Below, in pieces: positions 1 through 64,000 of a stretch of 64,000 nucleotides of DNA; positions within the stretch are counted from its first letter, which is position 1; each line of letters opens with the position of its first letter. Under the pieces are notes generated by a model, which saw nothing but the letters and a program-made list of their open reading frames with translations, ran no database searches and was not told the origin of the DNA. A program made the position numbers and the translations under genes. The DNA comes from Arthrobacter saudimassiliensis (lineage in GTDB: Bacteria > Actinomycetota > Actinomycetes > Actinomycetales > Micrococcaceae), in the NCBI GenBank assembly GCA_900016675.1, contig LN483070.1, positions 186,001 through 250,000 on the forward strand, written 5' to 3'.

Positions 1-16
1 TTACTCCGGCGGCTGA
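1..16 (+). CDS. 3' tail of a gene entering from the left (partial)
   Basis: The second forward frame reads Tyr-Ser-Gly-Gly and then TGA at 14-16, and a strong hairpin starts 26 bases later. This is what the end of a forward gene followed by its terminator looks like. Only four codons are visible, so no product can be named and the call rests on the terminator spacing. Confidence 0.3.
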
Positions 17-41
17 CCGCCGCGGAAGAGCTCTCCACGCC

Positions 42-90
42 AAGGCCTTCGGTCCGGCCCGGGTACACACCCGGCCGGACCGGAGGCCTT
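42..90. terminator. Long GC-rich hairpin terminator
   Basis: Arms at 42-64 and 69-90 pair almost perfectly (one bulged C at 58, one G-T pair) around a four-base loop. There is no long T run, but the outer stem is A/T-ended in both directions, so it could stop transcription from either side. Confidence 0.7.
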
Positions 91-172
91 CGTGGTGCCC
101 GCTCCGGGCCGCGGTGACTGCGCCGTGGTCCGCTCGGGAAACCCGGCCCGTGCTCCGCTTTGGGTACAACCC

Positions 173-255
173 CTCCAGTTTGTCCGGATCCCTCCAGTTT
201 GAAGCGGAGGATCCGCACAAACTGGAGCCATTTCGGACAAAACGGAGGGATCCGG
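173..255. repeat. Nested inverted/direct repeat cluster
   Basis: CTCCAGTTTG occurs at 173-182 and 192-201. The 19-bp arm 173-191 pairs with 209-227 with one mismatch. A second arm (184-200, CCGGATCCCTCCAGTTT) pairs with 238-255 with one extra base and one mismatch. The cluster sits just beyond the stop codon of the FUSC gene. It could be a complex terminator or an intergenic repeat element. It is not coding in any convincing way. Confidence 0.6.
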
Positions 256-262
256 CCGCCGC

Positions 263-1372
263 TCAGGCCCGGGCAGCAACCCCGCGGGGTGCGGCGGAAC
301 CCTGCCCGGCCTCCGGCTCCGCCCCTGCCGCCTGCTCCGCCCCGGCCGCCTGCCCGCGCCGGCGCAGCACCGTGGCGCGCCAGTGCAGTGCGAGCACCAC
401 GGCCATGCCGACGGCGGCGCCGATCACCGTCTCCACGGCCCGGTCCTGCAGCAGCACCGCGGGATCCGAGGGGCGTGCCAGCTCGGTGCTGACCAGCGCC
501 AGCGGGGTGACGAACACCTGCGCCAGGGCGTACTGGCGCAGCACGAACATCTCTGCGGCGAACTGCAGCAGGGCGATCACCACGGCCATCTGCCAGGGCT
601 CCAGCCCCGGCCACAGGATCAGTGCGGTGACCAGCAGGCCGGCGAACGTGCCCAGCACCCGCTGCACTCCCCGGAACATCCTGCTGCGCACGGTCTGGCC
701 CACCAGCGGCACGGTCGCGGCGACCATCGCCCAGTAGTTGTGGCCGATGCCGAGCGCGGTGGCGATGCATCCGGCGACGGCGGCTGCGAGCAGGTGCAGG
801 CCGGCGTCGGCGGCAAGGGCCCGCCGCTGGGCCGGTGAGAAGCGAGGCCGGGCGGGCCGCTGCCAGCCGGTGCGGTGCCGGCGGCTGAGCATCCCGAGCT
901 GTCCCAGCATCAGGGCGAAGACCACCGTGCAGACCGCCGTGAGCAGCGCCTGCCAGGCCGGCGGATGCGCGGGCATGGAGGCGATCGCGCCGTAGGCGAA
1001 GATGTGGAACAGGGAACCGGCCGGGCGCAGCCGCCACAGGCCTGCGGCCAGGCTCGCCAGCCCGGCCACCAGCGAGGTTCCGGCCACGATGTCCCACGCG
1101 TCGGGATGCAGCCGGGCGGAGGCCACCGCGGCGGTGACCACCAGCAGCATCAGCGCCCCGGCCCGCAGCTGGTGGCCCAGGCGTGCCCGGTGCGGCTCGT
1201 TGCGCCCGTAGATGCCGGTGAAGGCGCCGAAGGTCGCGAAGATCGCCAGGTCCACCCGGCCCAGCACCAGCAGCAGCAGCAACGGCACGCCGACGCCCAC
1301 CCCGCAGCGCAGCGCCACGTGGTGGTCATTGTGGGCCGGGGCCAGGGCGAACAGATCTCGCAGATGCTTCAA
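263..1372 (-). CDS. FUSC family inner-membrane protein
   Basis: The product (369 aa from a TTG start) has blocks of closely spaced membrane helices in each half. The second half contains a GHNYWAM stretch followed by hydrophobic segments, as in the fusaric-acid-resistance/aromatic-acid exporter-like (FUSC) family. The C-terminus is an Ala/Gly/Glu-rich tail. The reading frame stays open upstream, but family similarity begins at LKHLRDLFAL. The TTG at 1372 has an AAAGGT ribosome site about 10 bases upstream; a GTG at 1411 is the alternative. The gene is divergent from tgt. Its substrate cannot be read from sequence. Confidence 0.75.
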   Translation of the reverse strand: MKHLRDLFALAPAHNDHHVALRCGVGVGVPLLLLLVLGRVDLAIFATFGAFTGIYGRNEPHRARLGHQLRAGALMLLVVTAAVASARLHPDAWDIVAGTSLVAGLASLAAGLWRLRPAGSLFHIFAYGAIASMPAHPPAWQALLTAVCTVVFALMLGQLGMLSRRHRTGWQRPARPRFSPAQRRALAADAGLHLLAAAVAGCIATALGIGHNYWAMVAATVPLVGQTVRSRMFRGVQRVLGTFAGLLVTALILWPGLEPWQMAVVIALLQFAAEMFVLRQYALAQVFVTPLALVSTELARPSDPAVLLQDRAVETVIGAAVGMAVVLALHWRATVLRRRGQAAGAEQAAGAEPEAGQGSAAPRGVAARA

Positions 1373-1610
1373 CGGGACGGCGGTACCTTTCGGATCCGGG
1401 GCAGGGTCCACCCGGGAAAAGGGGTGGTGGGTGGCGGCGACGGCGCCGCCTGTCCACGCTACTCCCGCGGTTTGGCGGGCCCGAACTTTTGTGGCGCACC
1501 TCCCAGCGGCTCCCGCGGTCGACGCCGGGGCCCGCCGTCGGCCCTGCTGCCCTGCGCCCGCCCGCCGTCGTCCCGGCGGCGGCGCGCAGCCGGTAAGGCA
1601 AAATGGGAGG

Positions 1611-2894
1611 GTGTCCTCCTCATCTTCCTTTTCCTTCACCCTTGGCAAGCGGCTGCGCGAGACGGCGCAGCCCACTGAAGAGCAGACTGCGGCCAACGGC
1701 GGTGAGTTCCAGGGGCGAACGGGCGTGATCTCCACCCCGCACGGCGAGATCCGCACGCCGGCGTTCATCGGCGTCGGCACCCAGGCCACGGTCAAGGCCG
1801 TGCTGCCCGAGGCGATGGCCGAGCTGGGCGCGCAGGCGCTGCTGGCCAACGCCTACCACCTCTACCTGCAGCCGGGCGCCGACGTGCTCGACGCCGCGGG
1901 CGGGCTCGGGAAGTTCATGAACTGGCCCGGCCCCACCTTCACCGACTCCGGCGGCTTCCAGGTGATGAGCCTGGGCGCGGGGTTCAAGAAGGTCATCAAC
2001 ATGAACGCCGACGGCAGCACCCACGCCACGGGGGCGGACGACGACGTCGCCCCCGGCAAGGAGCGCCTCGCGCACGTCGACGACGACGGCGTCTGGTTCA
2101 AGTCCCACATCAACGGCGACAGGCACCGGTTCACCCCGGAGATCAGCATGCAGGTCCAGCACCAGCTGGGCGCGGACATCATGTTCGCGTTCGATGAGCT
2201 GACCACGCTGATGAACTCCCGCGGCTACCAGGAGCGTTCGCTGGAGCGCACCCGGCTGTGGGCCATCCGCTGCCTCGAGGAGCACCGGCGGCTCACCGAG
2301 GAGCGCGCGGACAAGCCGTACCAGGCGCTGTTCGGGGTGCTGCAGGGCGCGCAGTACGAGGACCTGCGGCGCAAGGCCGCCCGGGACCTGGGCGCCATGG
2401 ACTTTGACGGGTTCGGCCTGGGCGGGGCCCTGGAGAAGGAGAACCTGGGCACCATCATCCGCTGGTGCACCGAAGAGCTGCCGGAGGACAAGCCGCGGCA
2501 CCTGCTGGGCATCTCCGAGCCGGATGATCTGTTCACTGCCATCGAGAACGGCGCCGACACCTTCGACTGCGTCTCCCCCACCCGGGTGGCGCGCACCAGC
2601 GCGTTCTACACCCCGTACGGGCGGATCAACCTGCTCAAGGCCCGGTACAAGAAGGACTTCTCGCCGCTGGTCGAGGGCTGCCCCTGCTACACCTGCACGC
2701 ACTACACCAAGGCGTACCTGCACCACCTGTTCAAGGCCAAGGAGATGCTCTCGGCCACCCTGGTCTCAATCCACAACGAGCACTTCACGGTGAACCTGGT
2801 CGACGACGCCCGCCGCGCCATCGAGGACGGCACGTTCTTCGAGCTCAAGGCCGAGGTGCTGGGCAGGTACTACGGCGGTGCGAAGGACGCCTAG
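1611..2894 (+). CDS. tgt: Queuine/preQ1 tRNA-ribosyltransferase (TGT)
   Basis: This enzyme exchanges guanine-34 of GUN tRNAs for a queuosine-type base. The 427-aa product shows FTDSGGFQ near residue 107, the LGGALEKEN region, the catalytic Asp319 in DCVSPTR, and the zinc cluster CPCYTC followed by HH. The GTG at 1611 is chosen because similarity begins shortly after it. A -10-like CAAAAT at 1599-1604 lies exactly where a leaderless transcript would need it, while the adjacent GGGAGG is too close to serve as a normal ribosome site. The gene is convergent with a queuosine-precursor transporter, so the base is probably salvaged. Confidence 0.92.
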   Translation: MSSSSSFSFTLGKRLRETAQPTEEQTAANGGEFQGRTGVISTPHGEIRTPAFIGVGTQATVKAVLPEAMAELGAQALLANAYHLYLQPGADVLDAAGGLGKFMNWPGPTFTDSGGFQVMSLGAGFKKVINMNADGSTHATGADDDVAPGKERLAHVDDDGVWFKSHINGDRHRFTPEISMQVQHQLGADIMFAFDELTTLMNSRGYQERSLERTRLWAIRCLEEHRRLTEERADKPYQALFGVLQGAQYEDLRRKAARDLGAMDFDGFGLGGALEKENLGTIIRWCTEELPEDKPRHLLGISEPDDLFTAIENGADTFDCVSPTRVARTSAFYTPYGRINLLKARYKKDFSPLVEGCPCYTCTHYTKAYLHHLFKAKEMLSATLVSIHNEHFTVNLVDDARRAIEDGTFFELKAEVLGRYYGGAKDA

Positions 2895-2912
2895 GCGTTC
2901 CCGCCGGCACCG

Positions 2913-2934
2913 CCGGGACTGCGGCTAGTCCCGG
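2913..2934. terminator. Hairpin between tgt and yhhQ
   Basis: CCGGGACT (2913-2920) pairs perfectly with AGTCCCGG (2927-2934) around a six-base loop. It overlaps the stop codon of the reverse-strand transporter and lies 19 bases after the tgt stop, so it may end both convergent transcripts. Confidence 0.5.
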
Positions 2935-3734
2935 ATCCGGTCGATCCGCTCGGTGGCGCCCGCCGTCGGCGCGCGGCCGGGTTCGGCCGGGATGCGGGCG
3001 GTGGCCGCGCCGTCGGCGGCCGGCGTCCCGTAGCTCGGCTCATGCTTCTTCAGCAGCCGGATGACGACGCCGGTCACCGGAATGAAGAGGAACTCGACGC
3101 CGGTCTTGTACAGGAACCCGAAGATCACGTAGTTCAGGAACCCGGCGGCGTCGCTGATGCCGATCACCGGCGCGGCGACCGCGCAGAAGATCAGCGTGTC
3201 GGCGAATTCGCCCACCCCGGTGGAGGCCATCAGCCGGCCGATCAGGGCGCGTTCCTGGAAGCGGCGCTTCATCCGCACCAGCACGTAGGAGTTCAGCAGC
3301 TGCCCGACCAGGAAGCCGAGCAGGCTGGCGACGACGATCTGCCAGACCGGGCCCAGCGCCTGCTCCAGCGCCGCCTGCTTCGCGACGCCGCCGGCGTCGT
3401 CAAAGCCCGGCAGGGCAATCAGCACCGCGAAGCTGAGCACCGCCAGCAGGGACATCGCGAAGCCGGTGTAGATGGCGCGGCGGGCGGCCTTGAACCCGTA
3501 CACCTCGCTGATCACGTCGCCGAGGATGTAGGCCAGCGGGAAGAGGAAGAAGCCGCCGTCGGTGATGATGCTGAAGTCGCCGAAGATCGGGCCGATGACC
3601 ACCCCCTTGCTCGCGCCGATGTTCGACAGCACGATCACCACGCACATCACCGTGAGCAGGATGTCGTAGTGGGAGCCGCGCCGGCTGGCGAAGGCGGGGA
3701 CGGAAAGTACCTCGGTGGGGGTGTCTGTACGCAT
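2925..3734 (-). CDS. yhhQ: Queuosine precursor transporter (VUT/YhhQ family)
   Basis: The 269-aa integral membrane protein has about six helices. Family hallmarks are the SNIGASKGVVI segment, GDVISEVYGF, and the C-terminal KTGVEFLFIPVTG. Members of this family import queuosine precursors (preQ0/preQ1 or queuine) that TGT then inserts into tRNA. The convergent tgt supports this role. The C-terminal 40 residues are hydrophilic and variable. No recognised preQ1 riboswitch pattern was seen in its leader. Confidence 0.88.
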   Translation of the reverse strand: MRTDTPTEVLSVPAFASRRGSHYDILLTVMCVVIVLSNIGASKGVVIGPIFGDFSIITDGGFFLFPLAYILGDVISEVYGFKAARRAIYTGFAMSLLAVLSFAVLIALPGFDDAGGVAKQAALEQALGPVWQIVVASLLGFLVGQLLNSYVLVRMKRRFQERALIGRLMASTGVGEFADTLIFCAVAAPVIGISDAAGFLNYVIFGFLYKTGVEFLFIPVTGVVIRLLKKHEPSYGTPAADGAATARIPAEPGRAPTAGATERIDRIRD

Positions 3735-3981
3735 GGGTCCGTTTTCGGTAGTGGTTCGCCTGGCCTAAGCCGGCTGTATTAGCACTGTGCCCGCTGCCCC
3801 GGGCGGCCGCCGCCGGTGGCATCCGCCTTCCGATGCGGCCGCGTCCATTCTGCCATGCCCGGGAGCGGGCTGCTGTGGATTGCCCTCCCGTCCGGGGGCC
3901 GCAGCGCCTACTGTGGTGCCACCGGTCCCGGGCCCAGCACCCGCATCAAGGCCGGCCCCAGGTGCCCAAGGAGGCGCGCGG

Positions 3982-4452
3982 ATGATGGAGCAGACGGACG
4001 ACGGCGGCCTCCTCCGCCCCGCGCTGCGGCTGCCGGGACGCCGGCTCGCCGCACCCGGGAACCGGGTCCGGTTCGGGCCCACCGCGTTCGCCGTCGGCTA
4101 CGGTGTGGCCGCCCTGGTGCTGGCCGCCATCGCCACCGCCGCCGTGGGGTGGGGCACCAGCCCGGACTTCTGGGGCTACGCCTGGATCGCGGTGATTGCC
4201 GCGTTCTACGCCGCCGGCCTCGGCCTGCCGACGGCGGTGCCGGTGGGCATCGCCCTGGGCCTGGCGCTGCGGCCGGTGGCCAGCCAGTGGCTGCACGTGC
4301 TGGCCTTCTTCGCGGTGCCGGCGCTGCTGACCTGGCTGGCGGTGGCCCTCGCGGTGCGCTCGGTGTTCGTGCCGCTGCTGATGGGGCTCGCGGTGGGCGT
4401 CTCCGCGGCGCTCGGCCGGGCCGCCGTCTGGCGGCTGGTCACAGTCGGCTGA
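3982..4452 (+). CDS. Small integral membrane protein, function unknown
   Basis: The 156-aa protein has a short charged N-terminus and four or five hydrophobic segments. Starts at 3982 and 3985 are both ATG; the AAGGAGG ribosome site at 3967-3973 favours the first. It ends 41 bases before the ThiD/PdxK-type kinase and may be cotranscribed with it. I recognise no family. Confidence 0.7.
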   Translation: MMEQTDDGGLLRPALRLPGRRLAAPGNRVRFGPTAFAVGYGVAALVLAAIATAAVGWGTSPDFWGYAWIAVIAAFYAAGLGLPTAVPVGIALGLALRPVASQWLHVLAFFAVPALLTWLAVALAVRSVFVPLLMGLAVGVSAALGRAAVWRLVTVG

Positions 4453-4493
4453 AGCGGTGGCACCAGCCGCCGCTGCGGGTGGAAGATAGACCC

Positions 4494-5333
4494 ATGTCTG
4501 CTAACACACACCCGGCCGCGGCACCGGCCGTAACGCTCACCATCGCAGGATCCGAGGCCACCGGCGGCGCCGGCGCGCAGGCGGACCTGAAGACCTTCCA
4601 GGAGCTCGGCGTCTACGGCATCACCGCCCTGACCTGCATCGTTGCGTTCGATCCGAAGGACAGCTGGAACCACCGCTTCGTTCCGGTCGAGCCGCAGGTC
4701 ATCAGCAACCAGCTCGAGGCGATCCAGACCGCCTATGACCTGGACACGGTCAAGATCGGCATGCTCGGCACCCCGGCCACCATCGACACGGTCGCCAAGT
4801 CGCTGCAGAGCCAGGAGTGGGCCAACATCGTGCTCGACCCGGTGCTGATCTGCAAGGGCCAGGAGCCCGGCGCCGCCCTGGACACCGACCAGGCGCTCAA
4901 GGCGCAGATCCTGCCCCTGGCCACGTTCGTGACCCCCAACCACTTCGAGTCCATCTCGCTCTCCGGCATGGAGGACATCACCACCGTCGAGGACCTCAAG
5001 GAGGCGGCGAAGCGCATCCACGAGGCCAGCGGTGCCGTCGTCCTGGCCAAGGGCGGGGTCCGGCTGGAAGGCGACGACGCCGTCGACGTCTTCTACGACG
5101 GCGAGACCCTCGAGGTGCTGCGCGCACCCAAGATCGGCGACGTCGCGGTCAGCGGCGCCGGCTGCACGCTCGCCGCGGCGATCACCGCCGAGCTGGCCAA
5201 GGGCGCCTCGCCGCTGGAGGCGGCGAAGACCGCCAAGGCGTTCGTCACCGAGGGCATCCGCAACCGGGTGTCCTCCAACGCCCCGTTCGACGCCCTGTGG
5301 CAGGGCGGCGCCGGCCGCGGCCCGGCCCTCTGA
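4494..5333 (+). CDS. thiD: Hydroxymethylpyrimidine/phosphomethylpyrimidine or pyridoxine kinase
   Basis: This 279-aa ribokinase-fold enzyme phosphorylates HMP/HMP-P for thiamine or pyridoxine/pyridoxal for PLP. It shows the TIAGSEATGGAGAQADLKT start, KIGMLG, DPVLICKGQ, TPNHFE, LAKGG and the catalytic GDVAVSGAGCTLAAAI anion-hole region. Actinobacterial enzymes of this subgroup are variously annotated ThiD or PdxK and sequence alone does not separate them. ATG 4494 follows a GGAAGAT-type ribosome site. A strong terminator follows the gene. Confidence 0.85.
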   Translation: MSANTHPAAAPAVTLTIAGSEATGGAGAQADLKTFQELGVYGITALTCIVAFDPKDSWNHRFVPVEPQVISNQLEAIQTAYDLDTVKIGMLGTPATIDTVAKSLQSQEWANIVLDPVLICKGQEPGAALDTDQALKAQILPLATFVTPNHFESISLSGMEDITTVEDLKEAAKRIHEASGAVVLAKGGVRLEGDDAVDVFYDGETLEVLRAPKIGDVAVSGAGCTLAAAITAELAKGASPLEAAKTAKAFVTEGIRNRVSSNAPFDALWQGGAGRGPAL

Positions 5334-5344
5334 CCGACCTTCCC

Positions 5345-5388
5345 CTGCGGGGCCGGTGCCGGACGGCACCGGCCCCGCAGCCGTTTTT
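5345..5388 (+). terminator. Rho-independent terminator after thiD
   Basis: A perfect 16-bp stem (5345-5360 with 5365-5380) and four-base loop are followed by TTTTT at 5384-5388. This is the clearest intrinsic terminator in the window. Confidence 0.93.
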
Positions 5389-5561
5389 GGCCACCTTCAC
5401 TGCCCGCCTAGGGCAGTCATTCACGGGCGTCAAGGGTGGGGAACGATATTGCGCAGCTTTTGAGCCAATCCCCAACTTCTTCGAGGGTTACTCTCAGCTC
5501 CGGCTGCGGCTGCCCCTATGGTGTGGCTACGGCTGCAGGACTATTGGGGGCCGTAGGTGCA

Positions 5562-5677
5562 TGCTGGCACCCCGCTCGGGGGTTGGGGGCACTTCGGAAA
5601 GCTGTCGCAGCGTGCCAGCAGCCGGTCTTGAACGTCTCGCAAGCGTCTGTCCGGTGACGCGCGGCGGAACGTTCAAG
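5562..5677 (+). promoter_or_regulatory. Leader with two inverted repeats before the protease gene
   Basis: TGCTGGCAC (5562-5570) is inverted at 5612-5620, and CTTGAACGT (5627-5635) is inverted at 5669-5677. The second right arm runs into AAGGAG, the ribosome site of the S8 protease. If transcribed, the stem would bury the ribosome site. Whether these are operators or RNA structures cannot be decided from sequence. Confidence 0.45.
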
Positions 5678-5684
5678 GAGCAGG

Positions 5685-8600
5685 ATGAGACTCTCGAAGC
5701 ATCGGGCCGGCGCAGGGGTGGTTGCCACCCTGGCCGGCGTCGCCCTCACCGCAGGCCTCGGCCTGCCGGCGCAGGCGCAGGAAACGGACGGCGGGGAAGC
5801 CCCGGCCCAGGGCATCCAGGTTCAGGATTTCGAGGCCCTGAAGGTCTCGCCCAGCCTGCGGGACCTCAACGGCGAGGTGTCCGCCTACGTGCAGTTCAAG
5901 GGCGACGGCGCGTTCGGGCAGACCCAGCCCGAGGCGGTCAAGGAGGGCCGGGAAAAGCCGGTCAACAAGCGCGAACGGGTCCGCCAGATCCGCTCCACCA
6001 TCGAGGCCCAGGCGCAGTCCGCCGCGGCCGAGGCCTCCGCCGAAGCCCTGTACACCACCACCAACACGCTGCCCGGCGTCGCGGTCCGCGGCGACGCCGA
6101 GGCCATCAAGGCCCTCGCCGGCCGTGACGACGTCGCGAGCATCACCCGCATCGTGCCCAAGACCGTGGACAACAAGGGCGCGGACATCGACACCCGCGCC
6201 CTGGACAGCTGGGTGCAGCGCAGCGAGACCGGCGAGGGCATCACCATTGCGGTGCTGGACACCGGTATCGACTACACGCACTCCTCCTTCGGCGGCCCCG
6301 GCACGGTGGAGGCCTACCAGGCCGCGCAGGCCTCCGAGACGATTCCGGCGGCCGACTCCGGCCTGCTCGATCCGGAGAAGTTCATCGGCGGCTACGACCT
6401 GGTGGGCGATGACTACAACGCCGATCCTTCCTCCCCCACCTACCAGCCGGTGCCGAAGCCGGACCTGAACCCGCTGGACTGCGGCGGGCACGGCTCGCAC
6501 GTGGCCGGCACCGCCGCCGGCTACGGCACCAACGACGACGGCAGCACCTTCCGCGGCGACTACACCAAGCTCACCGCCGAAGAGGTCAACGGGATGCGCA
6601 TCGGCCCCGGCTCGGCGCCCGAGGCCAAGCTGGTCGGGATCCGCGTCTTCGGCTGCGCCGGTTCCTCCGCCGTCGTCGGCCAGGCCCTGGACTACGTCCT
6701 GGATCCCAACGGTGACGGCGACTTCTCCGACCGCGCCCAGGTGGTGAACATGTCCCTCGGCTCGGAGTACGCCCCGTACGACGATCCGGAGAACGCCATC
6801 GTGGACAAGCTCACCGAGCTGGGCATCCTCTCCGTCACCTCGGCCGGCAACTCCGGCGACGTGTACGACGTCGGCGGCTCGCCCGGCAACGCCCGTTCCT
6901 CGCTGGCGGTGGCCAGCAGCATCGGCTCCCAGGTGACCCTGGACCGCGCAGATGTGCTCGCCCCCGCCGAGGTGGAGGGCACGGCGTCGGGCCAGTACAG
7001 CTCCAACTTCAACTACTCCGACCCGGCCGTCACCGAGGAACGCCTCACAGGCAACGTGGTCATGGCGCCGGCGAACAACCGGTTCGGCTGCGAGGCCTTC
7101 CCGGCCGGTTCGCTGGCCGGCAAGTGGGTGTGGATCCAGTGGGAGGAAAACGGACAGTTCCCCTGCGGCTCCGGCGTGCGCTTCAACAACGCGCAGGCGG
7201 CCGGCGCCACCGGCGTCGTCCTGGACTCCCCGCGGTCGGTGTTCGACGCCGGCATCGGCGGCAACGCGGCCATCCCCGGCATCCAGCTGAACCGCGACTC
7301 CTCGGACCGGCTGCGGCCCGCCGCCGTCGCCGGCACCCTGGAGCTGCGCCTGGCGCCGCAGTACATGGCGACCGCCACCGGCCCGTCGGAGTCTCAGGAC
7401 ACCATCAGCTCCTTCTCCTCGCGCGGCCTGCACGGATCCAACGGCGTGGTGAAGCCCGACGTCGCCGCTCCCGGCTCCTCGATCGGCTCCGTGTCGGTCG
7501 GCTCCGGTGACGGCGCCTCGACCAGCTCCGGCACCTCGATGGCCGCGCCGCACGTCGCCGGCCTGGCCGCGCTGATGTACGCGGCCACGGACTACAACCC
7601 GTACGAGGTCAAGACCGCGATCATGAACACCGCCACGCACGATCTGTTCTCGGCCGAGGGCAGCGTACTGGCCCCGAACCGGGTGGGCTCGGGCCGGGTG
7701 GACGCCCTCGATGCGCTGAACAACAAGGTGCTGGCCTACGCGACGGACGATCCGGCGCTGACCAGCGTGAACTTCGGCGTGCTGGAACTGGGCGACGAGG
7801 CGCTGCGGCTGACCCGCAGCATCACCGTGGAGAACAAGTCCGACACCCCGCGCCGCTACACGGTCTCCTACCTGGAGTCCTCCACCATGCCGGGCGTCAG
7901 CGTCAGCACCAGCCCGCGGGTGGATGTGCCGGCCAACGGCAAGGCCACCGTCGAGGTGACCCTGGACATCGCCGACCCGGCCGCCCTGGCCAAGACCATC
8001 GACCCGGGCGCCGAAACCGAGCAGCTGGGCCTGGCCCGGCAGTTCCTGGCCGATGTCTCCGGCCGCGTGCAGCTGGCCGCCGACGGCGTGCCGACCCTGC
8101 GCGTGCCGGTCTACTCCGCACCGAAGCCGACCGCGGCGATGAGCGCCGGCACCGGCGTCCAGTTCGCCGACGCCGAGGCGGGCGCGGCCGACGTCGTGCT
8201 CCGCGGCCGTGACCTGCAGCAGGGCGAGGGATCCTCCCGCTACCTCTCGCTGGTGGCCCCGCTGGTCCTGGGCGCGGAAAGCCCGCGCCTGGAGAAGGTG
8301 AACATGGAGTCGCTGCGCGCCATGGACCTGCAGGCGGTGGGTGCATCCTCCACCCTGCCCGCGCTGCGGGCCGCCGGCGCCGACGAGCGCGATGCCATGC
8401 TCCACTTCGGCGTCAGCACCTGGGACAACTGGCCGATCCTCGGCGGATCCAACGAGATCAACGTGGAGATCGACGTCAACGCCGACGGCGTGGGCGACTA
8501 CCAGGTCTTCACCTCGCGGGCCGCGGACCTGGACGTGGTCCTGGTCTCCACCTACCGGATCAACCCGGACGGCAGCGGCGAGCTGGTGGACCAGTACGGC

Positions 8601-9308
8601 GCCAACGGCGTGCTGGGCGACACGGACACCAACACCTTCGACACCAACGTGGTGACGCTGCCGGTGGCCGTGGAGGCGCTGGGCCTGGATCCGGCCGCCG
8701 AGTCGCTGCCGATCCAGTACCGGGTGACCACGCTCAGCCCGTACAACAGCGACGAGAACGGCGGGAACGTGCCGGTGGACGAGACCGCGTGGATCGGGTT
8801 CGACGCCTCCAGCCCGGCGCTGTGGTTCAGCGGCGCGACGCCGGAGGCCGGGCTGTTCGCCGACGTCGACGGCGGCAAGCTCACCGTCAACCGCGGGACC
8901 GAGGTCACCGACGCCAAGGCGCTGTTCCTGCACCTGCACAACGGCACCGGGGACCTCTCCGGGGCCGCGGGCCTGGGTGGCCGTGCCGAGATCCTGCCGA
9001 TCTCGGTGCCTGCCCCGGTGGTGAACCCGGTGAGCGCCGTCGCGGTCTGCAACGCGTTCAAGTCGGAGATCAAGGTGACGGTGACCAACCCGGGCGACCG
9101 CCGCGCGGACATCACCCTGAACACCCCGTACGGCAACGCCAAGGTGCAGAAGCTGCAGCCGGGCGAGACCCGCACCGAGGTGATCAAGACCCGTAAGCTG
9201 ACCACCGCGGCCGGCAAAGTGACCGCCGACTACAAGTGGACCGGCGGCGGCAAAGCCGAGAAGGCCGAGTTCACGGCTCCCTTCGGGGCGGTGAAGTGCA
9301 GCCGGTAG
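5685..9308 (+). CDS. Secreted subtilisin-like serine protease (S8) with PA insert
   Basis: The 1207-aa preproprotein starts with a Sec signal peptide (cleavage after AQA near residue 31) and a propeptide of inhibitor-I9 type (about 65-165). The S8 catalytic triad is Asp192 in AVLDTGIDY, His269 in GHGSHVAGT and Ser618 in SSGTSMAAPHVAG, with the oxyanion Asn in SAGNSG. About 150 residues between the Asn and Ser blocks look like a protease-associated (PA) insert. The C-terminal half (680-1207) is beta-rich, probably Fn3-like. It ends without a sorting signal, so the enzyme is probably released. ATG 5685 has AAGGAG four bases upstream. Confidence 0.92.
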   Translation: MRLSKHRAGAGVVATLAGVALTAGLGLPAQAQETDGGEAPAQGIQVQDFEALKVSPSLRDLNGEVSAYVQFKGDGAFGQTQPEAVKEGREKPVNKRERVRQIRSTIEAQAQSAAAEASAEALYTTTNTLPGVAVRGDAEAIKALAGRDDVASITRIVPKTVDNKGADIDTRALDSWVQRSETGEGITIAVLDTGIDYTHSSFGGPGTVEAYQAAQASETIPAADSGLLDPEKFIGGYDLVGDDYNADPSSPTYQPVPKPDLNPLDCGGHGSHVAGTAAGYGTNDDGSTFRGDYTKLTAEEVNGMRIGPGSAPEAKLVGIRVFGCAGSSAVVGQALDYVLDPNGDGDFSDRAQVVNMSLGSEYAPYDDPENAIVDKLTELGILSVTSAGNSGDVYDVGGSPGNARSSLAVASSIGSQVTLDRADVLAPAEVEGTASGQYSSNFNYSDPAVTEERLTGNVVMAPANNRFGCEAFPAGSLAGKWVWIQWEENGQFPCGSGVRFNNAQAAGATGVVLDSPRSVFDAGIGGNAAIPGIQLNRDSSDRLRPAAVAGTLELRLAPQYMATATGPSESQDTISSFSSRGLHGSNGVVKPDVAAPGSSIGSVSVGSGDGASTSSGTSMAAPHVAGLAALMYAATDYNPYEVKTAIMNTATHDLFSAEGSVLAPNRVGSGRVDALDALNNKVLAYATDDPALTSVNFGVLELGDEALRLTRSITVENKSDTPRRYTVSYLESSTMPGVSVSTSPRVDVPANGKATVEVTLDIADPAALAKTIDPGAETEQLGLARQFLADVSGRVQLAADGVPTLRVPVYSAPKPTAAMSAGTGVQFADAEAGAADVVLRGRDLQQGEGSSRYLSLVAPLVLGAESPRLEKVNMESLRAMDLQAVGASSTLPALRAAGADERDAMLHFGVSTWDNWPILGGSNEINVEIDVNADGVGDYQVFTSRAADLDVVLVSTYRINPDGSGELVDQYGANGVLGDTDTNTFDTNVVTLPVAVEALGLDPAAESLPIQYRVTTLSPYNSDENGGNVPVDETAWIGFDASSPALWFSGATPEAGLFADVDGGKLTVNRGTEVTDAKALFLHLHNGTGDLSGAAGLGGRAEILPISVPAPVVNPVSAVAVCNAFKSEIKVTVTNPGDRRADITLNTPYGNAKVQKLQPGETRTEVIKTRKLTTAAGKVTADYKWTGGGKAEKAEFTAPFGAVKCSR

Positions 9309-9326
9309 CCTGACGCTGAGCACAGC

Positions 9327-9371
9327 ACAGCGGCGGCCGTCTCCCTTCTGGGAGACGGCCGCTTCGCTGTG
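9327..9371 (+). terminator. Terminator of the protease gene
   Basis: A 12-bp core stem CGGCCGTCTCCC/GGGAGACGGCCG with a TTCT loop is extended by outer CACAGCG/CGCTGTG pairing. It lies about 20 bases after the stop codon. Confidence 0.85.
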
Positions 9372-9409
9372 TCCACTGCCGGCAGCTGCCGCTTCTATTG
9401 CTCCTGTAG

Positions 9410-9429
9410 GGCTAGACCCCGGTCTAGCC
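9410..9429. terminator. Short 9-bp hairpin, possible terminator
   Basis: GGCTAGACC is inverted as GGTCTAGCC with a two-base centre. It lies between two convergent genes near the point where base composition drops, so it may serve the reverse-strand STAND gene or mark the island edge. Confidence 0.4.
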
Positions 9430-9537
9430 GCCGGAAAACCAACCTTACAAGCTGCGCCTACCGCCATGTATCGGGGCCCATTCATATCTCCCAGAAACGG
9501 GCGACGGAATCCTAGAGGGCGAACGGAGGGTGAGGTC

Positions 9538-12180
9538 CTATAGGGAAGGCTCTAGTTCAACCTCAACCGCTCGAGTGCGGTCGTCCTGAGTGGTGAGGCT
9601 GAATGCAACCGGCACCCCCACATTCAACCGGGAATAAAACAGACCAGCGGCTAGACCAGACTTGTGAAAGTAGACCCTCTCACTCAGAATTGGACATGTT
9701 ATAAATCCGTATGACCCCAGTAGTGAATAGATAGTACCGTGCAATCGCTTTGTCTCATCGATAGTCACCCCGTCAGCAACATCTCCCGCCGCTTTGATTA
9801 GGCGAGCCAGAGGATACGAATCCGCGTGAGCACTTGCATGGCGCTTGATGACTTCAAGCAGCGAGGGCCATTTATCGGAGGGCCGCAATTGGACAAGCCG
9901 AGTCGTCAATTTGTCAAAAAAATCCGGTGTAGAATCGACACTCTCCCCATACCCCGCACATTGAAAAAGGTAGCGCATAGCGGAGATAGACGCCTCAGTC
10001 GCTGTATCGCGCAACCTCCGGTCCGACGCCCCTCTATTCAACTCATCGGATGCTAGCTCAAATGCCGCTATTGCGTCGTATGCAGCCTGTATAGGATTCC
10101 TAGCTTCAGTTAGCGCGACTTCAGCCCGCCTACAATAGGCGTCAGATAAAGCGGTGAGTACGATCAGCCTCAGGCGGCCTTCGGCGTCAACTAGAGCCGT
10201 CTCAAGATATTCGATGCCTTCGTCAAATTTTTCTTGCCAGACCAACGAGGCGCCCAGATTATACCCCGTGTCCGGCAACCGTAGCACCCTGTGAGCTTCA
10301 GTCGCATAAGGCACAGCCAACTCAGGCTCCCTCATGGCGCGGGCCATGTGGCCAGCGTAGTAGTATGCAACTACCGCTTTATGCTCCTCCGTTTCAGCCA
10401 AATCGTAGGAGTTTAAATATGACTCCCTCGCAGCCAGCTTATTTCCATTCGCAGAGTGCACAAATGCTTCAACCCTATGAACCTCCCAGAATTCCGGGTT
10501 GAGAGTCTTAGCCTCGTCGATTAGGGTGAACGCGACTTCGTAATCCTTAGACCTAGAAGCGCTCAAAGCTCGTCGCAGCAATTGTGCGCTCGGAGCATCT
10601 GTCTCATAGCGCACGCGAACAACATTCGGCCCTAGCGAACGGCGTCCAGCTTCAACCGATCTGCGCTCTTCTTCGCGCAGAAACACAGTCTCATTTTCCT
10701 GAACCTTCGTCCTAACCGGATGGTCCCGAGGGACAACAGTTGCTGTGAACTGACGTGCCGTCTCTGTGAGCGCGATCATGGTTGCCATGGCGGTGTCGCC
10801 GGTCAGCCAGGACCGAACGAGAGAGCCTCTGATAAGTTCCCGAACCGCGGACCCAACCTCCGAGACCGCTTTTCCAAGTAAAACTACAAGGTCGTCCTGC
10901 GTGACGGGACGACGTAGTGCATCCATAGCAATAAACATCTCAGTAGCAGCGGGGCTTAGGTTTTCATAAACCGACCTAACACAGTAGTTCAAGAGCTCAT
11001 CCTGATGCCTGATAGAGTTCAGGGGGTCGTGCCCAGCTTCAGTTGCGAGAATAAACCAACGAATAGCCAATGGAGAGCACCTGAGCTTGGAGACTATCAC
11101 CTTACGGGAATCTCCAGAAACACGCCTCAGGGATGGCACATTTCTGTATCTAACCAGTTGGTTTAGAAGATACAGCGCATCCGACTCCCCAAGGGGCTTG
11201 ACGTCGATACGGCGCTCAACTTGCCCTATCCCCTCCCGGCTGGTTATTAGAAATGACGCATCATCAGGAAGTCCTTCGTAGAGCTCAAGAAAGTCTTCCC
11301 CGTTTATTGTTTCGAGGTTGTCTATAATAATTAGGGGTTTAAATCCATCGATGACTGTGGCTAGCTGCTGAACTCCCCCGGAGAAGTCCGACCGCGCCCC
11401 CTCGCCTAGAGCCTGCGCGACACCAACAAGATCCGAAGCGTTGTTCTTAATTTCCAGTACGCCAGTTCCGGTCAGCCGTTCGCTCTTCAGTGATGCCCAG
11501 AGAATGAGATCGAAGGGCTCCTCCGGATCGTCGAGAAGTTGATAGGCCACTTCCACCGCGAGAGCTGTTTTCCCGATGCCACCTTCGCCACACAGTGTTA
11601 TAACCGGATCCCGCCGACGTTTGAGAGCGGCACAGATGCGTTTGACTTCATCGTCCCGGCCTACAAGTCCAGTTTCGTCATAGTCTGAATGAGGCAGATT
11701 GTGTCGAATCTTATCCTCAAGCGCTTCGAATGCGTTCTCAGGGTGCCATCCGTGGTCCGCCTCAATATTGTCTAAGACCTTTGCAGTACTGCGCCAGTAC
11801 TGTCGATCAAACTTCACTAGTGATGACCGCATTCGATCGAAGTCACCCGGTGCCAGTGGCCTACTGTGCATGACCCTATGCCTGATTGGCAGGATTACAT
11901 CCAGTTCCGCGGTAAGTTCACGAGTCTCCAAAGCCAAAATGGCTGGAAGATGTCGGCGATGTCTATTCAAAAGGTCGTATGCGACCCTAAGATCAAGGTA
12001 CTCCACGAGTTCATTCTCGCTGCCCATAGGGTCGTCATCGCGCCGCTTTTTCAAGTCGACAAGGGAGTTCCCGAATACCTTTGCTTCGTCCTCCTCCACG
12101 GGAATGATGAACCGATAAAGATGCGATCTAACGTCCCGCTCGAAAGCGTCTACGAGTGCATACATTTGTTGAGAAGCCAA
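9538..12180 (-). CDS. HEPN - NB-ARC (STAND) ATPase - TPR - cold-shock-like protein
   Basis: The 880-aa protein reads as a multidomain immune-type NTPase. Residues 6-130 are helical and carry R100-x4-H105 (RHRVMH), the HEPN ribonuclease signature, most like Swt1-type HEPN. Residues 170-480 are an NB-ARC-like module: Walker A GEGGIGKT (198-205), Walker B LIIIDNLE (283-290), sensor LITSR (311-315), then a winged-helix-like segment. Residues 540-740 look like TPR repeats. Residues 815-880 resemble a cold-shock/S1-like OB fold (YGFI...VYFH). The start is TTG with GGGGGA just upstream; an ATG five codons in is the alternative. Base composition is far lower in GC than the neighbours, and no partner gene is adjacent. 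The predicted role, nucleotide-gated RNA cleavage in defence, is inference. Confidence 0.85.
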   Translation of the reverse strand: MASQQMYALVDAFERDVRSHLYRFIIPVEEDEAKVFGNSLVDLKKRRDDDPMGSENELVEYLDLRVAYDLLNRHRRHLPAILALETRELTAELDVILPIRHRVMHSRPLAPGDFDRMRSSLVKFDRQYWRSTAKVLDNIEADHGWHPENAFEALEDKIRHNLPHSDYDETGLVGRDDEVKRICAALKRRRDPVITLCGEGGIGKTALAVEVAYQLLDDPEEPFDLILWASLKSERLTGTGVLEIKNNASDLVGVAQALGEGARSDFSGGVQQLATVIDGFKPLIIIDNLETINGEDFLELYEGLPDDASFLITSREGIGQVERRIDVKPLGESDALYLLNQLVRYRNVPSLRRVSGDSRKVIVSKLRCSPLAIRWFILATEAGHDPLNSIRHQDELLNYCVRSVYENLSPAATEMFIAMDALRRPVTQDDLVVLLGKAVSEVGSAVRELIRGSLVRSWLTGDTAMATMIALTETARQFTATVVPRDHPVRTKVQENETVFLREEERRSVEAGRRSLGPNVVRVRYETDAPSAQLLRRALSASRSKDYEVAFTLIDEAKTLNPEFWEVHRVEAFVHSANGNKLAARESYLNSYDLAETEEHKAVVAYYYAGHMARAMREPELAVPYATEAHRVLRLPDTGYNLGASLVWQEKFDEGIEYLETALVDAEGRLRLIVLTALSDAYCRRAEVALTEARNPIQAAYDAIAAFELASDELNRGASDRRLRDTATEASISAMRYLFQCAGYGESVDSTPDFFDKLTTRLVQLRPSDKWPSLLEVIKRHASAHADSYPLARLIKAAGDVADGVTIDETKRLHGTIYSLLGSYGFITCPILSERVYFHKSGLAAGLFYSRLNVGVPVAFSLTTQDDRTRAVEVELEPSL

Positions 12181-12481
12181 TTTTCCCCCATGTCCTTAAT
12201 GGAGCGCCGCCAATGGCGCTCTTCGGCTACAGCACGCTTGCCGCTCACCAGAGTAGCTGCGCAATCGAACGAACTTTTATCTTCCTGGACTCACCTCATC
12301 CCGTGGATCGACCTGGGTCCCGAACCTTGGCGCCTTTTCCGCGCTCTGTGCCGCCGGGGAAGATCACCGCAGCCTTAATAGCACCTCTCGAGGCAGTAGC
12401 GTTGTCCTTTCCAGCGGCCTTCGCTGCCAAGGGTTATCTTTCAGCCTTGATCTCCCTACCGACAGTGTGTCTATTACCGAC
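12181..12481. other. Noncoding gap upstream of the STAND gene
   Basis: This 301-base gap separates the STAND gene from the stop codon of ramB. Composition changes from mid-GC to high-GC across it. It should hold the promoter of the STAND gene, but I see no convincing -35/-10 pair, attachment site or small gene. Confidence 0.5.
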
Positions 12482-13909
12482 CTACCGCTCCGAATGGGCC
12501 TGCAGGAAGGAATAGACCTCGGTCTCGTCGACGCCGGGGAATGCGCCGGGCGGCAGCGCCGCCAGCAGGTGCGAGTGGGCGCGGGCGCTGGGCCAGGCGT
12601 TGCCGGACCACTCGGCGGCGAGCTGCTGCGGGGGCACCCGGCAGCAGCTGGGATCCGGGCAGGTCGACTTGGACCGCTCCTGGGTCTCCCGGCCGCGGAA
12701 CCACTTCACGTGCGCGTACGGGACGCCGATGCTCAACGAGAACAGCCCGGCGGAGCTGCGCTCGGTGCGGGCGGTGCACCAGTACGTGCCGGCCGGCGTG
12801 TCCGTGTACTGGTTGAAGGCGCTGAACTGGTCCGGCACGTTGAACACCTCCCGCGACGTCCAGTACCGGCAGATCGGCTGGCCCTCGATGGCGCCGGTAT
12901 GGTCCGCCGGGAAGGTCACGCCGTCGTTCTCATACGCCTTGTAGACGATGCCGCTCTTGTGCACCTTCTGGAAGTGCGTGGGAATGCCCAGGTGCTCGGT
13001 GGCGAGGTTGGTGAACCGGTGCGCGGCGGTCTCGTAGGAGACGGCGAACGCGTCGCGGATGTCCTCGACGGCGATTTCCTTGGCCGCTTTGGCCCGCTGC
13101 AGGAACTCGACGGTGGCCTTTTCCGGCAGCAGCAGCGCGGCGGCGAAATAGTTGGTGGCCACCCGCTGGCTGAGGAACTCCCCGTAGCTCTGCGGCGTCT
13201 CGTGCTGCAGCACGTAGTGGCCCAGGGCCTGCAGCAGCACCGAGCGCGGATCATGGTCCGACTGCTGGGACTGGGTCAGGTAGATCCGTTTGTTCTTGAG
13301 GTCGGTGACCGAGCGGGTGGAGTGCGGCAGGTCGTTCACGTGGTGCAGCGAGAAGCCCAGGTGCGCGGCGATGTCGGCGATGACGTGCTGGGACAGCGGC
13401 CCGGCGGTGTGCCCCACCGAGTCCAGCACCTCCTGTGCCGCCCGCTCGTACTCCGGAAAGTAGTTGTTCCGCTCGCGCATCATCATGCGCAGCTCGGTGT
13501 TGGCCCGGCGGGCCTCCTCCGGGGTGGCGATCTGCTCGTTCAGCCGGCGCTCCAGCTCGGCCTGCAGTCCGACCAGGGACTCCAGCACGTCCATCGGCAG
13601 CCGTGAGCTGATCCGGACCTTGGGCAGGCCCAGGGACTCGTAGAGCGGGCCGCGCTGGGCGCGCTCCAGCTCGATCTCCAGGGCGGCGCGCCGGCTGGGC
13701 GGCTCGGCTTCCCCCAGCAGCGCGTCGATCGTCACGCCCAGCGCCTTGGCCAGGGACTGCAGCATGCCCAGCTTCGGCTCGCGCTTGCCGTTTTCGATCA
13801 GCGACAGCTGCGAGGGGACGGTGCCGACGGCGGCGCCCAGCTCCTCGAGGGTCAGGCCCTTGGACTTGCGCAGGTGCCGCAGTCGGCGCCCCAGGGCGAT
13901 GCCGTCCAT
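12482..13909 (-). CDS. ramB: RamB-type regulator of acetate metabolism
   Basis: The 475-aa product has an N-terminal XRE helix-turn-helix (ALGRRLRHLR through SQLSLIENGKREPKL), an IrrE/ImmA-like middle part, and a C-terminal short-chain fatty-acyl regulator domain with a late cysteine cluster (CPDPSCC). This matches RamB, the glyoxylate-shunt repressor of corynebacteria and relatives, in architecture and length (about 475 aa). It is divergent from aceA. I chose ATG 13909 because similarity starts there and the length fits; a GTG at 13966 is also in frame. Confidence 0.9.
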   Translation of the reverse strand: MDGIALGRRLRHLRKSKGLTLEELGAAVGTVPSQLSLIENGKREPKLGMLQSLAKALGVTIDALLGEAEPPSRRAALEIELERAQRGPLYESLGLPKVRISSRLPMDVLESLVGLQAELERRLNEQIATPEEARRANTELRMMMRERNNYFPEYERAAQEVLDSVGHTAGPLSQHVIADIAAHLGFSLHHVNDLPHSTRSVTDLKNKRIYLTQSQQSDHDPRSVLLQALGHYVLQHETPQSYGEFLSQRVATNYFAAALLLPEKATVEFLQRAKAAKEIAVEDIRDAFAVSYETAAHRFTNLATEHLGIPTHFQKVHKSGIVYKAYENDGVTFPADHTGAIEGQPICRYWTSREVFNVPDQFSAFNQYTDTPAGTYWCTARTERSSAGLFSLSIGVPYAHVKWFRGRETQERSKSTCPDPSCCRVPPQQLAAEWSGNAWPSARAHSHLLAALPPGAFPGVDETEVYSFLQAHSER

Positions 13910-13997
13910 CCGCTCGTCGGGCCCGGGGGCCTCCGGGGCGGGTCGGTTCCATGTTGAACTGATCACATTTTCACGGTACGCGAAGAACTGCATTTTT

Positions 13998-14018
13998 TTC
14001 CAGAGAAAACCTCTGGAA
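13998..14018. promoter_or_regulatory. Palindrome in the ramB-aceA promoter region
   Basis: TTCCAGAG is inverted as CTCTGGAA around AAAAC, amid A/T tracts in otherwise GC-rich DNA between the divergent genes. Its position suggests an operator, possibly for RamB itself. The sequence is not an obvious copy of the published corynebacterial RamB box. Confidence 0.45.
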
Positions 14019-14062
14019 GAGGGGTTGTTTTTGGCGAAAAGTGGTTCCCACAGCAAGGGAAA

Positions 14063-14081
14063 CCCGGCCGGAAGGGCCGGG
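14063..14081 (+). promoter_or_regulatory. Hairpin in the aceA leader
   Basis: CCCGGCC (14063-14069) pairs with GGCCGGG (14075-14081) around GGAAG, ending ten bases before the aceA ribosome site. It could stabilise or attenuate the messenger. Confidence 0.4.
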
Positions 14082-14106
14082 ACAAAGATCCAAGGAGATG
14101 TTGGAA

Positions 14107-15399
14107 ATGACGCAGGAGACGAGCACCGCCGCCGAGCAGCTGGCCCAGGAATGGGCCACCGACCCGCGCTGGGAAGGCATCGAGCGTGACTACACCGCCG
14201 AGGACGTCGTCAAGCTGCGCGGCCGCATCCAGGAGGAGCACACCCTGGCCCGCCGCGGCGCGGAGAAGCTCTGGGACCAGCTGCGGAACGCCGGCGATGA
14301 AGGCTACACCAACGCCCTCGGCGCGCTGACCGGCAACCAGGCCGTCCAGCAGGTCAAGGCCGGGCTGAAGGCCATCTACCTCTCCGGCTGGCAGGTCGCC
14401 GCGGATGCGAACAACTCCGGCCACACCTACCCGGACCAGTCCCTGTACCCGGCTAACTCGGTGCCCACCGTCGTCCGCCGGATCAACAACGCGCTGCTGC
14501 GTGCCGACCAGATCGAGTTCGCCGAAGGCATCCAGTCCGTCGACGACTACCTGGTGCCGATCGTGGCCGACGCCGAGGCCGGTTTCGGCGGCCCGCTGAA
14601 TGCCTACGAGCTGATGAAGGCCATGATCCAGGCCGGTGCCTCCGGCGTGCACTGGGAGGACCAGCTCGCCTCGGAGAAGAAGTGCGGCCACCTCGGCGGC
14701 AAGGTGCTGATCCCCACCGGCCAGCACATCCGCACCCTGAACGCCGCCCGCCTCGCGGCCGACGTCGCCGGCACGCCCACCGTGGTGATCGCCCGCACCG
14801 ACGCCGAGGCGGCCACCCTGATCACCTCCGACGTCGACGAGCGCGACGCCGAGTTCATCACCGGCGAGCGGACCGCGGAAGGCTTCTACAAGGTCCGCAA
14901 CGGCATCGAGCCCTGCATCGCCCGGGCCAAGGCCTACGCGCCGTACTCGGACCTGATCTGGATGGAGACCGGTACCCCGGACCTGGAGATGGCCCGCAAG
15001 TTCGCCGAAGCCGTCCGCTCCGAGTTCCCGGACCAGATGCTTGCTTACAACTGCTCGCCGTCCTTCAACTGGAAGAAGCACCTGGACGACGACACCATCG
15101 CCAAGTTCCAGCGCGAGCTCGGCGCCATGGGCTTCAAGTTCCAGTTCATCACCCTGGCCGGCTTCCACGCCCTGAACTACTCGATGTTCGACCTGGCGCA
15201 CGGCTACGCCCGCACCGGCATGAGCGCCTACGTGGAGCTGCAGGAAAAGGAATTCGGCGCGGAGGGCCGCGGCTACACCGCCACCCGCCACCAGCGCGAA
15301 GTCGGCACCGGCTACTTCGACGCCATCTCCACTGCCCTGAACCCCGAGGGCAGCACCCTGGCGCTGGCCGGGTCCACCGAGACCGCCCAGTTCCACTAA
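14107..15399 (+). CDS. aceA: Isocitrate lyase
   Basis: This enzyme splits isocitrate into glyoxylate and succinate, the first step of the glyoxylate shunt. The 430-aa protein carries the active-site loop KKCGH (Cys193), the family [14 protein letters not shown] segment, ARTDAEAA and [11 protein letters not shown]. Two ATGs are available. AAGGAG (14092-14097) abuts the first (14098) but sits nine bases from the second (14107), so the second is chosen. Malate synthase follows 80 bases downstream. Confidence 0.96.
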
Positions 15400-15408
15400 C
15401 CCCATCTT

Positions 15409-15445
15409 CCTGCCGGCGCCGCCTGCCCTTGCCGGCGCCGGCAGG
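15409..15445 (+). promoter_or_regulatory. Intercistronic hairpin between aceA and aceB
   Basis: The 12-bp arm CCTGCCGGCGCC (15409-15420) pairs perfectly with 15434-15445. With no T run and with aceB only 34 bases further, it more likely protects the aceA 3' end or partly attenuates than fully terminates. Confidence 0.55.
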
Positions 15446-15479
15446 AACCCCCGTTGTGCACTTCTGAAGGAGAACCATC

Positions 15480-17114
<1,635 letters not shown>

Positions 17115-17129
17115 GAGCAGACGGAACGG

Positions 17130-17165
17130 ATGGGGCCCGACGCCGGCAGCGGCGTCGGGCCCCAT
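17130..17165 (+). terminator. Terminator after aceB
   Basis: A perfect 16-bp stem (17130-17145 with 17150-17165) encloses a GCAG loop, 15 bases after the stop codon. No T run follows. Confidence 0.85.
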
Positions 17166-17198
17166 CCGCATCCTGCCGTCCGTTTGGTTTGCTTAACC

Positions 17199-17210
17199 GA
17201 CCAAATGGTC
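17199..17210. promoter_or_regulatory. Candidate TetR operator before the efflux gene
   Basis: GACCAAATGGTC is a 12-bp palindrome (arms GACCA/TGGTC) ending 14 bases before the efflux ATG. An overlapping wider inverted pair TTTGGT...ACCAAA spans 17183-17205. It is a natural target for the TetR protein encoded at the end of the same transcript. Confidence 0.5.
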
Positions 17211-17224
17211 CGTAGCGTGGAGGC

Positions 17225-18748
17225 ATGGTTTCCTCCCCTCCCGCCTACCGCCAGGCCGGCCGCCGCGAATGGCTGGCGCTCTGCGTCCTCATGCTCGCCG
17301 TCGTCCTGCTCGCGGTGGACGCCACCGTCCTCTACCTGGCCGTTCCCGCACTGACCGCCGAGATCTCACCGACCGCCACGCAGCTGCTGTGGATCGGAGA
17401 CATCTACTCCTTCGTGCTGGCCGGCCTGCTGATTCCCATGGGCAACCTCGCGGACCGGGTGGGCCGCAAGAAACTGCTGATCATCGGCAGCACGGCCTTC
17501 GGCATCGCCTCGCTGATCGCCGCCTACTCCCCCTCCGCGGAACTGCTGATCGCCGCCCGGGCGCTGCTCGGCGTCGCCGGCGCCACGATCATGCCCTCCA
17601 CCCTGTCGATCGTGCGGGACATGTTCGAGGACCCGGTGCAGCGCACCCGCGCCATCGCCGTCTGGTCCGCCGGGGCAACCGGCGGCGCCGCGCTGGGTCC
17701 GCTGGTCGGCGGGGCGCTGCTGGAACGGTTCTGGTGGGGCTCGGTGTTCCTGATCAACGTGCCGATCATGCTCGTGGTCCTGGTGGCCGGGCTGATCCTG
17801 TTGCCTGAGTCCCGCAACCCGCATTCGGGGCGGGTGGACCTGCTCTCCGCGCTCCTGTCGGTGCTGGCCATCGTGCCGGTGGTCTACGCGGTGAAGCACG
17901 CCGTCGGCACCGGGCTGGACTGGACCGTCCCGGCCACCGCCGCGGCCGGCGTGCTGGCCGGCGTCGTGTTCGTCCGGCGGCAGCGCCGCCTGCCGCATCC
18001 CCTGGTGGACATCGATCTGTTCCGCATTCCGGCGTTCACCGGTGCGGTGGTCGCCAACACCCTCGCGATCTTCGCCTTCAGCGGCCTGCTGTTCTTCTTC
18101 TCCCAGTACCTGCAGCTGGTGCGCGGCTACGGGCCGCTGATGGCCGGGCTGGCCGAAATGCCGGTGACGGTGACCTCCATCCTGGTCATTGCGTTCATCG
18201 GGTTCCTGCTGACGCGGCTGGGCCGCGGGCGGTCCATCGGCGCCGGACTGGGCACCGCCGCCCTGGGGCTGGCCGCGCTGGGCCTGGCCGAGGGGCTGCC
18301 CACCTACTGGGGCATCGGGCTGGCGCTGGCCGTGCTCGGCCTGGGCGTGGGGGTGGCGATGGCCCTGTCCACGGACGCGATCGTCGCGGCCGCACCCAGG
18401 GAACGTGCCGGCGCCGCGGCGTCGATCTCCGAAACCGGCTATGAGCTGGGCGTGGCGCTGGGCATCGCGGTGCTGGGCTCGCTGCAGACCGCGCTCTACC
18501 GCGCCAACCTCACCCCGCCCACCGACCTCGGCGCGGCCGACGGCGCGGCGCTGCAGGATTCCCTGGCCGCCGCCAGCAGCCGGCTCACGGACCCCGCGCT
18601 GATCGAGCAGGCACAGCATGCCTTCACCGGCGCCATGCAGCTGACCAGCTATGTCGCCGCCGGGATCCTGGTGCTCGCCGCCGTGATTGCCTGGCGGGTC
18701 ATCCCCTCCCCCACCGAAACGCAGGAGCAGCAGCATGTCGGGCACTGA
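17225..18748 (+). CDS. DHA2-family MFS drug efflux transporter (QacA/SmvA-like)
   Basis: The 507-aa proton-driven exporter has 14 predicted membrane helices. Seen are the TM1 motif AVDATVLYLAVP, motif A GNLADRVGRKK in the TM2-3 loop and motif C-like GGAALGPLVGG in TM5. QacA/SmvA members export quaternary ammonium compounds and related cations; the substrate here is not proven. GGAGG sits only one base before the ATG, so the message may be leaderless. The last 14 bases overlap the TetR gene. Confidence 0.88.
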   Translation: MVSSPPAYRQAGRREWLALCVLMLAVVLLAVDATVLYLAVPALTAEISPTATQLLWIGDIYSFVLAGLLIPMGNLADRVGRKKLLIIGSTAFGIASLIAAYSPSAELLIAARALLGVAGATIMPSTLSIVRDMFEDPVQRTRAIAVWSAGATGGAALGPLVGGALLERFWWGSVFLINVPIMLVVLVAGLILLPESRNPHSGRVDLLSALLSVLAIVPVVYAVKHAVGTGLDWTVPATAAAGVLAGVVFVRRQRRLPHPLVDIDLFRIPAFTGAVVANTLAIFAFSGLLFFFSQYLQLVRGYGPLMAGLAEMPVTVTSILVIAFIGFLLTRLGRGRSIGAGLGTAALGLAALGLAEGLPTYWGIGLALAVLGLGVGVAMALSTDAIVAAAPRERAGAAASISETGYELGVALGIAVLGSLQTALYRANLTPPTDLGAADGAALQDSLAAASSRLTDPALIEQAQHAFTGAMQLTSYVAAGILVLAAVIAWRVIPSPTETQEQQHVGH

Positions 18749-19307
18749 GCCGACCGGCGGGCGGGACGGCGGGCGGGACAAGGAGCGCACGCGGCGCGGC
18801 ATCCTCGACGCCGCCTCCCGGCTGGTCGCCGAGCAGGGCGGCGGGGTGTCCCTCGCCGACGTCGCCGCCGCCGCCGGGATCTCCAAGAGCGGGCTGCTGC
18901 ACCACTTCCCCGGCCGGGACGCCCTGCTGCTCGCCCTCGTCGAAGACGCCGCCGAACGGCTGTGGACCGAAGTCCGCGCCCACGTGGACCTCGCCGAGAA
19001 CCGGGCCGGCAAGCTGCTGCGCGCGTACGTGCGGGCCCTGACCGACGGCGGTGACACCGTGGCCCAGGTCTTCGCGCCCACCGGGCTGACTGCCGCCGTC
19101 GGCAGGCTGCCCGGCATCGGAGAGTTCATGGAACGCGACGCCAAATCCTGGCGGGAGGCCTTTGCCGCCGACGGAATCGATCCGGCCCGGAGCATCGTCG
19201 TGCAGCACGCGGCCGAGGGGCTGGCCGCCTCCGCGGGCAGCCCCTACCTCACCGCCGACGAGCTGGCCGCCGCCCGGGCGCACCTGCTGGAGCTCGCCGA
19301 ACCGTAG
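18735..19307 (+). CDS. TetR family repressor of the efflux operon
   Basis: The 190-aa protein has an N-terminal TetR helix-turn-helix (RGILDAASRLVAE, then SLADVAAAAGISKSGLLHHF) and a C-terminal all-helical ligand domain. AGGAG lies seven bases before the ATG, inside the end of the efflux gene. The overlap implies cotranscription and autoregulation, with ligand binding relieving repression of the pump. Confidence 0.88.
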   Translation: MSGTEPTGGRDGGRDKERTRRGILDAASRLVAEQGGGVSLADVAAAAGISKSGLLHHFPGRDALLLALVEDAAERLWTEVRAHVDLAENRAGKLLRAYVRALTDGGDTVAQVFAPTGLTAAVGRLPGIGEFMERDAKSWREAFAADGIDPARSIVVQHAAEGLAASAGSPYLTADELAAARAHLLELAEP

Positions 19308-19459
19308 CGGGCTGCATCGACGGGGCGACACCGCGGGCGGGACGGCTGCCGGCGCGGCAGGGCAGGTGAGGCACCGAACAGCCCGCCCCGCCGCGCGGGC
19401 GTACCATGGATTGGCCGCTTCTTCAGCAGCCCTTCCCCGATCTCCAAGGTGCGTTTTTC

Positions 19460-20908
19460 TTGAAGTCCTCCTTCGCCCAGGCACTGGCCCGCGGGCTGAA
19501 CGTCCGGCACATCCGCTTTATGGCGCTCGGTTCGGCCATCGGCACCGGCCTGTTCTACGGGTCCGCCTCCGCCATCCAGTCCGCCGGCCCCGCCGTCCTG
19601 CTCGCGTACATGATCGGCGGCGCCGCCGTCTTCCTGGTCATGCGGGCCCTGGGTGAAATGGCGGTCCGGCATCCCGTCTCCGGCTCCTTCGGCCAGTACG
19701 CCAGCCGCTACCTCGGCCCGTTCGCCGGGTTCATCACCGGCTGGACCTTCGCCTTCGAAATGGCGATCGTCGCCATCGCCGACGTCACCGCCTTCGGCAT
19801 CTACATGGGCTTCTGGTTCCCGGACGTGCCGCGCTGGATCTGGATCCTCGCCGTCGTGCTGCTGATCGGCGCGCTGAACCTGATGCGGGTGAAGGTGTTC
19901 GGCGAGACCGAGTTCTGGCTGTCGATCATCAAGGTCAGCGCCATCATCGCCATGATCCTCGGCGGCGCGGCGATCATCCTGTTCGGCTTCGGACTGGATG
20001 AGGGCGCCAACCCGGGCCTGGACACCATGCTCAGCTCGGGCGGCTTCTTCGCCAACGGGTTCTGGGGCCTGCTCGCCTCCTTCTCCATCGTGATGTTCGC
20101 CTTCGGCGGCATCGAGACCATCGGCATCACCGCCGGTGAGGCCGCGGAGCCGAAGAAGGCCATCCCGGCGGCCGTGAACACGGTGCCGCTGCGCATCCTG
20201 ATCTTCTACGTCGGTGCGCTGTCCGTGCTGATGATGATCTTCCCCTGGCAGGACATCGACGGCTCCACCAGCCCGTTTGTGCAGATCTTCGATTCGCTGG
20301 GCATTCCCGCCGCCGCGCACATCCTCAACGCGGTGGTCATCACCGCAGCCCTGTCCGCCATCAACGCCGACACCTTCGGCGCCGGCCGCATGATGTACGG
20401 GCTCGCCCGGCAGGGCCAGGCCCCGGCCGCCTTCGCCCGGGTGTCCCGGCACGGGGTGCCGTGGCTGACGGTCTCCGTCATGGCGGTGGTGCTGCTGGTC
20501 GGCGTCGTGCTCAACGCACTGCTGCCGGAGGAGCTGTTCACCATCATCGCCTCGATCGCCACCTTCGCCACCGTGTGGGTGTGGGTGATGATCCTGCTCT
20601 CGCACATCGCCATGAAGCGGGACATCAAGCGCCGCGGCCTGCCCGCCTCCGAGTTCGGCGTGCCGTTCTGGCCGGTGGCCTCCTACGCGGCGCTGGCGTT
20701 CATGGTCTTCATCGTAGTGCTGCTCGGCGTCATGCCCGGCACCCGGGTGGCCCTGATCGTGGGCGCGGCCTGGATCGCGCTGCTCTTCGTCGCCTACCGC
20801 CTCTGGGTGCGCGGGGACGGGCGGCTCCGCGCGGAGCTCGCCGATGAAACCGGAGCCGACGACGGCGCGGCGCCCGCTTCCGCTCCGGCCCGCTCCGCGG
20901 CGGAATGA
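19460..20908 (+). CDS. Amino acid permease (APC superfamily, AAT type)
   Basis: The protein (482 aa from TTG) has about 12 membrane helices, with the AAT-family opening [21 protein letters not shown], the [16 protein letters not shown] segment and the [12 protein letters not shown] helix. These secondary transporters take up amino acids such as proline, GABA, asparagine or aromatics; specificity is not readable. AAGGTG lies eight bases before the TTG; an upstream ATG at 19406 lacks a ribosome site. The C-terminal tail is hydrophilic and alanine-rich. Confidence 0.85.
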
Positions 20909-20936
20909 TTCGGGCCCGGCGGAGGTTCTTTCCGGC

Positions 20937-21641
20937 ATGAGAATCGAGATCTGGTCCGACATCGCCTGCCCCTGGTGCTTCATCGGCAAGCGCCGCTTCG
21001 AGACGGCGCTGGAGGGCTTCGCCCACAAGGACGAGGTCCAGGTCCAGTGGCGCAGCTACCAGCTGGACCCGTCGCTGCCCGAGCACTACGACGGCACCGA
21101 GCTGCAGTACCTCTCCGAGCGCAAGGGCATGGACCCGCAGCAGATGTCCGGCATGCTCGCCCATGTGGCCGAGCAGGCCCGCGGCGAGGGCCTGGCCTAC
21201 GACTTCGAGAACCTCGTGGTGGCCAACAGCTTCACCGCGCACCGGCTGATCCACGCCGCCCGGGAGCTGGGCGGCCCCGCGGCGGCCGACGCCGTCAAGG
21301 AGGCGCTGCTCTCGGCCCACTTCGAGCAGGGCCGCAACATCGGCGATGTCGAGGTGCTGGCCGCGATCGCCGTCGACGCCGGGCTGGACGCCGGCCGGGT
21401 GCGGGCGGCGCTGGCCGGCGACGACTACGCCGACGACGTGCGGCAGGACATTGCCGAGGCCCGGGCGCTGGGCGTGACCGGGGTGCCGTTCTTCGTCATC
21501 GACCGCCGCTACGGGATTTCCGGAGCGCAGCCGGCGGAGGTTTTCGCCAGCGCGCTGGAGAAGGCCTGGCAGGACGCCAACCCGCTGCAGATGGTCGCCC
21601 CCGGCACCGACGGACCCGCCTGCGGTCCGGACGGCTGCTGA
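20937..21641 (+). CDS. DsbA family thiol oxidoreductase (FrnE-like)
   Basis: The 234-aa cytoplasmic thioredoxin-fold protein has the active-site CPWC at residues 11-14 (SDIACPWCFIGKRRF), a helical insert, and the cis-proline loop GVTGVPFFVID. There is no signal peptide. FrnE-like proteins act as 2-hydroxychromene isomerase-like or disulfide oxidoreductases and are linked to oxidative stress. The start follows GGAGG by 11 bases. The C-terminus CGPDGC adds two further cysteines. Confidence 0.88.
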   Translation: MRIEIWSDIACPWCFIGKRRFETALEGFAHKDEVQVQWRSYQLDPSLPEHYDGTELQYLSERKGMDPQQMSGMLAHVAEQARGEGLAYDFENLVVANSFTAHRLIHAARELGGPAAADAVKEALLSAHFEQGRNIGDVEVLAAIAVDAGLDAGRVRAALAGDDYADDVRQDIAEARALGVTGVPFFVIDRRYGISGAQPAEVFASALEKAWQDANPLQMVAPGTDGPACGPDGC

Positions 21642-21657
21642 GCGGGAGCTACCGGGA

Positions 21658-21707
21658 GCTTAAACGCCGGAGGGCCGTGCACCTGCACGGCCCTCCGGCG
21701 TTTAAGC
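21658..21707. terminator. Perfect 24-bp bidirectional terminator
   Basis: Arms 21658-21681 and 21684-21707 are exactly complementary with a two-base centre. The stem ends TTTAAGC, so it offers short T tracts in both directions. It lies between two convergent genes and should end both. Confidence 0.93.
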
Positions 21708-21717
21708 GGTGCGTGCC

Positions 21718-22020
21718 CTACTCGTCGAGCACCAGCACGCGGGCGTGCAGGATGGTGCGCTGGTGCAGCGCGGTGCGCACGGCGCGGTGCAGCCCGTCCT
21801 CGAGATACATGGTGCCCTTCCACTGCACCACGTGCGGGAACAGGTCGCCGAAGAAGGTGGAGTCCTCGGCCAGCAGGGCCCCGAGATCCAGGGTGGACTT
21901 CGTGGTCACCAGCTCATCGAGCCGGACCTGCCGCGGGGCAACGGACGCCCAGTCCTTGGGCGTCTCGTATCCGTGCTCGGGGTAGGGGCGGCCATCGCCA
22001 ACAGCTTTGAAGATCACCAA
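21718..22020 (-). CDS. Conserved actinobacterial small protein, function unknown
   Basis: The 100-aa protein begins MVIFKAVGDGRPYPEHG and contains VRLDELVTTKSTLDL and YLEDGLHRAVR. The EDGLHR motif faintly recalls the DGxHR active-site loop of ParB/sulfiredoxin-type domains, but it is too little for assignment. I recall such proteins as conserved in actinobacteria without a firm function. It shares a 140-base divergent region with the HAD gene. Confidence 0.75.
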   Translation of the reverse strand: MVIFKAVGDGRPYPEHGYETPKDWASVAPRQVRLDELVTTKSTLDLGALLAEDSTFFGDLFPHVVQWKGTMYLEDGLHRAVRTALHQRTILHARVLVLDE

Positions 22021-22105
22021 TCAAGAGTACGAGACGAACCGCCCGCAGACCCAGCGGACACGGCCCGCGCCGTCCCCCGCGCCATCCGCCGGGCCCGCCC
22101 GTCGC

Positions 22106-22140
22106 GGTCCCGGCGCAGGTCCCGGCGCAGGTCCCGGCGG
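22106..22140. repeat. Three tandem 12-bp units
   Basis: GGTCCCGGCGCA occurs at 22106-22117 and 22118-22129, with an 11-base partial third copy to 22140. It lies in the divergent promoter region 20 bases before the HAD gene. Confidence 0.6.
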
Positions 22141-22160
22141 AAACCGGGAATACTGGAGGC

Positions 22161-23117
22161 ATGACTTCCGCGAACACCTGGGGCCTGCTGCTCGACGTCG
22201 ACGGGCCGGTGGCCAGCCCCGAATCCCGGACCGTGCGGCCGGAGATCATCGAAAACCTGGTCCGCCTGGCCGTCGCCGGCTGGCCGGTGGCCTTCAACAC
22301 GGGGCGGTCGGTGGACTTCATCGTGGACCAGGTGATGAACCCCATGATCGCCGCCGGACTGCCGGCGGACGTGCGGGTGCTCGCGGTGTGCGAGAAGGGC
22401 GGAGTGTGGTTCACCTTCACCGGCGACGGCCCGGACCAGCCGCAGGTCGATCCCGGGCACCGGCTGCCCGGCGAGTTCGCCGCCGACGTGCGGGCGCTGG
22501 TGGCGGAGCGGTTCGCGGACCGGATGTTCTTCGACGAGACCAAGCTCGCGATGCTCTCCGTCGAGCAGCGGGTGGACGTGGCCAACGCCGACTACATGGC
22601 CGTGCAGGAGGACTTCGAACTCGCCGTCCTCGGCCTCGCCGCCCGCCGCGGCCTGGGCATCCGCCGGCTCGGGCAGGTGCTGCCCGCCGTCGACGGTTCG
22701 GTGCCCTACCGGGTGGATCCGACCATCATCTCCACCGACATCGAGGCGGTGGAGGCCGGCAAGGACCTCGGCGTGCGCCGGGTGCTGGAGCTGCTGGAGC
22801 AGGCCGGGGAGCCGGCGCCGGCGGTGTGGCGCACCATCGGCGATTCCCGGACCGACTACGCGATGGCCGATGAGCTGCACGCCCGGGGCTTCGACGTCGC
22901 GCACGTGGATGTGCGCCCGGCGGACGGGGTGCCCGCGGTGCCGTATCCGGTGCTCACCGCCGCGGAGCTGGTGCACGACGACGCCGGCGCGGTGTTCATC
23001 GCCCGGTGGGCCGCCGTCGCGTCCGGGGAGGCGGCCGACGACGCCGGTCTGGGCCCGCTGGGCGCGGCGCCGGAGGCACTGGAGACGGCCGAAACCGGGC
23101 GGCACAGCAATTCGTAA
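22161..23117 (+). CDS. HAD superfamily phosphatase
   Basis: The 318-aa soluble protein shows HAD motif I LLDVDGPV, motif II-like FNTGRS, and the C-terminal acidic motif IGDSRTDYAMADEL. The spacing fits the Cof/IIB cap subtype acting on phosphorylated metabolites such as sugar phosphates. The nucleophile-plus-two residue is Asp, as in true phosphatases. ATG follows GGAGGC closely. The substrate is unknown. Confidence 0.82.
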   Translation: MTSANTWGLLLDVDGPVASPESRTVRPEIIENLVRLAVAGWPVAFNTGRSVDFIVDQVMNPMIAAGLPADVRVLAVCEKGGVWFTFTGDGPDQPQVDPGHRLPGEFAADVRALVAERFADRMFFDETKLAMLSVEQRVDVANADYMAVQEDFELAVLGLAARRGLGIRRLGQVLPAVDGSVPYRVDPTIISTDIEAVEAGKDLGVRRVLELLEQAGEPAPAVWRTIGDSRTDYAMADELHARGFDVAHVDVRPADGVPAVPYPVLTAAELVHDDAGAVFIARWAAVASGEAADDAGLGPLGAAPEALETAETGRHSNS

Positions 23118-23160
23118 CATTCGCTTCATAGTTGATTTCGCCCGGTGATACGTTGCCGGA

Positions 23161-24192
23161 ATGAGCGCGATTCCCCAGTCGATCCCTGTCCTTGATCTGA
23201 GCACCGCCCGCCGTCCCGACGGCACGTTCAACCCGGAATTCATTGACCAGCTGCGTGAGGCCACGCACCGCATCGGCTTCTTCCAGCTGGTCGGCTACGG
23301 CCCCGCCGAGCAGATGGTGGAGCCGCTGTTCGAGGTCACCAAGCGGTTCTTCGACCTGCCGCTGGAGGACCGCCTGGAGCTGGACAACCGCCGCTCGCCG
23401 CACTTCCGCGGCTACACCCGCCTCGGCACCGAAATCACCCAGGGCCGCCCCGACGCCCGCGAGCAGGTGGACTTCGGCCCGGAGCGCGAGCCGGTGGCCG
23501 AGTACCCCGCGGACCAGCCGTACTGGCTGGTCCAGGGCCCGAACCTGTTCCCGGATACCAAGCTGCCGGAGCTGCGCGAGGCGTCCATGGCCTGGGCCGA
23601 GGAGATGAGCCGGGTGGGCGCGGAGCTGCTCAGCGCCATCGCCGTCTCGCTCGAGCTGCCCGAAGACCACTTCACCGAGCCGTTCGAGGGCACCCCGGCC
23701 TGGATGGCCAAGCTGATCCACTACGTCGGCGGCGTCGTGCAGGAGGCGGGCACCCAGGGCGTGGGTTCGCACGCCGACTACGGCTTCGTGACCCTGCTGC
23801 TGCAGGACGAGGTCGGCGGCCTCGAAGTGCGCCCGCACGGCACCGACACCTGGATTCCGGTGGAGCCGATTCCGGGCGCCCTGGTGGTCAACCTCGGCGA
23901 GATGCTCGAGGTCGCCACGCAGGGCTACCTGTCCGCCACCATCCACCGCGTGCTGGCGCCGGCCCCGGGCGTGGACCGGTACGCGATCCCGTTCTTCTGG
24001 TCCCCGCGCCTGGATTCGGTCATCGACCCGGTCCAGCTGCCCCCGGCCCTGGCCGAGCAGTCCCGCGGCATCTCCGACGACCCGGAGAACCCGATGCTGG
24101 CCTCCTACGGCGCCAACGTGCTGAAGGGCTGGCTGCGGGCGCACCCGCAGGTCGCCGAGCTGCACCACCCGCACCTGCTGGCCAAGAAGTAG
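23161..24192 (+). CDS. 2-oxoglutarate/Fe(II)-dependent oxygenase, isopenicillin-N-synthase type
   Basis: The 343-aa protein has the N-terminal DIOX_N region (VLDLSTAR...GFFQLVGYG) and the catalytic core with Fe ligands His and Asp in GSHADYG, the distal His in TIHRVL, and the 2OG-binding Arg in RYAIPFF. The family hydroxylates or desaturates varied small molecules; biosynthetic neighbours are absent, so its substrate is unknown. A strong hairpin follows the stop. Confidence 0.87.
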   Translation: MSAIPQSIPVLDLSTARRPDGTFNPEFIDQLREATHRIGFFQLVGYGPAEQMVEPLFEVTKRFFDLPLEDRLELDNRRSPHFRGYTRLGTEITQGRPDAREQVDFGPEREPVAEYPADQPYWLVQGPNLFPDTKLPELREASMAWAEEMSRVGAELLSAIAVSLELPEDHFTEPFEGTPAWMAKLIHYVGGVVQEAGTQGVGSHADYGFVTLLLQDEVGGLEVRPHGTDTWIPVEPIPGALVVNLGEMLEVATQGYLSATIHRVLAPAPGVDRYAIPFFWSPRLDSVIDPVQLPPALAEQSRGISDDPENPMLASYGANVLKGWLRAHPQVAELHHPHLLAKK

Positions 24193-24213
24193 CGGCGGGC
24201 TTTTTTCGACAGC

Positions 24214-24255
24214 GCGACGGCGCCGTCCGGCTTTTCAGCCGGGCGGCGCCGTCGC
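24214..24255. terminator. Terminator after the oxygenase gene
   Basis: A 19-bp stem (24214-24232 with 24237-24255, one G-T pair) encloses TTTC. A TTTTTT run precedes it, so it may also terminate the reverse-strand small gene. Confidence 0.85.
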
Positions 24256-24292
24256 GTTGGTGCGGTAGGGGCACAGTGCAGGGCGGGTGCGC

Positions 24293-24436
24293 CTACCGGG
24301 GAGGGAACAGCAGGTGCCGGCTTTCCGGCAGGAACTCCTCCCAGACGCTGGGGGTCGGCGGCAGCCGCCGTGTCCCGTCCGTCGGCGCGCGCCGGCCTCG
24401 GCGCTTCTTCTTCTCCTGCCGGTCCTGATGTGCCAT
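24293..24436 (-). CDS. Small basic protein (47 aa), unknown
   Basis: A reverse ATG at 24436 is preceded by AAGGAG with a five-base gap, and the frame runs 47 codons to TAG. The first 25 residues are Lys/Arg-rich (QEKKKRRGRR); the rest is Pro-rich and ends FPPR, with TPSVWEEFLPESRHL in between. It lies 70 bases downstream of nagA on the same strand, with its own TTGACC-N17-TGTTCA promoter-like pair upstream. A nucleic-acid or ribosome-associated role is possible but not shown. Confidence 0.6.
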   Translation of the reverse strand: MAHQDRQEKKKRRGRRAPTDGTRRLPPTPSVWEEFLPESRHLLFPPR

Positions 24437-24506
24437 GCCTGCTCCTTGTCCATGCGGGTGATGTCCTCACTGAACAAGCTCAAGCGCACTTCAGGTCAAG
24501 CGGCTG

Positions 24507-25730
24507 TTAACGGATCCACTGCCCCCGCCGCATGACACGCTGCAGCTCCAGCCCGGGGCCGAGCACCAGCAGGTCGGCATGTCCCCCGGCCACGAGGCTG
24601 CCGATCTCCTTCTCCCGGCCCAGCACCCGTGCCGGCACCACGGTCGCCGACGCCACGGCGTCCGCAAGGCCGACGCCGGCGCCCACGGCGTTGCGGACCA
24701 GATCCAGCATGCCGGCCGTGCCGCCGGCGATCGCTCCCGTCGCGGCCACGCGGGCGGTTCCCTCCCGCACCGTGACTTCCGCCGGCCCGAGCCGGTAGTC
24801 GCCGTCGTCCAGCCCCGCGGCGGCCATCGCATCGGTGACCAGCAGGATGTTCTGTGCTCCCAGCAGCTCGAACATCGCGGCCACCAGCTGCGGGTCCAGG
24901 TGCACGTTGTCGGCAATGAGCTCGACGGCGGCGGTTCCCGCCCGGGCCGCGCGAAGGCAGGCCGAGACGGCGCCCGGTGATCGGTGGTGCAGCGGATCCA
25001 TGCCGTTGAACAGATGGGTGACGGTCGGCCGGGCAGCGGAAACGGGACCTCCCGCCCCGGCGAGCTCCCGCCCCGCCAGGGCCAGCGACTCCGCGGCGGA
25101 CTCCGGGACGGCGGCGGTATGGCCCAGGGACGGAACGACGCCGCGGCGGGCCAGCAGGCGGACCAGCCCGTCGGCGCCGGGCAGTTCCGGGGCGTAGGTC
25201 ATTGTCCGGAGGAACCCGCGGGCGCTGCCGATCAGCGCCGCGGCGAGCTCCTCGTCCGGGGCCAGCAGCCAGCGCGGATCCTGCGCCCCGCAGCGCGCCT
25301 CCGAGAGGAACGGCCCTTCCAGGTGCATCCCGGCGATCAGCCCCTCGCCGGCCAGCCCGGCCAGCATCTCCAGCTGGCGGTGCAGGGTTTCCGGCGGCGA
25401 GGTGACGACGCTGGCCAGCAGCGTGGTGGTTCCGGCGGCGTGGATGGCATCAATGCCCCGCCGGGCCTCCGCGGCGTCCGCCCCGGAGAAGTCGACGCCG
25501 TAGCCTCCGTGGCAGTGGAGGTCCACCAGCCCCGGCACCAGCACCTGGTCCGGCGCGAGGTCCACCGTCTCGTCCGCCGGGGCCGGCGCATAACCGGCGG
25601 CGGGGCCCGCGTAGGCGAGCTCCGGGCCGTCCACGACGACGACGGCGTCCTCGAGGACTTCCGTTTCGGTGACCGCGCGGCCGCGCAGGACGGTGCGGGC
25701 CTGCTCCGGGCGGGCCTGGTGCTGGATCAT
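24507..25730 (-). CDS. nagA: N-acetylglucosamine-6-phosphate deacetylase
   Basis: This enzyme removes acetate from GlcNAc-6-P to give GlcN-6-P, the step after NanE in sialic-acid breakdown. The 407-aa amidohydrolase shows the metal site VDLHCHGG, HLEGPFL with the catalytic-region Glu, SLGHTAA, THLFNGM and LLVTDAM. It follows nagB by 58 bases and is the last enzyme gene of the leftward nanR-nagB-nagA operon. Confidence 0.93.
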   Translation of the reverse strand: MIQHQARPEQARTVLRGRAVTETEVLEDAVVVVDGPELAYAGPAAGYAPAPADETVDLAPDQVLVPGLVDLHCHGGYGVDFSGADAAEARRGIDAIHAAGTTTLLASVVTSPPETLHRQLEMLAGLAGEGLIAGMHLEGPFLSEARCGAQDPRWLLAPDEELAAALIGSARGFLRTMTYAPELPGADGLVRLLARRGVVPSLGHTAAVPESAAESLALAGRELAGAGGPVSAARPTVTHLFNGMDPLHHRSPGAVSACLRAARAGTAAVELIADNVHLDPQLVAAMFELLGAQNILLVTDAMAAAGLDDGDYRLGPAEVTVREGTARVAATGAIAGGTAGMLDLVRNAVGAGVGLADAVASATVVPARVLGREKEIGSLVAGGHADLLVLGPGLELQRVMRRGQWIR

Positions 25731-25788
25731 TGCTCTCTCTTCCGCCGGCGGCAGGTCGGTGCCGGGCCGCCGGCCCGGATGGAATCGG

Positions 25789-26529
25789 TCAGGGCAGCAG
25801 CGCGGCTGCTTCGGCGTCGGCCAGGACGGTGACGTCCCCGTGCAGCTGCAGGACCGAGGCCGGGCAGTCGGCGCTGACCGGGCCGGTCAGCGCCCGGTGC
25901 AGGGCCTCGGCCTTCGCGGCGCCCTGCGCCAGCAGCAGCAGCCGGCGTGCGGACAGGATGGTGCCCAGGCCCTGCGTGATGCACCGGGTCGGGACCTCCT
26001 CCAGGGTCGGGAAGAAGCGCCGGTTGGCCTGCCGCGTGTCCTCGGTCAGCGTCTCCACCCGGGTGCGCGAGTCCAGGGCCGCGCCGGGTTCGTTGAAGGC
26101 GAGGTGCCCGTTGCGGCCAATGCCGAGGATCTGCAGGTCCACTCCCCCGGCGTCCGCGATGCGCTGCTCGTAGCGGGCGGCGGCGTCATGCGGATCCGCG
26201 GAGTGCGGATCGGGCAGATGGACGGTCCGCGGATCCAGGCCCAGCGGGTCGATGAGTTCCCGGCGGAGCACCTCGGCATAGCTCTGCGGATGGCCCGCCG
26301 GCAGCCCCAGGTACTCATCCAGGGCAAACCAGGTCACCGCCCGGTAGTCGCCGCCCCGCGCCGCCAGTTCCCGGTACAGGGGCGACGGCGAGCCGCCGGT
26401 GGCGACGCCGATGACCGGCCGGGGCGTGGACGCAATGACGGTGTGGAGCAGGTCCGCCGCGGCGGTGCCGACGTCGCGGCCCTCCAGCCGCAGCACGGCG
26501 GCGGCGGCGGGCCCGGCGTCGGCCCTCAT
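25789..26529 (-). CDS. nagB: Glucosamine-6-phosphate deaminase
   Basis: This enzyme converts GlcN-6-P to fructose-6-P plus ammonia. The 246-aa protein has the phosphate loop VATGGSPSPLY, the FALDEYLGL acidic pair, ILGIGRNGHLAFNEPG and the late LLLAQGAAKA block. It starts within the last four bases of the regulator gene (ATGA overlap), so the two are translationally coupled. Confidence 0.94.
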   Translation of the reverse strand: MRADAGPAAAAVLRLEGRDVGTAAADLLHTVIASTPRPVIGVATGGSPSPLYRELAARGGDYRAVTWFALDEYLGLPAGHPQSYAEVLRRELIDPLGLDPRTVHLPDPHSADPHDAAARYEQRIADAGGVDLQILGIGRNGHLAFNEPGAALDSRTRVETLTEDTRQANRRFFPTLEEVPTRCITQGLGTILSARRLLLLAQGAAKAEALHRALTGPVSADCPASVLQLHGDVTVLADAEAAALLP

Positions 26530-27260
26530 CCGGCGTCCCGCAGCTTGTCGAGCTCCTTGCGGATGCCGTCGAAGTGCCGCCGGAGCCGTTCCGAGGCGAG
26601 TTCCTTGTCCCCGCTTCGGACGGCTTCGAAGATGCCGCGGTGGACGGCCGCGGTCTCCCGCAGGTTGATCAGCGGGTCGCCGCCGAGTTCGATGTGGATC
26701 TTCCGGTATACCTTCCAGAAGACCGACATGAGGTTCGAGAGCAGTTCGTTCCCCAGCGGTTCGAAGAGCTGGTAGTGGAACCGTTCGTCCACCTCGGTGA
26801 ACGACTCGCCCCGCTCCGCCAGGGCCTCCATCTGCTCGACCGTGGCCTCAATTTCGGCGAGGTGTTCATCCGAGGAGAGGTCCATGGCCTCGCCGATCAG
26901 GCCGGATTCCAGGGCCTGCCGGACGTCCACCAGCTGCAGCGCCTCCTTGCCTTCGTGGCGCAGCGAGAGCCGGCCGCGGAACGTGAGTCCGTCGGCGAGG
27001 GCGTCGAAGTTGGCCGGGGCCACGAACATGCCGAACCCGTGCCGGATCTCCACCACGCCCAGCGCCTGCAGCACCTTGAGGGCTTCGCGCAGGGTGTTCC
27101 GGCCGATCCCCAGCGCGGCGGTCAGCTCCGTCTCGGTGGGCAGCGCGTCCCCCGGCTTGAGGTCCCGCTCCAGGATCAGGTCCATGATGCCCGCCTGCAG
27201 GGCACGCGAGCGGTTCTGGGCACTGAACCGCGCAGGGGGCAGTGACTCGGTCCGGTGCAT
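26526..27260 (-). CDS. nanR: GntR/FadR-type repressor of sialic-acid genes (NanR-like)
   Basis: The 244-aa protein has a GntR winged helix (ALPTETELTAALGIGRNTLREALKVL region) and a C-terminal all-helical FCD effector domain with Asp/His ligand residues (FHYQL, AAVHRGIFEAV). It is the first gene of the leftward operon and is divergent from the transporter operon, with two palindromes in between. By analogy with corynebacterial NanR it would repress both directions until a sialic-acid intermediate binds. The effector is not known here. Confidence 0.85.
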   Translation of the reverse strand: MHRTESLPPARFSAQNRSRALQAGIMDLILERDLKPGDALPTETELTAALGIGRNTLREALKVLQALGVVEIRHGFGMFVAPANFDALADGLTFRGRLSLRHEGKEALQLVDVRQALESGLIGEAMDLSSDEHLAEIEATVEQMEALAERGESFTEVDERFHYQLFEPLGNELLSNLMSVFWKVYRKIHIELGGDPLINLRETAAVHRGIFEAVRSGDKELASERLRRHFDGIRKELDKLRDAG

Positions 27261-27317
27261 TGGTCCTCCCGGGGACGGATGGTGGCCGACGGGAAAGCCC
27301 GTCTGGCACCACAGGTT

Positions 27318-27331
27318 ATAGGATGTCCTAT
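27318..27331. promoter_or_regulatory. Candidate NanR operator 1
   Basis: ATAGGATGTCCTAT is a 14-bp palindrome with only its two central bases unpaired, 58 bases upstream of the repressor start and close to the expected leftward promoter. It shares the GGA(T/C)(G/A)TCCTA core with operator 2. Confidence 0.6.
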
Positions 27332-27372
27332 CTCATGCGCCAGACCTTCGTCCGGCTGCAAAAAAACACTGC

Positions 27373-27402
27373 TTGACGTGCTGCTGTGACGAACCTTACA
27401 GT
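27373..27402 (+). promoter_or_regulatory. Sigma-70-type promoter of the transporter operon
   Basis: TTGACG (27373-27378) and TACAGT (27397-27402) are separated by 18 bases. The predicted start of transcription falls near 27409, directly before operator 2, which would place the repressor across the start site. Confidence 0.65.
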
Positions 27403-27415
27403 TTCCGGGACAGCG

Positions 27416-27434
27416 TCGGACATCCTACGTCCGA
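27416..27434. promoter_or_regulatory. Candidate NanR operator 2
   Basis: TCGGAC (27416-27421) is inverted as GTCCGA (27429-27434) around ATCCTAC, and contains the GGACATCCTA core seen inverted in operator 1. It lies immediately downstream of the rightward promoter. Confidence 0.55.
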
Positions 27435-27457
27435 TAAGTGACAGGGATGGTGAGGCC

Positions 27458-29071
27458 ATGATGAACAACTCGTTAGAACCCAGCGGGCTGGTGAAGGACT
27501 CCAGCCGCCGCAGTTTTCTCCAGCTTGCGGGCGTCATGGGCGTCGCAGCGGCCTTTGCGGGCACCCTCTCCGCCTGCAGCCCGGGCGGCAGCCCGTCCAC
27601 TGCCGGCGGCACCGCGGCCGCGGAAGGCACCGGGTCGATCGAGGCGGGCATCTCGTATCAGCTCTCCACGGGCTTCGATCCGATGCTGGCCACCGGCGCC
27701 ACCCCGCAGGCGGCCAACCTGCACATCTTCGAAGGCCTGACCGAGCTGCACCCGGCCACCCGTGAGCCGTACCTCGCCCTGGCCAAGGCCGAGCCGGTCA
27801 AGGTCGACGACACCACGTACGAGGTGCAGCTGCGCGACGGCGCGACGTTCCACAACGGCGAGCCGGTCACCACCGCCGACGTCGTGTTCTCCTTCCAGCG
27901 GGTCCTCGACCCGGCGAACAAGTCGCTGTTCGCCGGCTTCATCCCCTTCATCGACTCCGTCTCGGCCAAGGACGACTCGACCGTCCAGTTCAAGCTCAAG
28001 TACCCCTTCCCCGGCTTCAGCGCCCGGATCTCCGTCATCAAGATCGTCCCGGAGGCCGTGGTCAGCGCCGACCCGGCGGCCTTCGACCTCGCCCCGGTCG
28101 GCAGCGGCCCGTACAGCCTGGTGTCCGCGGTCAAGGAAGACCGCATCGTCTTCAAGAAGTTCGACGGCTACAACGGCAAGTACCCGGCCCGCGTCGCCGA
28201 CATGACCTGGCTGCTGCTGGCCGACCCTGCGGCCCGCGTCGCCTCGGTGCCCTCCCGAGCGCAGGCCATCGAGGACGTGCCGTACCTGGACGTGGATCAG
28301 CTCGCCTCCAAGGTGGAGGTCGAGTCGGTGCAGTCCTTCGGCCTGCTGTTCCTGATGTTCAACTGCGCCAAGTTCACCGACAAGCGGGTCCGCCAGGCCC
28401 TGCACTACGCCATCGACACCGAGGCGGTCATCCAGAAGGCGCTGCTCGGCAACGCCGCCGCCGCGACGTCGTACTTCCAGGAGGGCCACCCCTCCTACAG
28501 CAAGGCCGGCACCACCTACGGGTTCGACGCCGCGAAGGCCAAGTCCCTGCTGGCCGAGGCCGGCATGGAGAACCTGTCGATCACCCTGACCTCCACGGAC
28601 ACCGGCTGGGTGACCCGCGTCGTGCCGCTGATCAAGGAGTACTGGGACGCGATCGGGGTCAGCACCACGCTCGAAATCCTGCAGTCCGCCGCCGTGTACG
28701 CGCCGGAGAAGGTCGGCGGCAAGAACTTCGACGTGCTCTGCGCCCCCGGCGATCCGTCCGTCTTCGGCAACGACGGCGACATCCTGCTCAGCTGGTTCTA
28801 CCGCGGCGCCACCTGGATGGACGCCCGCGCCGGCTGGAGCGGCACCCCCGAGTACGCCGCCGTGCAGCAGAAGCTGGATGCGGCCGTGCAGGTGGACGAG
28901 GCGGAGGCGAAGAAGATCCACGCCGAGGTGGTGGACATCGTCGCGGAGGAAGCCCCGCTGTACCCGCTGTTCCACCGCAAGCTGCCCACCGCCTGGGACG
29001 CCAACGCCCTGGACGGCTTCCAGCCGCTGCCCACCACCGGCGTGTCCTTCATCGGGGTCGGCCGCAAGTAG
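27458..29071 (+). CDS. Sialic-acid ABC transporter binding protein, Tat lipoprotein
   Basis: The 537-aa protein of the peptide-binding family 5 begins with a twin-arginine signal: SSRRSFLQ (Arg17-Arg18), a hydrophobic stretch, then lipobox LSAC (Cys40). It is therefore predicted to be exported folded by the Tat system and lipid-anchored. Its neighbours, nanA, nanK, nanE, nagA and nagB, point to sialic acid as ligand rather than peptides, as in the Sat-type and corynebacterial Sia transporters. Tandem ATGs at 27458/27461 are preceded by GTGAGG. Confidence 0.85.
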   Translation: MMNNSLEPSGLVKDSSRRSFLQLAGVMGVAAAFAGTLSACSPGGSPSTAGGTAAAEGTGSIEAGISYQLSTGFDPMLATGATPQAANLHIFEGLTELHPATREPYLALAKAEPVKVDDTTYEVQLRDGATFHNGEPVTTADVVFSFQRVLDPANKSLFAGFIPFIDSVSAKDDSTVQFKLKYPFPGFSARISVIKIVPEAVVSADPAAFDLAPVGSGPYSLVSAVKEDRIVFKKFDGYNGKYPARVADMTWLLLADPAARVASVPSRAQAIEDVPYLDVDQLASKVEVESVQSFGLLFLMFNCAKFTDKRVRQALHYAIDTEAVIQKALLGNAAAATSYFQEGHPSYSKAGTTYGFDAAKAKSLLAEAGMENLSITLTSTDTGWVTRVVPLIKEYWDAIGVSTTLEILQSAAVYAPEKVGGKNFDVLCAPGDPSVFGNDGDILLSWFYRGATWMDARAGWSGTPEYAAVQQKLDAAVQVDEAEAKKIHAEVVDIVAEEAPLYPLFHRKLPTAWDANALDGFQPLPTTGVSFIGVGRK

Positions 29072-29082
29072 CGAGACCCCCA

Positions 29083-29113
29083 CGGCGGGGCGCCCTTCCC
29101 CGGCGCCCCGCCG
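29083..29113 (+). promoter_or_regulatory. Hairpin between binding-protein and permease genes
   Basis: CGGCGGGGCGCC (29083-29094) pairs perfectly with 29102-29113. Such stems after binding-protein genes usually stabilise the upstream message and give excess binding protein over membrane components. Confidence 0.6.
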
Positions 29114-29140
29114 GCACTACCCCTGTATTGGAGTTCGTCA

Positions 29141-30100
29141 GTGACAACGTTTGTTCGCCTGCTGGGCCGCCGGCTCGCGGTGCTGCCGGTCATGCTGCTC
29201 GGCGTGACCATCATGGTCTTCATCGTGCTCTCGGTGGTGCCGGCCGACCGGGCCACCGCCGTCCTCGGCGAGAACGCCAGCGAGGAGGCCAAGGAGGCCT
29301 GGCGGGAGGAACGCGGCCTGAACGATCCCCTGGTGGTGCAGTTCCTCCGCTACCTCGGCGGGGTCCTGCGGCTGGACTTCGGCACCACCAACCCGCCGGA
29401 GGAATCGGTGGCGGCCAAGATCGCCACCGCCTTCCCGGTCACCCTGCAGCTGACCTTCCTCGGCATCCTGCTGGCGGTGGTCCTCTCGCTCACGCTCGGC
29501 ATCCTGGCCGCGCTGTACCGGGACCGCTGGCCGGACCAGGCGATCCGTGTCTTCTCGATCGCCGCGATCGCCACCCCCTCCTTCTGGCTGGCCATCCTGC
29601 TCATCCAGTGGTTCGCCCTGCCGGAGGGCTCCATCTTCCCCACCGGCGGCCTGGCCTGGGCGGACCAGTACGGCTTCGTGGGCTGGCTCTACTCCATGGC
29701 GCTGCCGGCCCTGGCGCTGGGCATCCCGGTCTCGGCGTCCCTGATCCGCGTGGTGCGCACCTCCATGGTCGAGGAGCTGGACCGCGACTACGTGCGCACC
29801 GCCATCGGCAACGGCGTGCCCTACCGCACCGTCGTCGCCCGCAACGTGCTGCGCAACGCCCTGGTCACCCCGGTGACCGTGCTCGGCCTGCGCGTCGGCT
29901 ACCTGCTCGGCGGCGCCGTCGTCATCGAAAAGATCTTCAGCCTTAACGGCATGGGCGACCTGATCGTCGTCGGCCTGACGACGTCGGACACCAACCTCGT
30001 GCAGGGCGCGGTGCTCACCATCGCGGTCGCCTTCGTGCTGGTGAACATCGTCGTCGACCTGCTCTACCTGCTCATCAATCCCCGAATCCGGACGGTGTAA
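29141..30100 (+). CDS. ABC transporter permease (DppB type)
   Basis: The 319-aa permease has a GTG start and six helices, with the oligopeptide-permease N-terminal domain (RRLAVLPVMLLGVTIMVF) and the cytoplasmic coupling loop RTAIGNGVPYRTVVARNVLRNAL. It pairs with the permease half of the next gene to form the channel for the predicted sialic-acid importer. Four bases separate the two genes. Confidence 0.87.
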   Translation: MTTFVRLLGRRLAVLPVMLLGVTIMVFIVLSVVPADRATAVLGENASEEAKEAWREERGLNDPLVVQFLRYLGGVLRLDFGTTNPPEESVAAKIATAFPVTLQLTFLGILLAVVLSLTLGILAALYRDRWPDQAIRVFSIAAIATPSFWLAILLIQWFALPEGSIFPTGGLAWADQYGFVGWLYSMALPALALGIPVSASLIRVVRTSMVEELDRDYVRTAIGNGVPYRTVVARNVLRNALVTPVTVLGLRVGYLLGGAVVIEKIFSLNGMGDLIVVGLTTSDTNLVQGAVLTIAVAFVLVNIVVDLLYLLINPRIRTV

Positions 30101-30103
30101 CCC

Positions 30104-32278
30104 ATGCGCAACGGACTGGCCGAACGGCTCAGCAACAGCGGAGCCCGCTTCACCGCCCTGCGGTTCAGCTCGAAACTGGCGCTGGGATTCCTCGGCTTCA
30201 TCGTGCTCGTGGCCGTCTTCGGCCCGCTGCTGGCCCCCTACGGCGAAAACGAATCCACCGCCCCGGTGCTGCCGCCGGGCGGCGGGCACCTGTTCGGCAC
30301 CGACGGCTCCAGCTACGACGTCTTCTCGCGGATGCTCTACGGCGCCCGGGTGTCGATCTCCATCGGCCTCGGCGCCGTCGCCCTGGCCCTGGTCTTCGGC
30401 GCCGTCCTCGGCGCCGTCGCCGCCACCTCCCGCAAGGCCGTCAGCGAAACGGTCATGCGGATCCTCGACATTATGATGGCCTTCCCCGGCATCGCCCTGG
30501 CCGCGGCGCTGCTCTTCGCGCTGCGGGACCACTCGCTGAACCTGTTCGGTTCCACGGTGCCGGTGCTGATCCTCGCCATCGCGATCGTCTACACGCCCCA
30601 GCTGGCCCGCGTGGTGCGCGCCAACGTCCTGGCCCAGTACGGCGAGGACTACGTCCGTGCGGAGCGGGTCATCGGCGCCGGCCGCACCTACATCCTGCTG
30701 CGCCACATCGCCCGCAACTGCGCCGCCCCGGTGCTGGTGTTCGCCACCGTGATGGTGGCCGATGCGATCATCCTCGAGGCCTCGCTGTCCTTCCTCGGCG
30801 CCGGCGTCCAACAACCCGCCGCCTCCTGGGGCAACGTCATGGCGGACGGACGCAACGTCGTCTTCAGCGGCGCCTGGTGGCCCACCACCTTCGGCGGCAT
30901 CACCATCCTGCTCACCGTCCTGGCCCTGAACGTCCTGGCCGAAGGGCTGACCGACGCGATGGTGAACCCCGGCGGCGGGCGACGCCGGAAGGCGCGCCGG
31001 GCGGCGGATGCGGCTCCCGCCGCCGCCACCGCCGCGCAGCCGTCCGTGCTCGACCCGGCGGGCTCGCCGCTGGCCGGCACCGCCGCAGCCGACGGACCGG
31101 CCGCGGTGCCGGGAGCCGACGACGCCGCGCGCGCCGTGCCGGGCACCCCGGCCTCCGACGCCGGCGCCAACGTCGAGCGGCCGGGTTCGCTGGAGGCCCT
31201 GGCCGCGGAGCTGAAGCTGCTCGCCGCCGCCGAGGCCCGCCGCACCGACCGGCTGCCGCCGGTGGCCGCGGACGCCCCGGTGATCCTGGAGGTGAAGGAC
31301 CTGTCCATCCGCTTCCCGGACCGCTACGGCGACACCGCGATCGTGGACCGGGTCAGCTTCACCGTCCGCGAGGGCGAAACCATGGGCCTGGTCGGCGAGT
31401 CCGGCTGCGGCAAGTCGATCACCTCGCTGGCGATCATGGGCCTGCTGCCGCCCACCGCGCAGCTCACCGGCTCCATCCGGTTCCACGGCCGGGAGCTGCT
31501 GACCAACAACCCGAAGGAACGGGACCGGCTCTACAAGGGCCTGCGCGGCGAGCAGATCGCCATGGTCTATCAGGACGCGCTCAGCTCGCTGAACCCGTCC
31601 ATGCTGATCAAGGACCAGATGCTCCAGCTCACCCGCCGCAACGGGCGCAAGAGCCCGCGCGAGCTGCTGGAGATGGTGAAGCTCGATCCGGAGCGCACGC
31701 TCAAGAGCTACCCGCACGAGCTGTCCGGCGGGCAGCGGCAGCGGGTGCTGATCGCCATGGCCCTGTCCCGGTCGCCGAAGATCGTGGTCGCGGACGAGCC
31801 GACCACCGCCCTGGACGTCACCGTGCAGAAGCAGGTGGTGGACCTGCTCAACGACCTGCGTGAACAGCTGGGCTTCGCCATGGTCTTCGTCAGCCACGAC
31901 CTCGCCCTGGTCGCCTCGCTGGCCCACCGGGTGACGGTGATGTACGCCGGGCAGGTGGTGGAAACCGCCGACGTGCCCGAGCTGCTGGCCACCCCGCGGC
32001 ACGAGTACACCCGCGGCCTGCTCGGGGCGGTGCTCTCCATCGAGGCCGGCGCCGAGCGGCTGCACCAGATCCAGGGCACCGTGCCCTCGCCCCGGGACTT
32101 CGCCCCCGGGGACCGGTTCGCCGAGCGCTCGCTGCGCCCCGACGCCGACCCACACCAGGTGCTCCGGTTTGTCCAGATCGGCGACAAGGACCACTGGTGG
32201 GCCAGCCACGAGCCCGCCCCCGACGCCGGCACCGGCACCCTCGTTGAAACCGGCACGACAGGCAGGCAGCAGGCATGA
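30104..32278 (+). CDS. Fused ABC permease (DppC) and ATPase (DppD)
   Basis: The 724-aa protein joins two normally separate subunits. Residues 1-290 are a DppC-type permease with coupling loop RAERVIGAGRTYILLRHIARN. Residues 291-385 are an Ala/Pro-rich linker. Residues 390-724 are an ATPase with Walker A GESGCGKS (about 430), signature LSGGQRQR (about 540), Walker B KIVVADEP and the oligopeptide-type C-terminal extension. Similar fusions occur in sialic-acid importers of corynebacteria. It overlaps the next ATPase gene by four bases. Confidence 0.9.
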   Translation: MRNGLAERLSNSGARFTALRFSSKLALGFLGFIVLVAVFGPLLAPYGENESTAPVLPPGGGHLFGTDGSSYDVFSRMLYGARVSISIGLGAVALALVFGAVLGAVAATSRKAVSETVMRILDIMMAFPGIALAAALLFALRDHSLNLFGSTVPVLILAIAIVYTPQLARVVRANVLAQYGEDYVRAERVIGAGRTYILLRHIARNCAAPVLVFATVMVADAIILEASLSFLGAGVQQPAASWGNVMADGRNVVFSGAWWPTTFGGITILLTVLALNVLAEGLTDAMVNPGGGRRRKARRAADAAPAAATAAQPSVLDPAGSPLAGTAAADGPAAVPGADDAARAVPGTPASDAGANVERPGSLEALAAELKLLAAAEARRTDRLPPVAADAPVILEVKDLSIRFPDRYGDTAIVDRVSFTVREGETMGLVGESGCGKSITSLAIMGLLPPTAQLTGSIRFHGRELLTNNPKERDRLYKGLRGEQIAMVYQDALSSLNPSMLIKDQMLQLTRRNGRKSPRELLEMVKLDPERTLKSYPHELSGGQRQRVLIAMALSRSPKIVVADEPTTALDVTVQKQVVDLLNDLREQLGFAMVFVSHDLALVASLAHRVTVMYAGQVVETADVPELLATPRHEYTRGLLGAVLSIEAGAERLHQIQGTVPSPRDFAPGDRFAERSLRPDADPHQVLRFVQIGDKDHWWASHEPAPDAGTGTLVETGTTGRQQA

Positions 32279-33087
32279 ACCGCACCGAGAGCTCCACCGC
32301 CCCCGTCCTGGAGCTGAAGGGCGTCCGGGTCCACCACCGTGCCCGCTCCGGGTCCCTGTTCCGGCCGAACATCGTCAAGGCGGTCGACGGCGTGGACTTC
32401 GCGGTCCGGCGCGGCGAGACCGTGGGCATCGTGGGCGAGTCCGGCTGCGGCAAGTCCACGCTCGCCTCCGTGCTCGTCGGGCTGCAGGAGCCGACGGCCG
32501 GCGAGGTGCTGTTCCACGGCCGGAAGGTCTCCACCCGGGCCTCCGACTCGAAGAAGACCTTCGGCCGCACCGTCGGAGTCGTGTTCCAGGACCCGGCCAC
32601 CGCGCTGAATCCGCGGATGACCATCCACGACATCCTCACCGACCCGCTGCGGGTCCACGGCATCGGCACCCAGCAGACCCGGGACGCCAAGGTGAAGGAG
32701 CTGCTGAACCTGGTCGGGCTGCCGCAGTCCGCCGCGGAGGTCACCCCGCACCAGGTCTCCGGCGGCCAGCGGCAGCGGGTGGCCATCGCCCGGGCGCTGT
32801 GCCTGGACCCGTCCGTGATCGTGGCCGATGAGCCGACGTCGGCCCTGGATGTCTCGGTGCGGGCGCAGGTCCTGAACCTGCTCGCGGACCTGAAGCGGGA
32901 CCTGGGCCTGGGCATGGTCTTCATCTCGCACGATATCCAGACCGTCCGCTACGTCTCGGACCGCATCTGCGTCATGTACTTCGGCCGGATCGTCGAGGAA
33001 GGCCCCGCGCAGCAGATCTTCGACGCCCCCGCCAACGACTACACCAAAAGCCTGCTCGGCGCCGCGCCGAGCCTGCTGCACGCCTGA
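32275..33087 (+). CDS. ABC transporter ATPase (DppF type)
   Basis: The 270-aa ATPase has Walker A GESGCGKST, signature VSGGQRQR, Walker B VIVADEPTSALD and the switch His in SHDIQTV. It forms the nucleotide-binding pair with the ATPase half of the preceding fusion protein. The ATGA overlap shows translational coupling. It ends shortly after the core domain and lacks the cysteine-rich C-terminal extension of many oligopeptide ATPases. Confidence 0.9.
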   Translation: MNRTESSTAPVLELKGVRVHHRARSGSLFRPNIVKAVDGVDFAVRRGETVGIVGESGCGKSTLASVLVGLQEPTAGEVLFHGRKVSTRASDSKKTFGRTVGVVFQDPATALNPRMTIHDILTDPLRVHGIGTQQTRDAKVKELLNLVGLPQSAAEVTPHQVSGGQRQRVAIARALCLDPSVIVADEPTSALDVSVRAQVLNLLADLKRDLGLGMVFISHDIQTVRYVSDRICVMYFGRIVEEGPAQQIFDAPANDYTKSLLGAAPSLLHA

Positions 33088-33130
33088 CCGGCGCCCTTTA
33101 CCAGCACCACCCTCAAGCACTGGAGACCTT

Positions 33131-34063
33131 TTGTCACACGCACCACAGCCCCGCTTCCACGGCGTCATTCCGCCCGTCGTCACGCCCCGCACCGCCGACG
33201 GCGCGATCGACACGGCCTCGCTGGAGAAGCTGACCAAATACCTGCTCGACGGCGGCGTGACCGGCCTGTTCGTGCTGGGCTCCTCCGGCGAGGTCCCCTA
33301 CCTGACCACCGGCGAGCGCGACACGGTGATGCGCACCATCGCATCGGTCAACGCCGGCGAGGTGCCGCTGATCGCCGGCGCCAGCGAGCAGACCACCCCG
33401 CGGGTGATCGAGGAGGGCCGCCGGCTGATCGGCTTGGGCGCCGACGCGATCGTCGCCACCTCGCAGTTCTACGCCATCTCCGACGTGGCCGAGACGGAGG
33501 ACCATTTCCGGGCCCTGCACGCGGCGTTCGATGTGCCGCTGTTCGCCTACGACGTGCCGGTCCGCACGCACTACAAGCTTCCGCTGCCCCTGCTGGCCAC
33601 GCTCGCCCGCGACGGCGTGCTCGCCGGCGTCAAGGACTCCTCCGGCGACGACGTGTCCTTCCGCCAGCTGCTGCTGGCCACCCGGGACCTGCCCGATTTT
33701 GCCGTGTTCACCGGCCACGAGGTGGTCGTCGACGGCGCGCTGCTCGGCGGCGCCCACGGCGTCGTGCCCGGACTCGGCAACGTGGATCCGGCCGGGTACG
33801 CGGCCCTCTACGCCGCCGCCCGCAACGGGGACTACGCGGAGGCCGCCCGGATGCAGGACCGCCTGGCCGGCCTGTTCGACATTGTCTACGCGCCGACGCC
33901 GGGCCGGGTCTCCCCCGGCGCGGCGGGGCTGGGCGCCTTCAAGACGGCCCTGATGCTGCTCGGCGTCATCGAGACCAACGTGATGTCCGCGCCCATGGCC
34001 CCGCTGGACGAGGCCGAGACCGCGGCCATCCGCGCCATCCTCGAGCGGTCCGGGCTGCTCTGA
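33131..34063 (+). CDS. nanA: N-acetylneuraminate lyase (DHDPS superfamily)
   Basis: This enzyme cleaves sialic acid to N-acetylmannosamine and pyruvate. The 310-aa barrel has the Schiff-base Lys168 in GVKDSSGD, Tyr140 in FAYDVP and the carboxylate-binding GSSGE. DHDPS-family members are hard to tell apart, but flanking nanK, nanE and nagAB support lyase rather than dihydrodipicolinate synthase. The start is TTG 33131, with TGGAG five bases upstream. Confidence 0.87.
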   Translation: MSHAPQPRFHGVIPPVVTPRTADGAIDTASLEKLTKYLLDGGVTGLFVLGSSGEVPYLTTGERDTVMRTIASVNAGEVPLIAGASEQTTPRVIEEGRRLIGLGADAIVATSQFYAISDVAETEDHFRALHAAFDVPLFAYDVPVRTHYKLPLPLLATLARDGVLAGVKDSSGDDVSFRQLLLATRDLPDFAVFTGHEVVVDGALLGGAHGVVPGLGNVDPAGYAALYAAARNGDYAEAARMQDRLAGLFDIVYAPTPGRVSPGAAGLGAFKTALMLLGVIETNVMSAPMAPLDEAETAAIRAILERSGLL

Positions 34064-34068
34064 GTTCC

Positions 34069-35061
34069 ATGCCGTACGTCATCGGACTGGACCTGGGCGG
34101 CACCAAGACCGCCGCCGGCGTCGTCGACGGCGAGGGCGGCGTGGTGCTCTCCCGCACGGTGCCGACGCCGGCACGGGACGGCGCCGGGGCGGTCCTGGCC
34201 GCCGCCGCGGAGCTGGTCCGGGCCCTGCAGGAGGACGCGGCCCGCCGCGGCCTCCCCGTCGTGGCGCTGGGCATCGGCTCGGCCGGCGTGATCGATTCCG
34301 GGCGCGGCGTCGTCGTCTCCGCCACCGACGCGATCCCCGGCTGGGCCGGCACCCGGCTCACCGCCGAGCTGACCGCGCGGACCGGGCTGCCCGCCGTCGC
34401 GCTGAACGATGTGCATGCCCACGCCGTGGGGGAAAGCTGGCTCGGCACCGGCGCCGGGATGCCCGGCGTCCTGTTCGTCGGCATGGGCACCGGAGTGGGC
34501 GGCGGGTACGTGCTGCAGGGAAAGTGCCTGGAGGGCTCCACCTTCACGGCCGGGCACGTGGGCCACTTCGCCTCACCCTTCGCTTGGGAGGCCGGGGTGC
34601 CGCTGCCGTGCAGCTGCGGCGGCGCCGGACATGTGGAGGCGATTGCCTCCGGACCGGCGATCTTCGGCCTGTACTCCCGGCTGCGCGGCGCCTCGGCCGG
34701 CGCGACGGCGGACGGCGCCGCCACGGACGGGCCGGTGGATACCCGCGGCGTGTACCGGCTGGCGGCCGACGGCGATCCGGCGGCCGCGGAGGCGATCCGC
34801 CGGGGCGCCGTCGCGGCCGGCTCCGCGATCGGCGGCCTGGCGAACATCCTGGACCCGGCCGTGGTCGTCGTCGGCGGCGGGCTGGCCTTCGCCGGACCGC
34901 TCTGGTGGACCCCGATGGAGGCCGCCGCCCGGGCCGAGCTGCTCCGCCCGCTCGCCGGGCTGCCCATTGTTCCCGCGCAGCTGGGCGAAACCGCCGCCAT
35001 CCGCGGCGCCGCCCGCCGTGCCCTGGCCCTGCTGCCCGTTCCGGAAGGATCCCATGCTTGA
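34069..35061 (+). CDS. nanK: N-acetylmannosamine kinase (ROK family)
   Basis: This enzyme phosphorylates ManNAc at O-6. The 330-aa ROK kinase shows phosphate-1 GLDLGGTKTA, catalytic-base region ALNDVHAHAVGE, and GMGTGVGGG. The zinc-site signature reads CSCGGAGHVE, with His in place of the usual third Cys. Six bases separate it from nanA, and its last eight bases overlap nanE. Confidence 0.88.
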   Translation: MPYVIGLDLGGTKTAAGVVDGEGGVVLSRTVPTPARDGAGAVLAAAAELVRALQEDAARRGLPVVALGIGSAGVIDSGRGVVVSATDAIPGWAGTRLTAELTARTGLPAVALNDVHAHAVGESWLGTGAGMPGVLFVGMGTGVGGGYVLQGKCLEGSTFTAGHVGHFASPFAWEAGVPLPCSCGGAGHVEAIASGPAIFGLYSRLRGASAGATADGAATDGPVDTRGVYRLAADGDPAAAEAIRRGAVAAGSAIGGLANILDPAVVVVGGGLAFAGPLWWTPMEAAARAELLRPLAGLPIVPAQLGETAAIRGAARRALALLPVPEGSHA

Positions 35062-35728
35062 CCTCCAGTCCCTGCGCTCCGCCCTGATCGTCTCCTGCCA
35101 GGCCTACCCGGGCGAGCCGATGCGCGATCCGCGCACCACCGCCCAGGTGGCGCAGTCCGCCGTCATCGGCGGCGCCGCAGGGGTCCGGGTACAGGGCCTG
35201 GGCGACATCCTGGCCGTCCGCTCCGCCGTCGAGGTGCCCGTCATCGGGCTGTGGAAGGACGGGCACGACGGCGTGTTCATCACCCCCACGCTGCACCACG
35301 CCCTGGCCTGTGCAGGCGCCGGCGCGCACATCGTCGCCCTCGACGGCACCCGCCGGGACCGGCCGGACGGGCTCACGCTGAAGCAGACCGTCGCCGGCGT
35401 GCACGGAAACTCCCCCGCCCTGGTGATGGCCGACTGCGGCTCCGCCGCGGACGCCCTGGCCGCCGTCGACGCCGGCGCGGACCTGATCGGCACCACCCTC
35501 GCCGGCTACACCGGCGAACGCCCGAAGACCGAGGGGCCGGACCTGGAGCTGCTGCACGAACTGGCCGGCCTCGAGCTGGGCGTCCCGGTTCTCGCGGAGG
35601 GCCGCATCCACACCCCGGCGCAGGGCCGGGCCGCGCTCGACGCCGGGGCGTTCGCCGTCGTCGTCGGCACCGCCATCACCCACCCGGCCACCATCACCGG
35701 CTGGTTCGCGGAGGCGCTGGGCGCATGA
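35054..35728 (+). CDS. nanE: N-acetylmannosamine-6-phosphate 2-epimerase
   Basis: This enzyme turns ManNAc-6-P into GlcNAc-6-P, feeding NagA and NagB. The 224-aa barrel has the family opening IVSCQAYPGEPM, the catalytic-lysine segment GLWKDGHDGVFITP, MADCGS and LAEGRIHTP. It overlaps nanK at its start and the esterase gene at its end, so all are one transcript. Confidence 0.92.
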   Translation: MLDLQSLRSALIVSCQAYPGEPMRDPRTTAQVAQSAVIGGAAGVRVQGLGDILAVRSAVEVPVIGLWKDGHDGVFITPTLHHALACAGAGAHIVALDGTRRDRPDGLTLKQTVAGVHGNSPALVMADCGSAADALAAVDAGADLIGTTLAGYTGERPKTEGPDLELLHELAGLELGVPVLAEGRIHTPAQGRAALDAGAFAVVVGTAITHPATITGWFAEALGA

Positions 35729-36780
35729 GGACCTTTGAGGAGCGGGTGGATCCGGAGCTGCTGCCCGGGCTGGCGTACTCGCGGGCCTATCCCCCGCCCA
35801 CGTCCACAGCGGGCCTCGCGGCGTTCCGGGACAGCGCCGAAGCGCCGGTTGCCGCCGCGGCGGCCGACGGCGTCACCGTGCGCGACGTCCGGACGGCCGG
35901 TCCCGGGGCCGCCGCCCCGGGGGCCGGGGACCTGCGGCTGCGGGTCTTCACGCCCCCGGGCCCGGGACCGCACCTCGCCGTCTACTGGATCCACGGCGGC
36001 GGGATGATCGCCGGGAGCGTGGACCTGGATACCGGCTACTGTGCGGCGCTGTGCGCCCGGGTGGCTGCCGTGGTGGTAGCCGTGGAGTACCGGCTGGCGC
36101 CGGAGCACCCGTTTCCGGCCCCGCTGGAGGATGTGGCCGCCGGGCTCCGGTGGCTCGTGGCCTCGGCCTCGGAGCTGGACGTGGACCCGGCGCGGGTGGC
36201 GGTGGCCGGCTCGAGCGCCGGTGCCGGACTCGCCGCCGCGCTCACCCTGCTAACCCGGGACGAGGGCGGGCCGGCGATCGCCTTCTCGTATCTGATGTAT
36301 CCGATGCTCGACGCCTCGCACGCTTCTCCCTCGGCCCGGGAGTTCACCGACATTCCCACCTGGAACCGCGCGCACAGCGAGTTCGCCTGGGGCTGCTACC
36401 TCGGCGCCGGATGGCCGGGCGATGCGGACGGCACGTCCGGCCCGCCGTCGTCGTACGCCGTGCCCGCGCTGGCCGCGGACCTGGCCGGCCTGCCGCCGAC
36501 CCTGATCCAGACGGGCGAGCTGGACCTCTTCCGTGACGAGGACATCAGCTTCGCGGCCCGGCTGCTGCAGGCCGGCGTGCCGACGGAGCTGCACGTGTAC
36601 CCCGGCGCGTATCACGGGTTCGAGTTGAACCGCCCGCACTCCCGGCTCGGCCGGCAGTGCCTGGCCGACCGGGACCGGGCCCTGCTCCGGGCCCTGCACC
36701 CACCGGCGCGCCGCCCCGCGCCGACCCCCGATTCCCCCGGCGCCGGCTCCGGTGCCGCTACGAAAGGTATACGGCCATGA
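35725..36780 (+). CDS. HSL-type alpha/beta hydrolase in the sialic-acid operon
   Basis: The 351-aa hydrolase of the hormone-sensitive-lipase family has oxyanion HGGG (90-93), nucleophile Ser164 in GSSAG, Asp near 267 (ELDLFRDE) and His297 (YHGFE). It lacks a signal peptide. Translationally coupled to nanE (ATGA) and upstream of tatA, it may remove O-acetyl groups from imported sialic acids; that role is inferred from context only, since the family covers many ester substrates. Confidence 0.85.
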   Translation: MRTFEERVDPELLPGLAYSRAYPPPTSTAGLAAFRDSAEAPVAAAAADGVTVRDVRTAGPGAAAPGAGDLRLRVFTPPGPGPHLAVYWIHGGGMIAGSVDLDTGYCAALCARVAAVVVAVEYRLAPEHPFPAPLEDVAAGLRWLVASASELDVDPARVAVAGSSAGAGLAAALTLLTRDEGGPAIAFSYLMYPMLDASHASPSAREFTDIPTWNRAHSEFAWGCYLGAGWPGDADGTSGPPSSYAVPALAADLAGLPPTLIQTGELDLFRDEDISFAARLLQAGVPTELHVYPGAYHGFELNRPHSRLGRQCLADRDRALLRALHPPARRPAPTPDSPGAGSGAATKGIRP

Positions 36781-37040
36781 GGCTTGAAGGCTGGCAGATC
36801 ATCATCGTCATCGTCCTGGCCGTCCTGCTGTTCGGCGCCCCGAAGCTGCCGGGGCTGGCCCGCAGCGTCGGCCAGTCGCTGCGGATCTTCAAGTCCGAGG
36901 TGAGGCAGCTGAAGGATGAAAACAACGGACCCGCCCCGCAGGCGGCGCCCGGCGGGCCCGCCCCGCAGCCGGCGCCGCTGAGCCCCGGCAGCCCGGCCGG
37001 CGAATCAGCCCCGGGAGAGCACCGCCACCAGGAACCCTGA
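36777..37040 (+). CDS. tatA: Twin-arginine translocase subunit TatA/TatE
   Basis: The 87-aa protein has one N-terminal membrane helix (IIIVIVLAVLLFG), the family hinge APKLPGLARSVGQSLRIFKSEV amphipathic region, then a Pro/Ala-rich tail. Its ATG overlaps the stop of the esterase gene. It is the last gene of the nan operon, whose binding protein carries a Tat signal, so it may support that export. The final 36 bases overlap the convergent methyltransferase gene. Confidence 0.88.
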   Translation: MRLEGWQIIIVIVLAVLLFGAPKLPGLARSVGQSLRIFKSEVRQLKDENNGPAPQAAPGGPAPQPAPLSPGSPAGESAPGEHRHQEP

Positions 37041-37610
37041 CTCCGGCGTGAGCGGGCGCAGGTCCCAGGTGGACAGCTGCAGGTCCACGCGCAGTCCCGC
37101 GGCCTCGGCGTCGGCAAAGAACTGCCCGAAGTCGTAGCCGCGGCCGGCACCGAAGCCGATCACCACGCGGCCCTCCGGCGCCAGGTGCGAGCGCATCCGG
37201 GCCAGCACCTCGCCGGCGGTGCCGGGAGCCAGGAACGTCATGACGTTGCCGGCGCAGACGATCACGTCAAACGGTTCGCGGATGCCCTCGGCGGGCAGGT
37301 CCAGCTCCGCCAGGTCCCCCACCAGCCAGGTGGCCTGGGGGTGGTCCTTCCGGGCGGCGTCGATGAGCTCCGGGTCGACGTCAACGCCGACGACGGCGTG
37401 ACCCCGCCGCGCCAGCTCCCCGCCCACCCGGCCGGGCCCGGCCCCGGCGTCGAGGATCCGCGCGCCGCGCGGGACCATCGCATCGATCATCCGCGCCTCG
37501 CCGTGCAGGTCCGCGCCCTGCTCGCGCATCTGCTCGAACCGCTGGATGTACCAGGCCGAGTGTCCCGGATTCTGCTTCTTCTTCGCTTCCCAGAGGGTTT
37601 CCTTGCGCAT
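37005..37610 (-). CDS. Class I SAM-dependent methyltransferase
   Basis: The 201-aa protein has SAM motif I ILDAGAGPGRVGGELARRGH, the ribose-binding acidic end of strand 2 (VGVDVDPE), LVGDLAELDLP and a post-motif VIVCAGNVM. No target-recognition domain is visible, so the substrate is unknown. It runs convergent to tatA with overlapping ends and sits 13 bases downstream of the regulator gene. Confidence 0.82.
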   Translation of the reverse strand: MRKETLWEAKKKQNPGHSAWYIQRFEQMREQGADLHGEARMIDAMVPRGARILDAGAGPGRVGGELARRGHAVVGVDVDPELIDAARKDHPQATWLVGDLAELDLPAEGIREPFDVIVCAGNVMTFLAPGTAGEVLARMRSHLAPEGRVVIGFGAGRGYDFGQFFADAEAAGLRVDLQLSTWDLRPLTPESGFLVAVLSRG

Positions 37611-37623
37611 GAGGCAAGCCTAC

Positions 37624-38541
37624 TCAGCCGGCGCCCGTACTCCCTGTCGTCTCGCTGGCCGTCCCGGTGCCGCGCGGGCTCCCGGCCGGCGCCTCGTCCC
37701 CCGGCCGTCGGCCGACAGCGGCCGGCAGCGCGGCGGAGGCGAGCAGGGCGAGCTTATCGGCGTCCACGGAGCCCTGGTCCGGATGGAACACCACCAGCTT
37801 CAGTCCGTCCGCGCCGCCGATGTCGAGCCGTTCCCGGTTCAAGGTCAGCGCGCCGACCAGCGGATGGTTCAGCCGCAGCCGGCCGCCGTACTGGCTGCGC
37901 ACCTCGTGCCGGGCCCAGAGCTGGACGAACCGCGGGCTGGCCAGGGACAGCTCGCCGGTGAGCTCGATGAACCGGGGATCGTCGACGTCCTTGCCCACCG
38001 AGTGCCGCAGATTGGCGACCAGGCATTCGGCGGCGGCCTGCCAGTCCGGATACAGGTCCTGTTCCGCCGGGTCCAGGAACAGGTCCCGCAGCTGGTTGCC
38101 GCCGACGGCGAGCCGCGGCGAGAGCGCCGAGGCGAGCGGGTTGGCGGCCAGGATGTCGAAGTAGCGGCCCTCGATGACGGCCGGCTGGGCCAGGGAGCCG
38201 AGCAGGTTCAGGGCGCCCGGCGGCGGCACCTCGGCCCGGGCGCGGCGCCGGCGCTGCCGGGGCGCCTCGCAGACCAGGGTCATCAGGTGGGCCAGGTGGT
38301 CCTGGTCGAGCCGGAGCACCCGGGCCAGCGCCTCGAGGACCTGCAGGGAGGGATTACGGTCCCGGCCGCGCTCCAGCCGCAGGTAGTAGTCGGCGCTGAT
38401 GCCCGCCAGCATGGCCACCTCCTCCCGCCGCAGCCCGGGGACCCGCCGCGCACCGCCGCCTGGAATTCCCGCCTGCTCCGGGGTCACGAGCTCACGCCGG
38501 GCCCGCAGGAAGGCGCCCAGCGCGTTGGTCGTCTCAGTCAT
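37624..38541 (-). CDS. XRE-family regulator with MmyB-like ligand domain
   Basis: The 305-aa protein has an N-terminal helix-turn-helix with the MmyB-family signature VPGLRREEVAMLAGISADYY and a C-terminal PAS-like ligand domain (RYFDILAANPLASALSP and FVQLWARHEVR). Such regulators commonly stand divergent to an SDR or oxidoreductase and control it, as here. The C-terminal 40 residues are low complexity. Confidence 0.88.
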   Translation of the reverse strand: MTETTNALGAFLRARRELVTPEQAGIPGGGARRVPGLRREEVAMLAGISADYYLRLERGRDRNPSLQVLEALARVLRLDQDHLAHLMTLVCEAPRQRRRRARAEVPPPGALNLLGSLAQPAVIEGRYFDILAANPLASALSPRLAVGGNQLRDLFLDPAEQDLYPDWQAAAECLVANLRHSVGKDVDDPRFIELTGELSLASPRFVQLWARHEVRSQYGGRLRLNHPLVGALTLNRERLDIGGADGLKLVVFHPDQGSVDADKLALLASAALPAAVGRRPGDEAPAGSPRGTGTASETTGSTGAG

Positions 38542-38686
38542 GCGCCTACCCTACGACGGTCCCGGACAGGTTGCGGTGGCCCTGTCACACCCCCGGTTCA
38601 GGGGGGCTCTGGCTGGGGCCGGCCGGACGCTCCTACCGTCGGGGACGGCAGGCACCCCCGCCACCGACCATCCGAAAGGCAGCATC

Positions 38687-39376
38687 ATGACCGTCACCCT
38701 GATCACCGGAGCCAACAAAGGCATCGGCTTCGAAACCGCCCGGCAGCTCCTGGCCCAGGGCCACACCGTCTATATCGGCGCGCGCGACCCGGAGCGCGGC
38801 GCGAAGGCCGCGGCGGAGCTGGGCGGCTTCTTCGTCCAGCTCGACGTGACCGATGACGCGTCGGTCGCCGCGGCGCTGGAGACGATCGGCCGCGCGGAAG
38901 GGGCGCTCGACGTGCTGGTGAACAACGCCGGCGTCATGGCCAACGGCACCGTCGACGGCCCGACCGCGCTCTGGTCGTTCGACACCAACGCCGTGGGAAT
39001 CGTCCGCGTGACCGAAGCCGCGCTGCCCTGGCTGCAGCGGTCATCGCAGCCGGTCGTCGTCAACGTCACGAGCAGCATGGGCTCCTTCTGGGCCGTCACC
39101 ACGCCGGAGCGGCCGGAGTCCGGGCTGACCACGGCGCCGCTGTACGCGGCGTCCAAGGCCGCGGCCAACATGCTGACCCTGCAGTACGCCAAAGCGCACC
39201 CCGACATCAGGTTCAATGCGGTGGAACCGGGCTTCACCGCCACCGACATGACCGCGGAGATGGACGGCGGCCGGCCCGTGGAGGTCAGTGCCGGGACGAT
39301 CGTCCGGCTCGCCACGCAGGGGGCGGCCGGCACCGCCGGAACGTTCTCGGATGAGGGCGGCCCCCTGCCCTGGTAG
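38687..39376 (+). CDS. Short-chain dehydrogenase/reductase
   Basis: The 229-aa protein has the NAD(P) motif TGANKGIG, NNAGV, the catalytic Ser in NVTSSMG and YAASKAA (YxxxK). Similar to carbonyl-reductase-like SDRs. The 145-base divergent region shared with the MmyB-like regulator implies regulation by it. AAAGG lies nine bases before the ATG. Confidence 0.9.
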   Translation: MTVTLITGANKGIGFETARQLLAQGHTVYIGARDPERGAKAAAELGGFFVQLDVTDDASVAAALETIGRAEGALDVLVNNAGVMANGTVDGPTALWSFDTNAVGIVRVTEAALPWLQRSSQPVVVNVTSSMGSFWAVTTPERPESGLTTAPLYAASKAAANMLTLQYAKAHPDIRFNAVEPGFTATDMTAEMDGGRPVEVSAGTIVRLATQGAAGTAGTFSDEGGPLPW

Positions 39377-39461
39377 GGGTACGGCACGGACCGGCCGGAC
39401 ACGCCGCCGCATTGCGTTCGGCCGGGCCCCGCCGGGCGGGTTACCGGGCGGTGAACGCAGG

Positions 39462-39490
39462 TTGAACGGGTAACGTATCGGTATTACTCT
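39462..39490 (+). promoter_or_regulatory. Promoter of the LtaS-like gene
   Basis: TTGAAC (39462-39467) and TACTCT (39485-39490) are separated by 17 bases, placing a start site near 39497, about 68 bases before the ATG. Confidence 0.55.
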
Positions 39491-39564
39491 TCTACGGACC
39501 CAAAAACGGGGTGGATGTCAAGGGTGCCCGGCCAACGCGGGCCCCGGAACGTGAGGTATTGCCA

Positions 39565-41100
39565 ATGTCCGGTCGGCTTCTGCAGATGGCCCGGCGGAGC
39601 GGCGTCATTCTGGGACATGTCCTGGTCTACGTCCTGATCTGGCTGTCCCTTGCGCTGCTGGTGGCCGCCGTCGGCATCCGCTTCTACTTCGGCGAGATCT
39701 CCGTGGGGCAGATGCTGCTGAACCTGGTCTCGGTGGAGGCGGACGGCGGCGGCGGAGACCTGGTCTGGAAGGGCGTCCTGGGCATCGGCGTGGCGCCGCT
39801 GCTCGTCACCCTGGCGATCGCCTTCTGGCAGCACCGCCGCCGCCGGCGCCGCCTCGCGGGCGAGGGCCCGTCGCCGCGCACCAAGTGGATCACCCGGGCC
39901 GTCTCCACGGTCGCGGTATCCGCGCTCGTCGTGGGCAGCACCACCGCCTTCGCCACCACCGTGAACATGGCGGACTACATCAAGTCCGGCAACTCCAAGT
40001 ACGACGTCGGCGACTACTACGCCGAGCCGGTGGTCACCAGCGCCGACGGCGCCCGGAACCTGGTGCTGATCTACCTCGAATCCGGCGAGGGGACCCTCGC
40101 CGATGACGAGCTGTTCGAAAAGGACGCGTTCCTGCCGCTGAAGGAGGCCACCCCGGCCGCCGAGGGCTGGCAGAGCGTGGAGAACTTCCAGCAGTACGCC
40201 GGCGGCGGCTGGACCATGGCCGGCCTGGTCTCCACGCAGTGCGGGGTGCCGTTGAAGAGCGCGGGTGGCGACGGCGGCCGCGGCGTCGGCGGCGTCGACA
40301 CCTACATGGGCGGCACCACCTGCCTGGGCGACGTGCTGGCCGGGCACGGCTACACCAACGTGTTCCTGGGCGGCGCCAGCTCCTCCTTCGCCGCGAAGGA
40401 CACCTTCCTGTCCAGCCACGGCTACTCCGAGGTGAAGGGCCTGAACGACTGGCGCGCCGCCGGCGAACCGGCTGACAGCTTCCGCCCGGACTGGGGCCTG
40501 AGCGACGAACGGCTCATGGCCAACGCCCGGGACAAGGTCGACGAGCTGCACGCCGAGGCCGAGCGCACCGGCAATCCGTTCAACCTGTCCGTGCTGACCC
40601 TGGACACCCACGAGCCGGTGCACATTTACGACTACTGCGAGGTGGACACCGAGAACCGGGTCACCTCCGCGTTCCACTGCTCGCTGGCGCAGGTCGCCGG
40701 CTTCGTCGAGCACATGGAGGCGCAGGGCTACCTCGAGGACACCGCCGTGGTGATCATGGGCGACCACCTCAAGCACATGAGCGCCGGTGACGCGTTCCAC
40801 GAGCAGCTGGACCACCATCCGAACCGCACGATCTTCAACCGCATCTGGATTCCCGGCCAGGACCAGGGCAGCACGCTGCGCGACGGCGTCGACCAGCTGA
40901 GCATGTACCCCACCCTCCTGGAGGCCGCCGGCCTGACCCTCGAGGGACGGCAGGCGGGGCTGGGCGTGTCCGCCTTCGCCCCGGAGGTTCCGGCCGGCTC
41001 GGCGCAGGCCATGGATCCGGAGGCCTACGCCGAGCTGCTGGACTCCCGCTCCGCCCAGTTCTACACGCAGGCCTGGGCCTCCGACGACGTCACCGAGTAG
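39565..41100 (+). CDS. LtaS/MdoB-like membrane phosphoglycerol transferase
   Basis: The 511-aa protein has about three N-terminal membrane segments and a large extracytoplasmic sulfatase-fold domain. The metal/nucleophile region includes LIYLESGEGT, a Thr in GGGWTMAG (LtaS-type catalytic Thr position), THEPVH and VIMGDHLKH. LtaS-like enzymes transfer glycerol-phosphate from phosphatidylglycerol to envelope polymers. The actual acceptor is unknown. ATG 39565 has GAGG eight bases upstream; an upstream in-frame ATG at 39511 lacks one. Confidence 0.82.
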   Translation: MSGRLLQMARRSGVILGHVLVYVLIWLSLALLVAAVGIRFYFGEISVGQMLLNLVSVEADGGGGDLVWKGVLGIGVAPLLVTLAIAFWQHRRRRRRLAGEGPSPRTKWITRAVSTVAVSALVVGSTTAFATTVNMADYIKSGNSKYDVGDYYAEPVVTSADGARNLVLIYLESGEGTLADDELFEKDAFLPLKEATPAAEGWQSVENFQQYAGGGWTMAGLVSTQCGVPLKSAGGDGGRGVGGVDTYMGGTTCLGDVLAGHGYTNVFLGGASSSFAAKDTFLSSHGYSEVKGLNDWRAAGEPADSFRPDWGLSDERLMANARDKVDELHAEAERTGNPFNLSVLTLDTHEPVHIYDYCEVDTENRVTSAFHCSLAQVAGFVEHMEAQGYLEDTAVVIMGDHLKHMSAGDAFHEQLDHHPNRTIFNRIWIPGQDQGSTLRDGVDQLSMYPTLLEAAGLTLEGRQAGLGVSAFAPEVPAGSAQAMDPEAYAELLDSRSAQFYTQAWASDDVTE

Positions 41101-41223
41101 CCCGGCAGGATCAGGTAGCGCTTCCCCGGTCACAAGTCCGCCGCAGTGATGGACGATGGGAAGGTCAGACCGGGGCCGCCTGCCGGCGGGCCCGGCCCCC
41201 ACAGGACGGAAGGCGGAAGCCCC

Positions 41224-41352
41224 ATGGCGGATCTGGGCGGAATGGCGGACAAGGCCAAGGACGCGGCCAAGGACCACCCGGAGCAGGTGGACCAGGCCAA
41301 GGACAAGGTCAAGGACACCGTCACCGGCAACAAGGACGACGAGCAGAAATAG
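41224..41352 (+). CDS. Small charged helical protein (MT0933/CsbD-like)
   Basis: The 42-aa protein, MADLGGMADKAKDAAKDHPE followed by further Asp/Lys-rich repeats, resembles the Rv0909/MT0933-type antitoxin family and the CsbD stress proteins; these short amphipathic repeats are easily confused. No toxin gene adjoins it, so a stress-protein role is at least as likely. It stands alone with its own terminator. Confidence 0.75.
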   Translation: MADLGGMADKAKDAAKDHPEQVDQAKDKVKDTVTGNKDDEQK

Positions 41353-41363
41353 AACTCAGCACA

Positions 41364-41404
41364 ACGGAAGCCGGGCCGCCCGCATCGGGCGGCCCGGCTT
41401 CCGT
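41364..41404. terminator. Terminator after the small charged protein gene
   Basis: A perfect 19-bp stem (41364-41382 with 41386-41404) with a three-base loop lies 11 bases past the stop. Confidence 0.92.
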
Positions 41405-41473
41405 CCTCTCCGCCCCCGGCGGCCTGCGGCAGGAGCGCTGTGCATCATCGCCGGTGTGCGGCACACTGGTCGC

Positions 41474-42547
41474 GTGAGCGGACAACCGTGGGTGCTCCAT
41501 GTCGACCTCGACCAGTTCATCGCCGCCGTCGAGATCCTCCGCCGGCCCGAGCTGGCCGGGCGGCCGGTGATTGTCGGCGGCCGGGGCGATCCCACTGAGC
41601 GGGCCGTGGTCTCCACCGCCTCCTACGAGGCCCGGGCGTTCGGCGTCGGCTCCGGCATGCCGCTGCGGGTGGCGGCCCGGAAAGTGCCCGACGCCGTGTT
41701 CCTGCCCGTGGATGCCGAGGCGTACCTGGCGGCGTCGGATACGGTGATGGGCACCCTGAAGGCCCGGCCGGGCGCCGTCGTGCAGGTCCTGGGCTGGGAC
41801 GAGGCGTTCGTCGGCGTGGAGACGGAGGACCCGGAGGCCTATGCCAAGGACCTGCAGGCCGCGGTGCTGGAGGCCGCCCGGCTGCACTGCAGCGTGGGCA
41901 TCGGCGACACCCTGATCCGGGCCAAGAATGCCACCGACTTCGGCAAGCCCGCCGGGATTTTCCGGCTCACCGCCCGGAACTGGCTGGACGTGATGGGCGC
42001 CCGGCCCACCAAGGAACTGTGGGGCGTGGGCAACAGGATCTCCGCCCGGCTGGCCAAGCTGGGCATCAGCACCGTGGCCGAGCTGGCCGCCGCCGATCCG
42101 CAGGCGCTGGTGCCGGAGTTCGGCCCCAAGATGGGCCCCTGGTACGCCCAGCTGGGCCGCGGCGACGGCACGGCCGAGGTGGACGACACGCCCTGGGTGG
42201 CGCGCGGGCACAGCCGCGAGACGACGTTCCAGCAGAACCTCACCGAACCGGAGCAGGTGCTCGACGCCGTGCGGCAGCTGACGGCCGACGTGCTGAAGGA
42301 CGTGGCGGCCGAGGGCCGGCCGGTGATCGGGCTGACCCTCAAGGTCCGGTACGCGCCGTTCACCACGAAGACCCACGCGCGGAAGATCCCGGAGACCGCC
42401 GACGGCGGCGAGGTCCTCGCGCGGGCGCTGGACCTCGCCGCGGCGATCGAGCCGGGCCGGCCGATCCGCCTGCTGGGCCTGCGGGCGGAAATGACCATGC
42501 CCGACGACGCGCGGAAGGGACACACGCCCACCCGCGGCGGGTGGTGA
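41474..42547 (+). CDS. dinB2: Y-family DNA polymerase IV, DinB2-like
   Basis: The 357-aa translesion polymerase starts at GTG 41474. It shows the metal-binding HVDLDQF (Asp11), STASYEARAFGVGSGMP, the second catalytic pair in GWDEAF, and the thumb/little-finger segments (WGVGNRISARLAKLG, HSRETTF). Opening and WDEAF follow mycobacterial DinB2 rather than classic DinB (SIDEAY). The residue after Phe15 is Ile16, where most enzymes have the aromatic steric gate. The C-terminus lacks a clear beta-clamp motif. Confidence 0.9.
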   Translation: MSGQPWVLHVDLDQFIAAVEILRRPELAGRPVIVGGRGDPTERAVVSTASYEARAFGVGSGMPLRVAARKVPDAVFLPVDAEAYLAASDTVMGTLKARPGAVVQVLGWDEAFVGVETEDPEAYAKDLQAAVLEAARLHCSVGIGDTLIRAKNATDFGKPAGIFRLTARNWLDVMGARPTKELWGVGNRISARLAKLGISTVAELAAADPQALVPEFGPKMGPWYAQLGRGDGTAEVDDTPWVARGHSRETTFQQNLTEPEQVLDAVRQLTADVLKDVAAEGRPVIGLTLKVRYAPFTTKTHARKIPETADGGEVLARALDLAAAIEPGRPIRLLGLRAEMTMPDDARKGHTPTRGGW

Positions 42548-42552
42548 GGCGG

Positions 42553-42577
42553 GGCCGGCCCGGCGCCCGGGCCGGCC
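42553..42577. terminator. Hairpin between convergent dinB2 and quinone reductase
   Basis: GGCCGGCCCGG (42553-42563) pairs perfectly with CCGGGCCGGCC (42567-42577) around CGC, six bases before the reverse-strand stop codon. Confidence 0.75.
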
Positions 42578-42582
42578 GGCGG

Positions 42583-43599
42583 CTAGTCCTCTGCGGCCAC
42601 CCGGATCAGCACCTTGCCGGTGGCGCCGTCCTCCACGGCGTCGTGCGCCGCGGCGGTGTCCGCCAGCTCGAACCAGGTCAGCGGCAGGCCGGCGGCCTCC
42701 CCCACCGGCAGGGCGCCGTCGCGCAGCGCCTCGGTGATGTCCTTGACCGCGGCCTGATGGGCGGGCTCACCCTCGGTGTAGACCAGCACGCCCTGCCAGC
42801 GGATGTTCTTCGCGAAGCTGGCCACGATCGGCACCGTGATTTCCTCGCCGTTGTTGTTCGCGTAGTAGGCGATGCTGGCGTGGTTCGCGGCCACCTCCAC
42901 GTCCAGCGCCGCGTTCTGCGCCGGGGACACCTCCACAATGTGGTCGACGCCGTCGGGTGCGATCTCGCGGATGCGGTCGGCTTCGGCGTCGTCGGGGTAG
43001 CGGACGATGTGGTGGGCGCCGGCGGCGCGGGCCAGTTCGGCCTTCGCGTCGCTGCTGACCGTGGCGATGACGGTGGCGCCGGCCCAGGCGGCGAGCTGGA
43101 TCGCGGCGTGGCCGACGGCTCCGGCGCCGCCCTGGACGAGGACGGTCCGGTCCGCGAGCGCACCCGGGGCCAGCCGGGCGGGTCCGGACTCGTGCACGGT
43201 GAGGGCGCGGTGCGCGGTCATGGCCGGCACGCCGAGGCTGGCCGCGACGTCGAAGCCGATGCCCTCGGGCAGCGGGACGGCGCGCTCGGCGGGCAGGACG
43301 GCGAATTCCTGGGCTGTGCCGGTGGGGCGGCCGTGGGCGGCGAGGTAGATCCAGACCCGGTCCCCGGGCTGCAGGCCGGTCACGCCGTCGCCCACCGCGT
43401 CTATGATGCCGGCGCCGTCCTGGTTCGGCACGACTTCGGGGAAGGGCACGCCCGCGGCGCGGGCCTTCCAGTCGGTGGGGTTCACCCCGGAGACGGTGAT
43501 GCGGACCCGCACTTCGCCGGGACCGGGTTCGGCAACCTCACGCTCGGCGAGGGAGAGGACAGAGGACGCTCCGGACTCGGAGTAGACGATTGCTTTCAT
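42583..43599 (-). CDS. NADPH:quinone reductase-like zinc-free dehydrogenase
   Basis: The 338-aa MDR-superfamily oxidoreductase has the N-terminal GroES-like fold (GEVRVRITVSGVNPTDWK, PNQDGAGII) and the nucleotide-binding VLVQGGAGAVGHAAIQLA. The zinc-coordinating residues of alcohol dehydrogenases are absent, as in quinone reductases and zeta-crystallins. Start ATG 43599 fits the family's MKAIVY opening; frame continuing upstream is not similar. Confidence 0.88.
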   Translation of the reverse strand: MKAIVYSESGASSVLSLAEREVAEPGPGEVRVRITVSGVNPTDWKARAAGVPFPEVVPNQDGAGIIDAVGDGVTGLQPGDRVWIYLAAHGRPTGTAQEFAVLPAERAVPLPEGIGFDVAASLGVPAMTAHRALTVHESGPARLAPGALADRTVLVQGGAGAVGHAAIQLAAWAGATVIATVSSDAKAELARAAGAHHIVRYPDDAEADRIREIAPDGVDHIVEVSPAQNAALDVEVAANHASIAYYANNNGEEITVPIVASFAKNIRWQGVLVYTEGEPAHQAAVKDITEALRDGALPVGEAAGLPLTWFELADTAAAHDAVEDGATGKVLIRVAAED

Positions 43600-43745
43600 A
43601 GGGGACTGCAAGGACTTCCGGGTGTGGTCTATTCCCCAGACCGGCGGACCGGTCCGGGGCAGGCGTCGTCGGTCTGCCATACTGGCCGGGCGATTCACGT
43701 GGCGCCGTCCAGGAGCGCCTTCCGCGGCACCGAAGCGGTGTAGCC

Positions 43746-44204
43746 ATGACAGAAACATTCATTTCCAGCCCGGTGCTCAGCCTCGCCCTGCTGCCGGAGC
43801 GTCTGAGCATTTTCCGGTTCGAGCCGTCCCGTGCAGTGACGGAGCTGCCGGCGTTCACGGGCCTGTGGTCCGTCACCCGCACCCCGCGGGAGCTCTCCGT
43901 GGTGGCGGAGGAGGGCGCCTGCCCCGCTGCGGACGCGGAGGACCCGGGGTGGCGGTGCCTGTATGTCGACGGCCCGATTCCGTTCGAGCTGACCGGGGTG
44001 GTGGCCGGCCTGACGTCGGTGATCGCGGCGGCGGGCCTGCCCGTGTTCGTCCTCTCGACGTTCGACAGCGACCTGCTGCTCCTGCGCGGCGAGTCCCTGG
44101 ACCGGTCTCTTCGGGCGCTTCGGGAGGCGGGCTATCGGGTTCAGCCGCCCGCCTCATTTGACCTCGGTGAACCGGGTTCCCAGAGGTTCGGACAGCGCCG
44201 ATAG
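43746..44204 (+). CDS. ACT-domain protein
   Basis: The 152-aa protein has the pattern of the paired-ACT (CASTOR-like) regulators: LALLPERLSIFRF, GLWSVTRTPRELSVV, CLYVDGPIPFELTGVVAGL, and LPVFVLSTFDSDLLLL. Such proteins bind amino acids. It ends with a basic tail whose last 51 bases overlap the reverse-strand lipoprotein gene, a tight convergent arrangement. Confidence 0.82.
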   Translation: MTETFISSPVLSLALLPERLSIFRFEPSRAVTELPAFTGLWSVTRTPRELSVVAEEGACPAADAEDPGWRCLYVDGPIPFELTGVVAGLTSVIAAAGLPVFVLSTFDSDLLLLRGESLDRSLRALREAGYRVQPPASFDLGEPGSQRFGQRR

Positions 44205-44609
44205 GTCCAGGGGTTCGGGGTCCCCGCCGCCGACGCCGACCTCGGAGTAGTCGACGACAAACCAGTTCCTGCCCTCCGCAAAGTAAACCGATCCCTCGGA
44301 TCCCGCGGCGTTGCTCATCAAGGTGTAGGCCTCGTCCCGTGCCTCCGGCGATTCAAAATAGAAGATCTCCACGGTCCGGGTGCATTTCACGGACTCGGCG
44401 GGCAGCTGCCCGTTGCTGCCCATCACCTCGGTGGGCGGAGGAGGATCCTCCTGGCAGTCGAGCTGCCCGGACACGGCCTGCCGGGCGGCTTCCAATGAGT
44501 TGTACGAGGGCAGATCTTCGGTGGACGGCGCGTCCGCGGTGCAGGCAGTGCCGGCTCCGATGAGCAGGATGAGTGCGCCGAGGTTCGCGGCACCACGGTT
44601 CTTCAGCAT
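44154..44609 (-). CDS. Putative lipoprotein, function unknown
   Basis: The 151-aa protein has a signal with lipobox GTAC (Cys23), then a small secreted domain with two further cysteines (DCQED, VKCTR) and a FYFESPEARDEAYTLM segment. No family is recognised. It overlaps the convergent ACT-domain gene. Confidence 0.78.
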   Translation of the reverse strand: MLKNRGAANLGALILLIGAGTACTADAPSTEDLPSYNSLEAARQAVSGQLDCQEDPPPPTEVMGSNGQLPAESVKCTRTVEIFYFESPEARDEAYTLMSNAAGSEGSVYFAEGRNWFVVDYSEVGVGGGDPEPLDLSALSEPLGTRFTEVK

Positions 44610-44711
44610 CGTTGGATCCCCCCTGTGTCGTGCCGGCTATCGTGGCATGCCCGGCGCAGGTTGAGAAGGGCCCGAAAACCGCCTCGTCCCGTGCAGCGTC
44701 GACGCCGGGAG

Positions 44712-46055
44712 TCAGCCGGCGGCGCTCACACGCTCCTCCCGTTTGCGACGCGCCCGGGCGGCGAGGAACAGCAGGGATCCGATTGCGATGTAGACCGCGG
44801 CGCTGAGCCAGATGGTCGCGGATTGCTGGGTGAGGAGGGCGATGCTCGCAATGATCGCGAGGATCGGCATGAATCGCGGCGCGGTGAAATGGTCGTGGTC
44901 GACCTTGTCCTTTTTGAGCACGAGGACGCTGACATTGGCGGAAAGGAACACCAGCAGCAGGAGCAGCACGGTGGTTTCGGCCAGCGAGGCCACGTTTCCG
45001 GTGAGGGTCAGGATGATCGTCAATCCGGCGATAACGACAATGGAGACCCAGGGGGTTCGGCGGCCCGTCAGCACCCGGCCGAAGGCGCGGGGCAGCAGTT
45101 CCGCTTCCGCCAGTCCGTAGCCGACCCGGCTGGCCATGACCATGAACAGCAGGGCCCCGTTGGAGATGGCGATCAGGGCGATGATGCTGAACAGCCCGGG
45201 CGGGATGCCGACGCCGCTGGCGGCGACGACGTCGAGCAGCGGTCCGGTGGACTGCGCCAGGTCGGCCGGGGGCATGACGATGACCGCACCGACAGCGATG
45301 AGGAGATACACCACCCCGGCCGTGCAGATGGCCCCGAACAGGGCTCGGGGGTATGCCTTGGAGGGGTTGCGGACCTCCTCCGCCATGTTGGCGGCCGCTT
45401 CGAAGCCGAGGAAAGAGAAAAAGGCGACGATCGACGCGGCGAAGGCGCCCTGGAGGGGCGGTACGTCCGGCGCGAATTCCAGGAGCCGGGACGGGTCCCC
45501 GTTGCCGGCGGCGAATACCATCGCGGCGACGACAATGACGATGACGAGGCCGCTGACCTCGATGACGGACGCTATGAGGTTTGCGGTGAGGGACTCCCGG
45601 ACACCGCGAAGGTTGATCAGGGTCAGCAGGATAATGAACGCGACCGCTGCCGGGGCGGCGGGCACATCGATGATCGCGGTCAGGTAATCGCCCGCGAAGG
45701 CGTTCGCGAGGGCGGCAGCCGTGGTGATGCCCGAGGCCATCATCAGGAAGCCGACCAGGAAGGACACGTAGGGAATGCCGAAGGCCCGGTCGGCGTAGCG
45801 GGCGGCACCACCGGCGTGCGGGTACTTGGTGATCAGCTCCGCGTAGGTCGCGGCGGTGAGCAGCGCGACGACCAGGGCGATCAGCAGGGGTATCCAGATC
45901 GCACCCCCGACGTCGGCGGCCATGGTGCCCACCAGGGTGTAGATGCCGGCACCGAGGGTGTCGCCCACGATGAACGCGAACAGCAGCGGCGCGCCGACTG
46001 CCCGCTTCAGCCCGGTGTGCGTATTGGATGCGGTGGTGCCGGAATCCTTTGTCAT
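44712..46055 (-). CDS. Amino acid permease (APC superfamily)
   Basis: The 447-aa transporter has about 12 helices, the TM1 break FIVGDTLGAGIYTLVG, a TM3-region YPHAGGAARYADRAFG and TM6 FFSFLGFEAAANMAEEVRNP. It resembles the CAT/YfnA-like branch rather than the AAT branch seen at 19.5 kb. The substrate is not identifiable. The tail is Arg/Lys-rich. Confidence 0.87.
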   Translation of the reverse strand: MTKDSGTTASNTHTGLKRAVGAPLLFAFIVGDTLGAGIYTLVGTMAADVGGAIWIPLLIALVVALLTAATYAELITKYPHAGGAARYADRAFGIPYVSFLVGFLMMASGITTAAALANAFAGDYLTAIIDVPAAPAAVAFIILLTLINLRGVRESLTANLIASVIEVSGLVIVIVVAAMVFAAGNGDPSRLLEFAPDVPPLQGAFAASIVAFFSFLGFEAAANMAEEVRNPSKAYPRALFGAICTAGVVYLLIAVGAVIVMPPADLAQSTGPLLDVVAASGVGIPPGLFSIIALIAISNGALLFMVMASRVGYGLAEAELLPRAFGRVLTGRRTPWVSIVVIAGLTIILTLTGNVASLAETTVLLLLLVFLSANVSVLVLKKDKVDHDHFTAPRFMPILAIIASIALLTQQSATIWLSAAVYIAIGSLLFLAARARRKREERVSAAG

Positions 46056-46136
46056 TGCGCTATTGGAGTCCGATTACCGCCCCTGCGCAAGCACTTCGGT
46101 GAAGTTTTTCCTCAGCACCCCGTTGCGATCGAACCT

Positions 46137-46619
46137 TCACATCAGTCGCAGCAGCATCGTGTCAGAATCACCATTTCGATCGACTTTCCTATATCCCGCC
46201 CGCCTGTACAGCCGCGAGGCCGGGTTGTGGTCCTCCACGCTTAGGCTCAGCGCTTCGAACCCCAGCTCTTTGGCCTGATCAGCTACGGCGATCATGAGTG
46301 CTGTGCCTGCGCCGCTCCCCCGATGTCCTGGCAGCACCCCCATCGTCAGCTCGGGGATCTCATCGGACACAAAACCGTACCCGGGATCGTCTGCACTGAG
46401 CAGACGTGCCCAGACCGCGCCATAAGGCTGTCCATCCTCCGTGGCGGCGATGGTTCCGAAATCTGATTCCCGTTTCCACCCCATCACATAGTGGTTGATT
46501 TCAGGCATATCGAGTATCTGGTTCCTTGAGAACGCGCGATCGTCCGACCAGTTGAAGGCCTGGAGAAGGATGTCGACAAGAAACGGAAAATCTGCCTGGG
46601 TGGCAGCACGCAGGTACAT
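46137..46619 (-). CDS. GNAT family N-acetyltransferase
   Basis: The 160-aa acyltransferase shows the opening MYLRAATQADFPFLVDIL, beta-4 region ELTMGVLPGHRGSGAGTALM with the acetyl-CoA pyrophosphate loop, and LSVEDHNPASRLYRRAGYRK. No ribosome site precedes the ATG, but TACGAT lies seven bases upstream, so the message may be leaderless. Substrate unknown. Confidence 0.83.
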   Translation of the reverse strand: MYLRAATQADFPFLVDILLQAFNWSDDRAFSRNQILDMPEINHYVMGWKRESDFGTIAATEDGQPYGAVWARLLSADDPGYGFVSDEIPELTMGVLPGHRGSGAGTALMIAVADQAKELGFEALSLSVEDHNPASRLYRRAGYRKVDRNGDSDTMLLRLM

Positions 46620-46850
46620 GAAACAGATCGTAAATGCTCGCCGGCCCTCCCCTGTCCGCCGGGACCGGCGGGTCGACCCTCCAACATGATCGGGGACCAG
46701 CCCCGGCGTTCTACAGCAACCCGTGGCCGTCCCGCTCGAGACGCTGGACAATAAACAGGCAAGCGGAAGAGCCCCGGACGAGCTCGAGTAGCTGCAGGTT
46801 TCCTCGGGGCAGGTCACATTACCCAGCACCGCCTAGCTGAGGAGAACCGC

Positions 46851-47432
46851 ATGTTTCGCACTTCCCGCGTCACCGCACCCCTGCTTACCGCCGTCGCGGG
46901 CCTGGCGCTCATCACCGGATGCACCGCCGACCCGGCGCCGTCGCCGGAGGAAACCTCCTCATCAAGCAGCGCCGGAACGCCGGAGAGCACGGCAGCGGCC
47001 TCCCCCACAGCCTCAGGCACCTCCGCGGCACCCAGCACCTCCGGTACGGCGATCACCCTCAGCCGCGATCAGGAACACCGAATCACCGAAGCGAATACCA
47101 GCGTCAGCATTACCTGCTCCGGCGGCGGAGACATCGACGTCGAAACCAACGGCGTGAGCGTGCGGACGACCGGTGAGTGTGAAGACATCGACCTCCACGG
47201 CGACGACAACACGGCCAGCGGCGAGGACGCGGAAAGCCTCGACGTGGAGGGCAGCAACAACAGTGCCAACCTGAAAAACGTGCCCGAGATCGACGTGGAC
47301 GGCACCGCGAACTCCGTCAGCGTCGAGCAGACCGGTGACATCGACGTCGAAGGAGAGAACAACAGCGTCTCCTACACCTCCGGGGACCCCGTGATCGAAA
47401 CCGAGGGCACAAACTCCGTCACGGCCCGATGA
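46851..47432 (+). CDS. DUF3060-type lipoprotein
   Basis: The 193-aa protein has a signal peptide and lipobox ITGC (Cys24), a 45-residue Ser/Thr/Pro/Ala linker, and a C-terminal domain of short alternating Asp/Asn/Ser beta repeats (EDIDLHGDDN, ESLDVEGSNN, EIDVDGTANS, DIDVEGENNS), the DUF3060 pattern. This looks like a small beta-solenoid at the cell surface. GAGGAGAA lies seven bases before the ATG. Confidence 0.83.
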   Translation: MFRTSRVTAPLLTAVAGLALITGCTADPAPSPEETSSSSSAGTPESTAAASPTASGTSAAPSTSGTAITLSRDQEHRITEANTSVSITCSGGGDIDVETNGVSVRTTGECEDIDLHGDDNTASGEDAESLDVEGSNNSANLKNVPEIDVDGTANSVSVEQTGDIDVEGENNSVSYTSGDPVIETEGTNSVTAR

Positions 47433-47552
47433 CGGCACGCCTGGGCAGATGCGCCCGGCAGATGAGCTGCACGGCGCTTGCCCCAGGCGGCAGCCGCCCC
47501 ACCGGCCCGCCCCGCCGTCGGCCGGCTTCGCACCCGCCGCTAGGCTGGGGCA

Positions 47553-48254
47553 ATGGCAACAGTGATCCTCGTGCGGCACGGCCGCACCACCGCGAACGCC
47601 TCCGGGCTGCTGGCCGGCCGCACCCCCGGCGTCGAACTCGACCAGGTGGGCCGGGACCAGGCCGCCGCCACCGCGGACCGGCTCGCCGCGGTGCCCGTCG
47701 TCGGGGTGGTCTCCAGCCCCCTGGAGCGCTGCCGGCAGACCGCGCAGATCATCCTGGACCGCCAGTCCGGCACCCCGCACACACCGGTCGAGGAGGACAT
47801 CACCGAGTGCGACTACGGCTCCTGGCAGGGCCGCACCCTCGAGGAGCTCGCGCAGGAGGAACTGTGGCGCACCGTGCAGGCCCAGCCCTCCGCCGTCGTC
47901 TTCCCCGGCGGCGAGTCCATGCCCGCGATGCAGGCCCGCTCGGTGGCGGCCATCCGCCGGCATGATGCGGCGTTCGAGGCCGAGCACGGGCCGGGAGCGG
48001 TGTGGGTGGCGGTCAGCCACGGCGACATCATCAAGTCCGTCCTGGCCGACGCGCTCGGCATGCACCTGGACCTGTTCCAGCGCATCGCCGTCGGGCCCGC
48101 CTCCGTATCGGTGGTGACCTACGGCGCCCACCGGCCCACCGTCCACGCGACCAACACCGACGCCGGCGACCTGTCCTGGCTGGCGGCCAGCGCCGCGGCT
48201 CAGGACGCTCCGGTGGGCGGCGGCGCGGGACACGCAGCGCCGCCGGCCCGATGA
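47553..48254 (+). CDS. Histidine phosphatase (MSMEG_4193-type phosphomutase-like)
   Basis: The 233-aa protein has the phosphohistidine motif LVRHGRTTAN (His9), SSPLERCRQTA, CDYGSWQG and the second catalytic His in VAVSHGD. It is the first of a conserved actinobacterial trio with the following two genes; the trio often precedes mshC of mycothiol synthesis, though not here. Exact substrate unknown. Confidence 0.88.
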   Translation: MATVILVRHGRTTANASGLLAGRTPGVELDQVGRDQAAATADRLAAVPVVGVVSSPLERCRQTAQIILDRQSGTPHTPVEEDITECDYGSWQGRTLEELAQEELWRTVQAQPSAVVFPGGESMPAMQARSVAAIRRHDAAFEAEHGPGAVWVAVSHGDIIKSVLADALGMHLDLFQRIAVGPASVSVVTYGAHRPTVHATNTDAGDLSWLAASAAAQDAPVGGGAGHAAPPAR

Positions 48255-48269
48255 GCCTAAAGTAGTCCT

Positions 48270-48839
48270 ATGCCTACGACCGTTCATGAGTTCGACTGGC
48301 CTGACCGCGTCGTCATCGGGACCGTCGGCGTCCCGGGGCAGCGCACGTTCTACCTGCAGGCGCGCGACGGCAAGCGGCTGATCAGCGTCGTCCTGGAGAA
48401 GCAGCAGTCGGCCCAGCTCGCCGAGGGGATCGACGAGATCCTCGACCAGCTGATGACCGTCGACGGCAATCCCTTCAGCGTTCCGGCGAACACTCCCCTG
48501 GAGCTGGTCGACAACGACGACCTCGAGACGGTGGAGGAACAGTTCCGCACCGGCGTCATGAGCCTGGGCTGGGACCCGACGACGGCGCAGATCGTCATCG
48601 AGGCCTACCCCCTGCCCGAGGAGGATGAGGACGACGACGGCGCGGCCGAGGACGGCACGCTCGGGGAGGGCGAGGAGCCCGACGTTCCGGAGATGCTGCT
48701 GGTGCGGATGCCGGTGGGCACTGCCCGGGCGTTCGCGAAGCGCACCCGGGAAGTGGTGGGCGCCGGGCGGCCGATCTGCGTGATCTGCGGCCAGCCCATG
48801 GACCCCGACGGGCATACCTGCACCCTGCCCGAGCCCTGA
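48270..48839 (+). CDS. DUF3090 family protein
   Basis: The 189-aa acidic protein matches the actinobacterial DUF3090 pattern: HEFDWPDRVVIGTVG, GQRTFYLQA, VSLVLEKQ-like block, and a C-terminal zinc-ribbon-like CVICGQPMDPDGHTC. Its start lies 15 bases after the phosphatase gene and its stop overlaps the next start (TGATG). Function unknown. Confidence 0.88.
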   Translation: MPTTVHEFDWPDRVVIGTVGVPGQRTFYLQARDGKRLISVVLEKQQSAQLAEGIDEILDQLMTVDGNPFSVPANTPLELVDNDDLETVEEQFRTGVMSLGWDPTTAQIVIEAYPLPEEDEDDDGAAEDGTLGEGEEPDVPEMLLVRMPVGTARAFAKRTREVVGAGRPICVICGQPMDPDGHTCTLPEP

Positions 48840-49606
48840 TGCCGGCCCCGGACCTGGTCACCGCGGAGCTCACGCTCACCGGCCGGCTCACGACGGCGTC
48901 GAACGCCACCTTCCTGGGCGGCATCGGCGACGCCGCCGTGGTCTACAAGCCGATCGCGGGCGAGCAGCCGCTGTGGGATTTTCCCGACGGCTGCCTGGCG
49001 CACCGGGAGGTGGCCGCCTATCTGGTTTCGGAGGCCCTGGGCTGGAACATTGTGCCGCGCACCTGGCTCCGGGACGGTCCGTTCGGGGAAGGCATGGTGC
49101 AGCTCTGGCAGGAGACCGACCCGGAGCAGGCCGCGGTGGACCTGGTGGCGGCGGACGACGTGCCGGACACCGGCTGGAAGCAGGTCCTGGAGGGGCAGGA
49201 CGAGCGCGGCCGGATCGTCGCCCTGATTCATGAAGACACCCCGGCGCTGCGCCGGATGGCGGTGTTCGACGTCCTGGTCAACAACGCCGACCGCAAGGGC
49301 GATCACGTCCTGCCCATGCCCGGCGGGCACCGGTACGGCGTGGACCACGGGCTCACGTTCCACGGCGAGCACAAGCTGCGCACCGTGCTGTGGGGCTGGA
49401 TCGGCGAGGAGCTGAGCGCCGAGGAACTCGACGGAATCGACCGGCTGGCCGGCGCCCTGCAGGGGAAGCTGGGCGACCAGTTGGCCGAGCTGCTCACCGG
49501 TGAGGAACTCGCCGCCCTGGCTGCCCGCTGCACCCGGCTGCGCCGGACGGGCCGGTTCCCGGGGCCGACCGGCGGCATGCCCGCGGTGCCCTGGCCGCTG
49601 TTCTAG
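48839..49606 (+). CDS. SCO1664-type protein with kinase-like fold
   Basis: The 255-aa protein shares features with the HipA/PI3-4-kinase-like superfamily: VYKPIAGE (lysine), HREVAAYLVSEALGW, the catalytic-loop-like DVLVNNADRKGDH and GVDHGLTF (DxG-like). It is translationally coupled to the DUF3090 gene, completing the conserved trio. Kinase activity is not established for the group. Confidence 0.85.
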   Translation: MPAPDLVTAELTLTGRLTTASNATFLGGIGDAAVVYKPIAGEQPLWDFPDGCLAHREVAAYLVSEALGWNIVPRTWLRDGPFGEGMVQLWQETDPEQAAVDLVAADDVPDTGWKQVLEGQDERGRIVALIHEDTPALRRMAVFDVLVNNADRKGDHVLPMPGGHRYGVDHGLTFHGEHKLRTVLWGWIGEELSAEELDGIDRLAGALQGKLGDQLAELLTGEELAALAARCTRLRRTGRFPGPTGGMPAVPWPLF

Positions 49607-49610
49607 GACC

Positions 49611-50759
49611 CTAGTTCCGGACCACCGAGCCCGCCTGGCCGGAAGGCAGTTGAACGGAGATGCGGAGGCCGCCGTCGGGCCGCGGTGCCAAGCGCAGGGC
49701 GCCGTCATGGGCCTGGACGATGCTCCTGACAATGGTCAGGCCGAGGCCCACGCCGGCCTGCTCGGAACGCACCCGGTCGGTGCCGCGGCGGAAGGGTTCG
49801 GTGAGCGTGGCGACCAGCTCGTCCGGCAGCGGCTCGCCGCTGTTCTCGACGCTCAGCTCCACCCCGCGGCGGTGCGCCCGGGTGGTCACCCAGATGCCGC
49901 CGTCGTCCGGGAGGTTGTGCACGACAGCGTTGTGCAGCAGGTTCGTCACCATCTGCAGCAGCAGCGCACGTGAGCCCATGACGCGGGCCACGTCCCCCGA
50001 GGTGTAGAAGGTGATCCGGCGCTTCTCGGCCAGCGGCAGCAGGGTTTCGACGGCTTCGTCCACGAGCAGGGACAGGTCCACCGGTTCGCTGGCGAAGGTC
50101 CTGCGGTCCGCCCGGCTGAGCATCAGCAGCGCCTCGGTGAGGTCGATGGCGCGCACGTTGACGGCATGCAGCCGGTCGATGAGCTGGACCGGATCCAGCT
50201 GCGGATCGTTGCGGGCCACTTCCAGCAGCGTCTGCGAGATCGCCAGCGGGGTGCGCAGCTCATGCGAGGCGTTGGCCGCGAACCGCTGCTGTTCGGCCAC
50301 ATGCGCTTCGAGCCGTTCTAACATCTCGTCGAAGCTGTCCGCGAGATCCCGGAACTCGTCCCGGGGCCCGGGCAGCCGGATCCGGTGAGACAGCGAGCCG
50401 CCCATGGCGGTCTGGGTAGCGGCCCGGATCTGGGTGAGCGGCGCCAGCATCCGCCCGGCGAGCAGCCAGCCGCCGCCCAGCCCCAGGATGAGCAGGAACC
50501 CCAGCGCCCACGCCGCCCGCGGGGCGAAGGCCTCCCAGAGGTCGTCCCGCCCGGGGATGAAGACCGGACTGAGGTTGGGGTTGTCCATCGGCGGAATCGC
50601 CGCCTGTTCGGGCACGTAGCGCAGCAGGAAGAGCCAGACGACGGCGAGGACCATGCCGCTTGTGACCATGAGGAACCCGGCGTAGCTGAGGGCGAGCTTG
50701 GCCCGAATGCTCAGCCCGCGCCTGCGCCTAGGCACGCCCGCCCGCCCTCCCGCCGACAT
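49611..50759 (-). CDS. Sensor histidine kinase
   Basis: The 382-aa kinase has two membrane helices (about 20-43 and 80-100) bounding a short extracellular loop, a HAMP linker, the H-box ASHELRTPL, N-box LLHNAVVHN, and G-boxes around GVGLGLTIVRSI. Its first 32 bases overlap the response-regulator gene, so the pair is coupled. It ends four bases from the SCO1664-type gene on the other strand. Confidence 0.92.
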   Translation of the reverse strand: MSAGGRAGVPRRRRGLSIRAKLALSYAGFLMVTSGMVLAVVWLFLLRYVPEQAAIPPMDNPNLSPVFIPGRDDLWEAFAPRAAWALGFLLILGLGGGWLLAGRMLAPLTQIRAATQTAMGGSLSHRIRLPGPRDEFRDLADSFDEMLERLEAHVAEQQRFAANASHELRTPLAISQTLLEVARNDPQLDPVQLIDRLHAVNVRAIDLTEALLMLSRADRRTFASEPVDLSLLVDEAVETLLPLAEKRRITFYTSGDVARVMGSRALLLQMVTNLLHNAVVHNLPDDGGIWVTTRAHRRGVELSVENSGEPLPDELVATLTEPFRRGTDRVRSEQAGVGLGLTIVRSIVQAHDGALRLAPRPDGGLRISVQLPSGQAGSVVRN

Positions 50760-51462
50760 CGGCCTGCTCCGCGTCCGGTGCCGGTTCCGTGCCGGGGGGC
50801 GGCTCGGCGTCGATCCGGTAGCCGACGCCGGGCACGGTGGCGATGATCCACGGCTCCCCCAGCCGCTTGCGCAGCGCGGAGACGGTGATGCGCACGGCGT
50901 TGGTGAACGGGTCCGCGTTCTCGTCCCATGCCTGGGCCAGCAGCTCCTCGGCGCTGACCACTCCGCCGTTGGCTGCCACGAGGATTTCCAGCACGGCGAA
51001 CTGTTTGCGGGTGAGGGCGACGTACCGCCCGTCGCGGAACACTTCCCTCCGGAACGGATCCACCCGCAGCCCGGCGATTTCGCTGACCGGAGGCCGGGCC
51101 TGGGGCCGTCGCCGGTGCAGGGCCCGCAGCCGCAGGACGAGTTCACGGAATTCGAACGGCTTGGTGAGGTAGTCGTCGGCGCCGAGTTCGAAGCCGGAGG
51201 CCTTGTCATCGATCCGGTCGGCGGCGGTGAGCATCAGGATCGGCAGGCCGCTGCCGGAGCCGACGATCCGGCGGGCGATCTCATCCCCGGAAGGGCCGGG
51301 AATGTCACGGTCCAGGATCGCTGCGTCGTAGGAGTTGAAGGCGAGCAGTTCCAGGGCCGCGTTGCCGTCGCCGGCGATGTCGGCGGCAATGGCTTCCAGC
51401 CGCAGGCCGTCGCGGACGGCTTCGGCCAGCAGGGGCTCGTCCTCGACGATCAGCACACGCAT
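50728..51462 (-). CDS. OmpR-family response regulator
   Basis: The 244-aa regulator has a receiver domain (acidic pair EDE 7-9, phosphoacceptor Asp in AAILDRDIPG, LTAAD, Lys in TKPF) and an OmpR winged helix (RYVALTRKQFAVLEILVA and NAVRITVSALRKRLG through VPGVGYRID). It is divergent from the VanY-like gene with 87 bases between, which contain the proposed binding site. Confidence 0.93.
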   Translation of the reverse strand: MRVLIVEDEPLLAEAVRDGLRLEAIAADIAGDGNAALELLAFNSYDAAILDRDIPGPSGDEIARRIVGSGSGLPILMLTAADRIDDKASGFELGADDYLTKPFEFRELVLRLRALHRRRPQARPPVSEIAGLRVDPFRREVFRDGRYVALTRKQFAVLEILVAANGGVVSAEELLAQAWDENADPFTNAVRITVSALRKRLGEPWIIATVPGVGYRIDAEPPPGTEPAPDAEQADVGGRAGGRA

Positions 51463-51487
51463 AGGCCCGATCCTACGAGAGAAGCAA

Positions 51488-51516
51488 TATCGTCCGCGTA
51501 TCAAAAAGCGCATACG
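51488..51516. promoter_or_regulatory. Proposed response-regulator site before vanY-like gene
   Basis: TATCG repeats at 51488 and TATC at 51499 are exactly 11 bases apart, and CGTATC (51497) is inverted as CATACG-type sequence ending at 51516. The same 29-base block recurs at 54443-54471 with four differences. Direct repeats with 11-base periodicity are the usual OmpR-family target. Confidence 0.7.
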
Positions 51517-51549
51517 CCACGGCAACCGGCGTTCGCCTTGCGTTGAGGC

Positions 51550-52185
51550 ATGGCCTACTTCGCCTCGCTCAGAACCAGGGACCGCCGCACCCGCCGGGTG
51601 CTGCTCGTTTCCATCGTCGCGCTGTGCCTGGCTTTCCTGACCGCCTACGTGCTCACCTTCGTTGATTGGACGCCGCACGCGGGTGGTGCCTCTGGACAGC
51701 ACCTGGCCGGGCCTGCCGCTGACCCGGCGGATCACGGCGTCACCGCTGAAGGCGTCCCGGTTTTCGACGACACATATCCGACGGTCACCAACCTCGACCC
51801 GGCCCTGCTGGGTGCGCTGCGGACGGCAGCCACGGACGCCGCGGCCGCCGGCGTCGGCGTCGTGGTCACCAGCGGCTGGCGCTCTCCGGAGTATCAGGAG
51901 CGTCTGCTCGACGACGCCGTCATCCGGTACGGCTCGGAACAGGAGGCATCGCGCTGGGTGGCCACCGCCGAAACCTCGGCACATGTGCACGGTGACGCGG
52001 TCGACGTCGGCCCGTACACCGCCATCGACTGGCTCGCCGTGTACGGGTCCGCCTACGGCCTTTGCCAGACCTATGCCAATGAGCCCTGGCACTTCGAGCT
52101 ACGCCCCGAGGCGGCCACGCAGGGCTGCCCGGCCATGTATGCGGACCCGGCGTCGGACCCGAGGATGCATCCTGCCGGATGGTGA
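51550..52185 (+). CDS. Membrane-anchored D,D-carboxypeptidase (VanY/M15 type)
   Basis: The 211-aa protein has one N-terminal membrane helix (18-37) and an extracytoplasmic M15B domain: TSGWRSPEYQ, the zinc motif SAHVHGDAVD (His145, Asp152), and EPWHFE (Glu178 region, His181). It should trim D-Ala from peptidoglycan stems. It is divergent from the two-component system. No VanH/VanA genes are present, so this is more likely cell-wall housekeeping or stress than acquired glycopeptide resistance. Confidence 0.88.
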   Translation: MAYFASLRTRDRRTRRVLLVSIVALCLAFLTAYVLTFVDWTPHAGGASGQHLAGPAADPADHGVTAEGVPVFDDTYPTVTNLDPALLGALRTAATDAAAAGVGVVVTSGWRSPEYQERLLDDAVIRYGSEQEASRWVATAETSAHVHGDAVDVGPYTAIDWLAVYGSAYGLCQTYANEPWHFELRPEAATQGCPAMYADPASDPRMHPAGW

Positions 52186-52216
52186 GCCGTAGCCCGCCTT
52201 GACGACCAACCATCTA

Positions 52217-52234
52217 TGAGTGATAGCTTACTCA
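52217..52234. promoter_or_regulatory. TetR operator 1
   Basis: TGAGTGATAGCTTACTCA (imperfect palindrome) ends one base before the repressor ATG, so a leaderless transcript would start within it. It shares TGAGTGAT-N5-ACTC with operator 2. Confidence 0.65.
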
Positions 52235-52235
52235 C

Positions 52236-52772
52236 ATGGTTTCCCAGCGCACGCTGTCCACCGCCGAGGCCCGTCGAAGTGACGTCCTCGCGGCCGCCAC
52301 CCACGCCTTCGCCCGGGGCGGGTACTGGGGCACCAACACCACGGAGGTGGCCCGCGCGGCGGGCATCTCCCAGGCCTACCTGTACCGGCTCTTTGCGAAC
52401 AAGGAGGAGCTGTTCGTCGCGGTCATCGGCGAGGTGCACCGGCGGCTGGAGCAGGACGCCGCCCGGGCACTGGACGGAGCAGCCCCGGGCGGCGAGCTGG
52501 CGGCGCTGCTGTCCGCGAACCACGGCGCCCCGCTCGACCATGACGCCGCGATGGTCCTGCTGCATGCCGCCGCGGCGTCCAGCATCGAGCCCATCGGGGC
52601 CGCGGTGCGCCGCTGCTACCGGGACCAGGCACGCCACCTCGCGGGCCGCGGCCTGAGCGAGGCGGACATCCGCTCCTACTTCGCCTGGTCGCAGTACGCC
52701 AACACGCTGAAGGCAGCAGGCATCACGCCTGACGCCTCCGACGACACCCTGGCGCACCTGCTGCCTTCCTGA
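52236..52772 (+). CDS. TetR family repressor
   Basis: The 178-aa protein has a TetR helix-turn-helix (DVLAAATHAFARGGYWGTNT, EVARAAGISQAYLYRLF) and a variable ligand domain. Matching palindromes sit before this gene and before the following efflux gene, showing it most likely represses itself and the pump. Confidence 0.9.
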   Translation: MVSQRTLSTAEARRSDVLAAATHAFARGGYWGTNTTEVARAAGISQAYLYRLFANKEELFVAVIGEVHRRLEQDAARALDGAAPGGELAALLSANHGAPLDHDAAMVLLHAAAASSIEPIGAAVRRCYRDQARHLAGRGLSEADIRSYFAWSQYANTLKAAGITPDASDDTLAHLLPS

Positions 52773-52883
52773 CCCGCGCCGGCCCGGGCCCGCCCGGCCG
52801 CTGACCGCCCACGCCGGGCCCTTGCCCCGGGCCCGCCCCTGCTCACGCCACCCGTCCATCCCGCAGTTTTTTCACCCATCTAG

Positions 52884-52901
52884 TGAGTGATCTACCACTC
52901 T
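52884..52901. promoter_or_regulatory. TetR operator 2 before the efflux gene
   Basis: TGAGTGATCTACCACTCT matches operator 1 in the outer half-sites. A -10-like TCTAAT overlaps its right end (52901-52906), so a bound repressor would block the promoter. Confidence 0.65.
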
Positions 52902-52920
52902 CTAATCGAAAGGTTGTCCC

Positions 52921-54333
52921 ATGTCCCAGCAACTTCTCACCCGGCGGCATCCGCTGCTGTTACCGGTGCTGGCCTTTGCCCAGTTCCTGCTCGCCCTGGA
53001 CTACAACATCGTGCTCGTGGCGCTGCCGGACATGGGCTCCGAGCTGGGCATGTCCCCGGCCACCCTGCAGTGGGTGGTCAGCAGCTACGCCCTGGCGTTC
53101 GGCGGCCTGCTGCTCTTCGGCGGGCGGCTCGGCGATGTGTTCGGCCGGCGCAGGTTCGTCCTGCTCGGGCTGATCATCTTCGCCGCCGGGTCGCTCGCCG
53201 CGGCCCTGGCGCCGCAGGCCGCCCTGCTGCTGATCGGCCGGGTGCTGCAGGGCGTGGGCGGAGCCCTGCTCTCGCCGTCCGTGCTGGCCGCCATCGCGGT
53301 CTCCTTTGAGGAAGGTCCGGCCCGCTTCCGGGCGCTGGCCATCTGGTCTTCGGCCGGCGCTGTGGGGCTGGCGCTGGGCTCCGCGCTCGGCGGCGTGCTG
53401 ATGGCGTTCTTCGATTGGCGGGCCGTGTTCCTGCTGCTGGTGCCGCTGGCCCTGCTTGGCCTGGGCGGCGCCTGGGCCGCCGTTCCCCGCGACACTGAAG
53501 TCACCGCCAGACGGCGTCCGGTCGATCTGCCGGGCGGACTCTTCGCCGCCGTCGGCGTCGCGGCCGTGGTCTTTGCCCTCGCCGAGCTGCCCAACCGCGG
53601 CGCCGACGCCGCCGCCCTCACCGCTGCGGCAGCCGGCGTCATCCTCCTGGCCGCCTTCGTGCTGCGGGAGAAGCGCGCCGCACACCCGCTGCTGCACCTC
53701 TCGCTGTTCCGGCGGCGCACCCTCGCCGGCGGCCTGGTGGCGATGGTGCTGTTCATGGGGTCCATCGGCACCAGCTACTACGTCTTCACCCTCTTTGCCC
53801 AGGATGTGCTCGGCGCCTCGGCGCTGGTGACCGGGCTCGCCTTCCTGCCCTGGGGCATCGCCGGCCTGCTGGCCTCCGGCCTCGCCCGGACCGCGCTGAA
53901 CCGACTGGGCATCCGCGGGGCCCTGGTCCTGGGCCTGGTGGTGGCCGCCGCCGGCAACGCCGGGCTGGCCTCATCCCTGAATGCGGACGCCCCGCTGGCG
54001 GTGGTGGTCGCCTGGACCGTGCTGCTCGGCGTCGGGCAGGCCATGGGCTTCGCCACCCTCTTCGCGGCGGCGGGAACCGGCGTCCCGGCAGAGCAGCAGG
54101 GCGTGGCGTCCGCCCTGATGTCCACCATCCAGCAGGTGGGCACGGCCCTCGGCCTGGCCGTCCTGATAGGGCTGGCCACCGGGGTGACCCGGGGGTCCGA
54201 CCTCGCCGGCGTCGAGGCCACCGCCGCCGGCCTGCAGGCCGCCACCTGGGTGGGCGCGGGCGTCCTGGCCGGGGGCGCCGTGCTCAGCGCCCTGATCCTG
54301 CCCGGGCGGAAGGCACTCCAGGCAGCCAGCTAG
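52921..54333 (+). CDS. DHA2-family MFS efflux transporter
   Basis: The 470-aa transporter has about 14 helices, TM1 motif ALDYNIVLVALP, motif A GGRLGDVFGRRR, and motif C-like GLALGSALGG. It belongs to the same family as the pump at 17.2 kb but is only distantly similar. AAAGG precedes the ATG by seven bases. Substrates are unknown. Confidence 0.9.
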   Translation: MSQQLLTRRHPLLLPVLAFAQFLLALDYNIVLVALPDMGSELGMSPATLQWVVSSYALAFGGLLLFGGRLGDVFGRRRFVLLGLIIFAAGSLAAALAPQAALLLIGRVLQGVGGALLSPSVLAAIAVSFEEGPARFRALAIWSSAGAVGLALGSALGGVLMAFFDWRAVFLLLVPLALLGLGGAWAAVPRDTEVTARRRPVDLPGGLFAAVGVAAVVFALAELPNRGADAAALTAAAAGVILLAAFVLREKRAAHPLLHLSLFRRRTLAGGLVAMVLFMGSIGTSYYVFTLFAQDVLGASALVTGLAFLPWGIAGLLASGLARTALNRLGIRGALVLGLVVAAAGNAGLASSLNADAPLAVVVAWTVLLGVGQAMGFATLFAAAGTGVPAEQQGVASALMSTIQQVGTALGLAVLIGLATGVTRGSDLAGVEATAAGLQAATWVGAGVLAGGAVLSALILPGRKALQAAS

Positions 54334-54442
54334 CTGCCGCGCAGATGGCCGCCGTCGCTCCTTCAAACGGGGCGGCGGCCGCCGCTCGCGTCTCTCCTGC
54401 GCCGCCTGCTTGCCTCCCGGCCGACCGCAGGCGGCCGGCGCG

Positions 54443-54471
54443 TATCGCCCGCGTATCGAAAACCCCATACG
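54443..54471. promoter_or_regulatory. Second proposed response-regulator site
   Basis: TATCG (54443) and TATCG (54454) are 11 bases apart and the block ends CATACG, matching 51488-51516 at 25 of 29 positions. A further GGCAAC follows at a similar distance in both. It lies 25 bases before the GT87 start codon. Confidence 0.7.
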
Positions 54472-54496
54472 GGCTGGCAACACCCGAAAGGCTTGA

Positions 54497-55861
54497 GTGA
54501 AGGACATGCTCTCCACTTCACTGCACCCTGTGCCGGGCCCCCGCCCTGGCTCTCCGTTCCGCTCGACCGCCCTGTCCCTGGGCGCGCTGTTGGCCGGGGC
54601 GGCGATGATCGCCCTGGCGTTCCTCATTTCCCCGGTGGAGGGTTTGGATTTCCGGGTCTATCTGAGCGGCGGCCAGAGTGTCCTCGACGGTCGCGGGGAG
54701 CTGTACACCAAGGAACTGGTCTACCGCGAGGGCAGCAGCCTGCTGTTCACCTATCCGCCGTTCGCCGCGCTGGTGTTCGCGCTGCTGGCTCCGCTGGGGC
54801 CCGACGGCGGGCTGCTGGTCTTCACCCTGCTGTCCCTGGGGATCGCGGCGGCGACGGCGGTGCTCGGAGTGCGGCACATCTTCCGGCAGTCCTCCGTCGC
54901 CGCCGTGCTGACGCAGCCGCGGCTGCGGGCGCTGGCTCTGGCCGGTGTCGGGCTGGTGACGTTGCTCGGTCCGTGGCGGGAGACGATGGCTTTCGGGCAG
55001 ATCAACATCCTGCTCTTCGGCCTGATCATGGCGGACTTCCTCACCAAACGGGCCGGGTGGCCCACGGGGCTGCTGACCGGGTTGGCCGCGGGGATCAAGC
55101 TCACGCCGTTGGTCTTTGGCTGGTATTTCCTGGTCCGCGGCGACTGGCGCGGACTGCGGAACATGGCGGCCGGCTTCCTGATGAGCGTCGGGCTCGGCTT
55201 CCTGCTGCTTCCGGCGGAGTCGCGGACCTACTGGCTGGAGCTGCTGCCGGACACCTCGCGGATCGGCGGCGCCGGCTACGTGGACAACCTGAACATCACG
55301 GGCGCGATCCTGCACTTTGCCGGGGCGGACTTCCCCGTGAGGCTGCCGTGGCTGGCGCTTTCCCTGCTGGCCGTGGCGGTGGCGGCTTTCATCATCCGCC
55401 GGGCCGCCGCGCGCGGAGAGGCCCTGACCGGCGTCGCGGCGACCGCGCTGCTGATGTTGCTCATCTCCCCGGTCTCCTGGTCCCACCACTGGGTGTGGGT
55501 GGCCTTGTTCCTGGCCGTCCTGGCCCGCAATCTCAGGGACTTCACCCGGCAGGGCACCGCCCTCCGGCGGTGGGGCACCGGGCTGCTGGCCTCCGGACTG
55601 GCCATCTTCCTGCTGTCACCCAAGTCGATCGGCTTCCTCTTGGGAGCTTCCGACCTGGACTCGCAGCTTCCCGCCCCGTGGCTGATGGCCTCCAGCATCG
55701 GCGTGTTCTGGGCGGTCGGGCTGATGGCGTGGGGTGTCGCGCTCCGGGGAAACCACGTCCGGGGAGCGGGCCCCGACGCCGCGGGTCACGGCGCGGAGTC
55801 CACCACCGAGGTCCGCACCGACCGCCACGACTCCATCGTTCCGGAGGGAAGGCCGGCATAG
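54497..55861 (+). CDS. GT87-type membrane mannosyltransferase
   Basis: The 454-aa multi-pass protein resembles actinobacterial polyprenol-phosphate-mannose alpha-1,2-mannosyltransferases (GT87/DUF2029): an acidic first loop (GLDFRVYLSGG), TYPPFAALVF, GQINILLFGLIMAD, AAGIKLTPLVF and SPVSWSHHWVW. It probably extends lipoglycan mannan at the outer face. The start is GTG, with AAAGG five bases upstream. The shared promoter element suggests joint control with the VanY-like gene. Confidence 0.85.
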   Translation: MKDMLSTSLHPVPGPRPGSPFRSTALSLGALLAGAAMIALAFLISPVEGLDFRVYLSGGQSVLDGRGELYTKELVYREGSSLLFTYPPFAALVFALLAPLGPDGGLLVFTLLSLGIAAATAVLGVRHIFRQSSVAAVLTQPRLRALALAGVGLVTLLGPWRETMAFGQINILLFGLIMADFLTKRAGWPTGLLTGLAAGIKLTPLVFGWYFLVRGDWRGLRNMAAGFLMSVGLGFLLLPAESRTYWLELLPDTSRIGGAGYVDNLNITGAILHFAGADFPVRLPWLALSLLAVAVAAFIIRRAAARGEALTGVAATALLMLLISPVSWSHHWVWVALFLAVLARNLRDFTRQGTALRRWGTGLLASGLAIFLLSPKSIGFLLGASDLDSQLPAPWLMASSIGVFWAVGLMAWGVALRGNHVRGAGPDAAGHGAESTTEVRTDRHDSIVPEGRPA

Positions 55862-56048
55862 GCCTCAACCAGGACGATCTGCTCACCTCATGAAGCCCGG
55901 CTACGACTACCGGAGGGAGCTCGAGTATGGACCCGACCTGATCGTGAACGGACTGAGCTGCCAGCGCTCTCGGAAGCTCCTTGCCCACGAACTCACGAAG
56001 TATCGGTCCTTTTGCGCTCATCGGGGTGCCGGGCCATAGTGTGTCAGC

Positions 56049-56969
56049 GTGACCTATCCGAGCGTGGCTGACTACGCGGACTTCCTGCCCGCTTCCTGGC
56101 GATCCAGGGTCGATGAAGAACCAACAAGCACGTGGTGGAACTGGAACGGACATAAAGTACATGTGCTCCGCCGCGAAAACCCGAGTGCGCCCGTGCGGGT
56201 GCTGCTCGTCCACGGAGCCGGAGGACACAGCGCGGCTCTCTGGCCGATTGCCTCACTCCTGCCGGACGATCAGGTCGAGCTGGCGGCCGTCGACATGCCG
56301 CTCTACGGCCGGACGGTCTCACCGGACCCTGCCGCTGTCCGGTATCAGGACTGGGTGGCGCTGCTTTGCGATTTCGTCCTCTCCGACGACGACGGCCGTC
56401 CCCTGTTGCTGTTGGGCGCGAGCATCGGCGGAATGCTCGCCTATGAGGTCGCTGCACGCACTGGCCGTCCCGTTGCAGTGGTGGCGACCAGCCTGATCGA
56501 CCCGCGGGACCGGCACGCTCGGGCTGTCATCACACGCTTCGGCCGGCTCGGCATTCTCGGTGGGTTGCTGGCACGAATCCTGCCCAATAGATTCGCGGGA
56601 CGGTTCATCCCAATGTCCTGGGTGGCCGCGCTGTCGAAAATGAGCCGCGACCCCGGCCTGTCGAGGCTGTGCGCCGCGGACCTGCGTGGAGGCGGGACGA
56701 AAGTTCCGCTTGGATTCCTCACCTCATTCATGACGTACCGCCATGTTCCGCCGGAGCAAATGCAGACCCCGGTAACTCTGGCCCATCCTGCCAGGGATGC
56801 CTGGACCCCGGTGGAAATCAGCACCCGTTGGCTCAGTCGAATCGCCGCTCCGGCGGATTTGGTGATGCTGCGTGAGTGCGGCCACTTTCCGATCGAGAGC
56901 CCCGGACTGGGAGACCTGGTCTCCGCGGTCGAACGAGTATCCCGGCGAGCCCAGCACGCCAAAGGCTAA
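56049..56969 (+). CDS. Alpha/beta hydrolase
   Basis: The 306-aa hydrolase has an oxyanion HGAGGHSA, nucleophile Ser in GASIGG, a lid-like insert, an acidic DAWTPVE region and the terminal His in ECGHFPIE. No signal peptide. It uses a GTG start. The substrate is unknown and there is no obvious operon partner. Confidence 0.83.
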   Translation: MTYPSVADYADFLPASWRSRVDEEPTSTWWNWNGHKVHVLRRENPSAPVRVLLVHGAGGHSAALWPIASLLPDDQVELAAVDMPLYGRTVSPDPAAVRYQDWVALLCDFVLSDDDGRPLLLLGASIGGMLAYEVAARTGRPVAVVATSLIDPRDRHARAVITRFGRLGILGGLLARILPNRFAGRFIPMSWVAALSKMSRDPGLSRLCAADLRGGGTKVPLGFLTSFMTYRHVPPEQMQTPVTLAHPARDAWTPVEISTRWLSRIAAPADLVMLRECGHFPIESPGLGDLVSAVERVSRRAQHAKG

Positions 56970-57048
56970 CCGCCACCCGTATAGCCTCCGCCTGCCGGGC
57001 CGGGAGGTGAGGCGCAATCGCTCTGACCCATGGTCGCCGCGGCAGCCG

Positions 57049-57588
57049 TTTTTGCTGTGCGGTCTCTGGCCTTAGAGCAGCTGGAGCGCGTTGGCTTTGG
57101 CCAGGTCGATGGGTTCGCGTCCGTTGCCGGCGAGTACGGTGCGCAGCGCGTAGACCGCGAAGCCCGTGGCCTGCTTCGCCTCGATCTTAGGCGGCATGGA
57201 GAGTTCCTGACGCTCCACCGCGACTGACACCAGCGCCGGGCCGTCGTACTCGAACGCACGGCGCAGGGCGCTCTCGAGGTCCTCGGGACGGGTCACGCTT
57301 TCGCCCTGCATGCCCACCGCCTGCGCGACCTTGCCGAAGTCCGGGTTCTGCAGCCCGGTGCCGAAGTTGACGAGGCCTGCGGCCTTCATCTCCACTTCGA
57401 CAAAGCTGAGCGCCGCATTGTCGAACACCACGATCTTGATCGGCAGCTTGTGCTGCACCGCCGTCAGCAGCTCGCCGAGCATTATCGCCAGGCCGCCGTC
57501 GCCGGCGAGGACCACCACCTGCCGGTTTCGGTCCACTGCCTGGCCGCCGAGGCAGCCGCCGTCGCGGGCCGATGTGCAGGTGCCGGCA
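57049..57588. repeat. Left direct repeat: diverged copy of the poxB 3' region
   Basis: This block matches 59622-60209 in the same orientation with scattered substitutions, and lacks 47 bases present there (60128-60174). The match starts about 20 bases beyond the poxB stop codon and breaks off abruptly after TGCCGGCA. Confidence 0.85.
57072..57588 (-). pseudogene. Truncated pyruvate oxidase/dehydrogenase (poxB) copy
   Basis: The C-terminal 155 residues of PoxB are preserved almost unchanged (VVVLAGDGGLAIMLGELLTA onward), but the N-terminal 75 percent is missing and a 47-base deletion upstream shifts frame. A GTG-initiated stub could be read, yet it holds only part of the thiamine-diphosphate domain and no catalytic Glu. 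It is a remnant of duplication. Confidence 0.85.
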
Positions 57589-57720
57589 TCAACGGCTGCC
57601 CGGCATTATGCCTGGACCCCACCCGGGACCCGCGGCTGACTCCCCTAGCAGCGGGGCGGGGACATTGGGGCCTGCGGTCTTTAGACATGCTTCGGTTCCC
57701 TCAAGTTGCCCTTCGACGTG

Positions 57721-58242
57721 CTACTGCGCCTTGCTCATTTCAGCTGCCAGGAGCACGTCGAAACTCTCAAGCCCGTATTCCGGCGGCGTGAGAAGGGCAA
57801 CGATACTAGCCGCGCCTTCACTTTCATGCGCCACTTTGACCTCCAGCCCGGGCACTCCGTTGATCTGGAGGGACAGCAGACATCGCTTGTCCACAATCAT
57901 GGACTCTAGCGTGCCCGAGGTAAGGCGGGAGCGTGGGTCGCCGGTTGCCTCCGCAAGGAACGCGTTGGTCCGTTGCGTCAATTTTTCCAGGTTCCTGTTG
58001 TCGCGCTGCATGTTTCCCACGATGTGAGCGACCATACCGATGAAGGCCATCACAGTGCACACAACGATAACGACTGTAAAGTCCCGCATAGGCGGGATGA
58101 AAATCATCAGGAGTAGACACAATAGGAAAGTCATGAATCCTGAGCCGATGAACATGCTGCCGGACTCTTTGAACGGCCGGCCCGTGTATTCATGAGCGCC
58201 GAACCCAGTGATGCGATAGACATCTGCGGTGCTGGAAACCAT
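57721..58242 (-). CDS. Two-helix membrane protein, function unknown
   Basis: The 173-aa protein has two membrane helices (about 31-50 and 54-76) and a 95-residue cytoplasmic C-terminal domain with charged and beta-prone segments (CLLSLQINGVPGLEVKVAHE). It begins two bases after the stop of the coiled-coil gene, so the two form an operon. No family recognised. It lies in the segment bounded by the poxB repeats. Confidence 0.72.
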   Translation of the reverse strand: MVSSTADVYRITGFGAHEYTGRPFKESGSMFIGSGFMTFLLCLLLMIFIPPMRDFTVVIVVCTVMAFIGMVAHIVGNMQRDNRNLEKLTQRTNAFLAEATGDPRSRLTSGTLESMIVDKRCLLSLQINGVPGLEVKVAHESEGAASIVALLTPPEYGLESFDVLLAAEMSKAQ

Positions 58243-58244
58243 CC

Positions 58245-58775
58245 TTAGCCTTCCTTCACTTCGAGGAGCGCTTCAGCAAGGACCACGGCCTCACGGGCTT
58301 TCTTCAAATCTTGCAGCAGCCCCTCGTCCGGCACCACCCCGTCGACACCCTCTGTGGTTCCGGCTAGGTTCTGCATGGCCAGGCCAAGTTTTTCGCGCTC
58401 TTCGGCTACCCTGCGCGACGTCGTGAGCCGCACTTTGCCGAGGTTGAGCTCATGGAGGGGACCGTCGAGCTCGGCGATCCGCGAGTCGACGGAGGCCAAG
58501 CGTGCGCCGATACGCTCGCTTCTGGTTCGGAACATTGACTGCATTTTGGTGGCCACTCCACGCAGTTCTTGGAGGCCATTCTTATCTGTAGCAGTTTTGC
58601 TGATCAGAATCGTTTCCACCGTGCTTAGTCGATCGCTCCACTGCCGGTAGCCGCTCTCGTTGTCCTCTAGCGCCGCGGCGACCACTTTGCGAGCGCTGTC
58701 GAGCACTTCGCGACGCTCTTCCAGGCTTGCGGCGGCAGCGTCGAGCCGTTGCAGGAAATCTGCGTAATTGTCCAT
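58245..58775 (-). CDS. Coiled-coil protein, function unknown
   Basis: The 176-aa soluble protein is almost wholly alpha-helical with heptad-like leucine/alanine spacing (residues 4-75, 80-175) and many Glu/Arg pairs. It has no signal or membrane segment. As first gene of the pair with the two-helix membrane protein it may bind that partner's cytoplasmic domain. No family recognised. Confidence 0.7.
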   Translation of the reverse strand: MDNYADFLQRLDAAAASLEERREVLDSARKVVAAALEDNESGYRQWSDRLSTVETILISKTATDKNGLQELRGVATKMQSMFRTRSERIGARLASVDSRIAELDGPLHELNLGKVRLTTSRRVAEEREKLGLAMQNLAGTTEGVDGVVPDEGLLQDLKKAREAVVLAEALLEVKEG

Positions 58776-58928
58776 GTCGTTCTGTGTAGGTCTTTCGCTA
58801 AGGTAGAGAGAGCTTCAGCAGTCTATGCTGCCCTTGCCCGGCAAGCCTGCAGGTGGCAAGTAGCCACACCCCCTCTACCTTTTCGCATCCCTCTTGATGC
58901 AACACCATCGGTCCGGCGCGTCTGCATG

Positions 58929-59564
58929 TTACACGGACCAAAAGTCCGTAATTGCTTTCGCCGGCGACCTTCCCAGCCCAGCGTCCTCACTCATCAATAG
59001 GCAGAGGTCAGGCGACCCTTGCCCGGGTTCAGTAAAGCGCCGGACGCCCGTCACGGGCACGTCCATGGCTGTGGCCATGCTCTCGTAGGTCAGGTCTCCC
59101 CACGCATACAGCAGCAGGATGTCCCGGTCGATCGCGGGCATTCTGTTCAGCGCCAGTTCGATGAAGCCGGTGGCGACGACGGCGTCCGTTTGTGCGTTGA
59201 TGCGCTCCGACTCGTCGGCCACGGAGTCTCGTGCGGCGGACCGGGCGGCGGCTTTCATCATCCCCGCCTCGGACCGGTGGTGCCGGCGGAGCAGGTTGGT
59301 GTCAATGCCGAAGAGCCAGGGGCCGGCGTCGCCATGATTCAAGTCGTAGCTCTCCAGCCGTTCCCAGGCGATGAGGAGCGTTTTGGCGATGACATCATCG
59401 GCGGCGAAGCCACGGGCACGGCGCGCGGCATATCGGTAAAGAGCTGAGCCTTGTCTGTCGTACAACTCCCCGAAGGGGGTTGTCCCGAGCGAGGCGAATG
59501 ATTTCGCCGTTCCTGTGCTCACACTTTGTATTGCCCTTTCGCCGCTTGAGGGTTCAAGGGGCAT
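58929..59564 (-). CDS. ECF-type sigma factor with aberrant C-terminus
   Basis: The 211-aa product has sigma region 2 (FGELYDRQGSALYRYAARRA, DDVIAKTLLIAWERL, PWLFGIDTNLLRRHHR) and the start of region 4 (ALNRMPAIDRDILLLYAW, LTYESMATAMDVPVTGVRR). After that the expected recognition helix (VRSRLxRARxRL) is replaced by FTEPGQGS; traces of it (TRARVA) appear in another frame, which suggests frameshift decay. It may be non-functional. No anti-sigma gene adjoins. Confidence 0.7.
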   Translation of the reverse strand: MPLEPSSGERAIQSVSTGTAKSFASLGTTPFGELYDRQGSALYRYAARRARGFAADDVIAKTLLIAWERLESYDLNHGDAGPWLFGIDTNLLRRHHRSEAGMMKAAARSAARDSVADESERINAQTDAVVATGFIELALNRMPAIDRDILLLYAWGDLTYESMATAMDVPVTGVRRFTEPGQGSPDLCLLMSEDAGLGRSPAKAITDFWSV

Positions 59565-59621
59565 TCCTCTCAGGTCCAGCAGAGGACTGTGACGATACAG
59601 GCAGCTATGACGACACCGATG

Positions 59622-60209
59622 GTTTGTGCTGGGCGGTCTCTGGCCTTAGAGCAGCTGGCGCGCGTTGGCTTTGGCCAGGTCGATGAGTTCGCGTCCGTTG
59701 CCGGCGAGTACGGTGCGCAGCGCGTAGACCGCGAAGCCCGTGGCCTGCTTCGCCTCGATCTTCGGCGGCATGGAAAGTTCCTGCCGCTCCACGGCCACTG
59801 ACACCAGCGCCGGGCCGTCGTACTCGAACGCCCGGCGCAGGGCGCCCTCGAGGTCCTCCGGACGGGTCACGCTTTCACCGTGCATGCCCACCGCCTGCGC
59901 GACCTTGCCGAAATCCGGGTTCTGCAGCCCGGTGCCGAAATTGACGAGGCCTGCGGCCTTCATCTCCACCTCGACAAAGCTGAGCGCCGCATTGTCGAAC
60001 ACCACGATCTTGATCGGCAGCCGGTGCTGCACCGCCGTCAGCAGCTCGCCCAGCATCATCGCCAGGCCGCCGTCGCCGGCGAGGACCACCACCTGCCGGT
60101 TCCGGTCCACGGCCTGTGCACCGAGGCCGAGCGGGGTGGCGGCCGCCATGGTGCCGTGCCAGAAGGAGCCGATCAGCCGCCGTCGCGGACCGATATGCAG
60201 GTGCCGGCA
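59622..60209. repeat. Right direct repeat: 3' region of intact poxB
   Basis: This is the parental copy of the block at 57049-57588. Together the two bracket 57589-59621. Confidence 0.85.
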
Positions 60210-61364
60210 CGCCCAGATGACCGGGGTGCCGACGTCGGGCAGGAAGACCGCGTCGTCGTCGGCGAGCTCATCGATCAGGTGGGTGAGGTGCTGCGGATGG
60301 ATGGTGCCCGGGCCCTGTTTCTCCAGGTCATCGAGCTGCTTGCGGGTGCGGTGGTAGTGGTCCAGCGACTTCTCGAGGTGGGTGCGCTGCTGCTTTCGCT
60401 TGAGCAGCGGCAGCAGGGCCGCCGCCGTCTCGCGTAGGCCGCCGACCATGCCCTGGGTGAGCGGCACCCGGCGGCCGAGTTGCTCGCCGCGGATATCGAT
60501 CTGCAGGATCTTTGCCTTCTCCGGATAGAACTGCTGGTACGGGAAGTCGGTGCCGAGCATGAGCAGCGCGTCGCAGTCCTCCATGGCCCGGTAGCCGGAC
60601 GCGAAGCCCAGGAGCCCGGTCATGCCGACGTCGAATGGGTTGTCGTGCTCGATGAATTCCTTGCCGCGCAGGGCGTGCACGATCGGCGCGCCGAGTGCGT
60701 CGGCGAGGGCGAGGACTTCCTCGCGGGCCCCTTCCACGCCGGCGCCCGCCAGGATGGTGACGTTCCCGCAGGCGTTCAGCGTGGCGGCGGCCTCCTGCAG
60801 TTCCGCCGCCGAGGGCACGATGACCGGGTCGGTGCGGCGGACGGTGAAGAGGCGCTCGTCCTTGGCGTCTTCGAGTGCGGTGTCGCCGGCCATTATGAGG
60901 ACGGCGACACCCCGCTTTTCGATGGCGGTGCGCATGGCGATCTCCAGCAGCCGCGGCATCTGGTCGGCGCTCAGGACCATTTCGCAGAAGACCGTGCAGT
61001 CGCGGAACAATTCGGTGGGCCGGGTCTCCTGGAAGTACTGGCTGCCGATCTCGTCGCTCGGGATGTGCGAGGCGATCGCGAGCACGGGAACGCGGCTGCG
61101 GTGCGCGTCGTAGAGTCCGTTGATGAGGTGCATGTTGCCGGGCCCGCAGCTGCCGGCGCACACGGCGAGTTCGCCGGTCAGCGCCGCCTCCCCGGCGGCG
61201 GCGAACGCGGCTTCCTCCTCGTGCCGGGTAAGCATCCACTCGATGCCCTTCTCCCCGCGAATGGCCTCGGTCACCGCGTTCAGCGAATCGCCGGGGACGC
61301 CCCAGATCCGCTGGATGCCATTGGCGGCGAGGTTGCGGACGACGGTCTCGGCGATGGTGGGCAT
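59646..61364 (-). CDS. poxB: Pyruvate oxidase/dehydrogenase (ThDP-dependent, quinone-linked)
   Basis: The 572-aa enzyme decarboxylates pyruvate to acetate and CO2, passing electrons to the quinone pool. The N-terminal domain has the catalytic Glu in TRHEEEAAFAA, the middle FAD/NAD-like domain ILAGAGVEGA, and the C-terminal ThDP motif GDGGLAMMLGELLTA. Length is typical. The final 30 residues would be the lipid-binding tail of PoxB. Acetate made here could feed the glyoxylate shunt at 14 kb. Confidence 0.92.
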   Translation of the reverse strand: MPTIAETVVRNLAANGIQRIWGVPGDSLNAVTEAIRGEKGIEWMLTRHEEEAAFAAAGEAALTGELAVCAGSCGPGNMHLINGLYDAHRSRVPVLAIASHIPSDEIGSQYFQETRPTELFRDCTVFCEMVLSADQMPRLLEIAMRTAIEKRGVAVLIMAGDTALEDAKDERLFTVRRTDPVIVPSAAELQEAAATLNACGNVTILAGAGVEGAREEVLALADALGAPIVHALRGKEFIEHDNPFDVGMTGLLGFASGYRAMEDCDALLMLGTDFPYQQFYPEKAKILQIDIRGEQLGRRVPLTQGMVGGLRETAAALLPLLKRKQQRTHLEKSLDHYHRTRKQLDDLEKQGPGTIHPQHLTHLIDELADDDAVFLPDVGTPVIWACRHLHIGPRRRLIGSFWHGTMAAATPLGLGAQAVDRNRQVVVLAGDGGLAMMLGELLTAVQHRLPIKIVVFDNAALSFVEVEMKAAGLVNFGTGLQNPDFGKVAQAVGMHGESVTRPEDLEGALRRAFEYDGPALVSVAVERQELSMPPKIEAKQATGFAVYALRTVLAGNGRELIDLAKANARQLL

Positions 61365-61667
61365 GCTGCTCCTCTGTTCGGCGTTCGGGCGGGACGCCAG
61401 TCTAGGCGGCGGGATTGCGGAGTGTAACTGGCCACTCGTTGTAACGGCTGCCCTCGATGAAGCGCTTCCCGGCGCCGATCGGCTGCACCCCGCGGCACTC
61501 TAGCTGTCGTTCTACTGGCTTCCATAGTGAGGGGTCGGCAGGGGCAGTACGGGATCAGAGGAGTTGCTCTGCAAAGTCGACCAACAACGACGGCATCAGC
61601 ACCCGGGCCCGCTGCGGTTTAGCTGGCGCGTCTGACGTCAATGCCGGTTCCTGCAAGATAAATTATT
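61365..61667. other. Noncoding gap right of poxB
   Basis: 303 bases without a convincing gene. It should hold the leftward poxB promoter and the rightward promoter of the membrane-protein pair; TAAATT at 61660-61665 is a plausible -10 directly before the GTG start at 61668. GC content falls along this gap. Confidence 0.5.
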
Positions 61668-62207
61668 GTGGTGACCATCCCCTCGCTCGACCAACCGGCT
61701 CCAACACACCCTTCGGGTATTACCGATACCAGCGACCCACCACGGAAGGCGCTGGAACGTGGGCCCCAAATTCACCTATACCGCCAGATCGTGGACAGCC
61801 GCCTTGAATCGGTGACTAAGCGGTCCGAACAAGTTAACGCTAGGGCAGGAGTCCTAATCGCGGCGGCCACTCTGAGCGCAACTCTATTGTCGGCGCCATC
61901 TGTCAATGGATGGATGACGCTCACAGTCCTGCTTATGTTGGCGGCCGCAATAGCGGGAGTTGCGACGCTTTTCCCTCGAAGAGACGTGTATCCCCCTTTA
62001 GAAAGGCTTCGGCTCGAGGTCCTGAAGCGTCCAAGCACCGACGCGGAGTTGATGTATGCTGACGAGCAGCTGCGGACTTACAATTACCGAGTGAAGTCAT
62101 TGGCTTATAGAAGCTGGCTTGTCCGCATTGGCTTTGCTCTGCTGGCGTTATCCATTGCGACCCGCGCAGCAATCATTTTAGACATACACATAACTACCGG
62201 AAAATGA
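61668..62207 (+). CDS. Three-helix membrane protein, possible effector
   Basis: The 179-aa protein has two closely spaced helices (about 59-76 and 81-102), a 50-residue cytoplasmic helical spacer (YADEQLRTYNYRVKSLAYRSW), and a third helix (151-171). The layout and the RSEQVNARAGVL entry to TM1 resemble small membrane effectors of the SLATT/Pycsar-TM kind; the resemblance is weak and was judged by eye. Base composition is low in GC. Tandem GTG codons start the gene, with a -10-like box immediately upstream. A second small gene follows after nine bases. Confidence 0.65.
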   Translation: MVTIPSLDQPAPTHPSGITDTSDPPRKALERGPQIHLYRQIVDSRLESVTKRSEQVNARAGVLIAAATLSATLLSAPSVNGWMTLTVLLMLAAAIAGVATLFPRRDVYPPLERLRLEVLKRPSTDAELMYADEQLRTYNYRVKSLAYRSWLVRIGFALLALSIATRAAIILDIHITTGK

Positions 62208-62216
62208 AGGCAGGCA

Positions 62217-62366
62217 ATGAGTAAAGAAGATAACGAGTGGCTTAATGACAATGAGGTCCCGCCCATCAGTAGCCTCGATTTGGGTTACACAATGGAATTC
62301 GCTGAAAGCGGGAGGGTGTCCGACATTCTCCTTGGCGTGAAGGAAGTTGGAACATCTAAGCGATAA
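62217..62366 (+). CDS. Small acidic protein (49 aa), unknown
   Basis: ATG 62217 follows GAAGGCAGGCA, and the frame runs 49 codons to TAA. The product (MSKEDNEWLNDNEVPPISSL onward) is acidic at the N-terminus, with a short amphipathic helix and a basic end. It begins nine bases after the membrane-protein gene and shares its low GC content, suggesting a two-gene unit. Confidence 0.6.
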   Translation: MSKEDNEWLNDNEVPPISSLDLGYTMEFAESGRVSDILLGVKEVGTSKR

Positions 62367-62707
62367 ATAACGGCTTGGCGACAGGTGTCGATTACCGCAT
62401 TCGCCCAGCAGTTGGAGGGATGCCGCCAAGACGTAGTGAAGATATCTCGAGCCAAATAGTGCCCACACTAAAGTGACGCTGAGGCCACTGCCCGCGCGCC
62501 CGCTGGTGCCCAAAGTTCCGTCGTGAACCTCGACGAGCGGGTGCGCCTGAGCTGACGGGATTCTCAGTAGGGCATTGGGGCCATGATGATAGTCATCCGG
62601 CTGAGGGGGAACCTGGCCACTGTGCCCGAGAACCGCACCGCGAGACGCCAATGGATGCGCTTGCCAATACCACCCAAGGCTAGAAACTACAGCAGCTTCG
62701 CGCCTAG
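62367..62707. other. Noncoding low-GC stretch before the insertion sequence
   Basis: 341 bases with no supported gene on either strand; a reverse frame across it overlaps both small genes and has no ribosome site or recognisable domain. It ends in CCTAG, the left target duplication of the element. Confidence 0.5.
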
Positions 62708-63789
62708 TTGTACCCAGCCAGGACGTTGGTAGCGGCGTGGCTGGTTGAAACGTAAGAGAACCTCCGGGTGGGATGTGGCTTGTCAAAGACCCACTCCAAC
62801 CCGGAGATTCTCGTGTCTCACAGTACTCCCCGTTTGACTGTTTATGGTCGTCTGCTGATCGTGAGACGCCATCAGGACGGCTGGAAACAGGCGCACATCG
62901 CTGCGGCTATGGGCGTCTCCCGCAAATGCGTGAAAACCTGGATCGACCGTTAAGCAGCTGAGGGTGAAGCGCGCCTGGCCACCCGGTCATCGCGGCCGCA
63001 CAGGACGCCCACCCGCACCAGCGCCGAGGTTGAGCAGCAGATCCTCACCGCACGCGCCGAGCACCGCGCCGGCCCCGAGGTGATCGGCGCGATGCTGGGC
63101 GTGCCGGCCCGCACGGTTTCCCGGACACTGCGCCGCCACGACGTTGCCTACCTGCGTGATTGCGATCCGATCACCGGAGAGGTGATCCGCGCATCGAAGG
63201 CCACCGCCGTGCGCTACGAACGCGAACGGCCCGGGGAACTGGTGCACATGGACGTCAAGAAGCTCAGCAAGATCCCCGACGGCGGAGGATGGAAAGCCCA
63301 CGGCCGGCAGATGGGCTCCAGCAGCGCCCGCAGCAGCTCAAAGTCGGCTACGACTACGTCCATTCCCTCATCGATGACCACTCCCGGCTCGCCTACAGCG
63401 AGATCCTGCCCGACGAGAAAGGACACACCTGCGCCGGGTTCCTGGAACGGGCGATCGCCTACTTCGCAGCGCATGGCATCACCCGGATCGAGCGATTGAT
63501 GACCGACAACGCCTGGGCCTACCGCTACTCACTGCGAGAGCCTTGCGCCACGCACGGAATCACGCAGAAGTTCATCAAGCCACACTGCCCCTGGCAAAAC
63601 GGCAAGGTCGAACGTCTGAACCGCACCCTGACCACCGAGTGGGCCTACCGACAGGTTTCCACGACCAACGACGAGCGCGCAGCCGCCCTTGCACCATGGC
63701 TCAAGCACTACAACAATGAACGACGCCACAGCGCACTCGGAGGCGAACCACCCATCAGCCGACTGCTACCAACCTGATGGCCCAGTACA
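62708..63789 (+). mobile_element. IS481-type insertion sequence (decayed)
   Basis: About 1.08 kb bounded by imperfect inverted repeats: left 62709-62735 begins TGTACCCAGCCA and contains GTTGGTAGC; right 63763-63789, read inward, begins TGTACTGGGCCA and contains GTTGGTAGC (roughly 20 of 27 match). The 5-bp sequence CCTAG lies directly outside both ends (62703-62707 and 63790-63794), a target duplication. It carries one transposase frame, now broken. Confidence 0.85.
62813..63777 (+). pseudogene. IS481-family transposase, broken
   Basis: The N-terminal helix-turn-helix (RRHQDGWKQAHIAAAMGVSR) ends at an in-frame TAA (62951-62953) where relatives have Tyr (WIDRYAAEG). The frame then resumes, with DDE-domain Asp1 in LVHMDVKKLSKI, shifts near 63320-63345, and continues in another frame with VHSLIDDHSRLAY, Asp2 in LMTDNAWAY and Glu in NGKVERLNRT to the end at 63777. 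One nonsense and one frameshift mutation make it inactive. Confidence 0.88.
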
Positions 63790-63815
63790 CCTAGCGAGTC
63801 AGCGGCTCCCATCCT

Positions 63816-63845
63816 CATGCCCTTGCTCGAAAGAGTAAGGGCATG
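63816..63845. terminator. Hairpin right of the insertion sequence
   Basis: CATGCCCTTGCTC (63816-63828) pairs with GAGTAAGGGCATG (63833-63845) with one G-T pair and a GAAA loop. No gene can be seen in the remaining 155 bases to the window end. Confidence 0.7.
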
Positions 63846-64000
63846 TACAACAGCCAGGAAGTTCCAACAAACTGCCATCCCGACCTGAGTTAGCTGCTGG
63901 ACTCGATGGCCTTCCTGACCTCGGAGGCTACAGCTTGCCTGCTGCATCTTGCCCAGGGCTGCTGCGCCCTCCGGCCCGATATCACGTGACGAACCTGAAT

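Follow-up and report, generated by a model that had tools for sequence, protein, structure and literature searches.

Gene and Locus

The window, a 64,000-nucleotide stretch of an Arthrobacter saudimassiliensis contig, contains an intact open reading frame of 880 amino acids between a subtilase gene and a gene for a RamB-type regulator. These genes, and the features assigned within the frame, are as follows.

5685-9308, plus strand: subtilase gene, one flank of the frame
9538..12180, minus strand: intact ORF, 880 aa, TTG start, zero internal stops; Swt1-type HEPN - NB-ARC - TPR - CSD
11746..12180, minus strand: HEPN domain, Swt1/Abi2 type, residues 1-145, predicted RNase effector (profile-profile match; HEPN_Swt1/Abi_2 matches in relatives)
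11866..11883, minus strand: R-x4-H motif R100-H105 (RHRVMH), predicted active site (conservation of R and H)
11044..11667, minus strand: NB-ARC/STAND ATPase, residues 172-379 (Pfam NB-ARC, E = 3.6e-6, above cut-off)
11566..11589, minus strand: Walker A, GEGGIGKT, residues 198-205 (K204 in 90/90 sequences)
11311..11334, minus strand: Walker B, LIIIDNLE, residues 283-290 (D287, N288 and E290 in 90/90)
9766..10560, minus strand: TPR region, residues about 541-805 (Pfam TPR_2, E = 1.2e-5, below cut-off)
9541..9747, minus strand: cold-shock (OB) domain, CSD, residues 812-880 (Pfam CSD; GSYGFI and VYFHK motifs)
12482-14056, minus strand: RamB-type regulator gene with HTH and M78 domains, the other flank

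Beyond the RamB-type gene lie what we take, from their translations, to be isocitrate lyase-, malate synthase- and MFS-like genes. None of the identified genes that flank this copy (subtilase, RamB-like regulator, metabolic and transport genes) is recognized as a defense gene.

The first-pass annotation described the frame as a mid-GC gene among high-GC genes, and its composition bears this out (52.8% GC versus 68-72% for five neighboring genes). The difference in GC3 is wider still (53.4% versus 93-95% in the same number of neighbors). The gene appears to have been acquired recently. No obvious pair of direct repeats brackets it among the short repeats detected, and Rfam has no matches within 8000-14500. 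The protein by itself matches one PADLOC model (TRIP13, E = 0.012), and a scan of NCBIfam returns P-loop and TPR matches alone, far under their cut-offs.

Domain Architecture

Profile matches and residue conservation both back the single-protein HEPN/NB-ARC/TPR/CSD layout that was first proposed for this frame. For the HEPN domain, single sequences stay under the Pfam cut-off. At E <= 1 the window protein has no match to any Pfam HEPN model, and its close homologue L042 has a weak HEPN_Swt1 match over residues 19-120 (E = 0.0099) that is likewise under the cut-off. Across the family, 14 of 55 members match HEPN_Swt1 at E <= 0.01. When ten N-termini were scanned at E <= 1, HEPN_Swt1 was found below 0.01 in six and at 0.19 in one, and Abi_2 below 0.01 in two, one of which is also among the six; the N-termini of L064 and L068 match neither model at this threshold.

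The signal is much clearer between profiles. An hhalign comparison of 38 family N-termini with 16 HEPN_Swt1 domains, drawn using PF18731 from genomes of the same order, gives E = 9.1e-7 with the R-x4-H motifs of the two profiles aligned, and 87 family N-termini give E = 4.5e-8 against HEPN_Swt1. All controls (eight other segments of the family alignment, eight column shuffles and a reversed profile) have probabilities of at most 0.5%. No PDB sequence matches the family N-terminal profile at E <= 1.

The R100-H105 motif of the earlier note is present and fits the R-x4-6-H pattern of the HEPN superfamily, and its arginine and histidine are kept in all 89 aligned sequences that have the region, the window protein included (the conservation alignment holds 90, and L085 has no N-terminus). 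Because the HEPN motif itself was one of the two patterns in the genome-contig search, rows outside that pattern were counted apart: 34 of the 90 fail to match it, 33 of these possess the N-terminal region, and both residues are kept in 33/33. Profile comparison and motif conservation together support a predicted Swt1/Abi2-type HEPN domain at the N-terminus. The genome of the window also encodes another HEPN_Swt1 protein, within a frame of 1142 aa (L156, G000 C3:420851-421195; E = 6.3e-26).

The NB-ARC-like ATPase is seen directly in the window protein, where AAA_16 also matches just over its cut-off, and NB-ARC is matched in 55/55 family members. Its Walker A and B residues are invariant. The TPR-like region falls below the Pfam cut-off in the window protein and is matched at E <= 0.01 in 41 of 55 members.

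The cold-shock-like C-terminus is a common feature of the family. Pfam CSD covers residues 816-875 of the window protein (E = 4e-5, below cut-off), and 36 of 55 members have CSD tails at E <= 0.01. A leave-clade-out CSD profile matches 77 of 87 family sequences at E < 1e-3, with two weak matches and eight without any; in three of the 77 the match lies away from the very end. These Pfam and leave-clade-out matches across the family rule out a single-sequence artifact. The eight CSD-less rows were first chosen by eye and then excluded from the sets on which the CSD profiles were trained. Inspection by eye of three forward frames over 700 bases downstream of these eight loci (L003, L036, L056, L057, L059, L067, L074 and L076) found no CSD split into an adjoining ORF. 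Loose regular expressions, applied without a chance control, find an RNP1-like pattern in 77/79 tails and an RNP2-like pattern in 55/79, and the motifs of the domain suggest that it may bind nucleic acid. Three longer members of 921-948 aa (L075, L097 and L105) have their CSD match well before the C-terminus, perhaps within tandem OB domains.

The tree places the CSD-less rows at three separate points (L003/L056/L057/L059, L036/L067/L074 and L076), so at least three losses or gains of the domain have probably occurred. Since 8 of 87 sequences do without it, the CSD is not essential everywhere, and its absence in three places suggests that in some lineages it may modulate the switch rather than drive it.

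The regions differ in how fast they change. Among 69 pairs at 55-75% identity, conservation is 75% in the NTPase, 58% in both the HEPN and early TPR regions, 42% in the late TPR and 45% in the CSD. The NTPase is thus the slowest part, and the late TPR and CSD are the fastest, which points to these last two as the sensing end.

Relation to Known Systems

Anantharaman et al. 2013 (PMC3710099) describe in silico fusions of a Swt1-like HEPN with a STAND ATPase, TPRs and an S1/cold-shock end, with Npun_F6454, MED222_16016, Desac_1927 and gi 229028907 of Bacillus cereus among the examples. By that description, which calls them 'mostly active', the fusions match the window protein in domain order and HEPN clade, and they probably belong to the same family; the C-terminus is labeled S1 in the table and a cold-shock-like OB fold in the text. 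The architecture and clade are therefore already on record. The first-pass annotation had considered a cold-shock end on a STAND RNase unusual; this holds in part, as the combination was on record by 2013 and many phyla have it.

The passages of that paper on these fusions include no experimental or mobility study, and passages of PMC13092281, PMC12931631, PMC8195603 and PMC7159879 report no test of the architecture. Experimental study of it was likewise absent from the literature searched, which was mostly open access. The window gene thus belongs to a known architecture that apparently still awaits experiment, and its function is a prediction.

Four known groups have comparable designs. The TIR-STAND-TPR proteins of P4 satellites, which are reported to be anti-phage, are similarly single proteins with an N-terminal effector, a central STAND NTPase and C-terminal TPRs, and they too are mobile cargo (PMC9122126). 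Their effector is TIR, SIR2 or a nuclease (Mrr_cat, BpuSI_N) rather than HEPN, and the passages on them there do not mention a CSD. Avs/AVAST systems follow the same effector-STAND-TPR logic, and the repeat domain of Avs5, for example, is proposed to sense a phage protein (PMC12931631). Their effector also differs from the HEPN domain of the window protein, and no Avs model of PADLOC hits the window protein at E 1 or is among the eight families that match the 55 members (E <= 0.001). The PADLOC 2023 models that do match these members include the candidate PDC-M34B (16 members), CSD_V (19) and a TPR/cold-shock-like fusion model (1), so parts of the family may already stand in candidate lists.

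HEPN RNases and CSD-like OB folds also come together in CoCoNuT type IV restriction systems, which are predicted to target RNA, but these are multi-gene systems built on a McrB GTPase and coiled coils (PMC11090510). The window protein has no McrB-type match in Pfam, and no partner gene recurs in more than four loci.

SAMD9/SAMD9L and their bacterial kin share several parts with the window protein: an RNase effector, a STAND P-loop, TPRs and a C-terminal cold-shock-like OB fold (PMC5445408, PMC13245274). SAMD9 is laid out as AlbA_2-SIR2-STAND-TPR-OB(cold-shock) (PMC5445408), and PMC13245274 describes it as a tRNA nuclease. A TPR array followed by a cold-shock-like OB fold is a trait of the SAMD9 family, and the window family has this arrangement. 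Two differences separate them. SAMD9 and SAMD9L carry AlbA_2 and SIR2-like domains where the window protein has HEPN (PMC5445408, PMC13245274), and neither domain is matched on the window protein by Pfam at E <= 1. In addition, the Walker A lysine of SAMD9 is replaced by glycine (PMC5445408, PMC13245274), whereas the corresponding K204 never varies in the family. SAMD9 is thus an architectural analogue of the window protein. A distant relative of the family (L005:1228-3558, minus strand) has a Schlafen AlbA_2 domain in place of HEPN on an NB-ARC-TPR body and no CSD match; its domain matches suggest an effector swap toward a SAMD9-like layout.

Distribution and Mobility

Relatives were found in the same order, on plasmids, in viral contigs and in genome contigs (for the last, the best 80 of 119). 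The family is compact, is present in many phyla, and is widespread yet rare. The order-level search finds matches below 1e-60 in 3 of 396 genomes, including the genome of the window itself. A phylum-level search with the N-terminal profile finds only that genome among 396, so the usefulness of the gene is not obvious from its spread. In a FastTree phylogeny of 86 rows, members of one phylum mostly group together (11 changes for 11 groups, where the minimum possible is 10), and this suggests that transfer between phyla has been rare or old in this sample. The tree is a quick one that gave warnings on long branches and letter make-up. The incomplete sequences L085, L058 and L108 were left out of both the tree and the CSD-tail profile, and L034 was also left out of the tree.

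Within the genus, one genome of 29 has the gene at E <= 1e-20, namely that of the window, and all 29 have the ramB-aceA flank. The other 28 thus lack it despite this flank, few neighbors are in common elsewhere, and a fixed metabolic context is ruled out. The first-pass annotation had named consistently vertical inheritance in such a context as evidence against a defense role. The gene instead has a patchy distribution, mostly unshared neighbors, and copies on plasmids and viral contigs.

In 15 siblings (L134-L148), the sequence next to ramB in the direction of the subtilase has 64-68% GC and does not resemble that of the window; the interval was placed manually in L134, L135 and L146, which gave no match to a subtilase. 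The slot between subtilase and ramB varies across the genus by strain. Its ORFs presumably include a Fpg/Nei-like glycosylase (listed in 9 of 15 siblings), a methionine aminopeptidase-like protein and others. The best match in the window genome to one of these sibling glycosylases (66%) sits elsewhere, at C1:1183713.

Comparison of neighborhoods suggests that the gene moves by itself. Neighbor sets come from a simple longest-ORF caller that may choose wrong frames, and ORFs of at least 900 aa were excluded. Among 12 locus pairs with gene identity of at least 0.78, ten have no flanking ORF in common within 8 kb, the exceptions being L081/L086 and L068/L100. The homologues L042, L043 and L044, which are 59-61% identical to the window protein, have 0, 0 and 1 flanking ORFs in common with it, and no neighboring family recurs in more than four loci. 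At the DNA level, the Maribacter (L065) and Mangrovimonas (L069) copies, whose proteins are 95% identical, align as one block that runs from 32 bp before the gene to 21 bp past its last sense base. Of the 14 locus pairs compared in this way, others look similar. Short extra blocks occur in L048/L049, L048/L052 and L045/L047; similarity ends about 400 bp before the end of the ORF in two L061 pairs and L115/L033; L042/L043 align inside the gene alone; and L081/L086 have several kb in common. In 76 of 78 loci the gene also has a lower GC content than its flanks (a median difference of -11 points), compared with 93 of 278 control flank ORFs of at least 400 aa. It is apparently a solitary, single-gene mobile unit.

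Copies are under purifying selection. In five pairs dN/dS is 0.024-0.044, values that are rough because dS is high (0.8-2.8), and a sixth pair is saturated.

Several copies lie on recognizable mobile DNA. The viral contigs contribute six loci, three of them with the HEPN region. Three IMG/VR contigs carry the family gene (L036, L037 and L038), and the context of L036 is weak. At L037:9656-12361 the gene directly follows an endolysin gene near the contig end, and at L038:9989-12556 terminase and portal genes precede it, and a tail-fiber-like gene follows about 6 kb further on. These last two copies are cargo in phage late regions. Three queries against annotated phage records gave zero matches. 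On plasmids, a single gene separates the Rhizobium sp. BG4 copy from a type I R-M system, two further copies have a RelE/HTH pair within a few kb, and the Rhizobium etli copy lies among ABC-transporter and sugar genes. An Acinetobacter baumannii plasmid of 8 kb carries a distant relative (L035:3551-6220, plus strand) near a RelE/HTH pair, and this protein keeps the R-x4-H motif and a CSD-like tail.

Defense Context

A survey of homologue neighborhoods for defense islands had been proposed, and enrichment was sought in two ways without being established. In the first, PADLOC matches at E <= 1e-8 among the 278 nearest genes include, among the matches listed, BrxL, PglZ, a type III REase, AriA, Avs1a, LmuA, DpdF, a DRT protein and methylases. 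Those listed for 140 genes at least 6.5 kb away, a control set taken from 291, include MADS, SngC, a kinase-like protein and BrxH. The listings hold 25 families each, of 85, 333 and 62. Among the matches listed the near genes look more typical of defense than the far ones, which does not amount to enrichment.

The second measure was nearness to R-M genes, which was judged by eye in 49 of 50 loci (L099 is absent) and in which contig breaks can conceal such genes. Of the 49 genomes, a single one (G445, Bradyrhizobium) has a type I HsdR domain no more than 20 kb from the gene, where 0.40 would be expected, which is not significant, and the same Bradyrhizobium genome is the only one with a type I methylase family within that distance.

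Predicted Function

We favor, as the probable reading, a self-contained one-gene STAND immune switch that travels as a mobile unit, with an HEPN RNase as its effector and the TPR and CSD regions as its sensor. At rest, the NB-ARC domain would hold ADP while the C-terminal TPR and CSD regions keep the protein closed. The fast-evolving late TPR and CSD would read a foreign signal, which might be a phage protein or an RNA or ssDNA bound by the CSD. ATP-driven oligomerization would then gather the HEPN domains so that R-x4-H sites form, and cleavage of RNA (perhaps tRNA or mRNA) would stop translation and with it the infection. We infer the RNase activity, trigger, oligomerization and anti-phage outcome from the domain anatomy, with which such a mechanism is consistent.

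The HEPN profile match, the invariance of the R/H and Walker residues, the absence of a conserved neighbor, the patchy, mobile distribution, the low GC relative to the flanks, the copies on plasmids and viral contigs, the low dN/dS values and the rapid change of the late TPR and CSD all favor this immune switch. By analogy, so may the anti-phage TIR-STAND-TPR proteins, which have other N-terminal effectors (PMC9122126). Several observations count against it. An arms-race sensor would not be expected to show purifying selection as strong as that seen here, and the flanks of the window copy are a subtilase and a RamB-like/glyoxylate cluster, away from recognized defense genes. Enrichment of defense genes among the neighbors was not shown, type I R-M genes are not significantly close, the CSD is missing from 8 of 87 sequences, and the gene is rare.

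A more specific and rather doubtful version of this switch would make the family a prokaryotic counterpart of SAMD9. One mobile gene would sense invader RNA or ssDNA through its CSD, and a STAND oligomer would fire an HEPN tRNase or mRNase. The chassis would accept varied RNase effectors (HEPN, or AlbA_2 in L005) and would have gained or lost the CSD by lineage. An RNase effector, an NLR-type switch and an RNA-binding end in one gene would parallel human SAMD9. The family offers a clean test of whether nucleic acid triggers bacterial STAND immunity via a cold-shock domain, for which the natural CSD-less clades are ready-made controls.

It is unlikely that the HEPN RNase instead serves the element that carries it, as a toxin for plasmid maintenance, prophage exclusion of competitors or post-segregational killing, with the STAND module as internal restraint. 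HEPN domains are common toxins (PMC3710099), the gene apparently moves alone, and it has copies on plasmids and viral contigs, all of which would suit such a role. However, no antitoxin or other neighbor recurs in more than four loci, and an NTPase switch with a fast C-terminus suggests sensing.

It is decidedly improbable that the protein is a regulator of stress or metabolism, acting on translation or mRNA decay by way of its HEPN and CSD regions and playing no part against invaders. Such a regulator would act together with ramB/aceA in the window. The position of this copy between the subtilase and RamB-like/glyoxylate-type genes and the strong purifying selection would fit it. AfsR and MalT types are comparable NB-ARC-TPR STAND regulators, and cold-shock domains are classical RNA-binding folds of the stress response. 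Against this, 28 of the 29 congeners yielded no copy of the gene, and every one of them has the ramB-aceA flank; in addition, the three 59-61% identical homologues share almost none of its flanking ORFs.

It is very improbable that the HEPN region is a non-catalytic RNA-binding module of a sensor that recruits another effector, since the active-site motif, which is missing from some HEPN families (PMC3710099), is invariant here in 89/89 and a recurrent partner gene is absent.

Two further NB-ARC proteins, at L040:1100-3724 and L041:5807-8416 (both plus strand), have a different N-terminus with an RNKTRAH or RNKTRGH motif that may represent another HEPN family.
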